Shown: piece by piece, positions 1-45,356 of the stretch
Position numbering within the stretch: the first letter of the stretch is position 1
Layout: every line of letters begins with the position of its first letter
IMG/VR virus record: IMGVR_UViG_3300030104_004282
Location: 6,744-52,099 of that record
DNA length: 45,356 nucleotides
Source of the DNA: a virus
Reading direction: 5' to 3' (one strand)
Position numbers and translations under genes: made by a program
Notes under the pieces: model-generated
What the model was told of the DNA's origin: nothing
Seen by the model: only the letters and a program-made list of their open reading frames with translations
Databases searched by the model: none

Positions 1-108
1 AAGCAACTATTTTTAAAAGAAGATGGAGAAGTAGACATGGCAAAAGTACTTAAACTTTATGCCAGATTTAAGGGTTCTTCAATAACTGATTTAAGAAATG
101 AGGAATAA
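1..108 (+). CDS. C-terminal end of an upstream phage protein (partial)
   Basis: The frame is open from base 1 to a TAA at 106-108 and encodes 36 residues ending in LRNEE. The start lies outside the window. The short basic/hydrophilic tail gives no family clue. The next gene starts immediately after the stop, so it is probably the last part of another virion or internal-virion gene in the same operon. Confidence 0.6.
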   Translation, partial: KQLFLKEDGEVDMAKVLKLYARFKGSSITDLRNEE

Positions 109-3100
109 TTGACACAAAATTTTAATAACGCTTTTGAAATTTTTGGTGAGCTACCAGATAATGCTACTCAAGCACAAATAAATGAGGCTTTTGGTGTTGG
201 TCCTGAAGTAGACGATGAACCACCTGAACTTGGAGTAACTCCTGGAGGTATTTCATTAAGAAAACAAACTCTTAAAGATATAGATGATCCAGAGGTTGAA
301 AAAATTAACGAAGGAACTTTAATCTCTGCCGCTGAATCTATGTTGAGAAGTGACCAAGAAAAATTAATGACTTCTGCTAACGAAGAACTATTACCCACTT
401 CTCTTAGAGAAAAAACTGAAGCTAAAAATCAAACTATTGAAATTAAACCTGAATTAGTTTTAGATAAAGCTAGTCAAACAGATGTAGCAAAAGCGGCTCT
501 ACTTGAATATGAAAGAGTTGACAATGTTATTAAAGAAAAAGTTGGTGATCGTTACGCAGGATACAAAAGCTCAGGTGATTTAGATTTTAATTTAGCGAGA
601 AATTTATCTTATCGCGATAAGTTTGAAGATAGAAAAGATTATTTTTTGAAACGATTTCCTGAAGGTGAATACTTTAGAGTCCCTACTGGTGGTGGCCAAC
701 TCAAAGAGTTGTACTCTTATAGTAAAAAAGGAAAAGTGTATATGCGTAATGCACCTGTGTTCAATCCTAATGACCCTACTAAAAGGAGAGGTGCTCTTAT
801 AGGAAACGTAGTTATACCTTCTATGAGTGAAATATTAGGAGATTTAACAGGTAAGGTGGGAAGATTTCAAACTGTAGGTGCAATAGTAGGAGCATTAGTT
901 CCTAAACATCCTTTCTTAACAACTTTTGCAACTGCTGGATTAGGACAAGCACTAGATCAGTATATGCAAGATGAGTCTGGTAAACCAAGTTTAGAAATTG
1001 TTGGAGATATTAATAAAGGAAAAGCCGCCACATATGGTTTATTAGATGCCGCTTTTAATAAATTTCTTTTAGGAACTCCCATACAGGTTCAGAAAAGGTT
1101 ATCTGGGCAAGCTGACTCTTTACTTGTAAATAAAGCTGACCAAATGTCACTTGACATTGTACAATCATATAAAAGGTTATCTGAAAAGTTTGGGTTAGAT
1201 GCTAATGATCTTCCTGCTATTTCTATTGCTCAAGTTTTAAACCCTAAAAATAATCCTCTCATCCAAAGAACAGCTTCACAAGTTTCAGGAACATCTCCTC
1301 GTTTTCAAATACTTATGAACAAACAACAAAAAGCTCTTCATAATTTATTGCAAAGAAAATTAGCACAAGGAGCTCCAGTAGGAAGAGGTAGTTCTTTAGT
1401 TACTGAAGAAAGACTTGCGAATCTTACACAAAATGAATTAATAGCTTACCTTGATTTATCGCAAAGAAAATTAGCACAAGAATTAGCTGAATTAGGAAGA
1501 GTTAAACTAGGTGCTACATCTACTCTAGACGTTGCAAGTTTAGCTCAGTCCACAGTAAAAGGTGCAAAAGAGTTAGAACAAGCTCTGCAATATGCTGTTA
1601 ATCACAAATATACTCAAGCGTTTAATTCTGCAGGAGCTGAAAAAGTTGTTTTTGATATAAGCAGTTTAGGTGACATCATTAAGAATATTAGAGCAGGAAC
1701 AAGAATAAGAACTAAAGGAAAAAGACCAAAAGGTGATGCTGAAATCATAACTACACAACCTGGAGGACGTGTACCTACTGCAAGAGTTGAAGGAGAAGTT
1801 AGTGGTGAATTAAAAGCATTACTTGACTCTATAGATTCTTACTCTACACGAATTAAAAGTATTAATGTAAATAAACCAGATTCTGCAGGAAACACTATTA
1901 AAGAATCTGTAGATTCTTTAAGTCAACTTAAAGGTATAAAAGATAAAATAAATAGATATTTAATAGAGTCTGAGGGCAAAGAACGAGCAACTCTTATGCC
2001 TCTAATAGACGAAATAGATGAAATTATGAAACAACCTTTAAATAATCCAAACCTTGTTGGTACGGAATGGCATAAGTTTTACTCACAAGCAACGAATTTA
2101 GCAGAGTTTCAAAACAATATTATAAATACTTCTAAATTAACTTCTTTATTTTCAAAAAAAGGAGATATAGACCCAATTTCTGTTGCCGAAAAATTTTACA
2201 ACGGAACTTTTAGATCAAATGATTTAAAGCTATTAGAAAGACTAATTCTTGAAACAAGAGGTGCTTCACAAACAGGTGTCGTTTCAGCCAGAGAACAAGG
2301 AAATAAATTTTTATCAGATTTGCGTCAAGGTTTTTTAGCTCATCTTACTTACGATCCTTCACAAATTGGAAGTAAAATAAAAACATTAAAAGAAGCAGAT
2401 ATTGAGGTTTACAATAGATTAGTACCCCAGAGTATAAGAAAAGAGTTAGAAAATATTCAACTTCGGCATACTTGGTTACAAAACGACGCTGTGAAAAAAG
2501 CAATAGATGTAAGACTTAGTGAATCTGAAAGAGCTATGACTCTTATAAATGATTTAGGTGAACAAGATTTTGCAAAGTTAGTAGCTGAAAATGGAGGGGT
2601 CGATAGTCAATTTGCTAAAGGACTAAGACACGCTGTTCTGCAAAAAATAATTGACAACAGTAAAAAATTAGACCCAACCTCAAGTTCTCAATTCGATGAA
2701 ATTGATGTACTGAAATTATCGAGAGAGTTTAAAGATTTAAAAAACTTTTCTAGTAGTGACTCAAGCATAATGGATTACTCCAAACTTAAACCTCTTTTTT
2801 ATAATTTTAAAGAAGCTCCTGACGCTCGTCAAGTCTTAATACCCAGATTAACTGAGAACATGAAAACTTATCTTGATGATATTTCAGACATTAGTAATTA
2901 TGCTCTTGGTATGGGTAATATAAATCCTGGAGGAGATTTAGTATCTCAATCGGGAGTGGGTGCTATACAAGACCTTCAAGCCAAAGGCATAGTAAAACTG
3001 TATAGAAGTGATCTTATAGCGAGATGGCTCTCACAACCTGCTTCTACAAAACAAGTAAAACAGTTATTTGATGGCAAGTTTATGTCTGATGCTAAAAAAG

Positions 3101-3441
3101 TTAGATTATTTTCTAATATGCTTGGTATGTATATTCGTTCATTTAATTTAGATATTCCTTTTGTAGATCGCAAATATGGTTTTGAAGAAACACCGATTGA
3201 TGAAATCAAAAGAACTGGAGATTTGCCTAAACTTGGAGATGCTCCAGAACGAGAAGAACCAGTAAACACATCTAATTTAACAACCGACGACAAACCACCG
3301 ATCAATGTTTCTAGTTTGTTGCCACCTGTCAATCAACGAAACACACAAGCAAACTCAGCAAAATTTGCATCACTATTTCCAAGGGATAACTTGGGTCAGG
3401 CCATTGCCGATAGGTCTGGTATCATGGGTGCAGTAGGATAG
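109..3441 (+). CDS. Large internal virion / structural protein (1110 aa)
   Basis: This is the longest gene in the window. It starts at TTG directly after the upstream TAA, with an AGGA ribosome site inside the preceding stop region. The protein is mostly hydrophilic and helical, rich in Lys, Glu and Leu. A hydrophobic Gly/Ala-rich patch near residues 265-290 could interact with membrane. The tail contains ASLFPRDNLGQAIADRSG, a type of ending I associate with internal virion proteins of marine podoviruses. Its size and its place between virion genes and the lysis cassette suggest an ejected core or internal virion protein. No enzymatic motif is visible, so the role is inferred from size and context. 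Confidence 0.6.
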   Translation: MTQNFNNAFEIFGELPDNATQAQINEAFGVGPEVDDEPPELGVTPGGISLRKQTLKDIDDPEVEKINEGTLISAAESMLRSDQEKLMTSANEELLPTSLREKTEAKNQTIEIKPELVLDKASQTDVAKAALLEYERVDNVIKEKVGDRYAGYKSSGDLDFNLARNLSYRDKFEDRKDYFLKRFPEGEYFRVPTGGGQLKELYSYSKKGKVYMRNAPVFNPNDPTKRRGALIGNVVIPSMSEILGDLTGKVGRFQTVGAIVGALVPKHPFLTTFATAGLGQALDQYMQDESGKPSLEIVGDINKGKAATYGLLDAAFNKFLLGTPIQVQKRLSGQADSLLVNKADQMSLDIVQSYKRLSEKFGLDANDLPAISIAQVLNPKNNPLIQRTASQVSGTSPRFQILMNKQQKALHNLLQRKLAQGAPVGRGSSLVTEERLANLTQNELIAYLDLSQRKLAQELAELGRVKLGATSTLDVASLAQSTVKGAKELEQALQYAVNHKYTQAFNSAGAEKVVFDISSLGDIIKNIRAGTRIRTKGKRPKGDAEIITTQPGGRVPTARVEGEVSGELKALLDSIDSYSTRIKSINVNKPDSAGNTIKESVDSLSQLKGIKDKINRYLIESEGKERATLMPLIDEIDEIMKQPLNNPNLVGTEWHKFYSQATNLAEFQNNIINTSKLTSLFSKKGDIDPISVAEKFYNGTFRSNDLKLLERLILETRGASQTGVVSAREQGNKFLSDLRQGFLAHLTYDPSQIGSKIKTLKEADIEVYNRLVPQSIRKELENIQLRHTWLQNDAVKKAIDVRLSESERAMTLINDLGEQDFAKLVAENGGVDSQFAKGLRHAVLQKIIDNSKKLDPTSSSQFDEIDVLKLSREFKDLKNFSSSDSSIMDYSKLKPLFYNFKEAPDARQVLIPRLTENMKTYLDDISDISNYALGMGNINPGGDLVSQSGVGAIQDLQAKGIVKLYRSDLIARWLSQPASTKQVKQLFDGKFMSDAKKVRLFSNMLGMYIRSFNLDIPFVDRKYGFEETPIDEIKRTGDLPKLGDAPEREEPVNTSNLTTDDKPPINVSSLLPPVNQRNTQANSAKFASLFPRDNLGQAIADRSGIMGAVG

Positions 3442-3449
3442 GAGAAAAT

Positions 3450-3686
3450 ATGTCTGGAGTAGGAAAAGCTAAAAAAGGTTTTGGAAAAGCCTATAGTAAT
3501 GTTGAAAAATTTGTAGAAAAGAAAAACCGTGAAAGAAATATAGTAAAAGGTTTACGATCAGATAAACGAATGGTGAATAAACTTATAGGTAAAGGAAAAG
3601 CTACAGATAAAGAATTCAGAAAAAAACTGAAACCTGCTCTTCGTTGGTGGAAGAAAACTGGAAGTAAATTAACAAATTTTGAATAA
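3450..3686 (+). CDS. Small, highly basic hypothetical protein
   Basis: It encodes 78 residues, very rich in Lys and Arg (starting MSGVGKAKKGFGKAYSNVEKF), with a GGAG-like site upstream. The composition suggests nucleic-acid binding or a packaged internal protein. It sits between the large internal virion protein and the endolysin, probably in the same transcript. I recognise no family. Confidence 0.6.
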   Translation: MSGVGKAKKGFGKAYSNVEKFVEKKNRERNIVKGLRSDKRMVNKLIGKGKATDKEFRKKLKPALRWWKKTGSKLTNFE

Positions 3687-3698
3687 AGGACGAGTAAA

Positions 3699-4169
3699 AT
3701 GGCTTTTAGATTATCAGATAGAAGTTTAGCTAAACTTGAAAACGTAAACGAAGGAATGGCAAATGTCGTTAAGAAAGCGATAGAGCTTACCAAAATAGAC
3801 TTTGGTGTTATCTACGGTGTAAGAACTTTAGATGAACAAAAAAAGTTATATGACGCAGGTAAGTCTCAAACCATGAACTCTAAACATCTCATTCAAGACG
3901 ATGGCACTTGCCATGCCGTTGATTTAATGGCATATGTAGAAGGGTCAGCCTCTTGGGAACTCAACCTTTACGATAACTTGGCTGACGCTATGAAGTGGGC
4001 GGCAACCGAAGAAGGTATTCCAATAAGATGGGGAGCCGCTTGGCATATCGACGACATCTGTACTTGGGATGGAACAATGGAGGAAGCAATGATGGCTTAT
4101 ATAGATTTAAGAAGAAGTCAAGGTAGGAGGCCATTTATCGATGGTCCACATTTTGAATTGAAAGTATAA
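3699..4169 (+). CDS. Endolysin, peptidase M15-like (L-alanyl-D-glutamate type)
   Basis: The 156-residue protein has the M15 zinc-peptidase signature. There is an S61/H63...D75 cluster within the SKHLIQDDGTCHAVDLMAY segment, and a C-terminal DGPHFEL motif with zinc-ligand His151 preceded by Asp148. Its length suits a single-domain phage endolysin. It would cleave peptide cross-links in peptidoglycan at the end of infection. An AAAGGA site precedes the ATG. Small membrane-protein genes follow directly, making a lysis cassette. Confidence 0.85.
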   Translation: MAFRLSDRSLAKLENVNEGMANVVKKAIELTKIDFGVIYGVRTLDEQKKLYDAGKSQTMNSKHLIQDDGTCHAVDLMAYVEGSASWELNLYDNLADAMKWAATEEGIPIRWGAAWHIDDICTWDGTMEEAMMAYIDLRRSQGRRPFIDGPHFELKV

Positions 4170-4171
4170 GG

Positions 4172-4360
4172 ATGAAACCAACGGTAACTGACCTCAACAA
4201 AAGTTTCCAAACACTTGATTCACGTACGACTCGCCTCGAGACTGAAACCAGTATTCAGTTTAAAGATTTGTTTAACCGTGTTAAGCGTCTTGAATCTATC
4301 TTGCTTGCTTCTACTGGTGCTATTATTCTTTTACTCGTAAGCATAGTTATACGGATGTAA
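4172..4360 (+). CDS. Small membrane protein of the lysis cassette
   Basis: The 62-residue protein has a charged, coiled-coil-like N-terminus (about residues 5-45) and one C-terminal transmembrane helix (TGAIILLLVSIVI). The layout resembles haemolysin XhlA-type phage proteins. It starts two bases after the endolysin stop. A role as a holin or lysis accessory is inferred only from topology and neighbours. Confidence 0.6.
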   Translation: MKPTVTDLNKSFQTLDSRTTRLETETSIQFKDLFNRVKRLESILLASTGAIILLLVSIVIRM

Positions 4361-4362
4361 TT

Positions 4363-4851
4363 ATGGATCCCCTTACCATAAGTGCGGCTATCTCAACTGC
4401 GACTGCCGCATTTGGGGGAATTAAAAAAGCATTCATGGCAGGTAGAGAACTGGAGTCTATGACTCAAGATTTATCTAAATGGATGGGTGCTGTATCTGAC
4501 GTAGCTAATATAGAAAAAAGAGCAAAGAACCCTACTTTATTTTCCAAAGTATTTAATGGCCAGTCCATTGAGCAAGAAGCTATTGAAGCGTTTGCGGCTA
4601 AGAAAAAACTTGATCAACAGAGGGATGAACTCAAAACATTTATAATGTTTACTCATGGAACAAAAGCATGGGATGAACTTATAGGTATGGAGGGTCAAAT
4701 CCGTAAGCGTAGACAAAAGGAAGTTTATGAAGCACAAGAACGTAAAGAAAAAATTATTATGTGGACTGTTATCATCGGTACCTTTGGTATCGGCTTTGTT
4801 GTCCTCTCTGCTTTTGCTTACGGTCTCTTCTTGCTTGACAGAGGCTCATGA
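4363..4851 (+). CDS. Tail-anchored membrane protein of the lysis cassette
   Basis: The 162-residue protein has an Ala-rich N-terminus, a long charged and probably coiled-coil middle, and one C-terminal membrane helix (about residues 130-155, TVIIGTFGIGFVVLSAFAYG). It begins two bases after the previous stop. The last 125 bases overlap a lipoprotein gene in another frame, as spanin genes often do. However, the membrane anchor is C-terminal rather than N-terminal as in Rz, so a spanin call is only a possibility. Confidence 0.6.
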   Translation: MDPLTISAAISTATAAFGGIKKAFMAGRELESMTQDLSKWMGAVSDVANIEKRAKNPTLFSKVFNGQSIEQEAIEAFAAKKKLDQQRDELKTFIMFTHGTKAWDELIGMEGQIRKRRQKEVYEAQERKEKIIMWTVIIGTFGIGFVVLSAFAYGLFLLDRGS

Positions 4852-5113
4852 GCATTATAGGAGGCCAACCCTTGACAACGGTGGATACACTATATGTAGA
4901 TTAAAAAAGGTAGAAAAGGTACATGAATCATTCAGAGGAAAAACAACAAGACAATACTGGTGTTTATATGAAGGAGCCAACGGTAGTGGGGGAATCGAAA
5001 TTATGGAGAGCATTGACGCTTGCCCTCGTCAAATCGTATGCCTCTACGACCCCAAAGAAAAAAGAGTCACAATTAAAGATTTAATGAGTGCAATGAAAGA
5101 TGCGTTTAAATAA
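4727..5113 (+). CDS. Embedded lipoprotein, possible outer-membrane spanin analogue
   Basis: This 128-residue gene begins inside the preceding gene in the +1 frame. Its ATG has a good AAAGGAAG site 6 bases upstream. The N-terminus is a textbook lipoprotein signal: charged KHKNVKKK, a long Leu/Val/Ser core, then a VSSC lipobox with Cys at about residue 36. The mature part contains spaced cysteines (CRLKK, WCLYEG, DACPRQIVCLYD). The out-of-frame overlap within a lysis cassette resembles Rz/Rz1 arrangements, although the mature domain is longer than a usual Rz1. It ends by overlapping the convergent helicase gene by 8 bases. Confidence 0.6.
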   Translation: MKHKNVKKKLLCGLLSSVPLVSALLSSLLLLTVSSCLTEAHEHYRRPTLDNGGYTICRLKKVEKVHESFRGKTTRQYWCLYEGANGSGGIEIMESIDACPRQIVCLYDPKEKRVTIKDLMSAMKDAFK

Positions 5114-6548
5114 TCCAATCTCTAAAGTCTTCAGCTAATACTTGACTCGCAATACTTATTTTATCTTTTAATGCTTTAAGTATTTTTTCGTCTACCGTTT
5201 TTTCAGCAATAATATCAATGTAGGTAACTTTCTTTGTTTGCCCTATACGGTGAGCACGGTCTTCGCTTTGTAAACGCACCTCAAGGTCGAAACTATTACT
5301 ATAATATATAACCGTCTGTGCTTGCGTTAACGTAAGACCATATCCACCTGTTCTTGGCTGACCAACAAAAAACCTTAATGGGTTATCTGGGTCTTGGAAT
5401 TTTTTTACAATTTCCTGCCGTTCATCACTATTGGTTTCACCGTAATATGTTGCGACTGTTTCTGTACCATATTTTTCAGACAACTCTTTTTCTATAGTGC
5501 GTATATCGTGGGTAAAGTTTGCCCATATGATTACTTTACCATACACTTCATCAAGAGTAGACATCAACTCAGGTAATTTAGCAGAATTAAAAGTTGACAT
5601 AGTACCGTCGTCTAACTTAACATGGCCAGAACATACTTGTTGAAGCCGTAATAATTGTGTTAAGATGGTATCTGTTGTGACCTTTCCTTCGTCTATCATT
5701 GCAAGTGCAAACGATTTAATACTGCTATAGATTGACTTTTGTTCATCTGTTAACTCTACAACTCTTTTCATATATACTTTATCTGGTAGATCTAAACAGT
5801 CTTCTTTCTTTACACGAAAACTAAACTTATCCAGTTTTTCATTTAACCGTGGAAGGTTACGGTATCCTACTACAGTATTAAAACTGTGTGACCCCATTGT
5901 TCTACGTTGGACAATGGCATACTCGTATTGGAAACTATAAAAACTTGAAAAACCTAATAACCACGGATCCAAAAACTGACATTGCGTGTATAAATCCATT
6001 GGTGATTTTGTAACAGGCGATCCTGTTAATATTCTTCTGTATGTAGCCTTTTCCCCTATTTTTACTATGCTTTTTGTACGTTTAGCGTCTTTAGATTTTA
6101 TAGTAGTACTTTCGTCTACCACCATTAATGCTTTATGTAAGTTCAAAAACTTATCAGCTATTTGTACTCCTTTTTTGGTACTAAAAGCCTCTATGTTCAT
6201 AACAAAAATCTTTAAGTTAACATCATTGTTTATGGGAAATAATTTCTTTTGTTTTTCTATTTGTGTCTTTGTTTGATTAGGATTCCATAGTACAATGTCT
6301 GCTTCTATATGGTCAGGTAAATGCGTAGGCAATTCCCCTTGTTCCCAATTTCTGTACACACCTTTTGGTGCAATAATCAATGCCGCAGTTATGCTACCAT
6401 TGTCGTAAAGCATACTCATGTTATCAATAAGAACTTTAGACTTGCCTGTTCCCATATCCATAAACAGGGCATACTCTTTTTTGTCCCACGATTTTTTCAA
6501 AGCATCAATCTGATGTTGATAAGGCTTCAGTTTAAATTTGTATCTCAT
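5106..6548 (-). CDS. SNF2/SF2-type DNA helicase
   Basis: This 480-residue protein is the only convincing minus-strand gene. Motif I is MGTGKS (residues 32-37). Motif II is VVDEST (D145-E146, DEST instead of the usual DEAH/DEGH). An ILTGSPVTKSP segment fits motif III. The C-terminal lobe carries QSEDRAHRIGQTKKV, the SNF2-type motif VI. Phage members of this family are usually involved in replication, recombination or repair. On its own strand the start is preceded by TAGAAAGCGG, a variant of the leader shared by many plus-strand genes here. Its opposite orientation makes the intergenic region after 6548 a divergent control region. Confidence 0.88.
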   Translation of the reverse strand: MRYKFKLKPYQHQIDALKKSWDKKEYALFMDMGTGKSKVLIDNMSMLYDNGSITAALIIAPKGVYRNWEQGELPTHLPDHIEADIVLWNPNQTKTQIEKQKKLFPINNDVNLKIFVMNIEAFSTKKGVQIADKFLNLHKALMVVDESTTIKSKDAKRTKSIVKIGEKATYRRILTGSPVTKSPMDLYTQCQFLDPWLLGFSSFYSFQYEYAIVQRRTMGSHSFNTVVGYRNLPRLNEKLDKFSFRVKKEDCLDLPDKVYMKRVVELTDEQKSIYSSIKSFALAMIDEGKVTTDTILTQLLRLQQVCSGHVKLDDGTMSTFNSAKLPELMSTLDEVYGKVIIWANFTHDIRTIEKELSEKYGTETVATYYGETNSDERQEIVKKFQDPDNPLRFFVGQPRTGGYGLTLTQAQTVIYYSNSFDLEVRLQSEDRAHRIGQTKKVTYIDIIAEKTVDEKILKALKDKISIASQVLAEDFRDWII

Positions 6549-6571
6549 AACCGCTTTCTATTTGGTATGGG

Positions 6572-6619
6572 GTCTAGAGTGACAGGCGTAATTTCGAGCA
6601 GAAATAATGCACTCTAGAC
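6572..6619. repeat. Nested inverted repeat in divergent control region
   Basis: GTCTAGAGTG at 6572-6581 is matched exactly by its reverse complement at 6610-6619. The 28-base loop contains a second stem, ATTTC/GAAAT, at 6591-6605. It lies just upstream of the minus-strand helicase and in front of the plus-strand early block. A cruciform, operator or antiterminator role is possible. There is no T-run typical of an intrinsic terminator. Confidence 0.6.
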
Positions 6620-6679
6620 ACTTTACATAATAGTACTTATTTTAAAAATAACCAAACTTTTTTATTCTTATTTTATCTG

Positions 6680-6697
6680 CTCGCGTGGCGGGAAAAG
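6680..6697 (+). repeat. GC-rich 18-mer, inverted copy at 26177-26194
   Basis: The sequence CTCGCGTGGCGGGAAAAG stands out in an AT-rich intergenic region. Its exact reverse complement occurs at 26177-26194, at the other end of the replication-gene block. Next to it (6699-6728) is an AT-rich run of ATATC/GATATT repeats. Its first 12 bases (6701-6712) are also matched in inverted form at 26108-26119. This suggests a protein-binding site or origin-like element bracketing the early region. Confidence 0.7.
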
Positions 6698-6739
6698 TCG
6701 ATATCAGATATTAGATATTAAAATATCGGAAAGACCACA

Positions 6740-6833
6740 TTGATAACTTTTTTGTTTTACTACTATATATAAAAGTATATAACTGTAGGGCAGGGAATAG
6801 TTCCTGTATAGAAAGCCAACGGAGTAGAAAGCC
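6740..6833 (+). promoter_or_regulatory. Probable promoter and leader of the early gene block
   Basis: An AT-rich TACTACTATATATAAAAG stretch at about 6760-6778 is followed by two copies of a TAGAAAGCC leader (6809-6817 and 6825-6833), then the GTG of the first early gene. The same AT-box plus TAGAAAGG layout recurs before many genes in the window, so it is probably a promoter/ribosome-site module. No start site is measured. Confidence 0.45.
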
Positions 6834-7154
6834 GTGACAGTATACATAACACAAGAAGTGCGTGGCCGTAACATATCAGATGCCGCTTCATTTGGGGACT
6901 TACAAATACTTATTCCTGCAAAGGAACAAGTTGCGTATAGTACTCAACCTACAGTGCGAAAAATATCTAGAGGACTTAAAGATTTCAATGATGAAGATTT
7001 TTTACTTTTATCAGGTGACCCTATGATTATAGGCATAGCTTGTTCTCAGGCATCACTTGTAAATAATGGTAGGTTTAAAGCGTTGAAGTGGGATAGGCTA
7101 GACCAAAAATACTTTCCGTTGCAAGTTAATTTTTACCAAAGGTCAGGAGAATAG
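6834..7154 (+). CDS. Hypothetical early protein
   Basis: The 106-residue protein starts at GTG with GGAG about 9 bases upstream. It is the first gene of the long plus-strand early block. It contains a conserved-looking FNDEDFLLLSGDPMIIGIACSQ segment and a WDRLDQKY tail, which suggests a small soluble globular protein. In marine phages such a first early gene is often an uncharacterised accessory protein. I recognise no family. Confidence 0.65.
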   Translation: MTVYITQEVRGRNISDAASFGDLQILIPAKEQVAYSTQPTVRKISRGLKDFNDEDFLLLSGDPMIIGIACSQASLVNNGRFKALKWDRLDQKYFPLQVNFYQRSGE

Positions 7155-7155
7155 T

Positions 7156-7704
7156 ATGGTAGATCTAGAAGATATTGCAGATAAACTCTCTCAAGTTTCT
7201 GAAAAAGGGTTAAGTATGGTGAGCTCATTAGCACAACAACAGATTAACCTGGAAAAACGTATAGAGGATATTGAGCAAGAGTTAAAAGCTAAAAAACGTG
7301 AGTTAAGGGAAGTACAAGAGGATTTACTTCCTGCGGCACTACAAGAATACAATATGACAGGCTACACAATGGATGACGGAAGTGAAATAAGCGTTAAGCC
7401 GTTTTATAGTGCTAGTATATCTAAAGATAACTCTGACGAAGCGTTTGAGTGGTTAACAAGTAACGGCCATGCTTCACTTATAAAAAATAATGTTTCAGCT
7501 TCTTTTGGTAGGGGAAAAGATAACGAAGCAAAAAGTTTGTTAGCTGAGCTACACGATCGTGGCTTAGAAACAAAATCAAAAACTTGGGTTGAACCCATGA
7601 CACTCAAGGCTTTTGTAAAGGAGCAAGTAGAAAAAGGTGAGAACTTACCATATGATCTACTTGGTATATTCGTGGGACAACGTGCTAACATAAAAAGGAG
7701 CTAA
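7156..7704 (+). CDS. Conserved phage early protein with N-terminal coiled coil
   Basis: The 182-residue protein has a strong coiled coil at about residues 25-65 (QQQINLEKRIEDIEQELKAK). A globular part follows, with GSEISVKPFYSAS, NVSASFGRG and MTLKAFVKEQVEKG. These motifs recur in a widespread phage family of unknown function, usually next to single-strand-binding protein and replication genes, as here. I cannot name a reaction. Its place two bases before the SSB-like gene suggests a replication accessory. Confidence 0.7.
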   Translation: MVDLEDIADKLSQVSEKGLSMVSSLAQQQINLEKRIEDIEQELKAKKRELREVQEDLLPAALQEYNMTGYTMDDGSEISVKPFYSASISKDNSDEAFEWLTSNGHASLIKNNVSASFGRGKDNEAKSLLAELHDRGLETKSKTWVEPMTLKAFVKEQVEKGENLPYDLLGIFVGQRANIKRS

Positions 7705-7706
7705 TT

Positions 7707-8495
7707 ATGGGGAATGTTACTAAAGCACAAAATACGGCCGTAGCGATTGCGGACATTGAAGCATTCGGAGGTATGGGGTTTGAGGAAACTACTTCTGAAG
7801 ATATGTCTATACCTTTTTTGCGTATACTTGATACAAGCAGTCCACAAGTGGATGAACGTGCAGGAGAATATGTGAAGGGTGCTAAAGCAGGAATGATATA
7901 TAATACTGTTGCTGATCAGGCTTATGATGGCATACAAGGTATTACTGTCGTGCCTTGTTACTACAATAGAAGGTTTGTTGAGTGGAAGCCAAGAACTGAG
8001 GGTGGTGGCTATGTAGATGCTTACAGCCCTGACAATAAAATTGTGGGTACAACTACAAAAAATGACCTCGGGCAAGATATGTTACCTAATGGTAATACTT
8101 TGGTGAACACTGCACAATTTTTTGTGATTCTTATAACTGAGGAAGGTATGCAGAAGTGTTTAATCACAATGTCTAGTACTCAACTTAAAAAGGCTAAGAA
8201 GTGGGTAACACAGATGCAAAGTCTAACTGGTATACACTCTAAAACTGGAAAGCCTTACACTTTACCAATGATGTTGCATAGGTATCAGTTAACAACTGTT
8301 CCTGAACGCAACGACAAAGGTTCTTGGTCTGGTTGGGATATTGTTAAGGTAAACAAACTCGATTTGGAAAAACCAGAGGACAAAATATTGTTTGACGATG
8401 CAGTTTCCTTCCATACTTCTGTTGCCTCTGGCGATGTTAAAGTAAAGGAATCGGATAATGCGGAAAAAGTCGAAGACGACGACATTCCGTTTTAG
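7707..8495 (+). CDS. Probable single-stranded DNA-binding protein
   Basis: The 262-residue protein ends in acidic residues finishing DDDIPF. This matches the C-terminal interaction tip of bacterial SSB, which recruits replication and repair partners. The body has a beta-rich region (TVVPCYYNRRFVEWKPR) and a WDIVKVNKL strand, compatible with an OB fold. The gene sits directly before the primase and helicase genes. The C-terminal tip is the strongest evidence; the fold assignment is inferred. Confidence 0.75.
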   Translation: MGNVTKAQNTAVAIADIEAFGGMGFEETTSEDMSIPFLRILDTSSPQVDERAGEYVKGAKAGMIYNTVADQAYDGIQGITVVPCYYNRRFVEWKPRTEGGGYVDAYSPDNKIVGTTTKNDLGQDMLPNGNTLVNTAQFFVILITEEGMQKCLITMSSTQLKKAKKWVTQMQSLTGIHSKTGKPYTLPMMLHRYQLTTVPERNDKGSWSGWDIVKVNKLDLEKPEDKILFDDAVSFHTSVASGDVKVKESDNAEKVEDDDIPF

Positions 8496-8499
8496 TTCA

Positions 8500-8580
8500 A
8501 CAGTAGGGGTTGATCGCCCTAGTGTTGCTCGGGAGAGCAGGTCTATTTTCTACCAAGTTTCTAGGCTTGCTCTCCTACCT
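8500..8580 (+). promoter_or_regulatory. Two consecutive hairpins between SSB and primase genes
   Basis: An AACAGTAGGG/CCCTAGTGTT stem (one mismatch) is followed by GGAGAGCA pairing with TGCTCTCC around a roughly 28-base loop. No clear T-run follows; the leader TAGAAAGG of the primase gene comes next. They may be processing sites or attenuators that set SSB and primase expression apart. Confidence 0.45.
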
Positions 8581-8597
8581 TATAGAAAGGAGGGAAT

Positions 8598-10112
8598 ATG
8601 TCTGTATCACAAAAGTTATTGAAGTTGTTCGAAGGCAACAACAGAGCTCACGGTGTATTTAGTTTAGATGAACAACAAACCAACGGAAAACGATTAGGTA
8701 CATATAGAATTATAAAAGAGCCGCCAACCGAAGAGTTGTGGCAAAAACATTTAGATGGTGAACAAGGTTTAGGTATTATACCTATAACCGATGATAATAA
8801 TTGTAAGTGGGGAGCGATAGACATTGACAACTATGATGTTGATCATAAGTCTTTAGTTAAAAAGTTAAAGGAAGCAAAAGTAGTGGGGTGGGTCGGCCGC
8901 AGTAAGTCTGGTGGAGCTCACATATATTTCTTTTTTACAGAACCTATAAAAGCAGGATTCGTACAATCAAAACTTACTGAGTTAGCGGCTTCGCTTGGCC
9001 ATGCTGAAGGGGAAATATTCCCCAAGCAGTCTACAATCTTAGTGGATAGAGGCGATACTGGTAACGGATTGAATATGCCTTACTTCAAGGGCGATTTAAG
9101 CACACGGTCTGTGTATAACTTTAAGGGCGATTTAATGAACCCTGAAGAGTTTGTCAGTAACGCAACAAAATATCGTATAAAGTTTGAAGACTTTAAAAGC
9201 TATCGTATATCCGAGCCAGAGTTAAAGTTAAAAGATGGTCCTCCATGTTTAAACGAACTCTGCCAACAAGGGTTTGGTGAAGGCTCACGCAATAATGCTC
9301 TGTTTAATCTAGGTGTATACGCTCGAATGTTTGACGAGGACAACTGGGAAAGTCTAGTGCAAAGGTATAACGTAGATTATTTACAGCCACCGCTGAGTCA
9401 CACAGAAGTAGGCACTGTTATAAAACAGCTACAGCGAAAAGATTACTATTACAAATGCGATGACCAACCTATCAAACCTTTTTGTAACAAAGAAGTGTGT
9501 GTAACACGGAAGTTTGGTGTTGGTCCTGCAGGAGTGCAAAACCAGATGGCGAGTCTTACAAAAATAGATGGCGATCCACCAATTTGGTTACTCGATGTAG
9601 ATGGTAAACGTGTGGAGTTAAGCACAGATGGTTTAATAAGCCAGACACGATTCCAAAAGGATTGTGTAGCACAGATAAATAAACTACCTATCGCTGTTGC
9701 ACAAAGAGCATGGCAAACAAGAATACAATTACTTTTAGATAACTTAACTATTGTGGAAGTACCACCTGACGCTACTATAAAAGGTGAGTTTGAAGAACTA
9801 CTACATTCTTTTTGTAGTGAAAGAGCAAAAGGTCAAGACCGTGAAGATGTATTGCAGGGAGTAGCCGTATGGATGGATGGAAGGGTGTATTTTCAGGTAA
9901 AGGATATAAAGAAGCACCTGTCCGTCAACGACTTCAATCATTACACTTCAAACAAGATTACTTTGAGATTACAGGGGATAGAAGCTGAGAAAATGTTTTG
10001 GCGAGTAAAGGGTAAAGGAATACACGTTTGGTCGCTACCTCAGGACTATTTTAGCAGTGACGACGATCCATTAGATTTACCTGAGTTACCTACTCAAGAA
10101 GACATAATCTAA
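8598..10112 (+). CDS. Archaeo-eukaryotic-type DNA primase (AEP / PrimPol-like)
   Basis: The 504-residue protein has the AEP catalytic residues WGAIDID (D75, D77), followed by SKSGGAHIYFFF with His108. This pattern is typical of phage and TOTE-type primases. A later EGSRNNALFNLGVYARMF segment (about residues 228-246) matches the C-terminal helical domain of such primases. Several Cys residues at about 285-305 may bind metal. It would make replication primers. It starts after a TAGAAAGGAGGG leader, and its TAA overlaps the ATG of the helicase gene. Confidence 0.85.
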   Translation: MSVSQKLLKLFEGNNRAHGVFSLDEQQTNGKRLGTYRIIKEPPTEELWQKHLDGEQGLGIIPITDDNNCKWGAIDIDNYDVDHKSLVKKLKEAKVVGWVGRSKSGGAHIYFFFTEPIKAGFVQSKLTELAASLGHAEGEIFPKQSTILVDRGDTGNGLNMPYFKGDLSTRSVYNFKGDLMNPEEFVSNATKYRIKFEDFKSYRISEPELKLKDGPPCLNELCQQGFGEGSRNNALFNLGVYARMFDEDNWESLVQRYNVDYLQPPLSHTEVGTVIKQLQRKDYYYKCDDQPIKPFCNKEVCVTRKFGVGPAGVQNQMASLTKIDGDPPIWLLDVDGKRVELSTDGLISQTRFQKDCVAQINKLPIAVAQRAWQTRIQLLLDNLTIVEVPPDATIKGEFEELLHSFCSERAKGQDREDVLQGVAVWMDGRVYFQVKDIKKHLSVNDFNHYTSNKITLRLQGIEAEKMFWRVKGKGIHVWSLPQDYFSSDDDPLDLPELPTQEDII

Positions 10113-11632
10113 TGAAAATTATACTCGGACCTCCAGGAACAGGAAAAACAACAACTCTTTTAAACCTTGTTGAAAAATACCTTGAGAATGGTGTCCCTCC
10201 TGATAAAATCGGTTACTTTGCTTTTACAAGAAGAGCCGCCCACGAAGCTATTGATAGAGCGTGTAAGAACTTTAAGTTACAAAAACGTGACCTGCCTTAT
10301 TTCCGCACGCTTCATAGCTTGGCTTTTACACAGATAGGTATAGCTACTTCGCAAATTATGTCTGCAGACAGATATTCGGAGATAGGAGATTGGCTAAAGA
10401 TAGGCAAGTTTTTTGGTGCTCCTTCTAATGTTGATCAAGGACCATTTAAAGACTTTGGTTATGGCGATAAGTTTTTAGAAATTATTAATATCGCACGGAT
10501 ACAGCGTCAAGACCTGAGGACAGTTTACAATTCTTCCACTGTTCCATTGAAAACTGATTGGTCTAGAGTTGAATATGTTGACAGAGGTTTAAAGGCATGG
10601 AAGGATCGTTTCCAGTTATTTGACTACACCGATATGCTTGAGCAGTTTTGTCTACGAAAGTTATCACCAAAACTTGAAGTTGTGTTTATAGACGAGGCAC
10701 AAGACTTGTCACCTTTGCAATGGGAGATGGTTAACCAAATCAAAGAAAACTGCAAACAAATATATATAGCAGGAGACGATGACCAAGCCATATTTAGGTA
10801 CGCAGGAGCAGATGTGGATTACTTTATAAATCTACAAGGCGATGTCACTGTGTTAAACCAAAGTTATAGAATACCATTCTCACACCACCACATGAGTCAA
10901 AATGTAATACAAAGAGTGGTTGGCCGAAGGGAAAAACATTTTAAACCTCGCAAAGATAGAGGTTCAGTATTTTGGCATAGACACTCAGAAGAAGTTAATA
11001 TGTCAGAGGGCGACTGGTTGCTGTTAAGCAGAACTACAAGAGGAGCTAAACAAATAGAGGAAGAAGTGCGACGTAGAGGCCATTTGTATATATACAATGG
11101 AAGCAAGTCTATTGATGCTAAAGTATTAGAAGCTGTGCGTCTTTGGGAGAGTTTAAGGGAAGGGGTTAAAATAGGGTGTGAGCAAGTTAAGGTTGTATAT
11201 TCTCAAATGTTACTTGGCACACAAGTTGAGTACGGACATAAAACATTTTCTAAAGGACAATCAGATCAGCTATACTCCCTACAGGACTTACAGGATTTCC
11301 ACGGATTGTTGCATAGTCTCCCTTGGGATGAAGGGTTGGGTAGGATATCTGACTTTGATAAGCGATACATTAAAGCGTGTCTTAAAAAAGGTGAGTCATT
11401 AACACAAGAGCCACGAATACGGATATCTACAATTCATTCAGCAAAAGGAGCTCAGGCGACAAATGTTATGATGTTGACAGATACTATGCGGAGGTCATAT
11501 TCTATGTGGAGAAAGTTTGAGAATGAGCATTACGATGAAGCTAGGGTGTTCTACGTTGGCTTGACAAGGGCAATGGAAAACATACATTTGATTCACCCCA
11601 TGTTTAGTAGAGGCTATCAAATACCTGCCTGA
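10112..11632 (+). CDS. UvrD/Rep-like superfamily 1 DNA helicase
   Basis: The 506-residue protein shows SF1A motifs in order: Walker A GPPGTGKTTT (residues 6-15), motif Ia YFAFTRRAA, motif II VVFIDEAQDLSP, motif III AGDDDQAIFRYAGAD, and late motifs STIHSAKGAQATNVMML and FYVGLTRAMENIHLI. It is shorter than cellular UvrD and lacks large insertions. It would unwind DNA during replication. Its ATG overlaps the primase stop, suggesting translational coupling. Confidence 0.9.
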   Translation: MKIILGPPGTGKTTTLLNLVEKYLENGVPPDKIGYFAFTRRAAHEAIDRACKNFKLQKRDLPYFRTLHSLAFTQIGIATSQIMSADRYSEIGDWLKIGKFFGAPSNVDQGPFKDFGYGDKFLEIINIARIQRQDLRTVYNSSTVPLKTDWSRVEYVDRGLKAWKDRFQLFDYTDMLEQFCLRKLSPKLEVVFIDEAQDLSPLQWEMVNQIKENCKQIYIAGDDDQAIFRYAGADVDYFINLQGDVTVLNQSYRIPFSHHHMSQNVIQRVVGRREKHFKPRKDRGSVFWHRHSEEVNMSEGDWLLLSRTTRGAKQIEEEVRRRGHLYIYNGSKSIDAKVLEAVRLWESLREGVKIGCEQVKVVYSQMLLGTQVEYGHKTFSKGQSDQLYSLQDLQDFHGLLHSLPWDEGLGRISDFDKRYIKACLKKGESLTQEPRIRISTIHSAKGAQATNVMMLTDTMRRSYSMWRKFENEHYDEARVFYVGLTRAMENIHLIHPMFSRGYQIPA

Positions 11633-11639
11633 TGTAAAA

Positions 11640-11730
11640 GATATCATTATGAACACAATTTGGTGTACAGATATAAGGCTTAATATATTATATATTTACT
11701 AACACAAATTGCCATAAGAAAGGGCATTAC
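11640..11730 (+). promoter_or_regulatory. Probable promoter/leader module
   Basis: An AT box (TTAATATATTATATATTTAC at about 11681-11700) is followed 20-30 bases later by AAGAAAGGG and then the ATG. This matches the module seen before several other genes in the window. No experimental start is known. Confidence 0.4.
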
Positions 11731-12051
11731 ATGAAAATACTAAATAAAATATTAGGTAAGGAGCCTCAAGAGCCAAAAGCTGAAATGGTTTCCTACTTAA
11801 CAAAAGAGTTGGTAACAACTTTAAATAATAAAGCAGTAAAGCGGAAAGCCAACAGGTCTTTACAGGATAATTTTGTAGAGAACCTTTCCGAAACCAATAA
11901 GTTTCCCATTATACAAACACTATTACACAACGACGTAGAAATGCGTTGTAACATTGTGTTCAATGTTGTTGGTAAGGATGCGGTTACTGGTTGGCTTGAT
12001 ATTCCATTAAAGGAATACCACTCACTACCCAAATTTGCTAATTTTTCATAG
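11731..12051 (+). CDS. Hypothetical protein
   Basis: The 106-residue protein is basic in its first half and has no recognisable domain. Notable segments are MVSYLTKELVTTLNN and NKFPIIQTLLHNDVEMRC. It is preceded by an AT-box and AAGAAAGGG leader and followed by the DUF932 gene with its own TAGAAAGG site. Confidence 0.6.
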   Translation: MKILNKILGKEPQEPKAEMVSYLTKELVTTLNNKAVKRKANRSLQDNFVENLSETNKFPIIQTLLHNDVEMRCNIVFNVVGKDAVTGWLDIPLKEYHSLPKFANFS

Positions 12052-12063
12052 AAAGGATATAAC

Positions 12064-13098
12064 ATGGCACATATGGTAGAAACAATGGCTTATGCAGGGG
12101 AAGTCCCTTGGCATGGGTTAGGCGAAAAGGTTGAGGGCGACCTTACACCCGAACAAATGTTAAAGGCCGCAAAACTAGACTGGACTGTTTCTAAGCGTCC
12201 TGTTTATTTTGCAGACAAACCAGATGTTTGGAACTTAAACGACCCTCGTGGTGAAGCAAAAATGCTTTCCGCAGAAGGGCATTACCTTATTACTCGCGAC
12301 ACAGACAACAAAGTGCTTTCTAGTTGCGGTGAGGCTTTTGTACCTTTTCAGAACAAGGACACTATGTCGTTCTTTGATAAGTTTACTAAGGCAGGTCACA
12401 TGACTATGGATACCGCAGGGTCTCTACGCGATGGTAAACTTATTTGGGGTCTTGCTAAAATTAAGAAAGGCTTCAAGTTATTAGGTAATGACGAGATCGA
12501 AGGTTATTTGCTTATGTCCAATAGCCATGAAGTAGGCAAAGCCATGACGGTTATGTTTACTCCAATTCGTGTGGTGTGTAATAACACTATAACGATGGCC
12601 TTAAACTCTGAAGGTACGACTGGTAAGTTCCGTGCATTGCACTTACAGGAGTATGTCGATGCGGATATTGTAAAAGCCGCAGAGGAAGCTATTGGCCTTA
12701 GTGATGCTAATATGCAAGACTTCAAGGAAAAAGCACAGTTCCTTGCTAGTAAAAAAGCGGAAACCTTGCAGGTGGACAACTTTGTTGCAGAGCTAATACA
12801 GCCGCAAACTCTTATAGAGCGTGGCAAAAGCAAGGAAAAGGACTTGCCTCCACTAGAGGATGAACTTAACAAAACATCTAAAGCTATACTCGATGCTATT
12901 GTTAAGTCTCCTGGAGCGGATCTAGCTTCTGCTAAAGGTACTTGGTGGGGAGCACTTAACGGTGTGACCTATGTTATGGATCACCAGTCAAAAGCAAAGT
13001 CCCGTGACAATGCTTTACACTCTGCGTGGTTTGGTAGTGCGGCCAAGAACAAAAACAAAGCACTCCACAAAGCACTTGAGTATGCTAAAGTAGCATAA
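12064..13098 (+). CDS. DUF932 / phage-plasmid TIGR03299-like protein
   Basis: The 344-residue protein begins with the family hallmark: PWHGLGEKV followed by LDWTVSKRPVYF. It continues with CGEAFVPFQNKDTMSFFDKF and RVVCNNTITMAL. DUF932 proteins are common in phages and plasmids and usually lie near replication or recombination genes; their biochemical role is not established. A TAGAAAGG leader precedes the ATG and a hairpin terminator follows. Confidence 0.85.
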   Translation: MAHMVETMAYAGEVPWHGLGEKVEGDLTPEQMLKAAKLDWTVSKRPVYFADKPDVWNLNDPRGEAKMLSAEGHYLITRDTDNKVLSSCGEAFVPFQNKDTMSFFDKFTKAGHMTMDTAGSLRDGKLIWGLAKIKKGFKLLGNDEIEGYLLMSNSHEVGKAMTVMFTPIRVVCNNTITMALNSEGTTGKFRALHLQEYVDADIVKAAEEAIGLSDANMQDFKEKAQFLASKKAETLQVDNFVAELIQPQTLIERGKSKEKDLPPLEDELNKTSKAILDAIVKSPGADLASAKGTWWGALNGVTYVMDHQSKAKSRDNALHSAWFGSAAKNKNKALHKALEYAKVA

Positions 13099-13114
13099 CA
13101 CTAGAGCAACTTTT

Positions 13115-13161
13115 ACTTGCCTAGACTGCTATATGTAGTAGACTAGGCAAGTATTGTTTTA
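13115..13161 (+). terminator. Probable intrinsic terminator after DUF932 gene
   Basis: ACTTGCCTAG (13115-13124) pairs exactly with CTAGGCAAGT (13143-13152). The stem extends inward with two mismatches to a TATG loop, and a T-rich tract ATTGTTTTA follows. The next gene starts 15 bases later with its own TAGAAAGG leader, so transcription may be punctuated here. Confidence 0.65.
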
Positions 13162-13175
13162 TAGAAAGGAAAACA

Positions 13176-14099
13176 ATGAAAAGTACATATGACTCAGGAA
13201 ACCCAACAAGGAATTTTTTCCGTTGGATAACAGAGCGGCACAACATTTTTGTAAAAAAGAAAACTTTTCGAGATCCACCTTGGACTGAAGACAGTATTTT
13301 ACAAACCTACAAGTTCACAAACCCTTTTCGTGAGAATGATAAAGTTACAGTATGGATGAGGAAGTACTGGACTAGGCCAAATGATAACCGCCCTCATGGT
13401 GAAATTATTTTTAATTGTTGCTTGTTTAGAATGATAGGTACAAGTGAGTTTGCCCATGATCATGGTTGGGTAACTGAGTGGGATCCCACTAGAACAAAAG
13501 AAATTATTGATGGAAGACTTGCTAAAGGTTTACGAACTTTTACAGGAGCGTATATAATTACTAATCAAGGTCTAAAAGCTAAAAAGTCGGAGGTCGTTGT
13601 TGACCATTTTCTTAACCCTATCTGGCAAAATAAAGAAGCGTTGGCAGAAACCGCTTCCCAGACAAACTCGCTCCAAAAAGTACACCAAGCGATGGCTACC
13701 TATCGAGGGTGGGGAGGGGGAGGCTTTATGTCATATGAGGTGGTTACGGACCTCAACCACACAACTGTATTGGATAAAGCAGAAGACCGTTTTACTTGGG
13801 CAAACGCAGGACCAGGAGCGGTGAGAGGTCTTAACCGAATACATGGTAGAGAATTAAATAAGAGTTTAAACCAGAAACAAGCTAATGAGGAAATGTTTGA
13901 CTTGCTACAACTCGCAGTTCCGTGCATCACATCTGATATTAAAAAAGAAACAGTTGATATGCGTACCATAGAGCATAGTTTGTGTGAGTGGGATAAGTAT
14001 GAGCGTGTGCGGTTGGGACAAGGTACTCCTCGCAGTAAGTACAAGCATAAACCAAAATTGAAAATATTAAAACATGAGGAAGTAAGTTGGAGGAATTAA
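13176..14099 (+). CDS. Alpha-glutamyl/putrescinyl-thymine pyrophosphorylase-like protein
   Basis: The 307-residue protein carries the pattern I associate with the AGPT-pyrophosphorylase / 5-hmdU DNA kinase helical-domain family. The segments are FFRWITERHNIFVKK, PPWTEDSILQTYKFTNPFR, then FMSYEVVTDLNHT and AGPGAVRGLNRIHGR near the C-terminus. Known relatives act in hypermodification of thymine in phage DNA, replacing activated hydroxymethyluracil with another group. No P-loop kinase domain is fused here. Adjacent genes for a glycosyltransferase, a radical SAM enzyme and a ThyA homologue support a base-modification role; the exact chemistry is inferred. Confidence 0.7.
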   Translation: MKSTYDSGNPTRNFFRWITERHNIFVKKKTFRDPPWTEDSILQTYKFTNPFRENDKVTVWMRKYWTRPNDNRPHGEIIFNCCLFRMIGTSEFAHDHGWVTEWDPTRTKEIIDGRLAKGLRTFTGAYIITNQGLKAKKSEVVVDHFLNPIWQNKEALAETASQTNSLQKVHQAMATYRGWGGGGFMSYEVVTDLNHTTVLDKAEDRFTWANAGPGAVRGLNRIHGRELNKSLNQKQANEEMFDLLQLAVPCITSDIKKETVDMRTIEHSLCEWDKYERVRLGQGTPRSKYKHKPKLKILKHEEVSWRN

Positions 14100-14102
14100 A
14101 AA

Positions 14103-14381
14103 ATGAAACAACCTTATTCAGGATTGGGAAACAGATGCTCAGACGATTGCCTAAAGTACCATTTAGTACATCATCTAGCGAGGGACATGGGGACAGAACC
14201 ATACAAGTTTCCGATAACGATGAAGTGCAAATGTCTATCGATAACTTTGACATCGGGACAATCCGAGACCTCCTTGCAAAAAGAAGAAGTAGTGAAGAGG
14301 TGGACACCGACAATATCTAACGAACGTGTGCTACATATAGATAGGTTAGCAGACGCAAACATTCCATGGGAGGACAAATGA
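14103..14381 (+). CDS. Small Cys/His-containing hypothetical protein
   Basis: The 92-residue protein has its ATG preceded by GGAGG at 8 bases. Its stop overlaps the next start (ATGA), which supports this frame over a competing one. The N-terminal segment GNRCSDDCLKYHLVHH and later KCKC could bind metal. It lies inside the modification cluster and may be an accessory protein; I recognise no family. Confidence 0.5.
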   Translation: MKQPYSGLGNRCSDDCLKYHLVHHLARDMGTEPYKFPITMKCKCLSITLTSGQSETSLQKEEVVKRWTPTISNERVLHIDRLADANIPWEDK

Positions 14382-14704
14382 GAGCAGGAGATTACAGAGA
14401 CCACGAAAAACCACCAAGAATAATGACGCAACGAGAAAAAGATGCACGGAGAGAAAAGAATAAATGTGCGGAGTGTGATTGTTTTGGTATTTATTACAAC
14501 GAAAAACGAAACCTTTACTATTGCCAAAGGCATAGTCCTAAAAGACCAATTAGCGAAGAGTTTGCATTAAAACCTATTGAACGTGACAAAAGAAACAGTT
14601 ATGTTATTTCTAATAGAATTAAAAATCTTAATGATGAAACAAGGACAAAACTATATAAAGGATTACATTATAATCCTAAGTTAAAGACATGGAGCAACTC
14701 ATGA
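14378..14704 (+). CDS. Small protein with a possible zinc-binding motif
   Basis: The chosen ATG at 14378 overlaps the previous stop and has GGAGG about 6 bases upstream; an in-frame ATG lies 12 bases earlier. The 108-residue product is basic, with CAECDC...YYCQRH, which could coordinate zinc (two CxxC-type pairs at about residues 30-52). It overlaps the glycosyltransferase start by ATGA, so the three genes are probably translationally coupled. Confidence 0.6.
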   Translation: MRAGDYRDHEKPPRIMTQREKDARREKNKCAECDCFGIYYNEKRNLYYCQRHSPKRPISEEFALKPIERDKRNSYVISNRIKNLNDETRTKLYKGLHYNPKLKTWSNS

Positions 14705-15492
14705 TACCTATATTTATTCCAACTAGAGGAAGAATAAACACACAAAATACTTGGGACGCTATTGGTCCAGAAGCTAGAGAAGTCGCACGGCTTGTGTGTC
14801 CTACGGAAGAAGTAAAGCACCACGAGTGGCTAGACAGAAGGGTGTTAGACAGGGGTGATGTTAAAGGCATTAATAATGCTAGACAATTTATAATAGACCA
14901 TGCAGTGGAGGAAGGTCATGATAAGATTATTATTCTGGATGACGATCTTAAGTTTAATCGTCGTGAATCTGCCGAACATTCTAGGTTAAGAAAAACTCGG
15001 CAACCTGAAATGGTGGAGTTATGGGAAAAAATGGAGGGGTTGCTTGATGGATACCACCATGTAGGTTTAAGTCCTCGCCAAATGAACGACAAACATTGGC
15101 CACACACAGTTCAATACGGAATGAGGCAAAATGCTGTTCATGGTATTACACCACGAATACTACATAAACATAACATTCGTTACGATAGTATGCAGTTAAT
15201 GGAAGACTATTATGTTACACTCAAATTGTTTTTAAAAGGAATAGGTAACGCAGTTATTGTAGACTGGACTTGGGATCAACGAGGTGCTAGTGGTGCAAAG
15301 GGAGGCTGTAGTACATACCGCAATGCTGAGTTACAAGAACAGCAAGCACGCAAACTTAGCGAAGAGTTTCCCGACCATGTTAAGTTAGTTGAAAAAACGA
15401 CTAAAACAGGTTGGGAAGGAATGAAAACAAGATGGGACGTAAAGGTTTCATGGAGAAAGGCATTTAAAGATGGACAAGCAAGACCCTCCTAA
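14701..15492 (+). CDS. TAGT-like glycosyltransferase (base-modification associated)
   Basis: I place the start at the ATGA overlap (14701) with GGAG 7 bases upstream; an upstream in-frame ATG lies at 14689. The product begins MIPIFIPTRGR, a GT-A type opening, and has IIILDDDLKF with a DxD-like nucleotide-sugar/metal site at about residues 80-89. A GMRQNAVHGITP segment and an LMEDYYVTLKL segment follow. This fits the TET/JBP-associated glycosyltransferase (TAGT) group, which is predicted to glycosylate hydroxymethylated bases. The neighbours make a DNA-base substrate likely, but sugar and acceptor are not shown. Confidence 0.65.
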   Translation: MIPIFIPTRGRINTQNTWDAIGPEAREVARLVCPTEEVKHHEWLDRRVLDRGDVKGINNARQFIIDHAVEEGHDKIIILDDDLKFNRRESAEHSRLRKTRQPEMVELWEKMEGLLDGYHHVGLSPRQMNDKHWPHTVQYGMRQNAVHGITPRILHKHNIRYDSMQLMEDYYVTLKLFLKGIGNAVIVDWTWDQRGASGAKGGCSTYRNAELQEQQARKLSEEFPDHVKLVEKTTKTGWEGMKTRWDVKVSWRKAFKDGQARPS

Positions 15493-16456
15493 TGCTGTAC
15501 AAGTAGAGTTAGTTGAAGGTTGCAATTTAGGTTGTTCTTTTTGCGGCATACAAGCTATTAGGGACAATGGTGCAGACGGACCAAAAAACATACATGGCAA
15601 ATCCTCTGGACCATACAAAATTCTTACTATGGAAACCGCTACAAAAATTGCTAATGGAATAAAGAATGCAAAGTGGAATCCACGCATTGAATTTGCCATG
15701 CACGGTGAACCAACTATGCACCCTGATTACATAACTATGATTAAACTATTCAGACAAAAACTACCTAAAGCACATTTAATGATGACAAGTAATGGTGGTG
15801 GTTTGTTGCGTGACGTAAACGGTACAGTCAACGGTTTGATGGAAGCAGGACTAAATGTATTATTTTTAGATAACTACGACAGAATTAAAATTGTTGATAA
15901 AATACAAGAAAAGTACAGAGGACCATATCCAGTTTTTCCGTATCCCCAAAATAAAAATGCAAACCCTCATAAAAGACGTAAACCAAGCGAACACCATATT
16001 GTTGTAGGAATGGATTTGACGTTAGCTACAAACGGTACTCATGCACAAGTCAGTAATCATGCAGGTTCAGCTTTCCCTTTAAACTATAAACAGAGAGGCA
16101 AAAGGTGTGCGAAGCCATTTAGAGAAATGAGTATAAGGTGGGACGGTAACGTAGCAGTTTGTTGTAATGACTGGGCGGGAATATATAAGTGTGGAAATAT
16201 AAATGATACAAGTATGGAAGAAGTGTGGCACGAAAAACCTTTTCAAGCCGCAAGAGTAAAACTGTACCATGGACAACGAGATTTTGGTCCGTGCAATGGT
16301 TGTGATAACGTAACTTTGCGGAATGGTTTATTGCCTGACCGCATGGGTCATAATTCTTTACCTGAGCCGACGATGCAAGTTAACCAGATAATAAATAAAG
16401 CTATGTCTGGCCAATCCTATACTCCGTTGGTAAAGAAGCATTATGACTTTAATTAA
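15470..16456 (+). CDS. Radical SAM enzyme with C-terminal Cys-rich (SPASM-like) region
   Basis: The 328-residue protein has the radical SAM cluster motif EGCNLGCSFCG (Cys18, Cys22, Cys25). An EFAMHGEPTMHPD segment suits the SAM-binding GGE-type motif. The C-terminal half has further cysteines (KRCAKPF, AVCCNDW, YKCGN, GPCNGCDN) that could hold an auxiliary iron-sulphur cluster. The gene overlaps the glycosyltransferase by 23 bases. Radical SAM enzymes occur in predicted phage base-modification clusters, so action on a modified thymine or its sugar is a reasonable inference. Confidence 0.8.
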   Translation: MDKQDPPNAVQVELVEGCNLGCSFCGIQAIRDNGADGPKNIHGKSSGPYKILTMETATKIANGIKNAKWNPRIEFAMHGEPTMHPDYITMIKLFRQKLPKAHLMMTSNGGGLLRDVNGTVNGLMEAGLNVLFLDNYDRIKIVDKIQEKYRGPYPVFPYPQNKNANPHKRRKPSEHHIVVGMDLTLATNGTHAQVSNHAGSAFPLNYKQRGKRCAKPFREMSIRWDGNVAVCCNDWAGIYKCGNINDTSMEEVWHEKPFQAARVKLYHGQRDFGPCNGCDNVTLRNGLLPDRMGHNSLPEPTMQVNQIINKAMSGQSYTPLVKKHYDFN

Positions 16457-16476
16457 GGCCTCAGAGAAGGCTTTTG
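16455..16476 (+). terminator. Short intrinsic terminator
   Basis: A GGCCT/AGGC-type stem of about 7 pairs (outer pairs A-T and G-T) with loop CAGAGA is followed by TTTT, directly after the radical SAM stop. It is weak but well placed. Confidence 0.45.
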
Positions 16477-16513
16477 TGTTGCATATAGTGTAGCTATAAG
16501 CATAATAAAAAAG

Positions 16514-16527
16514 AGCCGTATACGGCT
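16514..16527. repeat. Perfect palindrome between A-runs
   Basis: AGCCGTATACGGCT is a perfect 14-base palindrome with AAAAAAG before it and AAAAAA after it. As a hairpin it would act as a terminator only on the minus strand. It could also be an operator for a symmetric protein in front of the ThyA-like gene. Confidence 0.55.
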
Positions 16528-16555
16528 AAAAAATGGCACATAGAAAGGTGGTTAA

Positions 16556-17611
16556 ATGGTAGTAAATAATTATAATAATATGCGTGGTGTCCACAGCTTT
16601 GTCACTGGTAATGTTAGTGAAGCGTTGTGGCTTGTCAAGCAAAAAATAGAAGTAGACGGTGTACTTGTTGAAACAAGGAATGGTAAGGCAAAAGAATTAC
16701 TTGAGCCTTGTTGTATAGTTTACAATAACCCTTGCGAAAGAGTTTTATTTTATCCCGAACGTGATGCTAACCCTGTCTTCCATTTCATGGAGAGTTTGTG
16801 GATGTTAGCTGGAAGAAGGGACGTAGAATGGATCAGTATGTTCAACAATGGCATAAGTCAGTACAGCGATGATGGTGTGTTGTTTCATGCCGCTTATGGT
16901 CACAGGTGGCGAGAGTCATTTGGCTACGACCAAATACCAATGGTTGTTCATAGGTTATGCACTTACCCAAATGACAGAAGGGCGGTGCTTACAATGTGGG
17001 ATCCAGATAAAGATTGTTCATTAAGTAACGAAGCTAAAGACTATCCCTGCAACACACATATTTATTTTAGAAGCCAAAATGGTAAGCTAGACATGACAGT
17101 GTGTAACCGCAGTAACGACATGATATGGGGTGCGTTTGGAGCAAATGTTGTGCATATGTCTATATTGCAAGAATACATTGCCGCACGATGTAAGTTAGAG
17201 GTGGGGATATATACGCAGATTACAAATAATATGCACGCATATTTAGATACCTTAAAAACACTTGACGGTATGAAACCTGACTATGATTCGTATGCTTCAC
17301 GCATAATCAAACCTACTCCATTGTTTCCGCAGACCTTTGACGATGTGCAGTTCCAAAATGAGCTTACGGCATTTATTGACACAACACTCGCTTATGGTAT
17401 GGGAATCCCTTTATTTGGTCAACTTGATTTAAGGTTTCATGAGTTTGCTAGCTACAAAATGCAGATGTTTGAAACTCTGGCTATACCCATGTTTAGAATG
17501 TGGATGGAGTGGAAACGTAAAGATATGAAAAAAGCGTTTGAGTATTGTTCACAAATAAAACCTGATGATTGGCATATAGCTTGTTGGGAATGGTTAGAAA
17601 GAAGACAATGA
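16556..17611 (+). CDS. Thymidylate synthase family protein, possible dUMP hydroxymethylase
   Basis: The 351-residue protein has the TS core: AYGHRWR (113-119), the RRAVLTMW phosphate-binding arginines (141-142), the catalytic Cys165 in DYPCNTH, and RSNDMIWGAFGANVVH. In classical TS the last motif reads RSxDxxLGxPFN; here it has a different residue pattern and about one extra residue near the base-binding Asn. Such divergence is found in pyrimidine hydroxymethylases. With the neighbouring modification genes, synthesis of 5-hydroxymethyl-dUMP is as likely as dTMP. It starts after a TAGAAAGG leader. Confidence 0.8.
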   Translation: MVVNNYNNMRGVHSFVTGNVSEALWLVKQKIEVDGVLVETRNGKAKELLEPCCIVYNNPCERVLFYPERDANPVFHFMESLWMLAGRRDVEWISMFNNGISQYSDDGVLFHAAYGHRWRESFGYDQIPMVVHRLCTYPNDRRAVLTMWDPDKDCSLSNEAKDYPCNTHIYFRSQNGKLDMTVCNRSNDMIWGAFGANVVHMSILQEYIAARCKLEVGIYTQITNNMHAYLDTLKTLDGMKPDYDSYASRIIKPTPLFPQTFDDVQFQNELTAFIDTTLAYGMGIPLFGQLDLRFHEFASYKMQMFETLAIPMFRMWMEWKRKDMKKAFEYCSQIKPDDWHIACWEWLERRQ

Positions 17612-18072
17612 ACTGTTGGCACTGTAACACAGAGATACTATGGGGTGGCGACCATGACATAGAGGACGATGAAGTGTTCAGCATGGTAACTAATCTTTCA
17701 TGTTTAAAGTGCGGTTGTCATGTAGAAGTATATTATCCAAAGGAGAATGATGTGAAAGAAAAGAGTGACATAATAAAAGAAGTAGAAGGTTTGGCTAAGT
17801 CCGACACTTCTGCTCTACACGAGGCCGAGCAATCTTACGGCAATAGCTGGAAAAAACGTGGAGGTGTCGGTGCTTACATGATGCTTGCCAGAAAATGGGA
17901 TAGGCTAGAACAGCAAGTCCAGGGATTCCATTGGGATGTTTTCAAGGCTATTGCCACCGACACAAGAGAGGAAGGTGTGCTTGACGACATAGGCGACCTT
18001 CGCAGATACTTATTCCTTGTGGAAGCTGAAATGCGTATGAGGTTGAAAGGTGACAAACAAAAACCAAAGTAA
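17608..18072 (+). CDS. Zinc-ribbon protein fused to an Nmad1-like helical domain
   Basis: The start at 17608 overlaps the previous stop (ATGA). An N-terminal CWHC...CLKCGC region (residues 3-33) is a zinc ribbon. The C-terminal half, with HEAEQSYGNSWKKRGGVGAY and a DIGDLRRYLFLVEAE end, resembles the nucleotide-modification-associated domain 1 (DUF1599) family. That family was described in association with modified-nucleotide gene clusters in phages, which agrees with this location. Its activity is unknown, and the ribbon fusion may target nucleic acid. Confidence 0.55.
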   Translation: MNCWHCNTEILWGGDHDIEDDEVFSMVTNLSCLKCGCHVEVYYPKENDVKEKSDIIKEVEGLAKSDTSALHEAEQSYGNSWKKRGGVGAYMMLARKWDRLEQQVQGFHWDVFKAIATDTREEGVLDDIGDLRRYLFLVEAEMRMRLKGDKQKPK

Positions 18073-18073
18073 T

Positions 18074-18232
18074 ATGGATGAACCAATAGAGGCTGTTTGT
18101 AAATCTTGTGGAACACAAAAAGTATTATCGTTTCGCAAACTAAAAAACAAATGGCCTCATTGCAACGTCTGTAATCAACCAATGAAAGTGACAGTACCAA
18201 ATGCAGTTCCCGTTATTCACCCCACAAACTGA
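18074..18232 (+). CDS. Tiny zinc-ribbon protein
   Basis: The 52-residue protein contains CKSCGT and CNVCNQ, a four-Cys zinc ribbon spanning most of the protein. The ribosome site is weak; a GTG at 18050 is an alternative start. The 3' end overlaps the DNA polymerase start by 32 bases. Confidence 0.5.
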   Translation: MDEPIEAVCKSCGTQKVLSFRKLKNKWPHCNVCNQPMKVTVPNAVPVIHPTN

Positions 18233-20120
18233 ATGGATAATGCCTGATGGCTATCCAAATTTAAAAGAAGCTAAAGAAGTATCAATAGATTTAGAAACTT
18301 GTGACCCACACCTCACAACTCATGGTAGTGGTTGGCCTCGTAAAGATGGCCACATCATAGGTTATGCCGTAGCTGTAGAAGGTGAGAGTTGGTACTTCCC
18401 AACACGACATGAAAACGGCAGTAATTTAGATCACGACCAGACCTCTCGCTGGATTAAAGACCTTTGCTCAGTAGACAGGGATTATGTAATGCACAATGCT
18501 CTTTACGACTTAGGGTGGTTACACGCTGAAGGGATTGAGGTTAGTGGTAGAATTATCGATACGATGATTGTTGCGGCTTGCTTAGACGAAAATAGGTTTA
18601 GCTATGCCCTCAATGCTCTGGGCAGAGACTATTTAAGCGAACGCAAAAACGAACGTGACTTACAAGAGGCCGCAAGTGCTTTCGGTATCAATGCTAAGAG
18701 TGAAATGTACAAACTCCCTGCTCATTTTGTAGGTGCTTACGCAGAACAGGATGCCGCATTAACCCTTAAACTCTGGAACCATTTTAAATCTCTACTTATA
18801 AAGGAAGACATCAACGATATATTTAACCTTGAAACAAATGTTCTTAAGGTGGTGTTTGAAATGCGTAAGAGAGGGGTGCGTGTCGACCTTGAAAAAGCTG
18901 AAATATTAAAACTAAAACTTGAGGAACAAGAACGTGAAGCATTAGAATCAGTTAAAGGAGGCGATATTGATATCTGGGCGGCCGCAAGTATCGCGAAAGC
19001 GTTTGATGCTAAAGGACTACGTTACCCAAGAACACCTAAGAGTGATGCTCCTAGCTTTACCAAAAACTTTCTTGCTAACCATGCTGATCCATTGGCTCAG
19101 GCGGTAGTTAGGGCAAGGGAACTTAACAAGGCTCGCACTACATTTATAGACACTATACTCAAACATCAGCACAACGGCCGTATTCATGCAGAGGCACACA
19201 GCTTACGGAGCGACGTTGGAGGCACAGTTACAGGGAGATTTAGTTATAGTAATCCTAACCTCCAACAAGTTCCTGCACGAAACGCTGAGATTGGTCCGAT
19301 GATACGAGGATTATTTCTACCAGAGGAAGGTGATATGTGGGGTGCGTTTGACTACAGTAGCCAAGAGCCACGTTTAGTCGTACATTATGCGAGCTTATTG
19401 AAATTTAGTGGAGCTCAAGACTTTGCTGATGAGTATAACAAAGATCCTCTAACAGATTTTCACCAGATGGCGGCTGATATTGTGGGTGTGCCTCGCAAAC
19501 AAGCCAAAGACATTAACTTAGGATTGTTTTATGGCATGGGTAAGAACAAACTTGCTGAACAACTAGGGTTAGATCTAGACTCAGCTAGGGATTTATTCTC
19601 AGAGTATCATGGCAAAGTTCCATTTGTTCAGCAATTAGCGGATTATGCCATTCAACGAGCAAGCACTAAAGGTGTGATAAGAACATTGCTTGGACGTAAG
19701 TGTCGTTTTGACAAATGGGAGCCAAACGCATATGGAACTCATAAGCCAATGACCTACAAAGATGCGTATGCTGAACATGGTCCTGCGATTAAAAGGTCAT
19801 TTACATATAAAGCACTAAACAGACTTATTCAAGGAAGTGCCGCTGACCAAACAAAGTCAGCAATGGTAGAACTACATAAGGAGGGTATAACACCATTGAT
19901 ACAAGTACACGACGAACTTGACATTTCAGTAACAGATGAGCAAACTGCACAAAGAATAAAGGAAGTGATGGAAACGTGTGTGACCATGCAAATACCTTCT
20001 GTTGTAGATGCTGAGTTCGGTCCGAGTTGGGGGGATGCTAAAAAGACGTTTTCAGATAAACCATGGAGTAGGGGAATAAAAGATGGATCAACACGAATGC
20101 AAGACAATACCAAATTATAA
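18201..20120 (+). CDS. Family A DNA polymerase with 3'-5' exonuclease domain
   Basis: The 639-residue protein has an exonuclease domain (DLET near residue 31, HNALYDLGWLH, YAEQDAALT). Its polymerase domain has motif A AFDYSSQEPRL (about 384), motif B KDINLGLFYGMG (about 436) and motif C QVHDELD (about 570). The motif A segment SSQEPR departs from the usual SQIELR. The position equivalent to E. coli Phe762 is Leu (KDINLG), a variant linked in virioplankton studies to slower or less lytic replication. There is no DnaJ-like insert as reported for HMO-2011. It is the phage replicase. Confidence 0.92.
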   Translation: MQFPLFTPQTEWIMPDGYPNLKEAKEVSIDLETCDPHLTTHGSGWPRKDGHIIGYAVAVEGESWYFPTRHENGSNLDHDQTSRWIKDLCSVDRDYVMHNALYDLGWLHAEGIEVSGRIIDTMIVAACLDENRFSYALNALGRDYLSERKNERDLQEAASAFGINAKSEMYKLPAHFVGAYAEQDAALTLKLWNHFKSLLIKEDINDIFNLETNVLKVVFEMRKRGVRVDLEKAEILKLKLEEQEREALESVKGGDIDIWAAASIAKAFDAKGLRYPRTPKSDAPSFTKNFLANHADPLAQAVVRARELNKARTTFIDTILKHQHNGRIHAEAHSLRSDVGGTVTGRFSYSNPNLQQVPARNAEIGPMIRGLFLPEEGDMWGAFDYSSQEPRLVVHYASLLKFSGAQDFADEYNKDPLTDFHQMAADIVGVPRKQAKDINLGLFYGMGKNKLAEQLGLDLDSARDLFSEYHGKVPFVQQLADYAIQRASTKGVIRTLLGRKCRFDKWEPNAYGTHKPMTYKDAYAEHGPAIKRSFTYKALNRLIQGSAADQTKSAMVELHKEGITPLIQVHDELDISVTDEQTAQRIKEVMETCVTMQIPSVVDAEFGPSWGDAKKTFSDKPWSRGIKDGSTRMQDNTKL

Positions 20121-20601
20121 AACAATAGAAACCGCATGGGACGCACAGTTTCTTGTTCGTTATCATACAGTACCATTAAACTTTGAGAGGCAAACAGTGG
20201 GAGCTCATTCATACGCAGTAACAGTTTTAATTGACCAACTGTGGCCAGACAGTAGTAAACAACTTCTGCAAGCCGCTCTTTACCACGATGTACCTGAAAT
20301 TATATTGGGGGACATACCTGCGACAGCAAAGTGGGATAATGCAGACTTAACAAGAGCATTTACCAAAGCTGAAGAAAAAGTGTTTAACGACTTAGAATTG
20401 CAGTTTTATCTGAGTAAAGAGGAAAAAGACAAACTTAAGATGGCAGATATGCTTGAGCTTGTCATGTATGCCCACCGACATTTGTATCTTGGTAGACTTA
20501 TGGCTGAAATTAAAAAGACGGGAGTTCATTACCTTAACGACAGGTTTAAAGACAACCCACATTTCCCACCTGTCAAAACTATAATACAAACTTTAGATTA
20601 A
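20083..20601 (+). CDS. HD-domain 5'-deoxynucleotidase, YfbR-like
   Basis: The 172-residue protein shows the HD metal-binding set: His42 (GAHSYAV), His68-Asp69 (YHDVPEI), Glu72, Asp77 (LGDIPA) and Asp122 (KMADMLEL). This matches the YfbR family of dNMP phosphatases. It would adjust nucleotide pools, possibly removing host dTMP or dUMP in favour of modified precursors. The gene overlaps the polymerase 3' end by 38 bases. Confidence 0.85.
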   Translation: MDQHECKTIPNYKTIETAWDAQFLVRYHTVPLNFERQTVGAHSYAVTVLIDQLWPDSSKQLLQAALYHDVPEIILGDIPATAKWDNADLTRAFTKAEEKVFNDLELQFYLSKEEKDKLKMADMLELVMYAHRHLYLGRLMAEIKKTGVHYLNDRFKDNPHFPPVKTIIQTLD

Positions 20602-20676
20602 AAAGATACTTTTGCTATATAAAAGAGTATAAGTATAGTATATAAGTATATTATGGTTTTTATAGAAAGGTAAATC
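20600..20676 (+). promoter_or_regulatory. Probable promoter/leader module
   Basis: AT-rich repeats (AAGTATAGTATATAAGTATA) end about 15 bases before a TAGAAAGG leader at 20663-20670 and the ATG at 20677. The layout matches the recurring module of this phage. Confidence 0.4.
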
Positions 20677-20943
20677 ATGAATACAAGTGTATTGTTTCCA
20701 CAAACTTTTGAAGAATACGAAGAAGATTGTTTAAAATATGTTCTGTATTATACTATAAGTGAGTTTTTAGGTAGAGGTAAGTATAAACGTCTACACAAAA
20801 GTAAGAACTGTGCTAAAAGTTATAAGAAGTATATGGATTTACTTAGCAAAAACCCTAATCAACGTCTGTTAAGGTATGCTATTTGTCAGCCACCTTGCAG
20901 AGCATTAACAGTAAACATCTATATAGGAGATAGATATGGCTAA
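20677..20943 (+). CDS. Hypothetical protein
   Basis: The 88-residue protein is rich in Tyr and Lys (FLGRGKYKRLHKSKNCAKSYKKYM) with a PPCRALTV segment near the end. It starts after a TAGAAAGG leader and overlaps the next gene by 8 bases. I recognise no family. Confidence 0.55.
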   Translation: MNTSVLFPQTFEEYEEDCLKYVLYYTISEFLGRGKYKRLHKSKNCAKSYKKYMDLLSKNPNQRLLRYAICQPPCRALTVNIYIGDRYG

Positions 20944-21226
20944 AATAAATTATACTGATGAGTTTGTACTCAAAGTAAGAGCCGCCAATAAAACAATGAC
21001 CTCTAAACAGATGATGAAAAAGTTTAAATTGTCTAAGGGTCAGTTAGATTACACTCTTTATAATTATGAAGTTATAATACCTGAAGTAGCTAAAGTTGAA
21101 GTATTACCGCCTGAAAAAGAAGTAAAGAAAATGTCAGTTACTGAAAGGTACAACCCTCAACCTTTAAGCATCTACGGAAGGCTAAAACGTGACGTTAAAT
21201 GGCTGTTTGGTTTTGGAAAGAGTTAA
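20936..21226 (+). CDS. Small HTH-like DNA-binding protein
   Basis: The 96-residue protein has a helix-turn-helix-like N-terminus (MTSKQMMKKFKLSKGQLDYTLYNYEVI, split across residues 20-45) and a basic C-terminus. This suggests a regulator or DNA-bound accessory protein. It sits in a run of overlapping small genes. Confidence 0.55.
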   Translation: MAKINYTDEFVLKVRAANKTMTSKQMMKKFKLSKGQLDYTLYNYEVIIPEVAKVEVLPPEKEVKKMSVTERYNPQPLSIYGRLKRDVKWLFGFGKS

Positions 21227-21227
21227 T

Positions 21228-21521
21228 ATGGATAATGATCAAATAAACCACATCAAAATTGATGATAACATTCCAGTTCCTGTTGCTAAAGGAAAATGGG
21301 CTGAACTCGCACACCGCCTGAAAGTGGGACAATCAGTTGCATTACCTAAATTTCCAATAGGGTCTACGCAGTCCCTTAGAAGTGCAATACAAAGGTCTGG
21401 TTTCCAAATGGTGTCTGCAAAAGACAAAAAGGACCCTACTAAGATACGTTGTTGGAAAGTAGAGGGTAAACCTGTTCAATACAGAACTCTTAGAAAAGGT
21501 GATTTAAATGGAAATACTTAA
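21228..21521 (+). CDS. Conserved small phage protein
   Basis: The start at 21228 just follows the previous stop; a longer frame begins at 21189 inside the upstream gene. The 97-residue product has IDDNIPVPVAKGKWAELAHRL, QSLRSAIQRSG and KIRCWKVE. I associate this layout with a phage family of unknown function in which a short strand-helix unit ends in RxWKVE. It may bind nucleic acid, but this is not shown. Confidence 0.6.
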   Translation: MDNDQINHIKIDDNIPVPVAKGKWAELAHRLKVGQSVALPKFPIGSTQSLRSAIQRSGFQMVSAKDKKDPTKIRCWKVEGKPVQYRTLRKGDLNGNT

Positions 21522-21885
21522 GACAACTCATTTTAAACTCTGTACTAAATATAAAATAAGAACAGACGAGGGTGACCTCGTCTGGACTACCGAACCGAGT
21601 AAAGCCTTATTAGATTTGTACAAGGCTTCAATGAATACTCCTCAAGAAAAACGATTGCAAATGAAACAGTATGCGAAAATGTTGGGAGCGACTGGTGCTG
21701 ATTTATCTAAATACTCTAATATGTTTGGATTAAAGTGGACGGATGGAAGAGGTATAAAAAGATATGCCGTTAGAAAAGAAATAATAGCTCTACGAGAACA
21801 AGCTAATATGACTTATCAAGAAATAGGCGACATTTATGGTTTTTCACGTCAATACGCTCACCAAGTCTACATGGGATACACCTGA
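21508..21885 (+). CDS. Sigma-region-4-like HTH protein
   Basis: The 125-residue protein has a C-terminal helix-turn-helix (EQANMTYQEIGDIYGFSRQY, about residues 97-116) of the sigma-70 region 4 type. The N-terminal half is unrelated to sigma factors. It overlaps the preceding gene by 14 bases. It is a candidate phage transcription regulator acting on the module promoters. Confidence 0.6.
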   Translation: MEILKTTHFKLCTKYKIRTDEGDLVWTTEPSKALLDLYKASMNTPQEKRLQMKQYAKMLGATGADLSKYSNMFGLKWTDGRGIKRYAVRKEIIALREQANMTYQEIGDIYGFSRQYAHQVYMGYT

Positions 21886-21970
21886 TTAAAAAGACTATTT
21901 AATAGTATTCTTATTTATTTTTTAAGTTTAATATTAATATATAAACAATAACTTCGCAGAAAGGAAGGTT
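21886..21970 (+). promoter_or_regulatory. Probable promoter/leader module
   Basis: An AT box (TTAATATTAATATATAAACA) is followed by ACTTCG and CAGAAAGG (21957-21964), then the ATG at 21971. It closely resembles the modules at 24.2, 25.1 and 27.4 kb. Confidence 0.45.
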
Positions 21971-22177
21971 ATGCAAGACACTAATATAGAAAAATTTGCA
22001 GAGGTTGCCAGTACAATGTCTGTGCTTTGTGAAGGATACAGCTACTATTACCTTATGACGACTTATGTAAAAGAAAAGTATCCAGAACTTTACACAGAAG
22101 CTTCAACGTATGCTCAGGAAAATTTGTTTGTTGACCACAACCCTATCTCCGATTTACTCCAACAGGACGTAGGTTAA
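21971..22177 (+). CDS. Small hypothetical protein
   Basis: The 68-residue acidic protein (MQDTNIEKFAEVASTMSVL) is probably helical. It follows a CAGAAAGG leader and its stop touches the next start. I recognise no family. Confidence 0.55.
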   Translation: MQDTNIEKFAEVASTMSVLCEGYSYYYLMTTYVKEKYPELYTEASTYAQENLFVDHNPISDLLQQDVG

Positions 22178-22365
22178 TGGTAGTAAACGAGGTAGTTGTG
22201 TGGACAACTATTATACTTATGCAGTTTCCCACACAAGAGCAGTGTGAATTATATCATCAAGCAGTTAATGGAAACAACGGCAACTGTGTACCTATCACAC
22301 ATCATGTTCCTACATTCGTACATGATATGCCACCACCAAGACCAAAGGAGTACATAATTGAATAG
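22177..22365 (+). CDS. Small, possibly exported protein
   Basis: The 62-residue protein has a short hydrophobic N-terminus (VVVWTTIILMQF), two Cys (QCELY, NCVPI) and a Pro-rich C-terminus. It overlaps the next gene by 8 bases. A membrane or periplasmic location is possible. There is no recognised family. Confidence 0.5.
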   Translation: MVVNEVVVWTTIILMQFPTQEQCELYHQAVNGNNGNCVPITHHVPTFVHDMPPPRPKEYIIE

Positions 22366-22855
22366 GTTTTTAATAGAAGATAATCCAAGGCTGATCGCAC
22401 GTTCGCTGTGCGATCAGCACATTGTAAAAATGCCGTTGGAGGAAGCACAGATGTTATGCACCTCGCTTTGGCATCACGCACCAAAGTATGCAGAGGAAAA
22501 AAAGTTATACCGTCCTGTGCATCAAAAACATCCTTGTACGTTGTGGGCAATGAAAACCAGACAAAACTATGCGTTCGCTTTTAAGATGTACAAAGAAATG
22601 CTTGACGAGTATACTTTCAGGTATAAAAAACAACACGGAGCATCAAAACTATGGGACGCTTTGTATGATGGTACTCGGTACATACCGCAAGGACCTCTGA
22701 CAAAACATCCAGAATGCTTTGGTAAGTATGAAGAGTTTAAAACAGATATGTATTGGCCAATTACTTCTTATCGCAAATTTTACATCGCCGATAAAAATAA
22801 GTTTGCCAGATACAACAATGGAACAAGCAGACCAGAATGGTTTGTTAAAGAGTAG
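22358..22855 (+). CDS. Conserved phage protein of unknown function
   Basis: The 165-residue protein starts at TTG after AAGGAG. Its order of motifs (IARSLCDQHIVKMPLEEAQM, HPCTLWAMKTRQNYAF, EYTFRYKK, SYRKFYIADKNKFARY, PEWF) is one I recognise from many phage genomes, without a proven activity. A strong 11-base-pair hairpin lies in its first codons (22390-22418). Confidence 0.7.
   Translation: MNRFLIEDNPRLIARSLCDQHIVKMPLEEAQMLCTSLWHHAPKYAEEKKLYRPVHQKHPCTLWAMKTRQNYAFAFKMYKEMLDEYTFRYKKQHGASKLWDALYDGTRYIPQGPLTKHPECFGKYEEFKTDMYWPITSYRKFYIADKNKFARYNNGTSRPEWFVKE
22390..22418 (+). promoter_or_regulatory. Strong hairpin inside the coding start of the 22358 gene
   Basis: GCTGATCGCAC (22390-22400) pairs perfectly with GTGCGATCAGC (22408-22418) around a 7-base loop. 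It spans codons of a conserved protein about 30 bases after the start. It could slow translation, bind a regulator or be a processing site. Confidence 0.5.
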
Positions 22856-23112
22856 GAGGGAGACAAGGTTCCTTTCAAAAGTGCGAGCATTGGGTTTGTC
22901 GTTCTTTAAATGCTGTGGATGTGAAATATAGTACCTCCTCCCATTTACAATTCGTTATTCATGGGTTCTATATTTTGGTAATCAACTTCCTTGTCCGTAA
23001 AATAGTGTTAGTTGAAAATTCACAGAACACCCAAGACACAAAAGAGTTTGCATATGTAGGCTCTTGCTTTAAAATGGTAGTATAAATATACAACTCGTAG
23101 AAAGGAGTTATT
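22856..23112 (+). other. Intergenic region without a recognised gene
   Basis: These 257 bases hold no convincing ORF. An AGGAGG near 22856 could pair with CCTCCT near 22935, and the 3' end carries an AT box (GTAGTATAAATATACAAC) plus TAGAAAGG leader (23098-23105) of the next gene. A tRNA was considered and not supported. A small structured RNA is possible. Confidence 0.35.
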
Positions 23113-23505
23113 ATGGGTAACAGAATAAGCGTTCAATTTGAACAACAAATGGAAGAGTGGAGTGGTCCTACTCAACGTAAGATGAAATACGTTAGGAGTG
23201 TAGCTATTTTTCACCACAATGCAGGAGAGCAGTTTGCTAATTTTGTTTTTGACTGGTTTAAAGGTTTCATGAAAATGGCAATTATTGAGAAACACCACGA
23301 AAGGTGGACTCCTCACAACATTGCTCTTGCTTGTGCGTGTGAAGTTGGTAACACTTATAAGTATTCTTATAAAAAATCTACAGCACCTGAACCTAGTATC
23401 TACTTGGGCAAGGATGAGTATGACGGTGACAACTCTGACAATGGTAACTTTGTTATAGATATGGATAAATGTACAATGACACAAGAAAAAGTGGAATATG
23501 TATAA
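23113..23505 (+). CDS. Hypothetical protein
   Basis: The 130-residue protein begins MGNRISVQFEQQMEEWSGPT, with an aromatic middle (FVFDWFKGFMKMAI) and an acidic C-terminus. A TAGAAAGGAG leader precedes it, and the stop overlaps the next start (TAATG). I recognise no family. Confidence 0.55.
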   Translation: MGNRISVQFEQQMEEWSGPTQRKMKYVRSVAIFHHNAGEQFANFVFDWFKGFMKMAIIEKHHERWTPHNIALACACEVGNTYKYSYKKSTAPEPSIYLGKDEYDGDNSDNGNFVIDMDKCTMTQEKVEYV

Positions 23506-23876
23506 TGAGTATTCCTGTATTTGAGTTTTATGACCTTACCAAAGAGGTGAGTAAACTTCGCACCGAAGTTAGGAAACTTGATGACCTTGTGAGGGAAAAC
23601 AATAATATGTTTCACTTACAGTTTGGTCCTCCAGATAAAGAAATAGTTGAAATGAAAGCGGACTATTTTAAATTAAAAGAAAAGTTGAGCATGGCCATTG
23701 CTCAACTTGAAGCCGAATATCTTAAATGTATAGAAGTGCATGAAGAAGCAGTGAAGACTGATGCCTACCCATTAGGGGAAAAAATAGAAAAAGAACCTTA
23801 TTTTAGAGGTAGAAGCCACGTTCTAAATCAAGTAATCAAACAAATGAAAGGAGTAAAGGATGGGAAGGATGAGTGA
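23505..23876 (+). CDS. Coiled-coil hypothetical protein
   Basis: The start is placed at the TAATG overlap; a longer reading from 23469 would run into the upstream gene. The 123-residue product (MSIPVFEFYDLTKEVSKL) is largely coiled coil, rich in Glu, Lys and Leu, and contains a DAYPLGEKIEKEPYFRGR segment. It overlaps the following gene by 17 bases. Confidence 0.55.
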   Translation: MSIPVFEFYDLTKEVSKLRTEVRKLDDLVRENNNMFHLQFGPPDKEIVEMKADYFKLKEKLSMAIAQLEAEYLKCIEVHEEAVKTDAYPLGEKIEKEPYFRGRSHVLNQVIKQMKGVKDGKDE

Positions 23877-24120
23877 CCATCAATTAGATTTAATAAGTGT
23901 TATTGAAGATGAGTTCAGGAGTGGTAGGATTGATTCATTGAAAGCCGCTAGCCAGCTGAATCTAGCTGGTGTGAGCGTTGGTGAGATTGAAAAGATTATC
24001 GACGATAACACAGCGGAACACATAAAAACGATCTCAAGAAAAATGTGGGAAGGAATGGCCAGAAAAGTTGCTGATAAATTAGATAAGTCTAGCAAAAATA
24101 TTGCTAATGACGTAGACTAA
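23860..24120 (+). CDS. Small helical protein
   Basis: The 86-residue protein starts after GGAG spaced 8 bases; an ATG at 23869 is an alternative. Its pattern SGRIDSLKAASQLNLAGVSV could be a helical DNA-binding or dimerisation unit. It is the last gene before a strong terminator. Confidence 0.5.
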   Translation: MGRMSDHQLDLISVIEDEFRSGRIDSLKAASQLNLAGVSVGEIEKIIDDNTAEHIKTISRKMWEGMARKVADKLDKSSKNIANDVD

Positions 24121-24165
24121 TGACACATAGAATATTTCATATTTTATGTCTCCCTGGAATAACTT

Positions 24166-24192
24166 GCGGTCTGGCAACAGACCGCTTTTTTT
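24166..24192 (+). terminator. Strong intrinsic terminator
   Basis: GCGGTCT (24166-24172) pairs with AGACCGC (24179-24185) around a 6-base loop and is followed by TTTTTTT. It closes the 23.1-24.1 kb gene group before a new promoter module. Confidence 0.85.
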
Positions 24193-24214
24193 ATCACCTG
24201 AGCAGTTTTAGGTT

Positions 24215-24278
24215 TTCTTTAGTTAAGTCCCGTTTTATTATATATTATATTTAAACAGCCAACGTAGAAAGGAAGGCT
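24215..24278 (+). promoter_or_regulatory. Probable promoter/leader module
   Basis: A TATTATATATTATATTTAA box ends about 10 bases before CGTAGAAAGGAAGG (TAGAAAGG at 24265-24272) and the ATG at 24279. Placement straight after a terminator supports a new transcription start. Confidence 0.5.
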
Positions 24279-24587
24279 ATGAACAAATATTTTAGTAGAC
24301 TTGTAAACGAGGTTTGCCGTTGGAAATGGCAAGCTGACATTATTATGGTTCGCAAAACTCTGCACTTAGAGTTAGCAGATGACCGCTTTTTGGTTATTAA
24401 TGAAATGCCATACAATACTGACCAATTAGTGATGTTTGATACCTACGTGGATAAAAACATGAACTTTCACACTAAAACTTATTATGTGTCCAGCAACAGA
24501 ACTTATCATAGAGCGTGTGAAGCTATATACAACCTGAGTGAAGATTTTGCTGTAGAACTAGAGCCACAGAAAACGGTGGTGACGTAA
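24279..24587 (+). CDS. Hypothetical protein
   Basis: The 102-residue protein begins MNKYFSRLVNEVCRWKWQAD, with a beta-rich middle (KTLHLELADDRFLVINEMPY). The stop abuts the next ATG. I recognise no family. It follows a promoter module. Confidence 0.5.
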   Translation: MNKYFSRLVNEVCRWKWQADIIMVRKTLHLELADDRFLVINEMPYNTDQLVMFDTYVDKNMNFHTKTYYVSSNRTYHRACEAIYNLSEDFAVELEPQKTVVT

Positions 24588-24961
24588 TGTCACTTAAACA
24601 CAGATATGGCAAAATACAAAATTGGCAAAAAGTCTGCATATCCAGTGATGGACTAACGTATGATCCAATTTATGAAAAAGTTTATTTTTCCACAATGACT
24701 ATTGGAATAAATGGCATTACTCAGGATAACCATGAAAAGTTCTATGAAAGGATACGGCTTTACGAATTAGCAAGTAACAGTCTTATTGCCAGAGATGTTA
24801 ACTTTAATTCTTTAATAAACCTTGAGGTTATAAAGAAGTTTATTGGACTTGACACTAATGCAGATTGCAAAACAGATGCTGAGTTTAAAAAGTTTTTGTT
24901 GGAATGCTTACACGCAGAGGCACAAGCAAGTATACGATTAGAAAAAAGAGGCATGTCATGA
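24587..24961 (+). CDS. Hypothetical protein
   Basis: The 124-residue protein starts in the stop codon of the previous gene. It begins MSLKHRYGKIQNWQKV and has a beta-strand run with YDPIYEKVYFSTMTIG. Its stop overlaps the next small ORF (ATGA), showing tight coupling. I recognise no family. Confidence 0.5.
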   Translation: MSLKHRYGKIQNWQKVCISSDGLTYDPIYEKVYFSTMTIGINGITQDNHEKFYERIRLYELASNSLIARDVNFNSLINLEVIKKFIGLDTNADCKTDAEFKKFLLECLHAEAQASIRLEKRGMS

Positions 24962-25020
24962 TTGTGTACGCTCTGTTTGCCACCTTGATAGTAATACTAC
25001 TTCTCTCTGTATTAAGGTGA
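24958..25020 (+). CDS. 20-residue membrane micropeptide
   Basis: An ATGA overlap with the previous stop starts a 20-codon frame, MIVYALFATLIVILLLSVLR. It is a single hydrophobic helix with a basic end and is followed at once by a terminator. Similar one-helix ORFs occur at 25439, 28460 and 28735, which supports a real small membrane protein. Confidence 0.45.
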   Translation: MIVYALFATLIVILLLSVLR

Positions 25021-25030
25021 CAAAAAACTA

Positions 25031-25064
25031 TGGGGTCTTGAGTAAAAAGACCCCACTTTTTTTT
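25031..25064 (+). terminator. Strong intrinsic terminator
   Basis: TGGGGTCTT (25031-25039) pairs exactly with AAGACCCCA (25047-25055), followed by C and eight T. It ends the 24.3-25.0 kb group. Confidence 0.85.
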
Positions 25065-25069
25065 ATCCT

Positions 25070-25121
25070 GTGGTATTATATATATATTAATTAACAACTG
25101 TTTCGTAGAAAGGAAACATCA
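25070..25121 (+). promoter_or_regulatory. Probable promoter/leader module
   Basis: A GGTATTATATATATATTAAT box is followed by TTCG and TAGAAAGGAAA (TAGAAAGG at 25106-25113) before the ATG at 25122. It again follows a terminator directly. Confidence 0.5.
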
Positions 25122-25436
25122 ATGGCAAAATTAAAAGACGCACCTATTAGCATCGCCCAAACTTATATCACCGTACAAAGGGCGGTGATAAAACACTTTG
25201 AAAAAACAATTCCGCACATCCGCAACTGTTCAAACAGCTTAGTCCAAAACAGTTCGTGCGTAATTTATCCTGATGATGTTAGCCAAGTTGCAATAGTCAC
25301 TTTTCCATACCAAGTAGATGTCTACTTTAGTAATTGGAACGACATTAATAGTGGTGAAGTGGCCACCACCAAAAGCTTCATTATTACAACCTATGCAGAA
25401 CTTAAAGAATTCATTAACCATTTAGAAGGAGCATAA
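25122..25436 (+). CDS. Hypothetical protein
   Basis: The 104-residue protein begins MAKLKDAPISIAQTYITVQR, with beta-strand segments (QVAIVTFPYQVDVYFSNW). It has a TAGAAAGG leader and leads a three- or four-gene run. I recognise no family. Confidence 0.5.
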   Translation: MAKLKDAPISIAQTYITVQRAVIKHFEKTIPHIRNCSNSLVQNSSCVIYPDDVSQVAIVTFPYQVDVYFSNWNDINSGEVATTKSFIITTYAELKEFINHLEGA

Positions 25437-25438
25437 TA

Positions 25439-25537
25439 ATGTTGAGTAACATATTTGATACGGCCGTGTTAGTGGCCTTCATCTTTGTGGTGGCCATTTG
25501 GCTACCCACGATATTGGAGTGGTACAGCTATGGGTGA
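25439..25537 (+). CDS. 32-residue membrane micropeptide
   Basis: The frame begins 3 bases after the previous stop, with AGAAGGAG upstream. It encodes one membrane helix (TAVLVAFIFVVAIWL) flanked by short polar ends, and overlaps the next gene by 8 bases. Confidence 0.5.
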   Translation: MLSNIFDTAVLVAFIFVVAIWLPTILEWYSYG

Positions 25538-25775
25538 ATTTGATTTTTTAGATGAAATTGAGGAAAATGTTATTATTGATGAGTGGGAAACTGAACGGCT
25601 AGATGGCTATAAAGTCAAGGCAAGAAAGTTCAGTGACAATCACCCAGAGTACGCAGGAGAACTGCACGTTTTCATAACTAACCGAAAGGGCAAACTCCTC
25701 AGTGAAATCCAATACACACAAACTTCTTCAGCTTTAGTTAAAGCTAAAGGATTTTTTAGAAAGGTGAAAAAATGA
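25530..25775 (+). CDS. Small acidic hypothetical protein
   Basis: I choose the ATG at 25530, overlapping the micropeptide stop; a longer frame from 25485 would cover most of the micropeptide. The 81-residue product begins MGEFDFLDEIEENVIIDEWE and is basic at the C-terminus. I recognise no family. Confidence 0.5.
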   Translation: MGEFDFLDEIEENVIIDEWETERLDGYKVKARKFSDNHPEYAGELHVFITNRKGKLLSEIQYTQTSSALVKAKGFFRKVKK

Positions 25776-26002
25776 CTGATACTAACACTTGGTATAAAAG
25801 AGATGGCATTTGGCAACACCGCGATGATGTTAACGAAAAACCATTGCAAGTCACCATGCACGTTCGCCTAGCCTCAGAACTAGCTGACCTTGTGATTGCA
25901 AAAATGAACGAGTTAGAAGCCGATGGCGAAATGGCTAGCTATCATTACAATCTGCTTGAAAGTGCTTATGAAAATATTAATAAAGTATTAAATCAGCGTT
26001 AG
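25772..26002 (+). CDS. Small hypothetical protein, last gene of early block
   Basis: The 76-residue protein starts with an ATGA overlap (MTDTNTWYKRDGIWQHR) and has a helical C-terminal half (VRLASELADLVIAKMNELEA). A long intergenic region follows, marking the end of the early block. I recognise no family. Confidence 0.5.
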   Translation: MTDTNTWYKRDGIWQHRDDVNEKPLQVTMHVRLASELADLVIAKMNELEADGEMASYHYNLLESAYENINKVLNQR

Positions 26003-26265
26003 GGCATCTCGTAAAATTTACTCTTAACCACCGACCTCTGATATTGTTCACTTTACTATATAGTAAGTAAAACGAAATATTAGTCTCTGTACTCTGACAG
26101 ATATTCCAATATCTGATATATGGCTATACAATGAAAACAATAACTTATATCCAAAATCATATATTGTAACTCTAAACTTTTCCCGCCACGCGAGTTCAAA
26201 CAGTTAAGAATTTGCAATGAGCCGATTTCTATTGTGGTTCCTATTAAGTAAAGTTAGTATGTCGT
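26003..26265. promoter_or_regulatory. Intergenic control region before the terminase genes
   Basis: These 263 bases contain no ORF of note. They hold CTTTTCCCGCCACGCGAG at 26177-26194, the exact reverse complement of 6680-6697, and AATATCTGATAT at 26108-26119, matching 6701-6712 inverted. The spacing between the two elements differs (3 bases at 6.7 kb, 57 bases here). AT-rich promoter-like stretches occur near 26055-26070. Confidence 0.6.
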
Positions 26266-26820
26266 ATGGCAAAAGCAAAGGTCACACACAAAAACAAATT
26301 AGAGGTCGTAGCTAACCCCAGAGTTGAAGTTGGGTTGTCCCCCAAGCAAGAAAAGTTTGCTATGATTTATGCAACTGAAGAGGTTACACAAACCGAAGCC
26401 GCCCTACGAGCAGGTTACGCAGAATCAAATGCCCATGCTATCGCAAGCCGTATGCTCAACGGCAGAGATTACCCCAATGTTTTGGAAAGGGTGCGACAAA
26501 TAAAAATTGAACTGCAACATAAGTTTGAAGTCTCTTTTGAAAGCCATGTAAAGAAGTTAGCAGAGTTGCGTGACACTGCTTTACAGAACGGAGCTTATGC
26601 GGCCGCTGTGAGTGCTGAAAAATCTAGGGGACAAGCGGCAGGTCTATACATTGATCGCAAAGAAATACTTATGGGTAAGATAGATCAGATGAGCCGTGAC
26701 GAAGTTATGAAAGAAATAAACAGGTTACAAGAAGAGTTCCCACAAATAGTTAACAACACCGAACCTGTTATAGACATGGATAAAATTGAGCTACACCCAA
26801 AAGCTAATGAAGAAAACTGA
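26266..26820 (+). CDS. terS: Terminase small subunit
   Basis: The 184-residue protein has the Terminase_2-type N-terminal HTH motif: LSPKQEKFAMIYATEEVTQT, then EAALRAGYAESNAHAIASRML. A helical oligomerisation region and an acidic tail follow. It would recognise the packaging site and recruit the large subunit. Unusually, the large subunit gene lies almost 2.9 kb downstream, separated by a nuclease gene and an accessory island. Confidence 0.8.
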   Translation: MAKAKVTHKNKLEVVANPRVEVGLSPKQEKFAMIYATEEVTQTEAALRAGYAESNAHAIASRMLNGRDYPNVLERVRQIKIELQHKFEVSFESHVKKLAELRDTALQNGAYAAAVSAEKSRGQAAGLYIDRKEILMGKIDQMSRDEVMKEINRLQEEFPQIVNNTEPVIDMDKIELHPKANEEN

Positions 26821-27298
26821 AAGCAAATTATGGCTCATGCTCAGGCAAGGCACGACCGATATGAATGTGCATTGGTCACGGATAGAGTCATGGAGTCTTC
26901 CAGGAATACCTGATTTAAACGGCTGTTGTGACGGGATGGAGTTTTGGGTTGAACTCAAGGTTCTTACGACAAAGAGTGACAAGAAGTTTCCTAAGTGGCG
27001 TCCGCATCAAATAGCTTGGCAGACTCAGCGTTCATCGGTTGGTGGTATCGTTTGGAACTTGGTTCATCATCCTTCGTCCAACCGCCTCTATCTTTTGGAT
27101 GGTAAGCACCTCGCAAAGAGATTGATTGATGACGACCACGGATGGGACGCAGAGTTTGAATGTCCGTCGGTGATGGATAGAGACGGATGGATGGATATAC
27201 TCGTGCATATGCTTCATCATTCTTCTTCGGTCGTCCGTCGTAAGTCTTCGCCAAGAGTCATAATGAGTCAATGTGAGTCGCATCCCAGGGAAAACTAA
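26807..27298 (+). CDS. PD-(D/E)XK nuclease, VRR-NUC-like
   Basis: The start at 26807 overlaps the small terminase end by 14 bases. The 163-residue protein has the nuclease core: LPGIPDLNGCCDGMEFWVELK, that is the PD...ExK pattern, followed by a basic helix. This fits VRR-NUC or phage resolvase-like enzymes that cut branched or packaged DNA. Its last codons (RVIMSQCESHPREN) recur in altered form about 730 bases downstream, after the next gene. Confidence 0.65.
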   Translation: MKKTESKLWLMLRQGTTDMNVHWSRIESWSLPGIPDLNGCCDGMEFWVELKVLTTKSDKKFPKWRPHQIAWQTQRSSVGGIVWNLVHHPSSNRLYLLDGKHLAKRLIDDDHGWDAEFECPSVMDRDGWMDILVHMLHHSSSVVRRKSSPRVIMSQCESHPREN

Positions 27299-27299
27299 T
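27255..27299 (+). repeat. GAGTC repeat block, copy 1 (end of nuclease gene)
   Basis: GAGTC(A) occurs at 27255, 27265 and 27275, exactly 10 bases apart, inside the 3' end of the nuclease gene. The block is followed by CCC and AAAACTAA. A second copy with the same spacing lies at 27984-28027. In this copy the reading frame gives RVIMSQCES and the natural stop. Confidence 0.75.
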
Positions 27300-27411
27300 T
27301 AGTCATAATGACAAAATAGCCCTTTACACGACTAGCTAGGTATGCTAGAAGAAGTGTATGGCAAGGTTTATACTTTGTCCCATTTTAACAACTTCGTAGA
27401 AAGGAAGTACA
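27300..27411 (+). promoter_or_regulatory. Leader of the 27412 gene with hairpin and TAGAAAGG site
   Basis: A nested stem TACAC/GTGTA with CTAGC/GCTAG inside (about 27330-27360) is followed by a T-rich segment and ACTTCGTAGAAAGGAAG (TAGAAAGG at 27397-27404). It is the recurrent ribosome/leader module in front of an independent accessory gene. Confidence 0.45.
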
Positions 27412-27861
27412 ATGGCTAAAAAATCTAAATCCAACCCTACCGTTGAGGTAGCAACTTTTCAGGGCATCAACAGCATAGGTGCTGACCGCCTAGCTGAAGG
27501 CTGTAAGCCTACTGACTTGTATACTTTTATGCAGGAGCACGCAGGCGGCAATCCTCGCAATGTTGGCATCCGCATGATAAACGGTGTTACTGCTGACAAG
27601 CCTTTTCCATTTGAAACTACAATGTTTGATAAGGACACTGGTGAGCCAAACCACCAGCGACGAGGACTTGTTATGTGGGCTTTGATAAATGGTAATGGTG
27701 CTGACCATTATACTTTGTTTGACTGCCAACAAGACCATAGGAGCATCAAGTCTCCTGCTCAAGGTGTTAAGGGTTTAATTGATGTCCTTAATGGTGGCCA
27801 GTCACGCAACAAGAAAACATGGGGACAGTCATACGCTGAACTTTATGTGATACCTGCATAA
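27412..27861 (+). CDS. Accessory protein A, paralogue of the 28929 gene
   Basis: The 149-residue protein matches no family I know. Key segments are VEVATFQGINSIG, NVGIRMINGV, RGLVMWALINGNG, KSPAQGVKGLIDVLNGGQ and NKKTWGQSYAELYVIPA. The same order of motifs (VATF, VGIQ, IMWAAIGG, SPRQNAVMALLNGG, SPTWAVPQAQL) occurs in the protein at 28929. The two therefore appear to be paralogues, with this one having normal composition, including 7 Glu and 10 Asp. The gene has its own leader and strong terminator, and is bracketed by the GAGTC repeats, like an inserted cassette. Confidence 0.65.
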   Translation: MAKKSKSNPTVEVATFQGINSIGADRLAEGCKPTDLYTFMQEHAGGNPRNVGIRMINGVTADKPFPFETTMFDKDTGEPNHQRRGLVMWALINGNGADHYTLFDCQQDHRSIKSPAQGVKGLIDVLNGGQSRNKKTWGQSYAELYVIPA

Positions 27862-27871
27862 ATAAAAACGG

Positions 27872-27901
27872 ATAGGTGGCCGATTGGCCACCTATTTTTT
27901 T
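27872..27901 (+). terminator. Strong intrinsic terminator
   Basis: ATAGGTGGCC (27872-27881) pairs exactly with GGCCACCTAT (27886-27895) around GATT and is followed by a T-run. It isolates the accessory A gene from downstream genes. Confidence 0.85.
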
Positions 27902-27983
27902 GGATGGCCGCAAGGATGGACGAGGATGGATTGACGCATACTTCTCGTACATTCATATATATACATCTACCTGTAAATACATA

Positions 27984-28027
27984 GAGTCAAAATGAGTCAG
28001 AATGAGTCAACTCCCCCTAAAAACTAA
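27984..28027 (+). repeat. GAGTCA repeat block, copy 2 (remnant of nuclease 3' end)
   Basis: GAGTCA occurs at 27984, 27994 and 28004, again with an exact 10-base period, followed by CCCCC and AAAACTAA. Read in the nuclease frame from 27983 it gives RVKMSQNESTPPKN and stop, against RVIMSQCESHPREN in the intact gene. The frame is closed upstream by TAA at 27974. It is therefore a decayed duplicate of the nuclease gene end. Confidence 0.75.
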
Positions 28028-28048
28028 GAACTCGCCACGAGTTCTTAG
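28024..28048 (+). repeat. Perfect 11-base-pair hairpin with 3-base loop
   Basis: CTAAGAACTCG (28024-28034) and CGAGTTCTTAG (28038-28048) are exact complements around CCA. There is no T-run after it, so it is not an ordinary terminator. It begins in the last bases of the GAGTCA block and may mark the boundary of the inserted cassette. Confidence 0.65.
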
Positions 28049-28118
28049 CTATGGTTCATGTTACGTCTTACTTTAAAGTGGTAGTTGTAGTTAAATAATT
28101 AACAAAAAGGTACAAAAA

Positions 28119-28412
28119 ATGATATTAATTACTGACCAACATATAGGTATAAAAACTGAAATGTATACTGACGCAACTATGCGTGAGGTTACTGTCTTTG
28201 CACAGTTTTTTAGGTTTTACAATGACGTATACAATCAAGACGCTCAGCTGTTTTACCGTGACAAAAACAACCAGTGGCATGAGCTTAACGAAACTACATG
28301 GCAATGGGAGATGAGGTGTGCAGAGTATGTGCAAGACTGCCAAGAGGGTTTACCTGAGGCTAGGGTGCATGAGCTTACTAAAGACAACGACGTAAGGGTT
28401 GTAAACATTTAA
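28119..28412 (+). CDS. Hypothetical protein of the accessory island
   Basis: The 97-residue protein begins MILITDQHIGIKTEMYTDAT and is acidic, rich in aromatic residues (FAQFFRFYNDVYNQDAQLFY). It has an AAAAGG site upstream and a GGGTGGCC/GGCCACCC hairpin after the stop. I recognise no family. Confidence 0.5.
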   Translation: MILITDQHIGIKTEMYTDATMREVTVFAQFFRFYNDVYNQDAQLFYRDKNNQWHELNETTWQWEMRCAEYVQDCQEGLPEARVHELTKDNDVRVVNI

Positions 28413-28418
28413 TAACGA

Positions 28419-28438
28419 GGGTGGCCGTGTGGCCACCC
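28419..28438 (+). other. GC-rich hairpin after the 28119 gene
   Basis: GGGTGGCC and GGCCACCC form a perfect 8-base stem with loop GTGT. Its core GGTGGCC/GGCCACC is the same as in the terminator at 27872, but no T-run follows. It may be a degenerate or factor-assisted terminator. Confidence 0.5.
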
Positions 28439-28459
28439 CAACACACAAAGGAGACTACT

Positions 28460-28549
28460 ATGACTGAAGTGATTAGTTTGTTCGTAATATTAATAATAGC
28501 TCTAGTAGCGATGGGATGGTGCTACTGGCTATCGGATGGGTTTAAGTAA
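28460..28549 (+). CDS. 29-residue membrane micropeptide
   Basis: A good AAAGGAG site lies 7 bases before the ATG. The product begins MTEVISLFVILIIALVAMGW and is one membrane helix with a short C-terminus. It is too short for family assignment. It lies between the 28119 gene and a strong terminator. Confidence 0.5.
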   Translation: MTEVISLFVILIIALVAMGWCYWLSDGFK

Positions 28550-28582
28550 CGGATTGGATTGAAGGTTGTACCCCGAGGATTA

Positions 28583-28611
28583 AGCAGGGATCGTGGTTGA
28601 CCCTGCTTTTT
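28583..28611 (+). terminator. Intrinsic terminator
   Basis: AGCAGGG (28583-28589) pairs with CCCTGCT (28601-28607), with an 11-base loop and a following T-run. It closes the micropeptide transcript. Confidence 0.75.
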
Positions 28612-28734
28612 CCGCGTCTCCAGTTGTGGATTCATTAAGAGTCAGGATTGTCCGTGCTGGACTACATAATACTTGCTGGAAGTAATAGCGTGTGTAAGCT
28701 GTACAAATAACACAAACAATAAAAGGTAAATAAA

Positions 28735-28797
28735 ATGGCAATCACAGCATTAGTTGCAACTGTAACTACAATACTAATTTTAAACATGGCGAAGTAG
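28735..28797 (+). CDS. 20-residue membrane micropeptide
   Basis: AAAAGG lies 8 bases before the ATG. The product MAITALVATVTTILILNMAK is a single hydrophobic helix. Its end overlaps the first bases of the GA/TC-free stretch. Confidence 0.4.
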   Translation: MAITALVATVTTILILNMAK

Positions 28798-28799
28798 CT

Positions 28800-28859
28800 A
28801 TGCAAAAACGCCTAGCCGCTACGGCAAAAAAACATAGTAATTGGGCTTTACAATGCTAA
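28800..28859 (+). CDS. Possible 19-residue peptide in the leader
   Basis: An ATG two bases after the previous stop opens a 19-codon basic frame (MQKRLAATAKKHSNWALQC). It lacks a clear ribosome site, so it may be a leader peptide, translated by coupling, or chance. Confidence 0.2.
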   Translation: MQKRLAATAKKHSNWALQC

Positions 28860-28928
28860 TGTAAAGTATTAATGTATATTTGTTGGCGGCAATTAAGCTA
28901 CCAACTTAAACCAAAAAGGGTACACAAA

Positions 28929-29465
28929 ATGGGTACAAAAGTTAAAACAACCAAAGCGGCAGTTGCCACGTTTAGCAACGCTAACAATTTAAATGCCAAT
29001 GCTATTAACGCTTTTATAGCGGCAAATGGCGGCCTAGCAAAAGTTGGCATACAGCTATTGCCAACAGCAATTAGCGGCAATGGTACGCTATTTGGTGGCA
29101 ACGCAACACGTGGCCTATGGGCCGCTTGCCAAGCACGCAACGGCAAATATGGCCACTGTGGCCAAATTATGTGGGCCGCTATTGGCGGTTTACCTAGCCA
29201 GTTTTGGCTACCAACAGCCAACGGCTACAAGGCAAGCTATGCCAAAAAAGGTGGCATAGCGTGGCAACCAACGGCCACAGTACCAACAGCAGTTGGCCAA
29301 GCTGTGCCACTGCTAGCAGTACACGCCATAAGCCGCAACAGCGGTAGCAGTGTTACCACCAACAGCCCACGCCAAAACGCTGTTATGGCGTTGCTAAACG
29401 GTGGGTTTAGTGCCAACAGCCCAACGTGGGCTGTACCACAGGCACAGTTGGTTGCCCTAGCCTAA
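28929..29465 (+). CDS. Accessory protein B with no acidic residues, in the GA/TC-free stretch
   Basis: The 178-residue protein starts after AAAAAGGG; a longer frame from 28872 exists. It has no Asp or Glu, because GAN codons are impossible. It carries about 8 Lys and 4 Arg, so it is strongly basic. Ser is coded only by AGY, Arg only by CGN, Ile never by ATC, and the stop is TAA. It shares an ordered set of motifs with the 27412 protein: VATF, VGIQLL, IMWAAIGG, SPRQNAVMALLNGGFS, SPTWAVPQAQLVALA. Many Ala, Gly, Asn and Thr suggest a small-residue-rich globular or DNA-binding protein. No family is recognised. It lies just upstream of the large terminase gene. Confidence 0.75.
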   Translation: MGTKVKTTKAAVATFSNANNLNANAINAFIAANGGLAKVGIQLLPTAISGNGTLFGGNATRGLWAACQARNGKYGHCGQIMWAAIGGLPSQFWLPTANGYKASYAKKGGIAWQPTATVPTAVGQAVPLLAVHAISRNSGSSVTTNSPRQNAVMALLNGGFSANSPTWAVPQAQLVALA

Positions 29466-29472
29466 CACCAAC

Positions 29473-29503
29473 AGCGGTTGCCAAAAGGTACTTGGCAACC
29501 GCT
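29473..29503 (+). terminator. Perfect 12-base-pair hairpin after gene B
   Basis: AGCGGTTGCCAA (29473-29484) pairs exactly with TTGGCAACCGCT (29492-29503) around a 7-base loop, 8 bases after the stop. It lacks a T-run but is well placed to stabilise or end the transcript. Its sequence respects the GA/TC exclusion. Confidence 0.55.
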
Positions 29504-29696
29504 AGCCACAGCCAAACGGCCATTTAAAAAGGCCACACCCCCTTGCCGCTGACCAACGTGTAAATGTGTTAGCGTTTACACTGATTTGGACAAATCGTTA
29601 GTAGTGGTTTAATTATGGTATACCCCCACCCCCCTTTTTGATGCGGATGCCCATAGGTTCATTGCTTTTTGAAAATTTTTGTAATATTTAGAATCA
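29504..29696. other. Intergenic region before the large terminase gene
   Basis: The GA/TC-free stretch ends at 29551. A GTGTAAA/TTTACAC stem lies at 29558-29581, and a C-rich tract (CCCCCACCCCCC) followed by TTTTT occurs at about 29625-29639. No gene is seen. Its position between the accessory island and the large terminase gene makes it a candidate for packaging or promoter signals, without proof. Confidence 0.4.
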
Positions 29697-31169
29697 ATGA
29701 GTAATGTACCATTGAACATTCCTGAAGATAAACTGAAGGAGTACGCTCGCCTTTTACAGAGACAGAACCAGTTCAGCTCGTCCGATCTCGCGAGAAAGGA
29801 CTTTATGCACTACTGTAAATCGGTATGGCCTGAATTCATAGAGGGCAAACATCATAAGATAATGGCACAGAAATTCAATGCCCTAGCTACAGGTAAGATA
29901 AAAAGGTTAATTGTCAATATGCCGCCACGACATACGAAGTCGGAGTATGCGAGTTATTTATTGCCGAGTTGGTTAATGGGTTTGAATCCAAAGTTAAAGG
30001 TTATACAAGCTACGCACACAGGCGAGTTGGCCGTTCGATTTGGACGTAAGGTGCGTAATTTGATGAACTCTAACGATTATTCGTTGGTTTTCCCCGAGGT
30101 GAAGTTGCGGCAGGACAGTTCTGCGGCAGGTAGATGGGATACTTATCAAGGTGGTGAATATTTTGCGGCAGGTGTTGGTGGTGCAATAACAGGTCGTGGT
30201 GCGGACCTTATGATAATTGACGACCCCCATTCCGAACAAGATGCCCTAAGTCCAGCGGCAATGGAAAATGCTTATGAATGGTATACAAGTGGTCCAAGAC
30301 AAAGACTTCAGCCTGGAGGAGCTATTGTAATTGTTATGACGCGATGGTCCGAGATCGATTTGACAGGTAAACTGTTAAAGCAACAGGCTCGCGATATATT
30401 GGCTGACCAATGGGAGGTTGTTGAGTTTCCTGCGTTGTTGGACGACGAAAAGGTGTTATGGCCAGAGTTTTGGAAAAAGGAAGAACTGTTAAAGGTGAAG
30501 GCTTCGTTGTCGGTTGGCAAGTGGGAGGCTCAGTGGCAACAGAATCCAACATCCGAAACGAGTGCTATTTTAAAGCGGGACTGGTGGCAAATGTGGAAAA
30601 AGAAAGATATACCCCCACTAAGTTATGTGATGCAAAGTTATGACACTGCATATAGCAAACAGACAACCGCTGACTATAGTGCTATAACAACGTGGGGAGT
30701 TTTTTATCCCGAGGAAGGTGGACCTCCGAACATAATTCTTTGCGATGCCCGACGTGGTAGGTGGGACTTCCCCGAGTTACGACGTGTAGCTATGGAGGAA
30801 TACGATTACTGGGATCCCGAATGTGTGTTAATTGAAGCTAAAGCGAGCGGAATGCCATTGACCCAAGAACTACGGCAAATGGGTATTCCAATACAGAACT
30901 ATAGTCCAAGTCGGGGGAACGATAAGTTCACTCGTGTGAATTCAGTTGCACCTTTACTAGAAAGTGGGTTAGTATGGACGCCAGATACAAGATGGGCAGA
31001 AGAGGTGATAGAAGAATGTGCGGCATTTCCAGCAGGGGAGAACGATGACTACGTTGACACCGTTACACAAGCGTTACGACGATTCCGCGAAGGTGGTTTC
31101 ATTCAACACCCAGAAGATTATAAGGAAATTGCGAACTCACCGCCAAGAGCACAAGCGTATTATGGATAA
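29697..31169 (+). CDS. terL: Terminase large subunit
   Basis: The 490-residue protein has an ATPase Walker A variant VNMPPRHTKSE (K81), Walker B LMIIDDPHSE at about residues 170-180, and an RNase H-type nuclease domain with SYDTAYSKQTTADYSA and VLIEAKASG. The order and length are typical of phage large terminases. It powers DNA packaging and cuts the concatemer. The ribosome site upstream is weak. Confidence 0.93.
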   Translation: MSNVPLNIPEDKLKEYARLLQRQNQFSSSDLARKDFMHYCKSVWPEFIEGKHHKIMAQKFNALATGKIKRLIVNMPPRHTKSEYASYLLPSWLMGLNPKLKVIQATHTGELAVRFGRKVRNLMNSNDYSLVFPEVKLRQDSSAAGRWDTYQGGEYFAAGVGGAITGRGADLMIIDDPHSEQDALSPAAMENAYEWYTSGPRQRLQPGGAIVIVMTRWSEIDLTGKLLKQQARDILADQWEVVEFPALLDDEKVLWPEFWKKEELLKVKASLSVGKWEAQWQQNPTSETSAILKRDWWQMWKKKDIPPLSYVMQSYDTAYSKQTTADYSAITTWGVFYPEEGGPPNIILCDARRGRWDFPELRRVAMEEYDYWDPECVLIEAKASGMPLTQELRQMGIPIQNYSPSRGNDKFTRVNSVAPLLESGLVWTPDTRWAEEVIEECAAFPAGENDDYVDTVTQALRRFREGGFIQHPEDYKEIANSPPRAQAYYG

Positions 31170-31192
31170 CTTTACCAGACTGAGGAGCTTAG

Positions 31193-33634
31193 ATGGCTAC
31201 ACGAAAAAATAGTCCCTATAACCAAATAGAACGAGAGTTTACATTGGTCGGTCGGCCTCTGCCCTCTGACGAATTAGAAGTAGAAATGCCACAAGAAACT
31301 CCAATGGATATGGAGGGAATGGAAATTACACCTTTAGAAGATGGTGGTGTGCAGTTGGGACCTCCTGAAGAAGATGCCGCTCCTGATACTTCTTTTACGG
31401 CTAATTTAGCAATAAATATGTCCGATGACGAGCTTGCAGGTATTTCCAGTATGGTTTTGGAAAAAGTTGAAGAGGATAAAAACTCACGCTCCGACTGGAT
31501 GTCTACCTACACTAAAGGATTGGAACTTTTAGGCCTCAAGTACGAAAACCGCACCGAACCTTTTAGCGGAGCTACAGGTGTAATACACCCTATGCTGAAC
31601 GAAGCCGTTAGTCAATTCCAAAGTCAAGCCTATAAAGAGCTGTTACCTCCAAGTGGACCAGTGCGTACACAAGTAATGGGCGATACTACCCCAGATTTGG
31701 AAAAACAGGCCAATCGTGTAAAAGAATTCATGAATTATCAGCTAGTACACGTCATGGAAGAGTACGATTCTGAATTCGACCAGATGTTGTATTACTTAGG
31801 TTTGTGCGGAAGTGCCTTCAAAAAGGTGTATTTAGACCCACAACTCAACAGGCAGGTGAGTAAATTTGTACAAGCCGAAGATTTACTTGTGCCTTTTAAC
31901 GCTGTGGACATAACTTCTACCGAAAGAGCCACACATATTATAAAAATGTCACCAAATGAGTTACGCAAGCTCCAAATTAGTGGTTTTTACTCTGATATAG
32001 ACATAAAAGGTGGCGATTTTGAGCAAAATGAGCTCCAAGATGTAAAAGAAGATTTAACTGGTATAGAAAAATCAGGTAATAATGAAGAAATCACCCTTTA
32101 TGAGTGCCATTGTTTCCTTGATTTAGAAGACCACCCTGATACAGACGAGTCTGGTGAGCCTACAGGAATCAAGTTACCCTATATTGTTACAGTTTCGGCT
32201 GATTCTAATGAAGTTTTGGCAATTTACCGTAATTTTATAGAAGCTGACCCCCAAAAAGAGCGTCAACAATATTTTGTACACTATATGTTTACTCCTGGAC
32301 TTGGATTTTATGGCAATGGCCTTATTCATTTGTTAGGTAATCTGTCCCGTACTGCAACGGCTAACTTACGACAGCTCGTTGACAGCGGAACTTTGGCAAA
32401 TATGCCTGCAGGATTCAAGGCAAGAGGATTGCGTATTCGAGATGACGATCAGCCACTCCAGCCTGGAGAATGGCGGGACGTTGACGTTGTTGGAACAGAG
32501 CTTCGAGGTTCTTTATTACCACTCCCTTATAAAGAGCCAAGTGGAACTTTGTTCCAACTCTTAGGCTTTGTAGTTCAGTCTGCCCAAAAATTTGTAGGAA
32601 CAACTGATATAGGTACTGGTAATATACAAAATACCGAAATGCCTGTAGGTACGACTGTAGCATTGTTAGAACGTGGAAGCCGTATAATGTCGGCTGTACA
32701 TAAACGCTTGTATAATAGCATGAAGCAGGAGTTCAAACTGCTTTCTAATATTATAGCTATGGATCCTAGCGAGTACCCTTATAACATAACCGAAGCTACA
32801 CAGGGTTTAAAACAAAAAGACTTTGATGGTAGAATAGACATAATTCCCATTGCGAATCCCAACATATTTAGTATGTCGCAAAGGGTGAGTCTTGCTCAGG
32901 AACAGCTTAAATTAGCTCAAGCTCAACCTGATATGCACAATATGTATGAAGCATACCGTCGTATGTATAGTGCATTGAATATTGACAATATTGAACAGAT
33001 CCTTCCTCCCCAAACTCCACCACAACCTTTAGACCCCATAAAGGAAAACGGTGCTGTTCAATTAGCGTTAATAGGGAAACAGCAACTTCAGGCTTTTCCT
33101 GAGCAAAATCATGATGCTCATATGCAAACACATTTAGCGTATATGGGTAGCTCTGTCATCCGTGGAAATATTCAGGCAATGCAAATATTGCAAACGCACA
33201 TTTTTGACCATATATCTTTAAAGGCACAACAAATGGCACAGCAAGAAATGGCACAACAGCAACAACCAGAACAGCCACAGATGATGGGAATACAACAACA
33301 ACCACAAATGCAACAAGGCCAAATGGAAGCTCGAGTCGCAGAAATACAAGCACAATTAATGGCTGAGTATTTACAACAAGAAGCTCAAATAACAGGTTCA
33401 CAACAGCAAGACCCACTTGTAGATTTAAAAGAGCGTGAGTTGGATTTACGTCAACAAGACCAAGCACAAAAAGCACAGCAAGAGCAAATGGAGTTAGCTT
33501 TTGACAAACAGCGAGCCGCAGAGCAAATTGCAGTTCAACGTGAGCGTATTGATAGCACCGAAGACATTGCACAAATGCGTGCAGAAATAGCTAGACAACG
33601 AACAGCCAACAAAGGAGGATCCGATGGCAGGTGA
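31193..33634 (+). CDS. Portal protein with Gln-rich C-terminus
   Basis: The 813-residue protein follows the large terminase after a GAGGAG site. It contains portal-type segments: SDWMSTYTKGLELLGLKYEN, TEPFSGATGVIHPMLNEA and YYLGLCGSAFKKVYLD. The C-terminal region (about 655-760) is a Gln/Met-rich coiled segment (MAQQEMAQQQQPEQPQMM), possibly the portal barrel. It would form the dodecameric DNA gate and the head-tail connection. The assignment rests on size, motifs and gene order. Confidence 0.85.
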   Translation: MATRKNSPYNQIEREFTLVGRPLPSDELEVEMPQETPMDMEGMEITPLEDGGVQLGPPEEDAAPDTSFTANLAINMSDDELAGISSMVLEKVEEDKNSRSDWMSTYTKGLELLGLKYENRTEPFSGATGVIHPMLNEAVSQFQSQAYKELLPPSGPVRTQVMGDTTPDLEKQANRVKEFMNYQLVHVMEEYDSEFDQMLYYLGLCGSAFKKVYLDPQLNRQVSKFVQAEDLLVPFNAVDITSTERATHIIKMSPNELRKLQISGFYSDIDIKGGDFEQNELQDVKEDLTGIEKSGNNEEITLYECHCFLDLEDHPDTDESGEPTGIKLPYIVTVSADSNEVLAIYRNFIEADPQKERQQYFVHYMFTPGLGFYGNGLIHLLGNLSRTATANLRQLVDSGTLANMPAGFKARGLRIRDDDQPLQPGEWRDVDVVGTELRGSLLPLPYKEPSGTLFQLLGFVVQSAQKFVGTTDIGTGNIQNTEMPVGTTVALLERGSRIMSAVHKRLYNSMKQEFKLLSNIIAMDPSEYPYNITEATQGLKQKDFDGRIDIIPIANPNIFSMSQRVSLAQEQLKLAQAQPDMHNMYEAYRRMYSALNIDNIEQILPPQTPPQPLDPIKENGAVQLALIGKQQLQAFPEQNHDAHMQTHLAYMGSSVIRGNIQAMQILQTHIFDHISLKAQQMAQQEMAQQQQPEQPQMMGIQQQPQMQQGQMEARVAEIQAQLMAEYLQQEAQITGSQQQDPLVDLKERELDLRQQDQAQKAQQEQMELAFDKQRAAEQIAVQRERIDSTEDIAQMRAEIARQRTANKGGSDGR

Positions 33635-33842
33635 AAAATCAACTTCAAAACGATTTCCTGGAAATCTCAATAAGAAAGAGCTTGAGCTTATTAAAAAGAA
33701 CCAACCAAATAAACCAAAATCCAAAATTAATTGGAAAAGTAGAGTAGGTAGAGGCAAACCGTCTCAACCTAAAGGTAGTGCTCCCCCTAAAGGTATGCCG
33801 AAGAAAAAAATTAGAAAAGGAACTACTTATGGCAAGAGGTAA
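33624..33842 (+). CDS. Small basic protein
   Basis: The 72-residue protein is very rich in Lys, Pro and Gly (KSKINWKSRVGRGKPSQPKG). It overlaps the portal stop by 11 bases, with AAAGGAGG upstream, and the next gene by 14 bases. It may be a DNA-binding or internal capsid protein. I recognise no family. Confidence 0.55.
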   Translation: MAGEKSTSKRFPGNLNKKELELIKKNQPNKPKSKINWKSRVGRGKPSQPKGSAPPKGMPKKKIRKGTTYGKR

Positions 33843-34083
33843 AAGTAAAGATACTCGTATTCGGGATCTTATGAATATATTAGAAAGTCTCGACCCTGCT
33901 AACCCTGACAACGAAGATCAAATAAGGTTAATTACTGATGAGTTATCTCTCATGAGAGAAGGTTCAGGTGGGCGAATGATTAAATTGGCTCATGGAGGGT
34001 CAGTTTCATTTGAAGATAGCGGAAGAAGCAAAACTCGTGGGAGCGGAGCCGCAACGCAAGGTAATACACACAAGTTATCATGA
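33829..34083 (+). CDS. Hypothetical protein
   Basis: I place the start at the ATG after AAAGGAACT (33829); a longer frame begins at 33778. The 84-residue product begins MARGKSKDTRIRDLMNILES and has a Gly-rich C-terminus. Its stop overlaps the next start (ATGA). I recognise no family. Confidence 0.55.
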   Translation: MARGKSKDTRIRDLMNILESLDPANPDNEDQIRLITDELSLMREGSGGRMIKLAHGGSVSFEDSGRSKTRGSGAATQGNTHKLS

Positions 34084-34409
34084 CACAAAAAACATTTAAA
34101 AGTAAAGCCGCCAAAGAGTTTGCATCACAATTAGACGTTAACGGTGATAACGAAATAGACGACTTAGAAATCATGGAGCGTAAAATACGTTTGGAAAACG
34201 ATAATGCCAAACAAGATCAACAACGCTACATGGTTTGGTTTAGTGCTATATCTGTTACGGCTTATATTGCTGTACTCATGACCGATCTTGTTCCTTTAGA
34301 CAGGTTAGATCATTTAAGTAGTATTGGTAGCACTTGGGTATTGTCTAATATGGGTGTTATTGGTGCATTTATTGCGAGTAGTGCATTTGTAAGAAATGGA
34401 AAAGGTTAA
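34080..34409 (+). CDS. Two-helix membrane protein with an EF-hand-like loop
   Basis: The 109-residue protein has a canonical 12-residue EF-hand loop DVNGDNEIDDLE at about residues 19-30, inside a helical N-terminus. Two membrane helices follow (VWFSAISVTAYIAVLMTDL and NMGVIGAFIASSAFV). The loop suggests calcium binding on the cytoplasmic side or outside the membrane. Similar small membrane proteins occur near lysis genes in marine phages. Function is unknown. Confidence 0.6.
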   Translation: MTQKTFKSKAAKEFASQLDVNGDNEIDDLEIMERKIRLENDNAKQDQQRYMVWFSAISVTAYIAVLMTDLVPLDRLDHLSSIGSTWVLSNMGVIGAFIASSAFVRNGKG

Positions 34410-34677
34410 CTTTCAGTCTATTGCATTGGGAGTGTACTTATTCATATGTTTGTTTGATTTTGTAATTGTTCCTGTATGGTATGGAGTAAATAGACCAGAA
34501 ATAGCAAGTTTTATAGATACGATGAACACAATGAAAGATACTCAACTTCAGATGGAGTTAATGCGTAAAATGACAGAGCACCATAATCCATACACCTTGA
34601 TGGGAGGAGGTTTGTTCCATTTAAGTTTCGGTGCTATATTGACAGGAAGTGTACTAAATAGAAAGAAGGAAAGCTAA
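34396..34677 (+). CDS. Two-helix small membrane protein
   Basis: The 93-residue protein has an N-terminal membrane helix (IALGVYLFICLFDFVIVPVW), a charged middle and a second weaker helix (GGGLFHLSFGAILTGSVL). It overlaps its neighbours by 14 bases and 1 base. It could work with the preceding protein and the three-helix holin downstream. Confidence 0.55.
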   Translation: MEKVNFQSIALGVYLFICLFDFVIVPVWYGVNRPEIASFIDTMNTMKDTQLQMELMRKMTEHHNPYTLMGGGLFHLSFGAILTGSVLNRKKES

Positions 34678-35066
34678 TGTACGAATACGCAGTAAAACAA
34701 ATAGTTAAAGTAGTTGATGGTGATACAGTAGATATTATAATTGATTTAGGTTTTGACTTGTCCAAAAAAGAACGAGTACGATTGGCAGGTATTGATACAC
34801 CTGAAAGCCGAACACGGGATTTAGAAGAGAAAAAACTAGGGCTTGAAGCTAAAGAGTTTTTAGAGCGGAGGCTTATGGAGTGTGCAAAATTAATTGTAAA
34901 AACAGAAAAAGACGGTAAATACGGACGTATGTTGGGTTGGTTTTATTGTTCCCAGATAAATATAAATACTGAAATGGTAGAGCGTGGTTACGCATGGGAA
35001 TATGACGGTGGCAAAAAAGAAAAAAATTTACAAGATTTATTAAATAAAAGGGGAGTGAATATTTGA
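34677..35066 (+). CDS. Thermonuclease-like (SNase family) nuclease
   Basis: The 129-residue protein has SNase-fold motifs: VVDGDTVDIIIDLGF, then RVRLAGIDTPESRTRD (the active-site Arg and Asp/Glu), and KYGRMLGWFY. There is no signal peptide, so it acts inside the cell. It could degrade host DNA or process phage nucleic acid. It overlaps the holin gene by four bases (TTGA). Confidence 0.8.
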   Translation: MYEYAVKQIVKVVDGDTVDIIIDLGFDLSKKERVRLAGIDTPESRTRDLEEKKLGLEAKEFLERRLMECAKLIVKTEKDGKYGRMLGWFYCSQININTEMVERGYAWEYDGGKKEKNLQDLLNKRGVNI

Positions 35067-35464
35067 GTATAATAAATACATTAGTTGGTCCTGTTACTGG
35101 TATTTTAGATAAGTTTATTGAAGATAAAGATCAGAAAGCGGCACTGGCACACGAAATAGCTACTATGAGTGAAAAACACGCTCAACAGTTAGCTATGTCG
35201 CAGATTGAAGTGAACAAAGCAGAAGCCGCATCGGGTAGTATATTTAAAGGTGGTTGGAGACCCTTCATTGGCTGGGTTTGTGGCTTGGCTTTTGCTTATC
35301 ATTTCATTCTGCAACCCATTTTAGTTTTTGTGTTTGCGGCCACAGGAGCTAGTTTACCTGAGCTACCTGAATTTGATATGGGTACATTACTTCCTGTTCT
35401 TGGGGGAATGCTTGGTATTGGTGGGTTACGAACATACGAGAAACAGAGAGGGTTAACAAAATGA
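35063..35464 (+). CDS. Holin, three-TM GTA-type
   Basis: The 133-residue protein starts at TTG in the stop of the nuclease gene. An amphipathic helical N-terminus (DKDQKAALAHEIATM) is followed by GGWRPFIGWVCGLAFAYHF, which is characteristic of the three-helix holin family first noted in gene-transfer agents. Further hydrophobic segments follow near residues 85-95 and 110-125. It would form membrane lesions that release the endolysin. It lies far from the endolysin gene at 3.7 kb, which has its own small membrane proteins. Confidence 0.75.
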   Translation: MSIINTLVGPVTGILDKFIEDKDQKAALAHEIATMSEKHAQQLAMSQIEVNKAEAASGSIFKGGWRPFIGWVCGLAFAYHFILQPILVFVFAATGASLPELPEFDMGTLLPVLGGMLGIGGLRTYEKQRGLTK

Positions 35465-35595
35465 GCTTAGTTGAAAATATAAACAAACGTAAAAAAGCAG
35501 GAACAAGTCGTTCTAGGAAAAAAAGTACGATAGATCCAAAAGCATACAAAGCTATGCAAGCAGGATGGCCAAAGAAAAATAAAAAGAAAAAATAA
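35461..35595 (+). CDS. Small Lys-rich protein
   Basis: The 44-residue protein overlaps the holin stop (ATGA). It begins MSLVENINKRKKAGTSRSRK and ends in GWPKKNKKKKK-like Lys runs. This small basic protein type recurs in marine phages near virion genes. Function unknown; the base composition suggests nucleic-acid contact. Confidence 0.6.
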   Translation: MSLVENINKRKKAGTSRSRKKSTIDPKAYKAMQAGWPKKNKKKK

Positions 35596-35597
35596 TT

Positions 35598-35789
35598 ATG
35601 TCTGATCTTTACATTCACGAAAAATTGTTTAAAGTGATCGGCGAACGGCAAAGTCAAATCAAATCACAGATAACTGAAGGTGTTGTTGATGACTTTTCTG
35701 CGTTCAAGGAACTGCGAGCACGTCTTGCGGAACTTGCATTTATCAAACAGGAGCTTCAAGCCCTGCTAAAGAAAGTAGAATATGACTAA
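35598..35789 (+). CDS. Small coiled-coil protein
   Basis: The 63-residue helical protein (SDLYIHEKLFKVIGERQSQI, then ELRARLAELAFIKQELQALL) starts after a weak site and overlaps the GroES-like gene by 8 bases. It is similar in size to small packaging or connector helper proteins. I recognise no family. Confidence 0.5.
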   Translation: MSDLYIHEKLFKVIGERQSQIKSQITEGVVDDFSAFKELRARLAELAFIKQELQALLKKVEYD

Positions 35790-36195
35790 AACATTATACG
35801 TTCCTGATCATTACGTTAAATCAGAATCTAAAAAACAAACTTCCGAACCAGACATAACCAATTATGACAAACTTCCTGAGCCTACAGGTTGGAGAGTTCT
35901 TATTCTTCCATTTAAAGGCAAAAAGAAAACACAGGGAGGATTGCATTTACCAGATGAAGTTGTAGATCGTGAAGGATTAGCAACAGTTTGTGGTTATGTT
36001 TTAAAACTAGGACCAATGGCTTACAAAGACCCTGACAAATTTGGAATAGCTCCATGGTGTCAACAAGGTGACTGGGTTATTTTCGGCCGATACGCAGGAA
36101 GCCGTTTTAAAATAGAAGGTGGAGAAGTGCGATTATTGAATGATGATGAGATACTCGCAAAAATAAGCAACCCTGAAGATATATTACATACATAA
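35782..36195 (+). CDS. GroES-like co-chaperonin
   Basis: The 137-residue protein carries a Cpn10-like core: GWRVLILPFKGKKKTQGGLHLP, with a mobile-loop-like Lys/Gly-rich segment, and later CQQGDWVIFGRYAGSRFKIEG and VRLLNDDEILAKI. It is longer than GroES by about 30 N-terminal residues. Like T4 gp31 it could replace host GroES to fold the capsid protein encoded 2.4 kb downstream. The fold call is from motif pattern only. Confidence 0.7.
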   Translation: MTKTLYVPDHYVKSESKKQTSEPDITNYDKLPEPTGWRVLILPFKGKKKTQGGLHLPDEVVDREGLATVCGYVLKLGPMAYKDPDKFGIAPWCQQGDWVIFGRYAGSRFKIEGGEVRLLNDDEILAKISNPEDILHT

Positions 36196-36206
36196 CGGAG
36201 AAGGTT

Positions 36207-37115
36207 ATGCCAGAAGCACAAAAAATAGAAGAAGAACTCGAAGTTGAAATTGAGGAAACCCCTCAAGAAGAAGAAGTTAAAGAAGAAGCAAAAGCTGAAC
36301 CTACAAAAGACGAAGTTAATTCAGAGTCTGGAGCAGAAGAAGATGATTTAGAGGGTTACAGTGATAAAGTTAAAAAGCGTATAGAAAAACTCACTTATAA
36401 AATGCGTGAAGCTGAACGTAGAGAGCAAGCCGCTACACAATATGCTCAATCTATTAAACAAGAAAACGAAGACTTAAAAGCTCGAACTGATAAAATAGAT
36501 GAGTCTTATGTGAATGAATATGACCAAAGGGTTACTAACGAAGAAGCCACGTTAAAGAGGCAACTTCAAGATGCAATTAATGAAGGTAATGTTGATGCAC
36601 AAGTTACTGCACAAAAATCATTGGCTAGATTAGCCATTGAAGAAGAAAGACTTAAACTTGCTAAACAAGACCTTGAAAAACGCAAAAATGGTCAGGCAGA
36701 ACAACCCCAACAACAAATGACACAAAAAGAAAGCATTGAAGCCGCTAAACAACAAGACCCTAAGTTAAAGTCTTGGACAGAAAAAAATATTTGGTTTGGG
36801 GATGATGAACCTATGACTCTTACCGCTTTTAGTATCCATAACAAATTAAGAATGGAAGGGTACACAGGCACAGAAGATATTTATTATGAAGAATTAGATA
36901 AACGTATGCGGGAAGAATGGCCACATAAGTTTACTGATGTTGAGAGCACTCCCGCTCCAACTAGAACCCCTGTAGCTCCTGCAACTCGTACTGCAAGTGG
37001 CTCAGCAAAGAAAAATAAAATCACTTTAACGAAATCTCAGGTTGCAATCGCTGATAAACTTGGTGTAAGCTACACCGAATATGCGAAACAACTTGAAAAA
37101 CTTCGTGTAAATTAA
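36207..37115 (+). CDS. Capsid scaffolding protein
   Basis: The 302-residue protein has a very acidic N-terminus (about residues 5-50, Glu-rich), a long coiled coil (about 55-165) and a Pro/Thr/Lys-rich C-terminus (TPAPTRTPVAPATRTASGSA). This composition and its location shortly upstream of the major capsid gene are typical of phage scaffolds. A GGAGAAGG ribosome site precedes it. Confidence 0.75.
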   Translation: MPEAQKIEEELEVEIEETPQEEEVKEEAKAEPTKDEVNSESGAEEDDLEGYSDKVKKRIEKLTYKMREAERREQAATQYAQSIKQENEDLKARTDKIDESYVNEYDQRVTNEEATLKRQLQDAINEGNVDAQVTAQKSLARLAIEEERLKLAKQDLEKRKNGQAEQPQQQMTQKESIEAAKQQDPKLKSWTEKNIWFGDDEPMTLTAFSIHNKLRMEGYTGTEDIYYEELDKRMREEWPHKFTDVESTPAPTRTPVAPATRTASGSAKKNKITLTKSQVAIADKLGVSYTEYAKQLEKLRVN

Positions 37116-37132
37116 TCGTGAAGGAGTAGATC

Positions 37133-37594
37133 ATGGTAGATCGTACCACACGCACTGAACAATCTCGTGAGAAAAACTCACGCAGGAAACCTTGGATTCC
37201 ACCGTCGACACTAGACGCACCAGACCCCCCAGAAGGATATACTCATCGTTGGATTCGTGAATCAGTCATGGGCAATGATGATAAAAAGAACCTTTCTGCT
37301 CGGCTACGCGAAGGCTTTGATTTAGTTCGTGCCGATGAGTACCCCGATTTTGAAGCTCCCACTGTTAACGATGGTAAACACGCAGGAGTCATAGGAGTTG
37401 GAGGATTACTTTTAGCTCGTTTCCCAATTGAGTCTAAAAAAGAGCGTGATGCTTATTTTCAGGGTAAAACCGATGAGCAGATGACCGCTGTTGATAATGA
37501 TTTAATGAGAGAAGAGCATAGTTCAATGCCTATTTTGAAACCAGATAGGCAGTCTCGTGTAACATTCGGAGCTAAAGGTGGCTCTGATAATTAA
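37133..37594 (+). CDS. Hypothetical virion-associated protein
   Basis: The 153-residue protein begins with a basic region (TRTEQSREKNSRRKPWIPP), followed by GYTHRWIRESVMGNDDKKNL and RLREGFDLVRADEYPDF. The pattern of a hydrophilic protein between scaffold and capsid genes occurs in several podoviruses. Function unknown, perhaps a capsid or scaffold partner. Confidence 0.6.
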   Translation: MVDRTTRTEQSREKNSRRKPWIPPSTLDAPDPPEGYTHRWIRESVMGNDDKKNLSARLREGFDLVRADEYPDFEAPTVNDGKHAGVIGVGGLLLARFPIESKKERDAYFQGKTDEQMTAVDNDLMREEHSSMPILKPDRQSRVTFGAKGGSDN

Positions 37595-37611
37595 AATAAG
37601 GATCTAATTTT

Positions 37612-38229
37612 ATGGCAAATCTTGACGCATCTTTTGGACTACGTCCATACAAAATGCTCGGGGAAGGCAGTAATAACAGCAGTCTTATGACGTTCAAGAT
37701 CCAGTTGACAGGAACAGCAGGTACAAGTTCAGTGATTTACGAAGGAACACCTGTTATACCCCTTGCAAATGGTCTTGTAGATATCGTCGGTGCGGCCGCT
37801 GGAGGCACTGTACCTCTCTTGGGAGCTTTCATGGGTTGTAATTATACTGACACCGATGGGAAACCCCGATGGGCGAATAAATGGCCTGGAACTTCTTCGG
37901 TCAAGGCTTCTACTGAAGCAACCTGTGTTATTGCGGCAAACCCTGAACAGTTATTTTTAATTAACTGTGATGCGGCCGCTACTGATGCGGGAATTCACGC
38001 AAACGCTAATTTTGCAACAGCAACTTCTGGTAATGCAACGACTGGTAAGTCAACAGCAGAACTTGCAGTTTCTACTCTAGCAACAACGAATACGCTTAAT
38101 ATGCGTGTTATTGGTTTTGAGGATTCACCTTCAAACGATGATGCTACTGCGGCAGGACGTCTAGCGATTGTAATGTTAACCAACCACTTCTACCGTTATA
38201 GTCAAAACGGTACGATAGCAGGTATATAG
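37612..38229 (+). CDS. Capsid-associated structural protein (possible decoration or head protein)
   Basis: The 205-residue protein begins MANLDASFGLRPYKMLGEGS, with Gly/Ala/Thr-rich beta-structure. It ends MLTNHFYRYSQNGTIAG. This small-residue composition and the position directly before the major capsid gene suggest a decoration or minor head protein. It contains two of the GCGGCCGC motifs noted below. Confidence 0.65.
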   Translation: MANLDASFGLRPYKMLGEGSNNSSLMTFKIQLTGTAGTSSVIYEGTPVIPLANGLVDIVGAAAGGTVPLLGAFMGCNYTDTDGKPRWANKWPGTSSVKASTEATCVIAANPEQLFLINCDAAATDAGIHANANFATATSGNATTGKSTAELAVSTLATTNTLNMRVIGFEDSPSNDDATAAGRLAIVMLTNHFYRYSQNGTIAGI

Positions 38230-38243
38230 AGAGGGTTTGAATA

Positions 38244-39152
38244 ATGGCAATTTCTAGAAGTCAATTAATGAAAGAGCTTGAGCCTGGACTTAACGCTCTC
38301 TTCGGCATGGAGTACGACAGGTACGACAATGAACACGCTGAAATCTACGAAACCGAGAATTCTGATCGAGCTTTCGAAGAGGAAGTAATGTTGTCGGGTT
38401 TTGGGCAAGCTCCAACAAAAGGTGAAGGTGCGGCTGTTTCATTCGATTCAGCAAATGAAGCGTTCACTGCTCGTTACACACACGAAACCATAGCACTTGC
38501 TTTTGCGATTACTGAGGAAGCAGTAGAGGACAACCTTTACGACAAACTCAGCAGTCGTTACACTCGTGCATTGGCCAGATCTATGTCTAACACTAAACAA
38601 GTAAAAGCGGCCGCTACGCTAAACAATGCTTTTAGTAGTTCTTTTACTTTTGGTGATGGCAAAGAATTGTGTGCAACTGATCACCCAACTACTGGAGGTG
38701 GAACTTTCAAAAATGAACTATCAACATCAGCAGACTTGAATGAAACTTCACTCGAGCAAGCTCTTATTGATATCTCAGCGTTTATTGATGAAAGAGGTTT
38801 AAAAATTGCATTGCGAGGAATGAAAATGATTATTCCACCTGCATTGCAGTTTGTAGCTGAAAGGCTTATGGCTTCCAACTTGAGAGTAGGAACATCAGAC
38901 AATGATGTGAATGCTGTAAGAAACATGGGAATGTTACCTGATGGTTATGTAGTAAACCATTTCTTAACTGATACAGATGCGTTTTTCATTAAAACAGACG
39001 CACCTAATGGTTTTAAGCATTTTGTTAGAACAGCTATCCAAAACAACATGGAAGGCGATTTTGACACAGGTAATGTGCGGTATAAAGCTCGTGAGCGTTA
39101 TAGCTTTGGAGTATCTGACCCACGATGTGTATTTGGTTCTCCTGGAGCTTAA
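38244..39152 (+). CDS. Major capsid protein
   Basis: The 302-residue protein begins MAISRSQLMKELEPGLNALF and contains EIYETENSDRAFEEEVMLSG, an N-terminal arm and E-loop-like region of HK97-fold capsids. The segments LCATDHPTTGGGTFKN and GVSDPRCVFGSPGA at the end are typical of phage major capsid proteins. Its gene order (scaffold, small structural protein, capsid) and the following terminator support high expression of the head protein. Confidence 0.85.
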   Translation: MAISRSQLMKELEPGLNALFGMEYDRYDNEHAEIYETENSDRAFEEEVMLSGFGQAPTKGEGAAVSFDSANEAFTARYTHETIALAFAITEEAVEDNLYDKLSSRYTRALARSMSNTKQVKAAATLNNAFSSSFTFGDGKELCATDHPTTGGGTFKNELSTSADLNETSLEQALIDISAFIDERGLKIALRGMKMIIPPALQFVAERLMASNLRVGTSDNDVNAVRNMGMLPDGYVVNHFLTDTDAFFIKTDAPNGFKHFVRTAIQNNMEGDFDTGNVRYKARERYSFGVSDPRCVFGSPGA

Positions 39153-39176
39153 TATTAAAATTAATGAATTTTTTAG

Positions 39177-39207
39177 AGGGCGGCTAAAGTCGCCCTTTAT
39201 TTTTTAT
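39177..39207 (+). terminator. Intrinsic terminator after the capsid gene
   Basis: A seven-pair stem GGGCGGC/GTCGCCC with loop TAAA, flanked by A-T, is followed by TTATTTTTT. It ends the capsid transcript. Confidence 0.8.
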
Positions 39208-39259
39208 AAATACTTGTTATAATAGTTTATCCCTGACAGTCACATGGTGTGACTGACAT

Positions 39260-39829
39260 TTGCCAAGACAGGAGAATGACATGGCTAATTCAACTTTTTC
39301 AGGTCCAGTAAGATCTGAGGGCGGCTTTAAAGTCGTTTCTAAAAACAGTTCCACAGGTGCTATCACTGATGTAGCTACTATTGCTTCTACAGGAATTGTT
39401 ACTAACAAATATGTAAAGCACGTCGGTCTTGTTACAGGAGTGACAGTAAACACTACTGCAGGAGACAGTCCTGCAATCGGTGAATTCACACAACCTGCGA
39501 ACACGATCATTACGGATATTAAAATATTTTGTGCTACTGCACCTGTTATTGGAACAGGCGACATTGGGTATGAGGTAGGTACTTCTAGCTCGGGAGCACA
39601 GATAGTTGCGGCTCAAACAGATGAAATACTTGACGGTGGTACAACTGTTGTTCTTGGTAACGTCACATTAACCTCATTGGTTACTCAGACTCAAGATGCA
39701 ACAACTGCTCCTGCTTCTGTGCAATATGCTTCTGCTGAAAGAACTATTTATTGTAATATTACAAATACTGTAGATGCTACTACCGCAGGTTCTTTTACTT
39801 TCATAATAGAGTATGTACAGATCGCATAA
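39260..39829 (+). CDS. Structural protein, probable tail or decoration protein
   Basis: The 189-residue protein starts after GGAG and is rich in Thr, Val, Gly and Ala, consistent with a beta-sheet virion protein (TSSGAQIVAAQTDEILDGGT). It lies between two terminator hairpins, so it may be separately expressed at high level. I recognise no specific family. Confidence 0.6.
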   Translation: MPRQENDMANSTFSGPVRSEGGFKVVSKNSSTGAITDVATIASTGIVTNKYVKHVGLVTGVTVNTTAGDSPAIGEFTQPANTIITDIKIFCATAPVIGTGDIGYEVGTSSSGAQIVAAQTDEILDGGTTVVLGNVTLTSLVTQTQDATTAPASVQYASAERTIYCNITNTVDATTAGSFTFIIEYVQIA

Positions 39830-39833
39830 TCAT

Positions 39834-39853
39834 GGGGGAGAAATCCCCCTTTA
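39834..39853 (+). terminator. Short intrinsic terminator
   Basis: GGGGGA and TCCCCC form a six-pair stem around GAAA, followed by TTTATAA. It lies directly after the 39260 gene. Confidence 0.55.
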
Positions 39854-39866
39854 TAAGGAGGTTTAA

Positions 39867-40271
39867 ATGGCTGATGCAGTAACAAGTCAAACACTTCACG
39901 ATGGTGACAGAAAAGTTGTAATGAAATTTACAAACATTAGTGATGGCTCAGGTGAAAGTGCTGTAGCTAAAGTTGATGTAAGTGCGTTATCTTCTCTTCC
40001 TGATGGTACAGCTTGTTCAGGTGTGACTATAGAAGAAATATGGTGGCAATGTATAGGTATGAAAGTTAGTCTTTTTTGGGATGCTACTTCTAATGTTATA
40101 ATAATGCAATTAGGAGAAAACCAATCTGGCCATCATGACTATAGAGATTTTGGGGGACTTAGCAATAACTCAGGAAGTGGCAAAACTGGTGATGTTTTGT
40201 TTACAACAGTAGGTCACTCTAGTGCAGATACTTATAGTATAATTTTGTCAATGCGTAAAAACTACGGTTAA
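39867..40271 (+). CDS. Conserved virion-associated protein
   Basis: The 134-residue protein begins MADAVTSQTLHDGDRKVVMKFTN and contains EIWWQCIGMKVSLFWDA. This layout is seen in phage structural genes of marine podoviruses. It is beta-rich, has its own AAGGAGG site, and is followed 2 bases later by the next gene. Exact role unknown. Confidence 0.65.
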   Translation: MADAVTSQTLHDGDRKVVMKFTNISDGSGESAVAKVDVSALSSLPDGTACSGVTIEEIWWQCIGMKVSLFWDATSNVIIMQLGENQSGHHDYRDFGGLSNNSGSGKTGDVLFTTVGHSSADTYSIILSMRKNYG

Positions 40272-40273
40272 TA

Positions 40274-40558
40274 ATGGCTACAACAGCAGATGTAAAAAGA
40301 ACTTCTTCAGGTAGGATAACCTATAGAGGTGAAAGTTTTCCAGGATTTAATAAACCAAAACGAACTCCTGGAGGACCAAAAAAATCTGCTGTGTTAGCTA
40401 AAAAAGGAAAGAATATAAAATTAGTACGATTTGGTGATCCTAATATGAGTATTAAAAAAGATCAACCTGGAAGAAGAAAAAGTTTTAGAGCTCGCCATAA
40501 TTGTGATACTGCTAAAGATAAATTTTCGGCGAGGTATTGGTCATGCAAGGCTTGGTAG
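40274..40558 (+). CDS. Small basic conserved phage protein
   Basis: The 94-residue protein is very rich in Lys and Arg, with SFPGFNKPKRTPGGPKKSAV and a conserved-looking SFRARHNCDTAKDKFSARYW end. The pattern is familiar from other phages, where it accompanies head genes. It may bind DNA in the head. The stop touches the next ATG. Confidence 0.6.
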   Translation: MATTADVKRTSSGRITYRGESFPGFNKPKRTPGGPKKSAVLAKKGKNIKLVRFGDPNMSIKKDQPGRRKSFRARHNCDTAKDKFSARYWSCKAW

Positions 40559-40789
40559 ATGGCTATAACTCGTTCGCAAATGAAACAACAAATAGAGAAA
40601 GGAAATAAAATGCCTAAAGTTGGTGGAAAACATTTTTCATATGATAAAAAAGGTAAAGCGGCCGCTAAAAAGATGGCTGAAAAAACTGGTCAAACTATCC
40701 AGTATAAAGCAGGAGGCGGTTATATGATGAAAAAAATGAGAACGGGAGGCTCTGCTAATAGTAAATCTGTTAGAGGTCCTTGTTCATAA
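40559..40789 (+). CDS. Small basic Gly/Lys-rich protein
   Basis: The 76-residue protein has an alternative and possibly true start at 40610 (MPKVGGKHFSYDKKGKAAAK), preceded by a very good AAAGGAAATAAA site. The first part (MAITRSQMKQQIEKGN) recalls the start of the capsid protein. The C-terminus is Gly/Lys/Met-rich. Function unknown. Confidence 0.5.
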   Translation: MAITRSQMKQQIEKGNKMPKVGGKHFSYDKKGKAAAKKMAEKTGQTIQYKAGGGYMMKKMRTGGSANSKSVRGPCS

Positions 40790-40799
40790 GGAGTAAATA

Positions 40800-41477
40800 A
40801 TGGCTTTATCTAGTTCAACAGATTTTGAACCTGATGTTTCTGAGTATATTGAGGAAGCATTTGAAAGATGTGGCTTAGAGATACGCACAGGGTATGATTT
40901 AAAATCAGCAAAACGTTCTTTGAACCTTTTGTTTGCAGAATGGGCAAATAGAGGTTTAAACAGGTGGACAATAGAACAAAGCACTTTGTCTATTACTTCT
41001 GGTACAAATAGTTATTCTTTAGGTGCAGACACCATTGATATATTGAGTGCTGTTATAAGAACAGGCACAGGTACTAACCAAAATGATCAACAAATAACTA
41101 GAGTTAGTAGAGATACTTACCTAAACATACCAAGTAAAAATTCTACAGGAAAGCCTAGCCAATGGTATGTGGATAGACAGATAGCTCCTACTGTAAAGTT
41201 ATGGCCAACTCCCGATGACAGTTACACTCTTGTCTATGATAGACTTACTCGTATGAATGATGCAGACACATACATAAATACTTTAGAAGTTCCTTTTAGG
41301 TTTTATCCTTGTTTAACTGCAGGATTAGCTTATTATATTTCCATGAAAAGAGCTCCTGATCGTATGCAAATGTTAAAGTCTGTGTACGAAGAAGAGTTTA
41401 ACCGTGCGGCTTTTGAAGATGTCGATAGAGCTAATTTAAGTTTAGTGCCTAGAAGAGATTATTATGGGTTTAATTAA
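40800..41477 (+). CDS. Head-to-tail adaptor protein
   Basis: The 225-residue protein has an N-terminal helical bundle (FERCGLEIRTGYDLKSAKRS), then LLFAEWANRGLNRWTIEQ and a beta-rich middle, as in P22 gp4-like or tail-tubular-A-like adaptors of marine podoviruses. Gene order (after capsid, before tail genes) agrees. The stop overlaps the next ATG. Confidence 0.7.
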   Translation: MALSSSTDFEPDVSEYIEEAFERCGLEIRTGYDLKSAKRSLNLLFAEWANRGLNRWTIEQSTLSITSGTNSYSLGADTIDILSAVIRTGTGTNQNDQQITRVSRDTYLNIPSKNSTGKPSQWYVDRQIAPTVKLWPTPDDSYTLVYDRLTRMNDADTYINTLEVPFRFYPCLTAGLAYYISMKRAPDRMQMLKSVYEEEFNRAAFEDVDRANLSLVPRRDYYGFN

Positions 41478-41794
41478 TGGCATATGCTACAGGAAAATAT
41501 TCACAAGCCGAATGTGATCGTTGTGGTTTTGTGTATCCTTATAATAGGCTTCAGTTAGAGTGGACTAATCTTAAAGTTTGTCCTGAATGTTTTGAATCTA
41601 AAGAGCCACAACTAGAACCTCAACAATTAGGTACAGATAAAATAGCACTGTTTGAGCCTAGAGTGCAAAAAGGGTTAGCGGAATCTAGAAGGTTAGGTTC
41701 TTTTAATCCTGTAGGTAGTCGTATAGGTAGTCCTTACGATTTAGATATTACCGCAGAGGTTGGCTCTGTCACAATAACAACAACGAGTAGTTAA
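41477..41794 (+). CDS. Zinc-ribbon virion-region protein
   Basis: The 105-residue protein has CDRCGF and CPECF (Cys pairs at about residues 12-15 and 36-39), a classic zinc ribbon, and a low-complexity Gly/Ser/Thr tail. It starts in the stop of the adaptor gene. A structural role near the connector is possible, but no activity is visible. Confidence 0.6.
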   Translation: MAYATGKYSQAECDRCGFVYPYNRLQLEWTNLKVCPECFESKEPQLEPQQLGTDKIALFEPRVQKGLAESRRLGSFNPVGSRIGSPYDLDITAEVGSVTITTTSS

Positions 41795-41796
41795 TT

Positions 41797-42444
41797 ATGT
41801 CATGGACTTTTGCAACATTAAAAACAGCAATACAAGATTATACTGATAACACAGAAACAACTTTTGTGAGTCATCTTAGTGATTTTATTAAAACCGCTGA
41901 GGAGCGTATATTTAAATCTATAGATTTAGAATTTTTTAGAAAAAACTCAACAGTGTCTATGACTTCTGGAAATCAATTTCTTGCAGTTCCTCCTGATTTT
42001 TTATCTGTTTTAAGCATGAGGATTACTAAAGATAGTTCTAAAATTTTTTTAGACCATAAAGATTTAAACTATATAGAAACATTTAATCCTAATTCTTCTA
42101 CTACAGGAACACCTAGATATTATTCAATTTTTGATAAAGACAGTTTTATTATAGCACCCACACCAGATGCCGCTTATGTTACAAGTGTTTCTTATTATTA
42201 CAGACCAACTAGCCTTACTGCAGGATCTGATAGTGGTACAACTTGGTTAAGCACAAATGCTCCTAACACAATGTTGTATGGTTCGTTAGTTGAAGCATAC
42301 ACCTTTATGAAAGGCGAACCAGATATGATGAAACAATATAATGATAGATTTATGGAGTCTCTTTCTAGAATGAAAGATTATGCAGAGGCTAGAGAAAACA
42401 CTGACGCTTACAGAAGGGGTTTACCAGATAGACCAAGAACATGA
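41797..42444 (+). CDS. Second adaptor / tail-tube-like protein
   Basis: The 215-residue protein has an N-terminal helical segment (VSHLSDFIKTAEERIFKSID) and a beta-rich middle. Its C-terminus contains LYGSLVEAYTFMKGEPDMMK and YAEARENTDAYRRG. This matches a common phage adaptor family next to P22 gp4-like proteins. It probably completes the connector. It overlaps the following gene by 4 bases. Confidence 0.65.
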   Translation: MSWTFATLKTAIQDYTDNTETTFVSHLSDFIKTAEERIFKSIDLEFFRKNSTVSMTSGNQFLAVPPDFLSVLSMRITKDSSKIFLDHKDLNYIETFNPNSSTTGTPRYYSIFDKDSFIIAPTPDAAYVTSVSYYYRPTSLTAGSDSGTTWLSTNAPNTMLYGSLVEAYTFMKGEPDMMKQYNDRFMESLSRMKDYAEARENTDAYRRGLPDRPRT

Positions 42445-43154
42445 GAGTAGCAATAATAGGATTAGGTGGCAGTTATGCTGACTATATAGCGGCCAGAATA
42501 AGATCAGAAAAATTTGATGAAGTTTGGGGGATTAATTGTATTGGTGCAATAATTCATGTGGACAAGACTTTTATGATGGATCCTGTATCCCGTTTTTTAG
42601 ATACGGATAATGCAGGATTGCAAACAGGCATAGCCAATGAATTTCTTGAAAAGAACAAAAATCCTATTTACACTTGCCAACTGGATAAAAGAGTCAAAAA
42701 TCTTAAACTATATCCACTCGAAAAGGTCATTAAATCTACCAATCTTTGTTATTTTAACAACACTGTACCTTACGCTATTGCTTATGCTATATATCGTAAT
42801 GTCTCTTCTATTTGCCTTTATGGGATAGATTATACATATAAAGACAATATTTATATGGCAGAGTCTGGCAGAGCCTGTACTGAGTTTTGGTGTGCTATGG
42901 CTGTGGCTAAAGACATAAAAGTGGAAATTGCTCATAGGTCTGGTTTGTTAGACACCAACGTACCAGATAACGAAAAGTTGTACGGATATCATAGGCTAAA
43001 AGACCCTTTAGTTCAACAGTTTAATGAAAAAGGACTTTTAATTACAAAACAGTCTGAAATTGCTCCACCTGAGCCGATAGACAATAAGCCTATACTTTTT
43101 GGAAGACATGATTTACAAAAAACAAATGGAGTAGACAATCATGTTTCATATTAA
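42441..43154 (+). CDS. Rossmann-like protein in the tail module
   Basis: The 237-residue protein begins MRVAIIGLGGSYADYIAARI, a glycine-rich nucleotide-binding loop. Later segments (VWGINCIGAIIHVDKTFMMD, SICLYGIDYTY, ESGRACTEFW) fit a DUF115/MAF-like or related Rossmann enzyme fold. The C-terminal part is Pro-rich and disordered. A nucleotide-using enzyme among tail genes is unusual. It may modify a virion surface or attach sugar, but this is speculation. Confidence 0.55.
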   Translation: MRVAIIGLGGSYADYIAARIRSEKFDEVWGINCIGAIIHVDKTFMMDPVSRFLDTDNAGLQTGIANEFLEKNKNPIYTCQLDKRVKNLKLYPLEKVIKSTNLCYFNNTVPYAIAYAIYRNVSSICLYGIDYTYKDNIYMAESGRACTEFWCAMAVAKDIKVEIAHRSGLLDTNVPDNEKLYGYHRLKDPLVQQFNEKGLLITKQSEIAPPEPIDNKPILFGRHDLQKTNGVDNHVSY

Positions 43155-43428
43155 TGTTGCAGACATAGGAAATGTAAAAGTAAATACATCACAAAATGGT
43201 GGATTTTCTAGCGATCAAATTGCAGATATGGCTACGGATAAGATAGTATTTGTGGCAGACAACGCTCCTCCTGCTATACAAGAACAAGCTCGTTTGTTTG
43301 CGGATCGTGTAAGAAATCTTCTTAGAGGATATGTTGATTTGGCAAAAAGGGAAGAGCGTGCTACAATTATACAAGTAATTGAACAAACTGGTAACAAGGA
43401 ACTTGCTAATATTATAAGGAGGTTATAA
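43141..43428 (+). CDS. Small helical structural protein
   Basis: The 95-residue protein overlaps the previous gene by 14 bases. It contains DNAPPAIQEQARLFADRVRN and a basic helical C-terminus (REERATIIQVIEQTGNKELA). Proteins of this kind are found in marine phage tail gene clusters. Role unknown. Confidence 0.6.
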   Translation: MFHINVADIGNVKVNTSQNGGFSSDQIADMATDKIVFVADNAPPAIQEQARLFADRVRNLLRGYVDLAKREERATIIQVIEQTGNKELANIIRRL

Positions 43429-43883
43429 TGGCAATAACACAAGCAATGTGTACATCTTTTAAAAAAGAACTTTTAGAAGGAGTTCATAATTTTAAAAATT
43501 CTGGAGGAGATACTTTTAAACTTGCTTTATACGCAGAAGGTGGTGGTGGTAAATCAAGCACTACTGCGACATTAGGAGCCGCAACGACCGCGTATACTAC
43601 CACTGGTGAAGTGGCAAATAGTGGCTCTTATACTGCGGCAGGAGGCAGTCTTACAAGAGTTGATCCCAGTTCAAGTGGAACTACAGGGTTTACTGATTTT
43701 GCAGACATAAGTTTTACTACAGCTACTATTACGGCTATGGGAGCATTGATTCATAATTCTTCAGACAGTAATAAAGCGGTGGCTGTGTTAGACTTCACAA
43801 GTAACAAAACTTCAACAGCAGGAACGTTCACTGTAACATTTCCAGCGGCAGATGCTTCTAATGCTATAATACGGATTGCGTAA
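43428..43883 (+). CDS. Tail-associated structural protein
   Basis: The 151-residue protein begins MAITQAMCTSFKKELLEGVHNF. It then has a Gly/Thr/Ser-rich beta region (AEGGGGKSSTTATLGAATTA) that recurs in phage tail and baseplate-like proteins. It ends at a TAATG overlap with the tail fibre. It may be a tail tip or fibre anchor protein. Confidence 0.65.
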   Translation: MAITQAMCTSFKKELLEGVHNFKNSGGDTFKLALYAEGGGGKSSTTATLGAATTAYTTTGEVANSGSYTAAGGSLTRVDPSSSGTTGFTDFADISFTTATITAMGALIHNSSDSNKAVAVLDFTSNKTSTAGTFTVTFPAADASNAIIRIA

Positions 43884-45356
43884 TGGCTCATGTCGTTGCT
43901 GATCGTGTAAGAGAAACTACTACTACAACTGGTACAGGGACTTATACTCTTGCTGGAGCCGTAACTGGTTTTGAAACATTTGGGTCGGTCGGCAATAGCA
44001 ACACAACATATTATTGTTGTACAGACGGAACTGATTTTGAAGTTGGAGTAGGAACGTACACTTCTAGCGGTACGACTTTAGCTAGAACGACAATATTACA
44101 GTCTAGTAATAGCGATAATGCGGTTAACTGGAGTAGTGGTACTAGACAGATATTCTGTACGCTTCCTGCGGAAAAATCTGTTATTTTAGATAGTAGTGGT
44201 GATTTAACCTTAACAGGTGATACCTATAATATAGTTTGGGATAAATCAGCCAGTCAGTTAGAGTTTCCTAACAATGCCACACTTGCATTTGGTGATGCTG
44301 ATGATTTTACCATTCACCATGACGGTACTAATAGTATTATAAGAGATACCACTGGGCATAATCTTTGGGTTCAAACAGATGGGCATATAATTTTATCAAA
44401 GAAAAATGCCGCTGAATATTATGCTATATTTTATGACGATGCTGGAGTTGCTTTATATTACGATAATGTACAAAAGTTTCAGACTTCTTCTGACGGTATT
44501 TATGTTACAGGTGACATCACAGCCAAAACTTCAGATGGAGCAATCCTTAAACTACAAACAAGTCATACTACTGTAGACGATGGAGATGTATTAGGTGCAA
44601 TAGAATTTTCTGCTCCTGATGAAGGTAGTGGTTCGGATGGTGATGCAAGATTACTTGCGGCTTCTATTTCAGCGGAAGCCGATGCAAATTTTGATGATAC
44701 GGAAAATAAAACTGATTTAGTTATTAAACTAGGAAAATCTGAAGCGGCTGTAGAAAGAGCTAGGTTTTTACATGAAGGTGGATTGCTCCTTACAGGATAT
44801 GACACTGATTCTAATCCTGACCCTTCACTTTCTTTAAGGAGAGATACAGCAAGTCCTGCTGATGGTGATTTTATTGGTAGTATATACTTTTATGGTAAAA
44901 ATTCGGCAGATGCTTACTTTACCTATGGAGCTATTTTAGCAGTATCTAATGATGTTACTAATGGTACAGAAGATGGTAAGTTAATATTTAGAGTTGGTGA
45001 CGCAGGAAATGAAGCTTGGTCTGGTTCTGCAAATAATCTAATAACATTAACTCCAGATACTATAGCTTTTGATGCGTCAAGTGGAACAACCTTTGGAGGT
45101 CATGATATATCTTCTGTAGGGGAGATTAGTGCGTCAACATTAAGGTTAACAAGTACTACTGATCTTTCAGTTTCATCAACTGGTCATGGGTTTCAAGTAG
45201 GTTCTTCTAGTAGTACTAATATTTCGATTGATAATAATGAAATTATGGCTCGTAACAATGGGTCTACAAACACTCTTTATCTCAACTTTAACGGTGGAGC
45301 AGTACAAGTTGGTGGTGGCATTGTTATAGAAGATGCAGGTAATATTGGTTCAGCTT
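43883..45356 (+). CDS. Tail fibre protein (partial, cut by window end)
   Basis: The frame is open from the ATG at the TAATG overlap to the last base, 491 complete codons. The N-terminus (RVRETTTTTGTGTYTLAGAV, then NSNTTYYCCTDGTDFEVGVG) is a common virion-anchoring unit of phage tail fibres. Long Gly/Asp/Ser/Thr repeats follow (for instance LEFPNNATLAFGDADDFTIH). It likely recognises the host surface. Confidence 0.8.
   Translation, partial: MAHVVADRVRETTTTTGTGTYTLAGAVTGFETFGSVGNSNTTYYCCTDGTDFEVGVGTYTSSGTTLARTTILQSSNSDNAVNWSSGTRQIFCTLPAEKSVILDSSGDLTLTGDTYNIVWDKSASQLEFPNNATLAFGDADDFTIHHDGTNSIIRDTTGHNLWVQTDGHIILSKKNAAEYYAIFYDDAGVALYYDNVQKFQTSSDGIYVTGDITAKTSDGAILKLQTSHTTVDDGDVLGAIEFSAPDEGSGSDGDARLLAASISAEADANFDDTENKTDLVIKLGKSEAAVERARFLHEGGLLLTGYDTDSNPDPSLSLRRDTASPADGDFIGSIYFYGKNSADAYFTYGAILAVSNDVTNGTEDGKLIFRVGDAGNEAWSGSANNLITLTPDTIAFDASSGTTFGGHDISSVGEISASTLRLTSTTDLSVSSTGHGFQVGSSSSTNISIDNNEIMARNNGSTNTLYLNFNGGAVQVGGGIVIEDAGNIGSA

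Follow-up and report, generated by a model that had tools for sequence, protein, structure and literature searches.

Why would a phage gene be stripped of two dinucleotides in their entirety? The question arises in a stretch of DNA of 45,356 nucleotides (the window), taken from a 52-kb IMG/VR virus record. There, the original prediction had singled out a segment next to the large terminase gene, terL, as free of both GA and TC, had judged chance implausible and had favoured a constraint on nucleic acid over one on protein.

A transcription unit without GA or TC

Recounting the window gave zero GA and zero TC between positions 28792 and 29551 (Table 1). The base composition of this interval predicts about 94 of the two together, and the frequency of GA+TC in the 20 kb around it predicts about 79. 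The second-longest GA/TC-free run in the whole window is 63 b, and among the other strand-symmetric dinucleotide classes the longest runs reach 299 b (CG) and 198 b (GC). In a 20-kb locus that carries the same island (L004), the log10 E of such a run is about −33, which together with the run statistics rules out chance, as had been supposed. TC alone is missing over 853 b (28743-29595), and the island has a GC content of about 0.5, higher than the rest of the genome.

Table 1 Coordinates of the island, its transcription unit and selected genes in the window
Feature	Position	Strand	Basis or remark
PF18723 HMUDK_hel protein (5-hmdU DNA kinase family / aGPT-PPlase1)	13176-14099	+	E 1.4e-48
TAGT glycosyltransferase (PF20691)	14689-15492	+	Domain match
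Radical SAM + SPASM protein	15470-16456	+	Domain match
Thymidylate synthase homologue, predicted dUMP hydroxymethylase	16556-17611	+	phrog_5131 (E 1e-103), PF00303
Gene A, 149 aa, paralogue of B	27412-27861	+	Ordinary GA/TC (39 sites); internal control
20-codon hydrophobic ORF directly 5′ of B	28735-28797	+	Similar ORFs in relatives
GA/TC-free island, 760 b	28792-29551	.	Recount, run-length scan
Putative promoter (TTTACA, 17-b spacer, TAATGT)	28847-28875	+	Read in sequence
AAAAAGGG, ribosome-binding-like, without GA	28913-28920	+	Read in sequence
Gene B, 178 aa, without Asp or Glu, pI 10.6	28929-29465	+	Family without known homologue or fold
3′ hairpin GCGGTTGCCAA-AAGGTAC-TTGGCAACCGC	29474-29502	+	Terminator-like, no clear T tract
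terL	29697-31169	+	Marker for locating orthologous islands

As read from the sequence, the island is a single transcription unit with a putative promoter, a leader, gene B and a 3′ hairpin that marks its predicted end, and terL follows. The probable start of B is the ATG at 28929; the ATG at 28872 chosen by the ORF caller falls in the leader. A palindrome, TTTACAATGCTAATGTAAA (28847-28865), overlaps the putative promoter. The TTTACA box and a leader hairpin are found again 5′ of B in relatives, which also carry hairpins at the position matching the B 3′ hairpin. The expected consequences of the exclusion were all confirmed: B has neither Asp nor Glu, its 11 Ser codons are all AGY, its stop is TAA and AAAAAGGG lies ahead of its start. 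Recoding the B protein with the phage's own codon usage gave a mean of 34.5 GA/TC and a minimum of 20 in 5,000 draws, against none observed, which rules out protein constraint as the cause. This simulation, along with depletion that extends to the promoter, agrees with the earlier preference for a constraint on nucleic acid.

An internal control is provided by gene A, a paralogue of B (BLASTP E 6e-4, plus a family alignment) about 1 kb 5′ of the island, which has 39 GA/TC sites where 47.8 are expected from phage codon usage. In bacterial and archaeal genomes, gene A has no relatives that we could find. Searches with 43 members of the B family against Pfam, PHROGs and PDB sequences returned nothing significant. 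A structural model of the B family (pLDDT 86) has a small alpha/beta core but no convincing structural relative (best PDB Foldseek E 0.76, VIA-align Z ≤ 4.8). The acidic-free B protein of the window was modelled with a pLDDT of 77 and a similar order of elements. Possible roles for B include early expression from modified DNA, anti-defence and action as a shut-off factor.

The exclusion is conserved but lineage-dependent

The window's TerL shares 57-62% identity with the TerLs of the Pelagibacter phages HTVC027P and HTVC023P and of 023Pt_psg01 and DSL-LC04, and the replication genes are in the order primase, helicase, PolA, as in the HTVC023P-type lineage. From viral contigs we fetched 80 relatives of TerL and 80 of the kinase listed in Table 1; whole or most contigs were examined for about 27 genomes, and further loci were added afterwards. 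In an unbiased scan of 768 word classes, the GA/TC class was the top match just 5′ of terL in many contigs. A clade of marine, pelagiphage-like contigs carries orthologous islands of 580-1026 b (the longest in L398) directly 5′ of terL; in L002, an independent contig, the island over gene B measures 768 b. Nineteen contigs with distinct B genes are strict, with no GA and no TC in the coding sequence. Further B genes include 18 that are ordinary, 6 that avoid GA only and 8 that are intermediate. Among island carriers, GC content ranges from 0.32 to 0.54, and B protein identity falls to about 25%, so that recently shared sequence is not the reason for the island. The original prediction had proposed testing whether homologues lack GA/TC even as their proteins diverge; those in the strict contigs do.

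In the other depleted genomes, TC is near zero and almost all of the remaining GA (42 of 45) lies in Asp or Glu codons, which are impossible without GA. One allele, L014, follows a narrower rule, avoiding DGA/TCH and tolerating CGA/TCG: its 9 GA are all CGA and its 7 TC all TCG, and the rule is identical on both strands over 970 b.

The rule is lineage-dependent and not universal for gene B. Homologues with similar proteins and normal GA/TC content, which the original prediction had named as a refutation, do occur in part of the clade. On the TerL tree, depletion is found on both sides of the clade's deepest split, and ordinary B genes are found in the G006/G041/G042 group and in G032. Parsimony gives three changes, a count compatible with gain and with loss alike; early depletion followed by later loss is the simpler reading. 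We found no other avoided word in the relatives with ordinary B and, among broadly shared gene families, no gene that separates strict from ordinary-B genomes. Within the TerL set, A and B genes turned up solely among relatives of 78-85% identity, the closest ones; HTVC023P and HTVC027P gave none.

Selection against GA and TC at the DNA level

L002, a 94%-identical relative, differs from the window by 68 substitutions in the island, none of which creates a GA or TC. When the same 68 substitutions were placed at random, they produced a mean of 20.3 GA/TC, and zero was reached in 0 of 20,000 simulations. This sequence comparison shows purifying selection against GA/TC in the island.

With the ordinary-B genomes as reference, GA/TC in the 19 strict genomes falls to a ratio of 0.04 in both the 5′ UTR and the trailer. 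The promoter stands at 0.12 and the 40 b 5′ of the −35 box at 0.21, and beyond these 40 b the ratio recovers to 0.78; the P values for this regional depletion are too small, as the genomes are related. Depletion over the promoter and about 40 b upstream implies a constraint on DNA and not on mRNA only, and argues for an exclusion that acts at the DNA level. B is the sole strongly depleted family of the 52 gene families tested. The major capsid genes show no depletion, which rules out high expression by itself as the special need of B.

Predicted thymidine-hypermodification genes

The window encodes a set of enzymes predicted to hypermodify thymidine (Table 1). By homology, the thymidylate synthase gene is present in 27 of 27 genomes and the PF18723 kinase gene in 26 of 27, the exception being a partial contig; kinase and thymidylate synthase thus co-occur with the island. 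Where terL was found in kinase-positive contigs (n = 28), it is at least 72% identical to that of the window. A motif scan of called ORFs found Walker A motifs in three other proteins of the window and no P-loop kinase beside the PF18723 gene; Sonora and SN1 differ in having an annotated P-loop partner kinase.

The enzyme encoded between kinase and thymidylate synthase varies. Some genomes have TAGT with radical SAM and others a GT4-type glycosyltransferase; a third type of protein has no Pfam match but resembles a glycosyltransferase by eye. The GA/TC rule occurs with all three types. Because the decorating enzyme has been swapped in at least three ways and the rule kept, the rule tracks a shared step. 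Related phages swap the content of this slot (14100-16556 in the window) as a cassette, which in some cases includes an FkbM methyltransferase. In most genomes the kinase gene has a conserved DUF932 gene as its neighbour; in G048 the DUF932 gene is broken into two ORFs (L185:19142-20000, L259:1-169), and our clustering found none in G058.

Using the restriction resistance of DNA from Pseudomonas phage M6, Salmonella phage ViI and Delftia phage phiW-14, Flodman et al. inferred a TG or TC context for its hypermodified T and ascribed this preference to the 5hmdU DNA kinase (PMC6449724). A base-modifying enzyme, one of several agents raised in the original prediction, thereby becomes the best candidate, with the hypermodification genes predicted here and an inferred TG/TC preference in the family.

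A proposed hypermodification-free unit and the alternatives

As the best explanation, to which we give slightly less than an even chance, we propose that the island is a unit held free of the word targeted by the phage's own T-hypermodification system. The predicted enzymes would modify T in 5′-TC-3′ on either strand, a target that we infer for this clade, and gene B would be a modification-free gene within an otherwise modified genome. Its transcription would then be independent of the modification state of the template. A bulky base may impair the reading or regulation of B, and B may be needed at a time when modification of the DNA is complete, such as immediately after injection. The L014 rule, being the same on both strands, points to double-strand recognition of a T-containing motif. 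Slightly more tentatively, the virus may have purged the dinucleotide of its own modifying enzyme from one whole unit, promoter to terminator, and so made it immune to a genome-wide hypermodification, at the price of all acidic residues, with the normal gene A and the immune gene B read in different modification states.

Several observations fit this proposal less well. B is ordinary in G006, G041, G042 and G032 despite their apparently intact kinase and thymidylate synthase genes, and a search for a changed or truncated kinase in the ordinary-B genomes gave nothing clear. The published motif is TG or TC, whereas TG is plentiful in the island (48 occurrences), which counts against the hypermodification reading. 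The six GA-only alleles (L347, L363 and L364 among them) carry 6-23 TC, and B in L324, L326 and L377 has low TC and ordinary GA. Neither pattern is expected under a strictly strand-symmetric agent, unless modification of the template and coding strands differs in effect. A consistent template-strand bias, suggested by the six GA-only alleles, is contradicted by L324, L326 and L377. The different rules followed in the closely matching G048 and G050, the P-loop partner kinase not seen in the window, the missing islands in other phages of the kinase family and the undepleted capsid genes also count against the hypermodification reading.

Those GA-only alleles would instead suit evasion at the RNA level, in which an endoribonuclease or an RNA-binding shut-off factor of host or phage acts at GA/UC in the B transcript; coding-strand GA alone is avoided in them, and the deepest depletion is in the 5′ UTR, coding sequence and trailer. 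We nevertheless consider this unlikely, since the promoter and the 40 b upstream, which should be untranscribed from this promoter, are depleted 5-8 fold in the 19 strict genomes and the L014 rule is reverse-complement symmetric. The B alleles themselves prompt another alternative. Over the length they share, G048 and G050 match at 98-99% and their kinases are nearly identical, but the B of one is strict and that of the other nearly GA-only; G038 and L009, whose TerLs are sisters, likewise differ in rule along with the B allele. The basic B protein might thus bind or attack nucleic acid at GA/TC and silence other genes, its own gene being without the target and the rule travelling with the allele. 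The faster evolution of B than of its paralogue A (80% against 94% identity where the paired TerLs agree at 95% or more) fits this idea, and a shut-off factor that spares its own gene is conceivable, the ACA-less genes used with MazF being an analogy. It is nonetheless doubtful: ordinary-B proteins are very similar except for Asp/Glu changes, the modelled B fold matches no nuclease or other known protein, and every other phage gene retains GA/TC. Divergence between the otherwise nearly identical G048 and G050 peaks locally in gene B (L185 versus L257), with 44 mostly synonymous differences in about 600 b, and B alleles seem, from such comparisons, to have been exchanged between phages.

The constant position of the island directly 5′ of terL would allow a packaging or origin role, as noted at the outset, and a landmark for packaging, a replication origin or a terminal repeat might be kept unmodified or uncut. 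We found no support for it and hold it to be very improbable: the borders follow the promoter–gene–hairpin unit, the size varies over the range given above, ordinary-B relatives have the same arrangement without an island, and contig end overlaps coincide inconsistently with it. A mutational origin, also entertained at the outset, fares worst. TC-specific deamination of the DddA or APOBEC kind affects TC and GA on both strands and could in principle have erased both words. However, the island exceeds the genome in GC, its reading frame is intact, and the substitutions that separate it from its close relative run in all directions without creating GA/TC, so that we regard deamination as scarcely credible.

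Comparison with known systems

The thymidine-hypermodifying phages M6, ViI and phiW-14 share the PF18723 kinase family with the window, and M6 also has a thymidylate synthase homologue, yet these and others of the kinase family have no island. M6, Sonora, SN1, ViI and phiW-14 contain no island free of GA/TC or of TG/CA (longest runs 51-97 b), and tblastn found no A or B genes in the phage collection. The passages of the HTVC023P-type pelagiphage study that bear on these genes place thymidylate synthase and aG/PT-PPlase1 near PolA in clades V, VIII and IX, and make no mention of an island (PMC9599517). The cultured HTVC023P and HTVC027P lack the kinase, the A and B genes and the island, all of which the window has.

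A modification motif at the dinucleotide level, GA, exists in the 7-deazaguanine phages CAjan and 9g, although the base differs from thymidine; in CAjan the G in GA is reported to be modified. Neither has a GA/TC-free island (longest runs 81 b in CAjan and 69 b in 9g), and no 7-deazaguanine pathway was seen among the window genes scanned. In restriction-site avoidance and in the ACA-less transcripts associated with MazF, a short word is removed by synonymous choice, whereas here a dinucleotide is wholly gone from one unit including its promoter, and Asp and Glu are given up. Our searches of the literature turned up no relevant account of a dinucleotide-free phage gene. To our knowledge, no gene has been described that dispenses fully with a dinucleotide from promoter to terminator, for as much as 1 kb, even as identity between its proteins drops to about 25%. 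Should the modification reading be true, phage DNA hypermodification carries a cost or a signal for a specific gene, the target motifs of uncultured modification enzymes can be read from sequence alone, and the effect of modified bases on transcription becomes testable.

Neighbouring elements

ORFs resembling the one directly 5′ of B lie, in relatives, inside a GA/TC-free (L170) or GA-free (L347) stretch. Between B and terL is a palindrome-like sequence, GTGTAAATGTGTTAGCGTTTACAC (29558-29590), and relatives, ordinary-B genomes included, have an inverted-repeat element after a C-rich tract in the same place. Could this element be an operator, a promoter or a packaging site? Finally, a RecU-like nuclease gene (26786-27298; a weak match, E 1e-3) lies between terS and gene A and is present in 27 of 27 genomes; no other family exceeds its expected GA/TC content as strongly (ratio 1.23).
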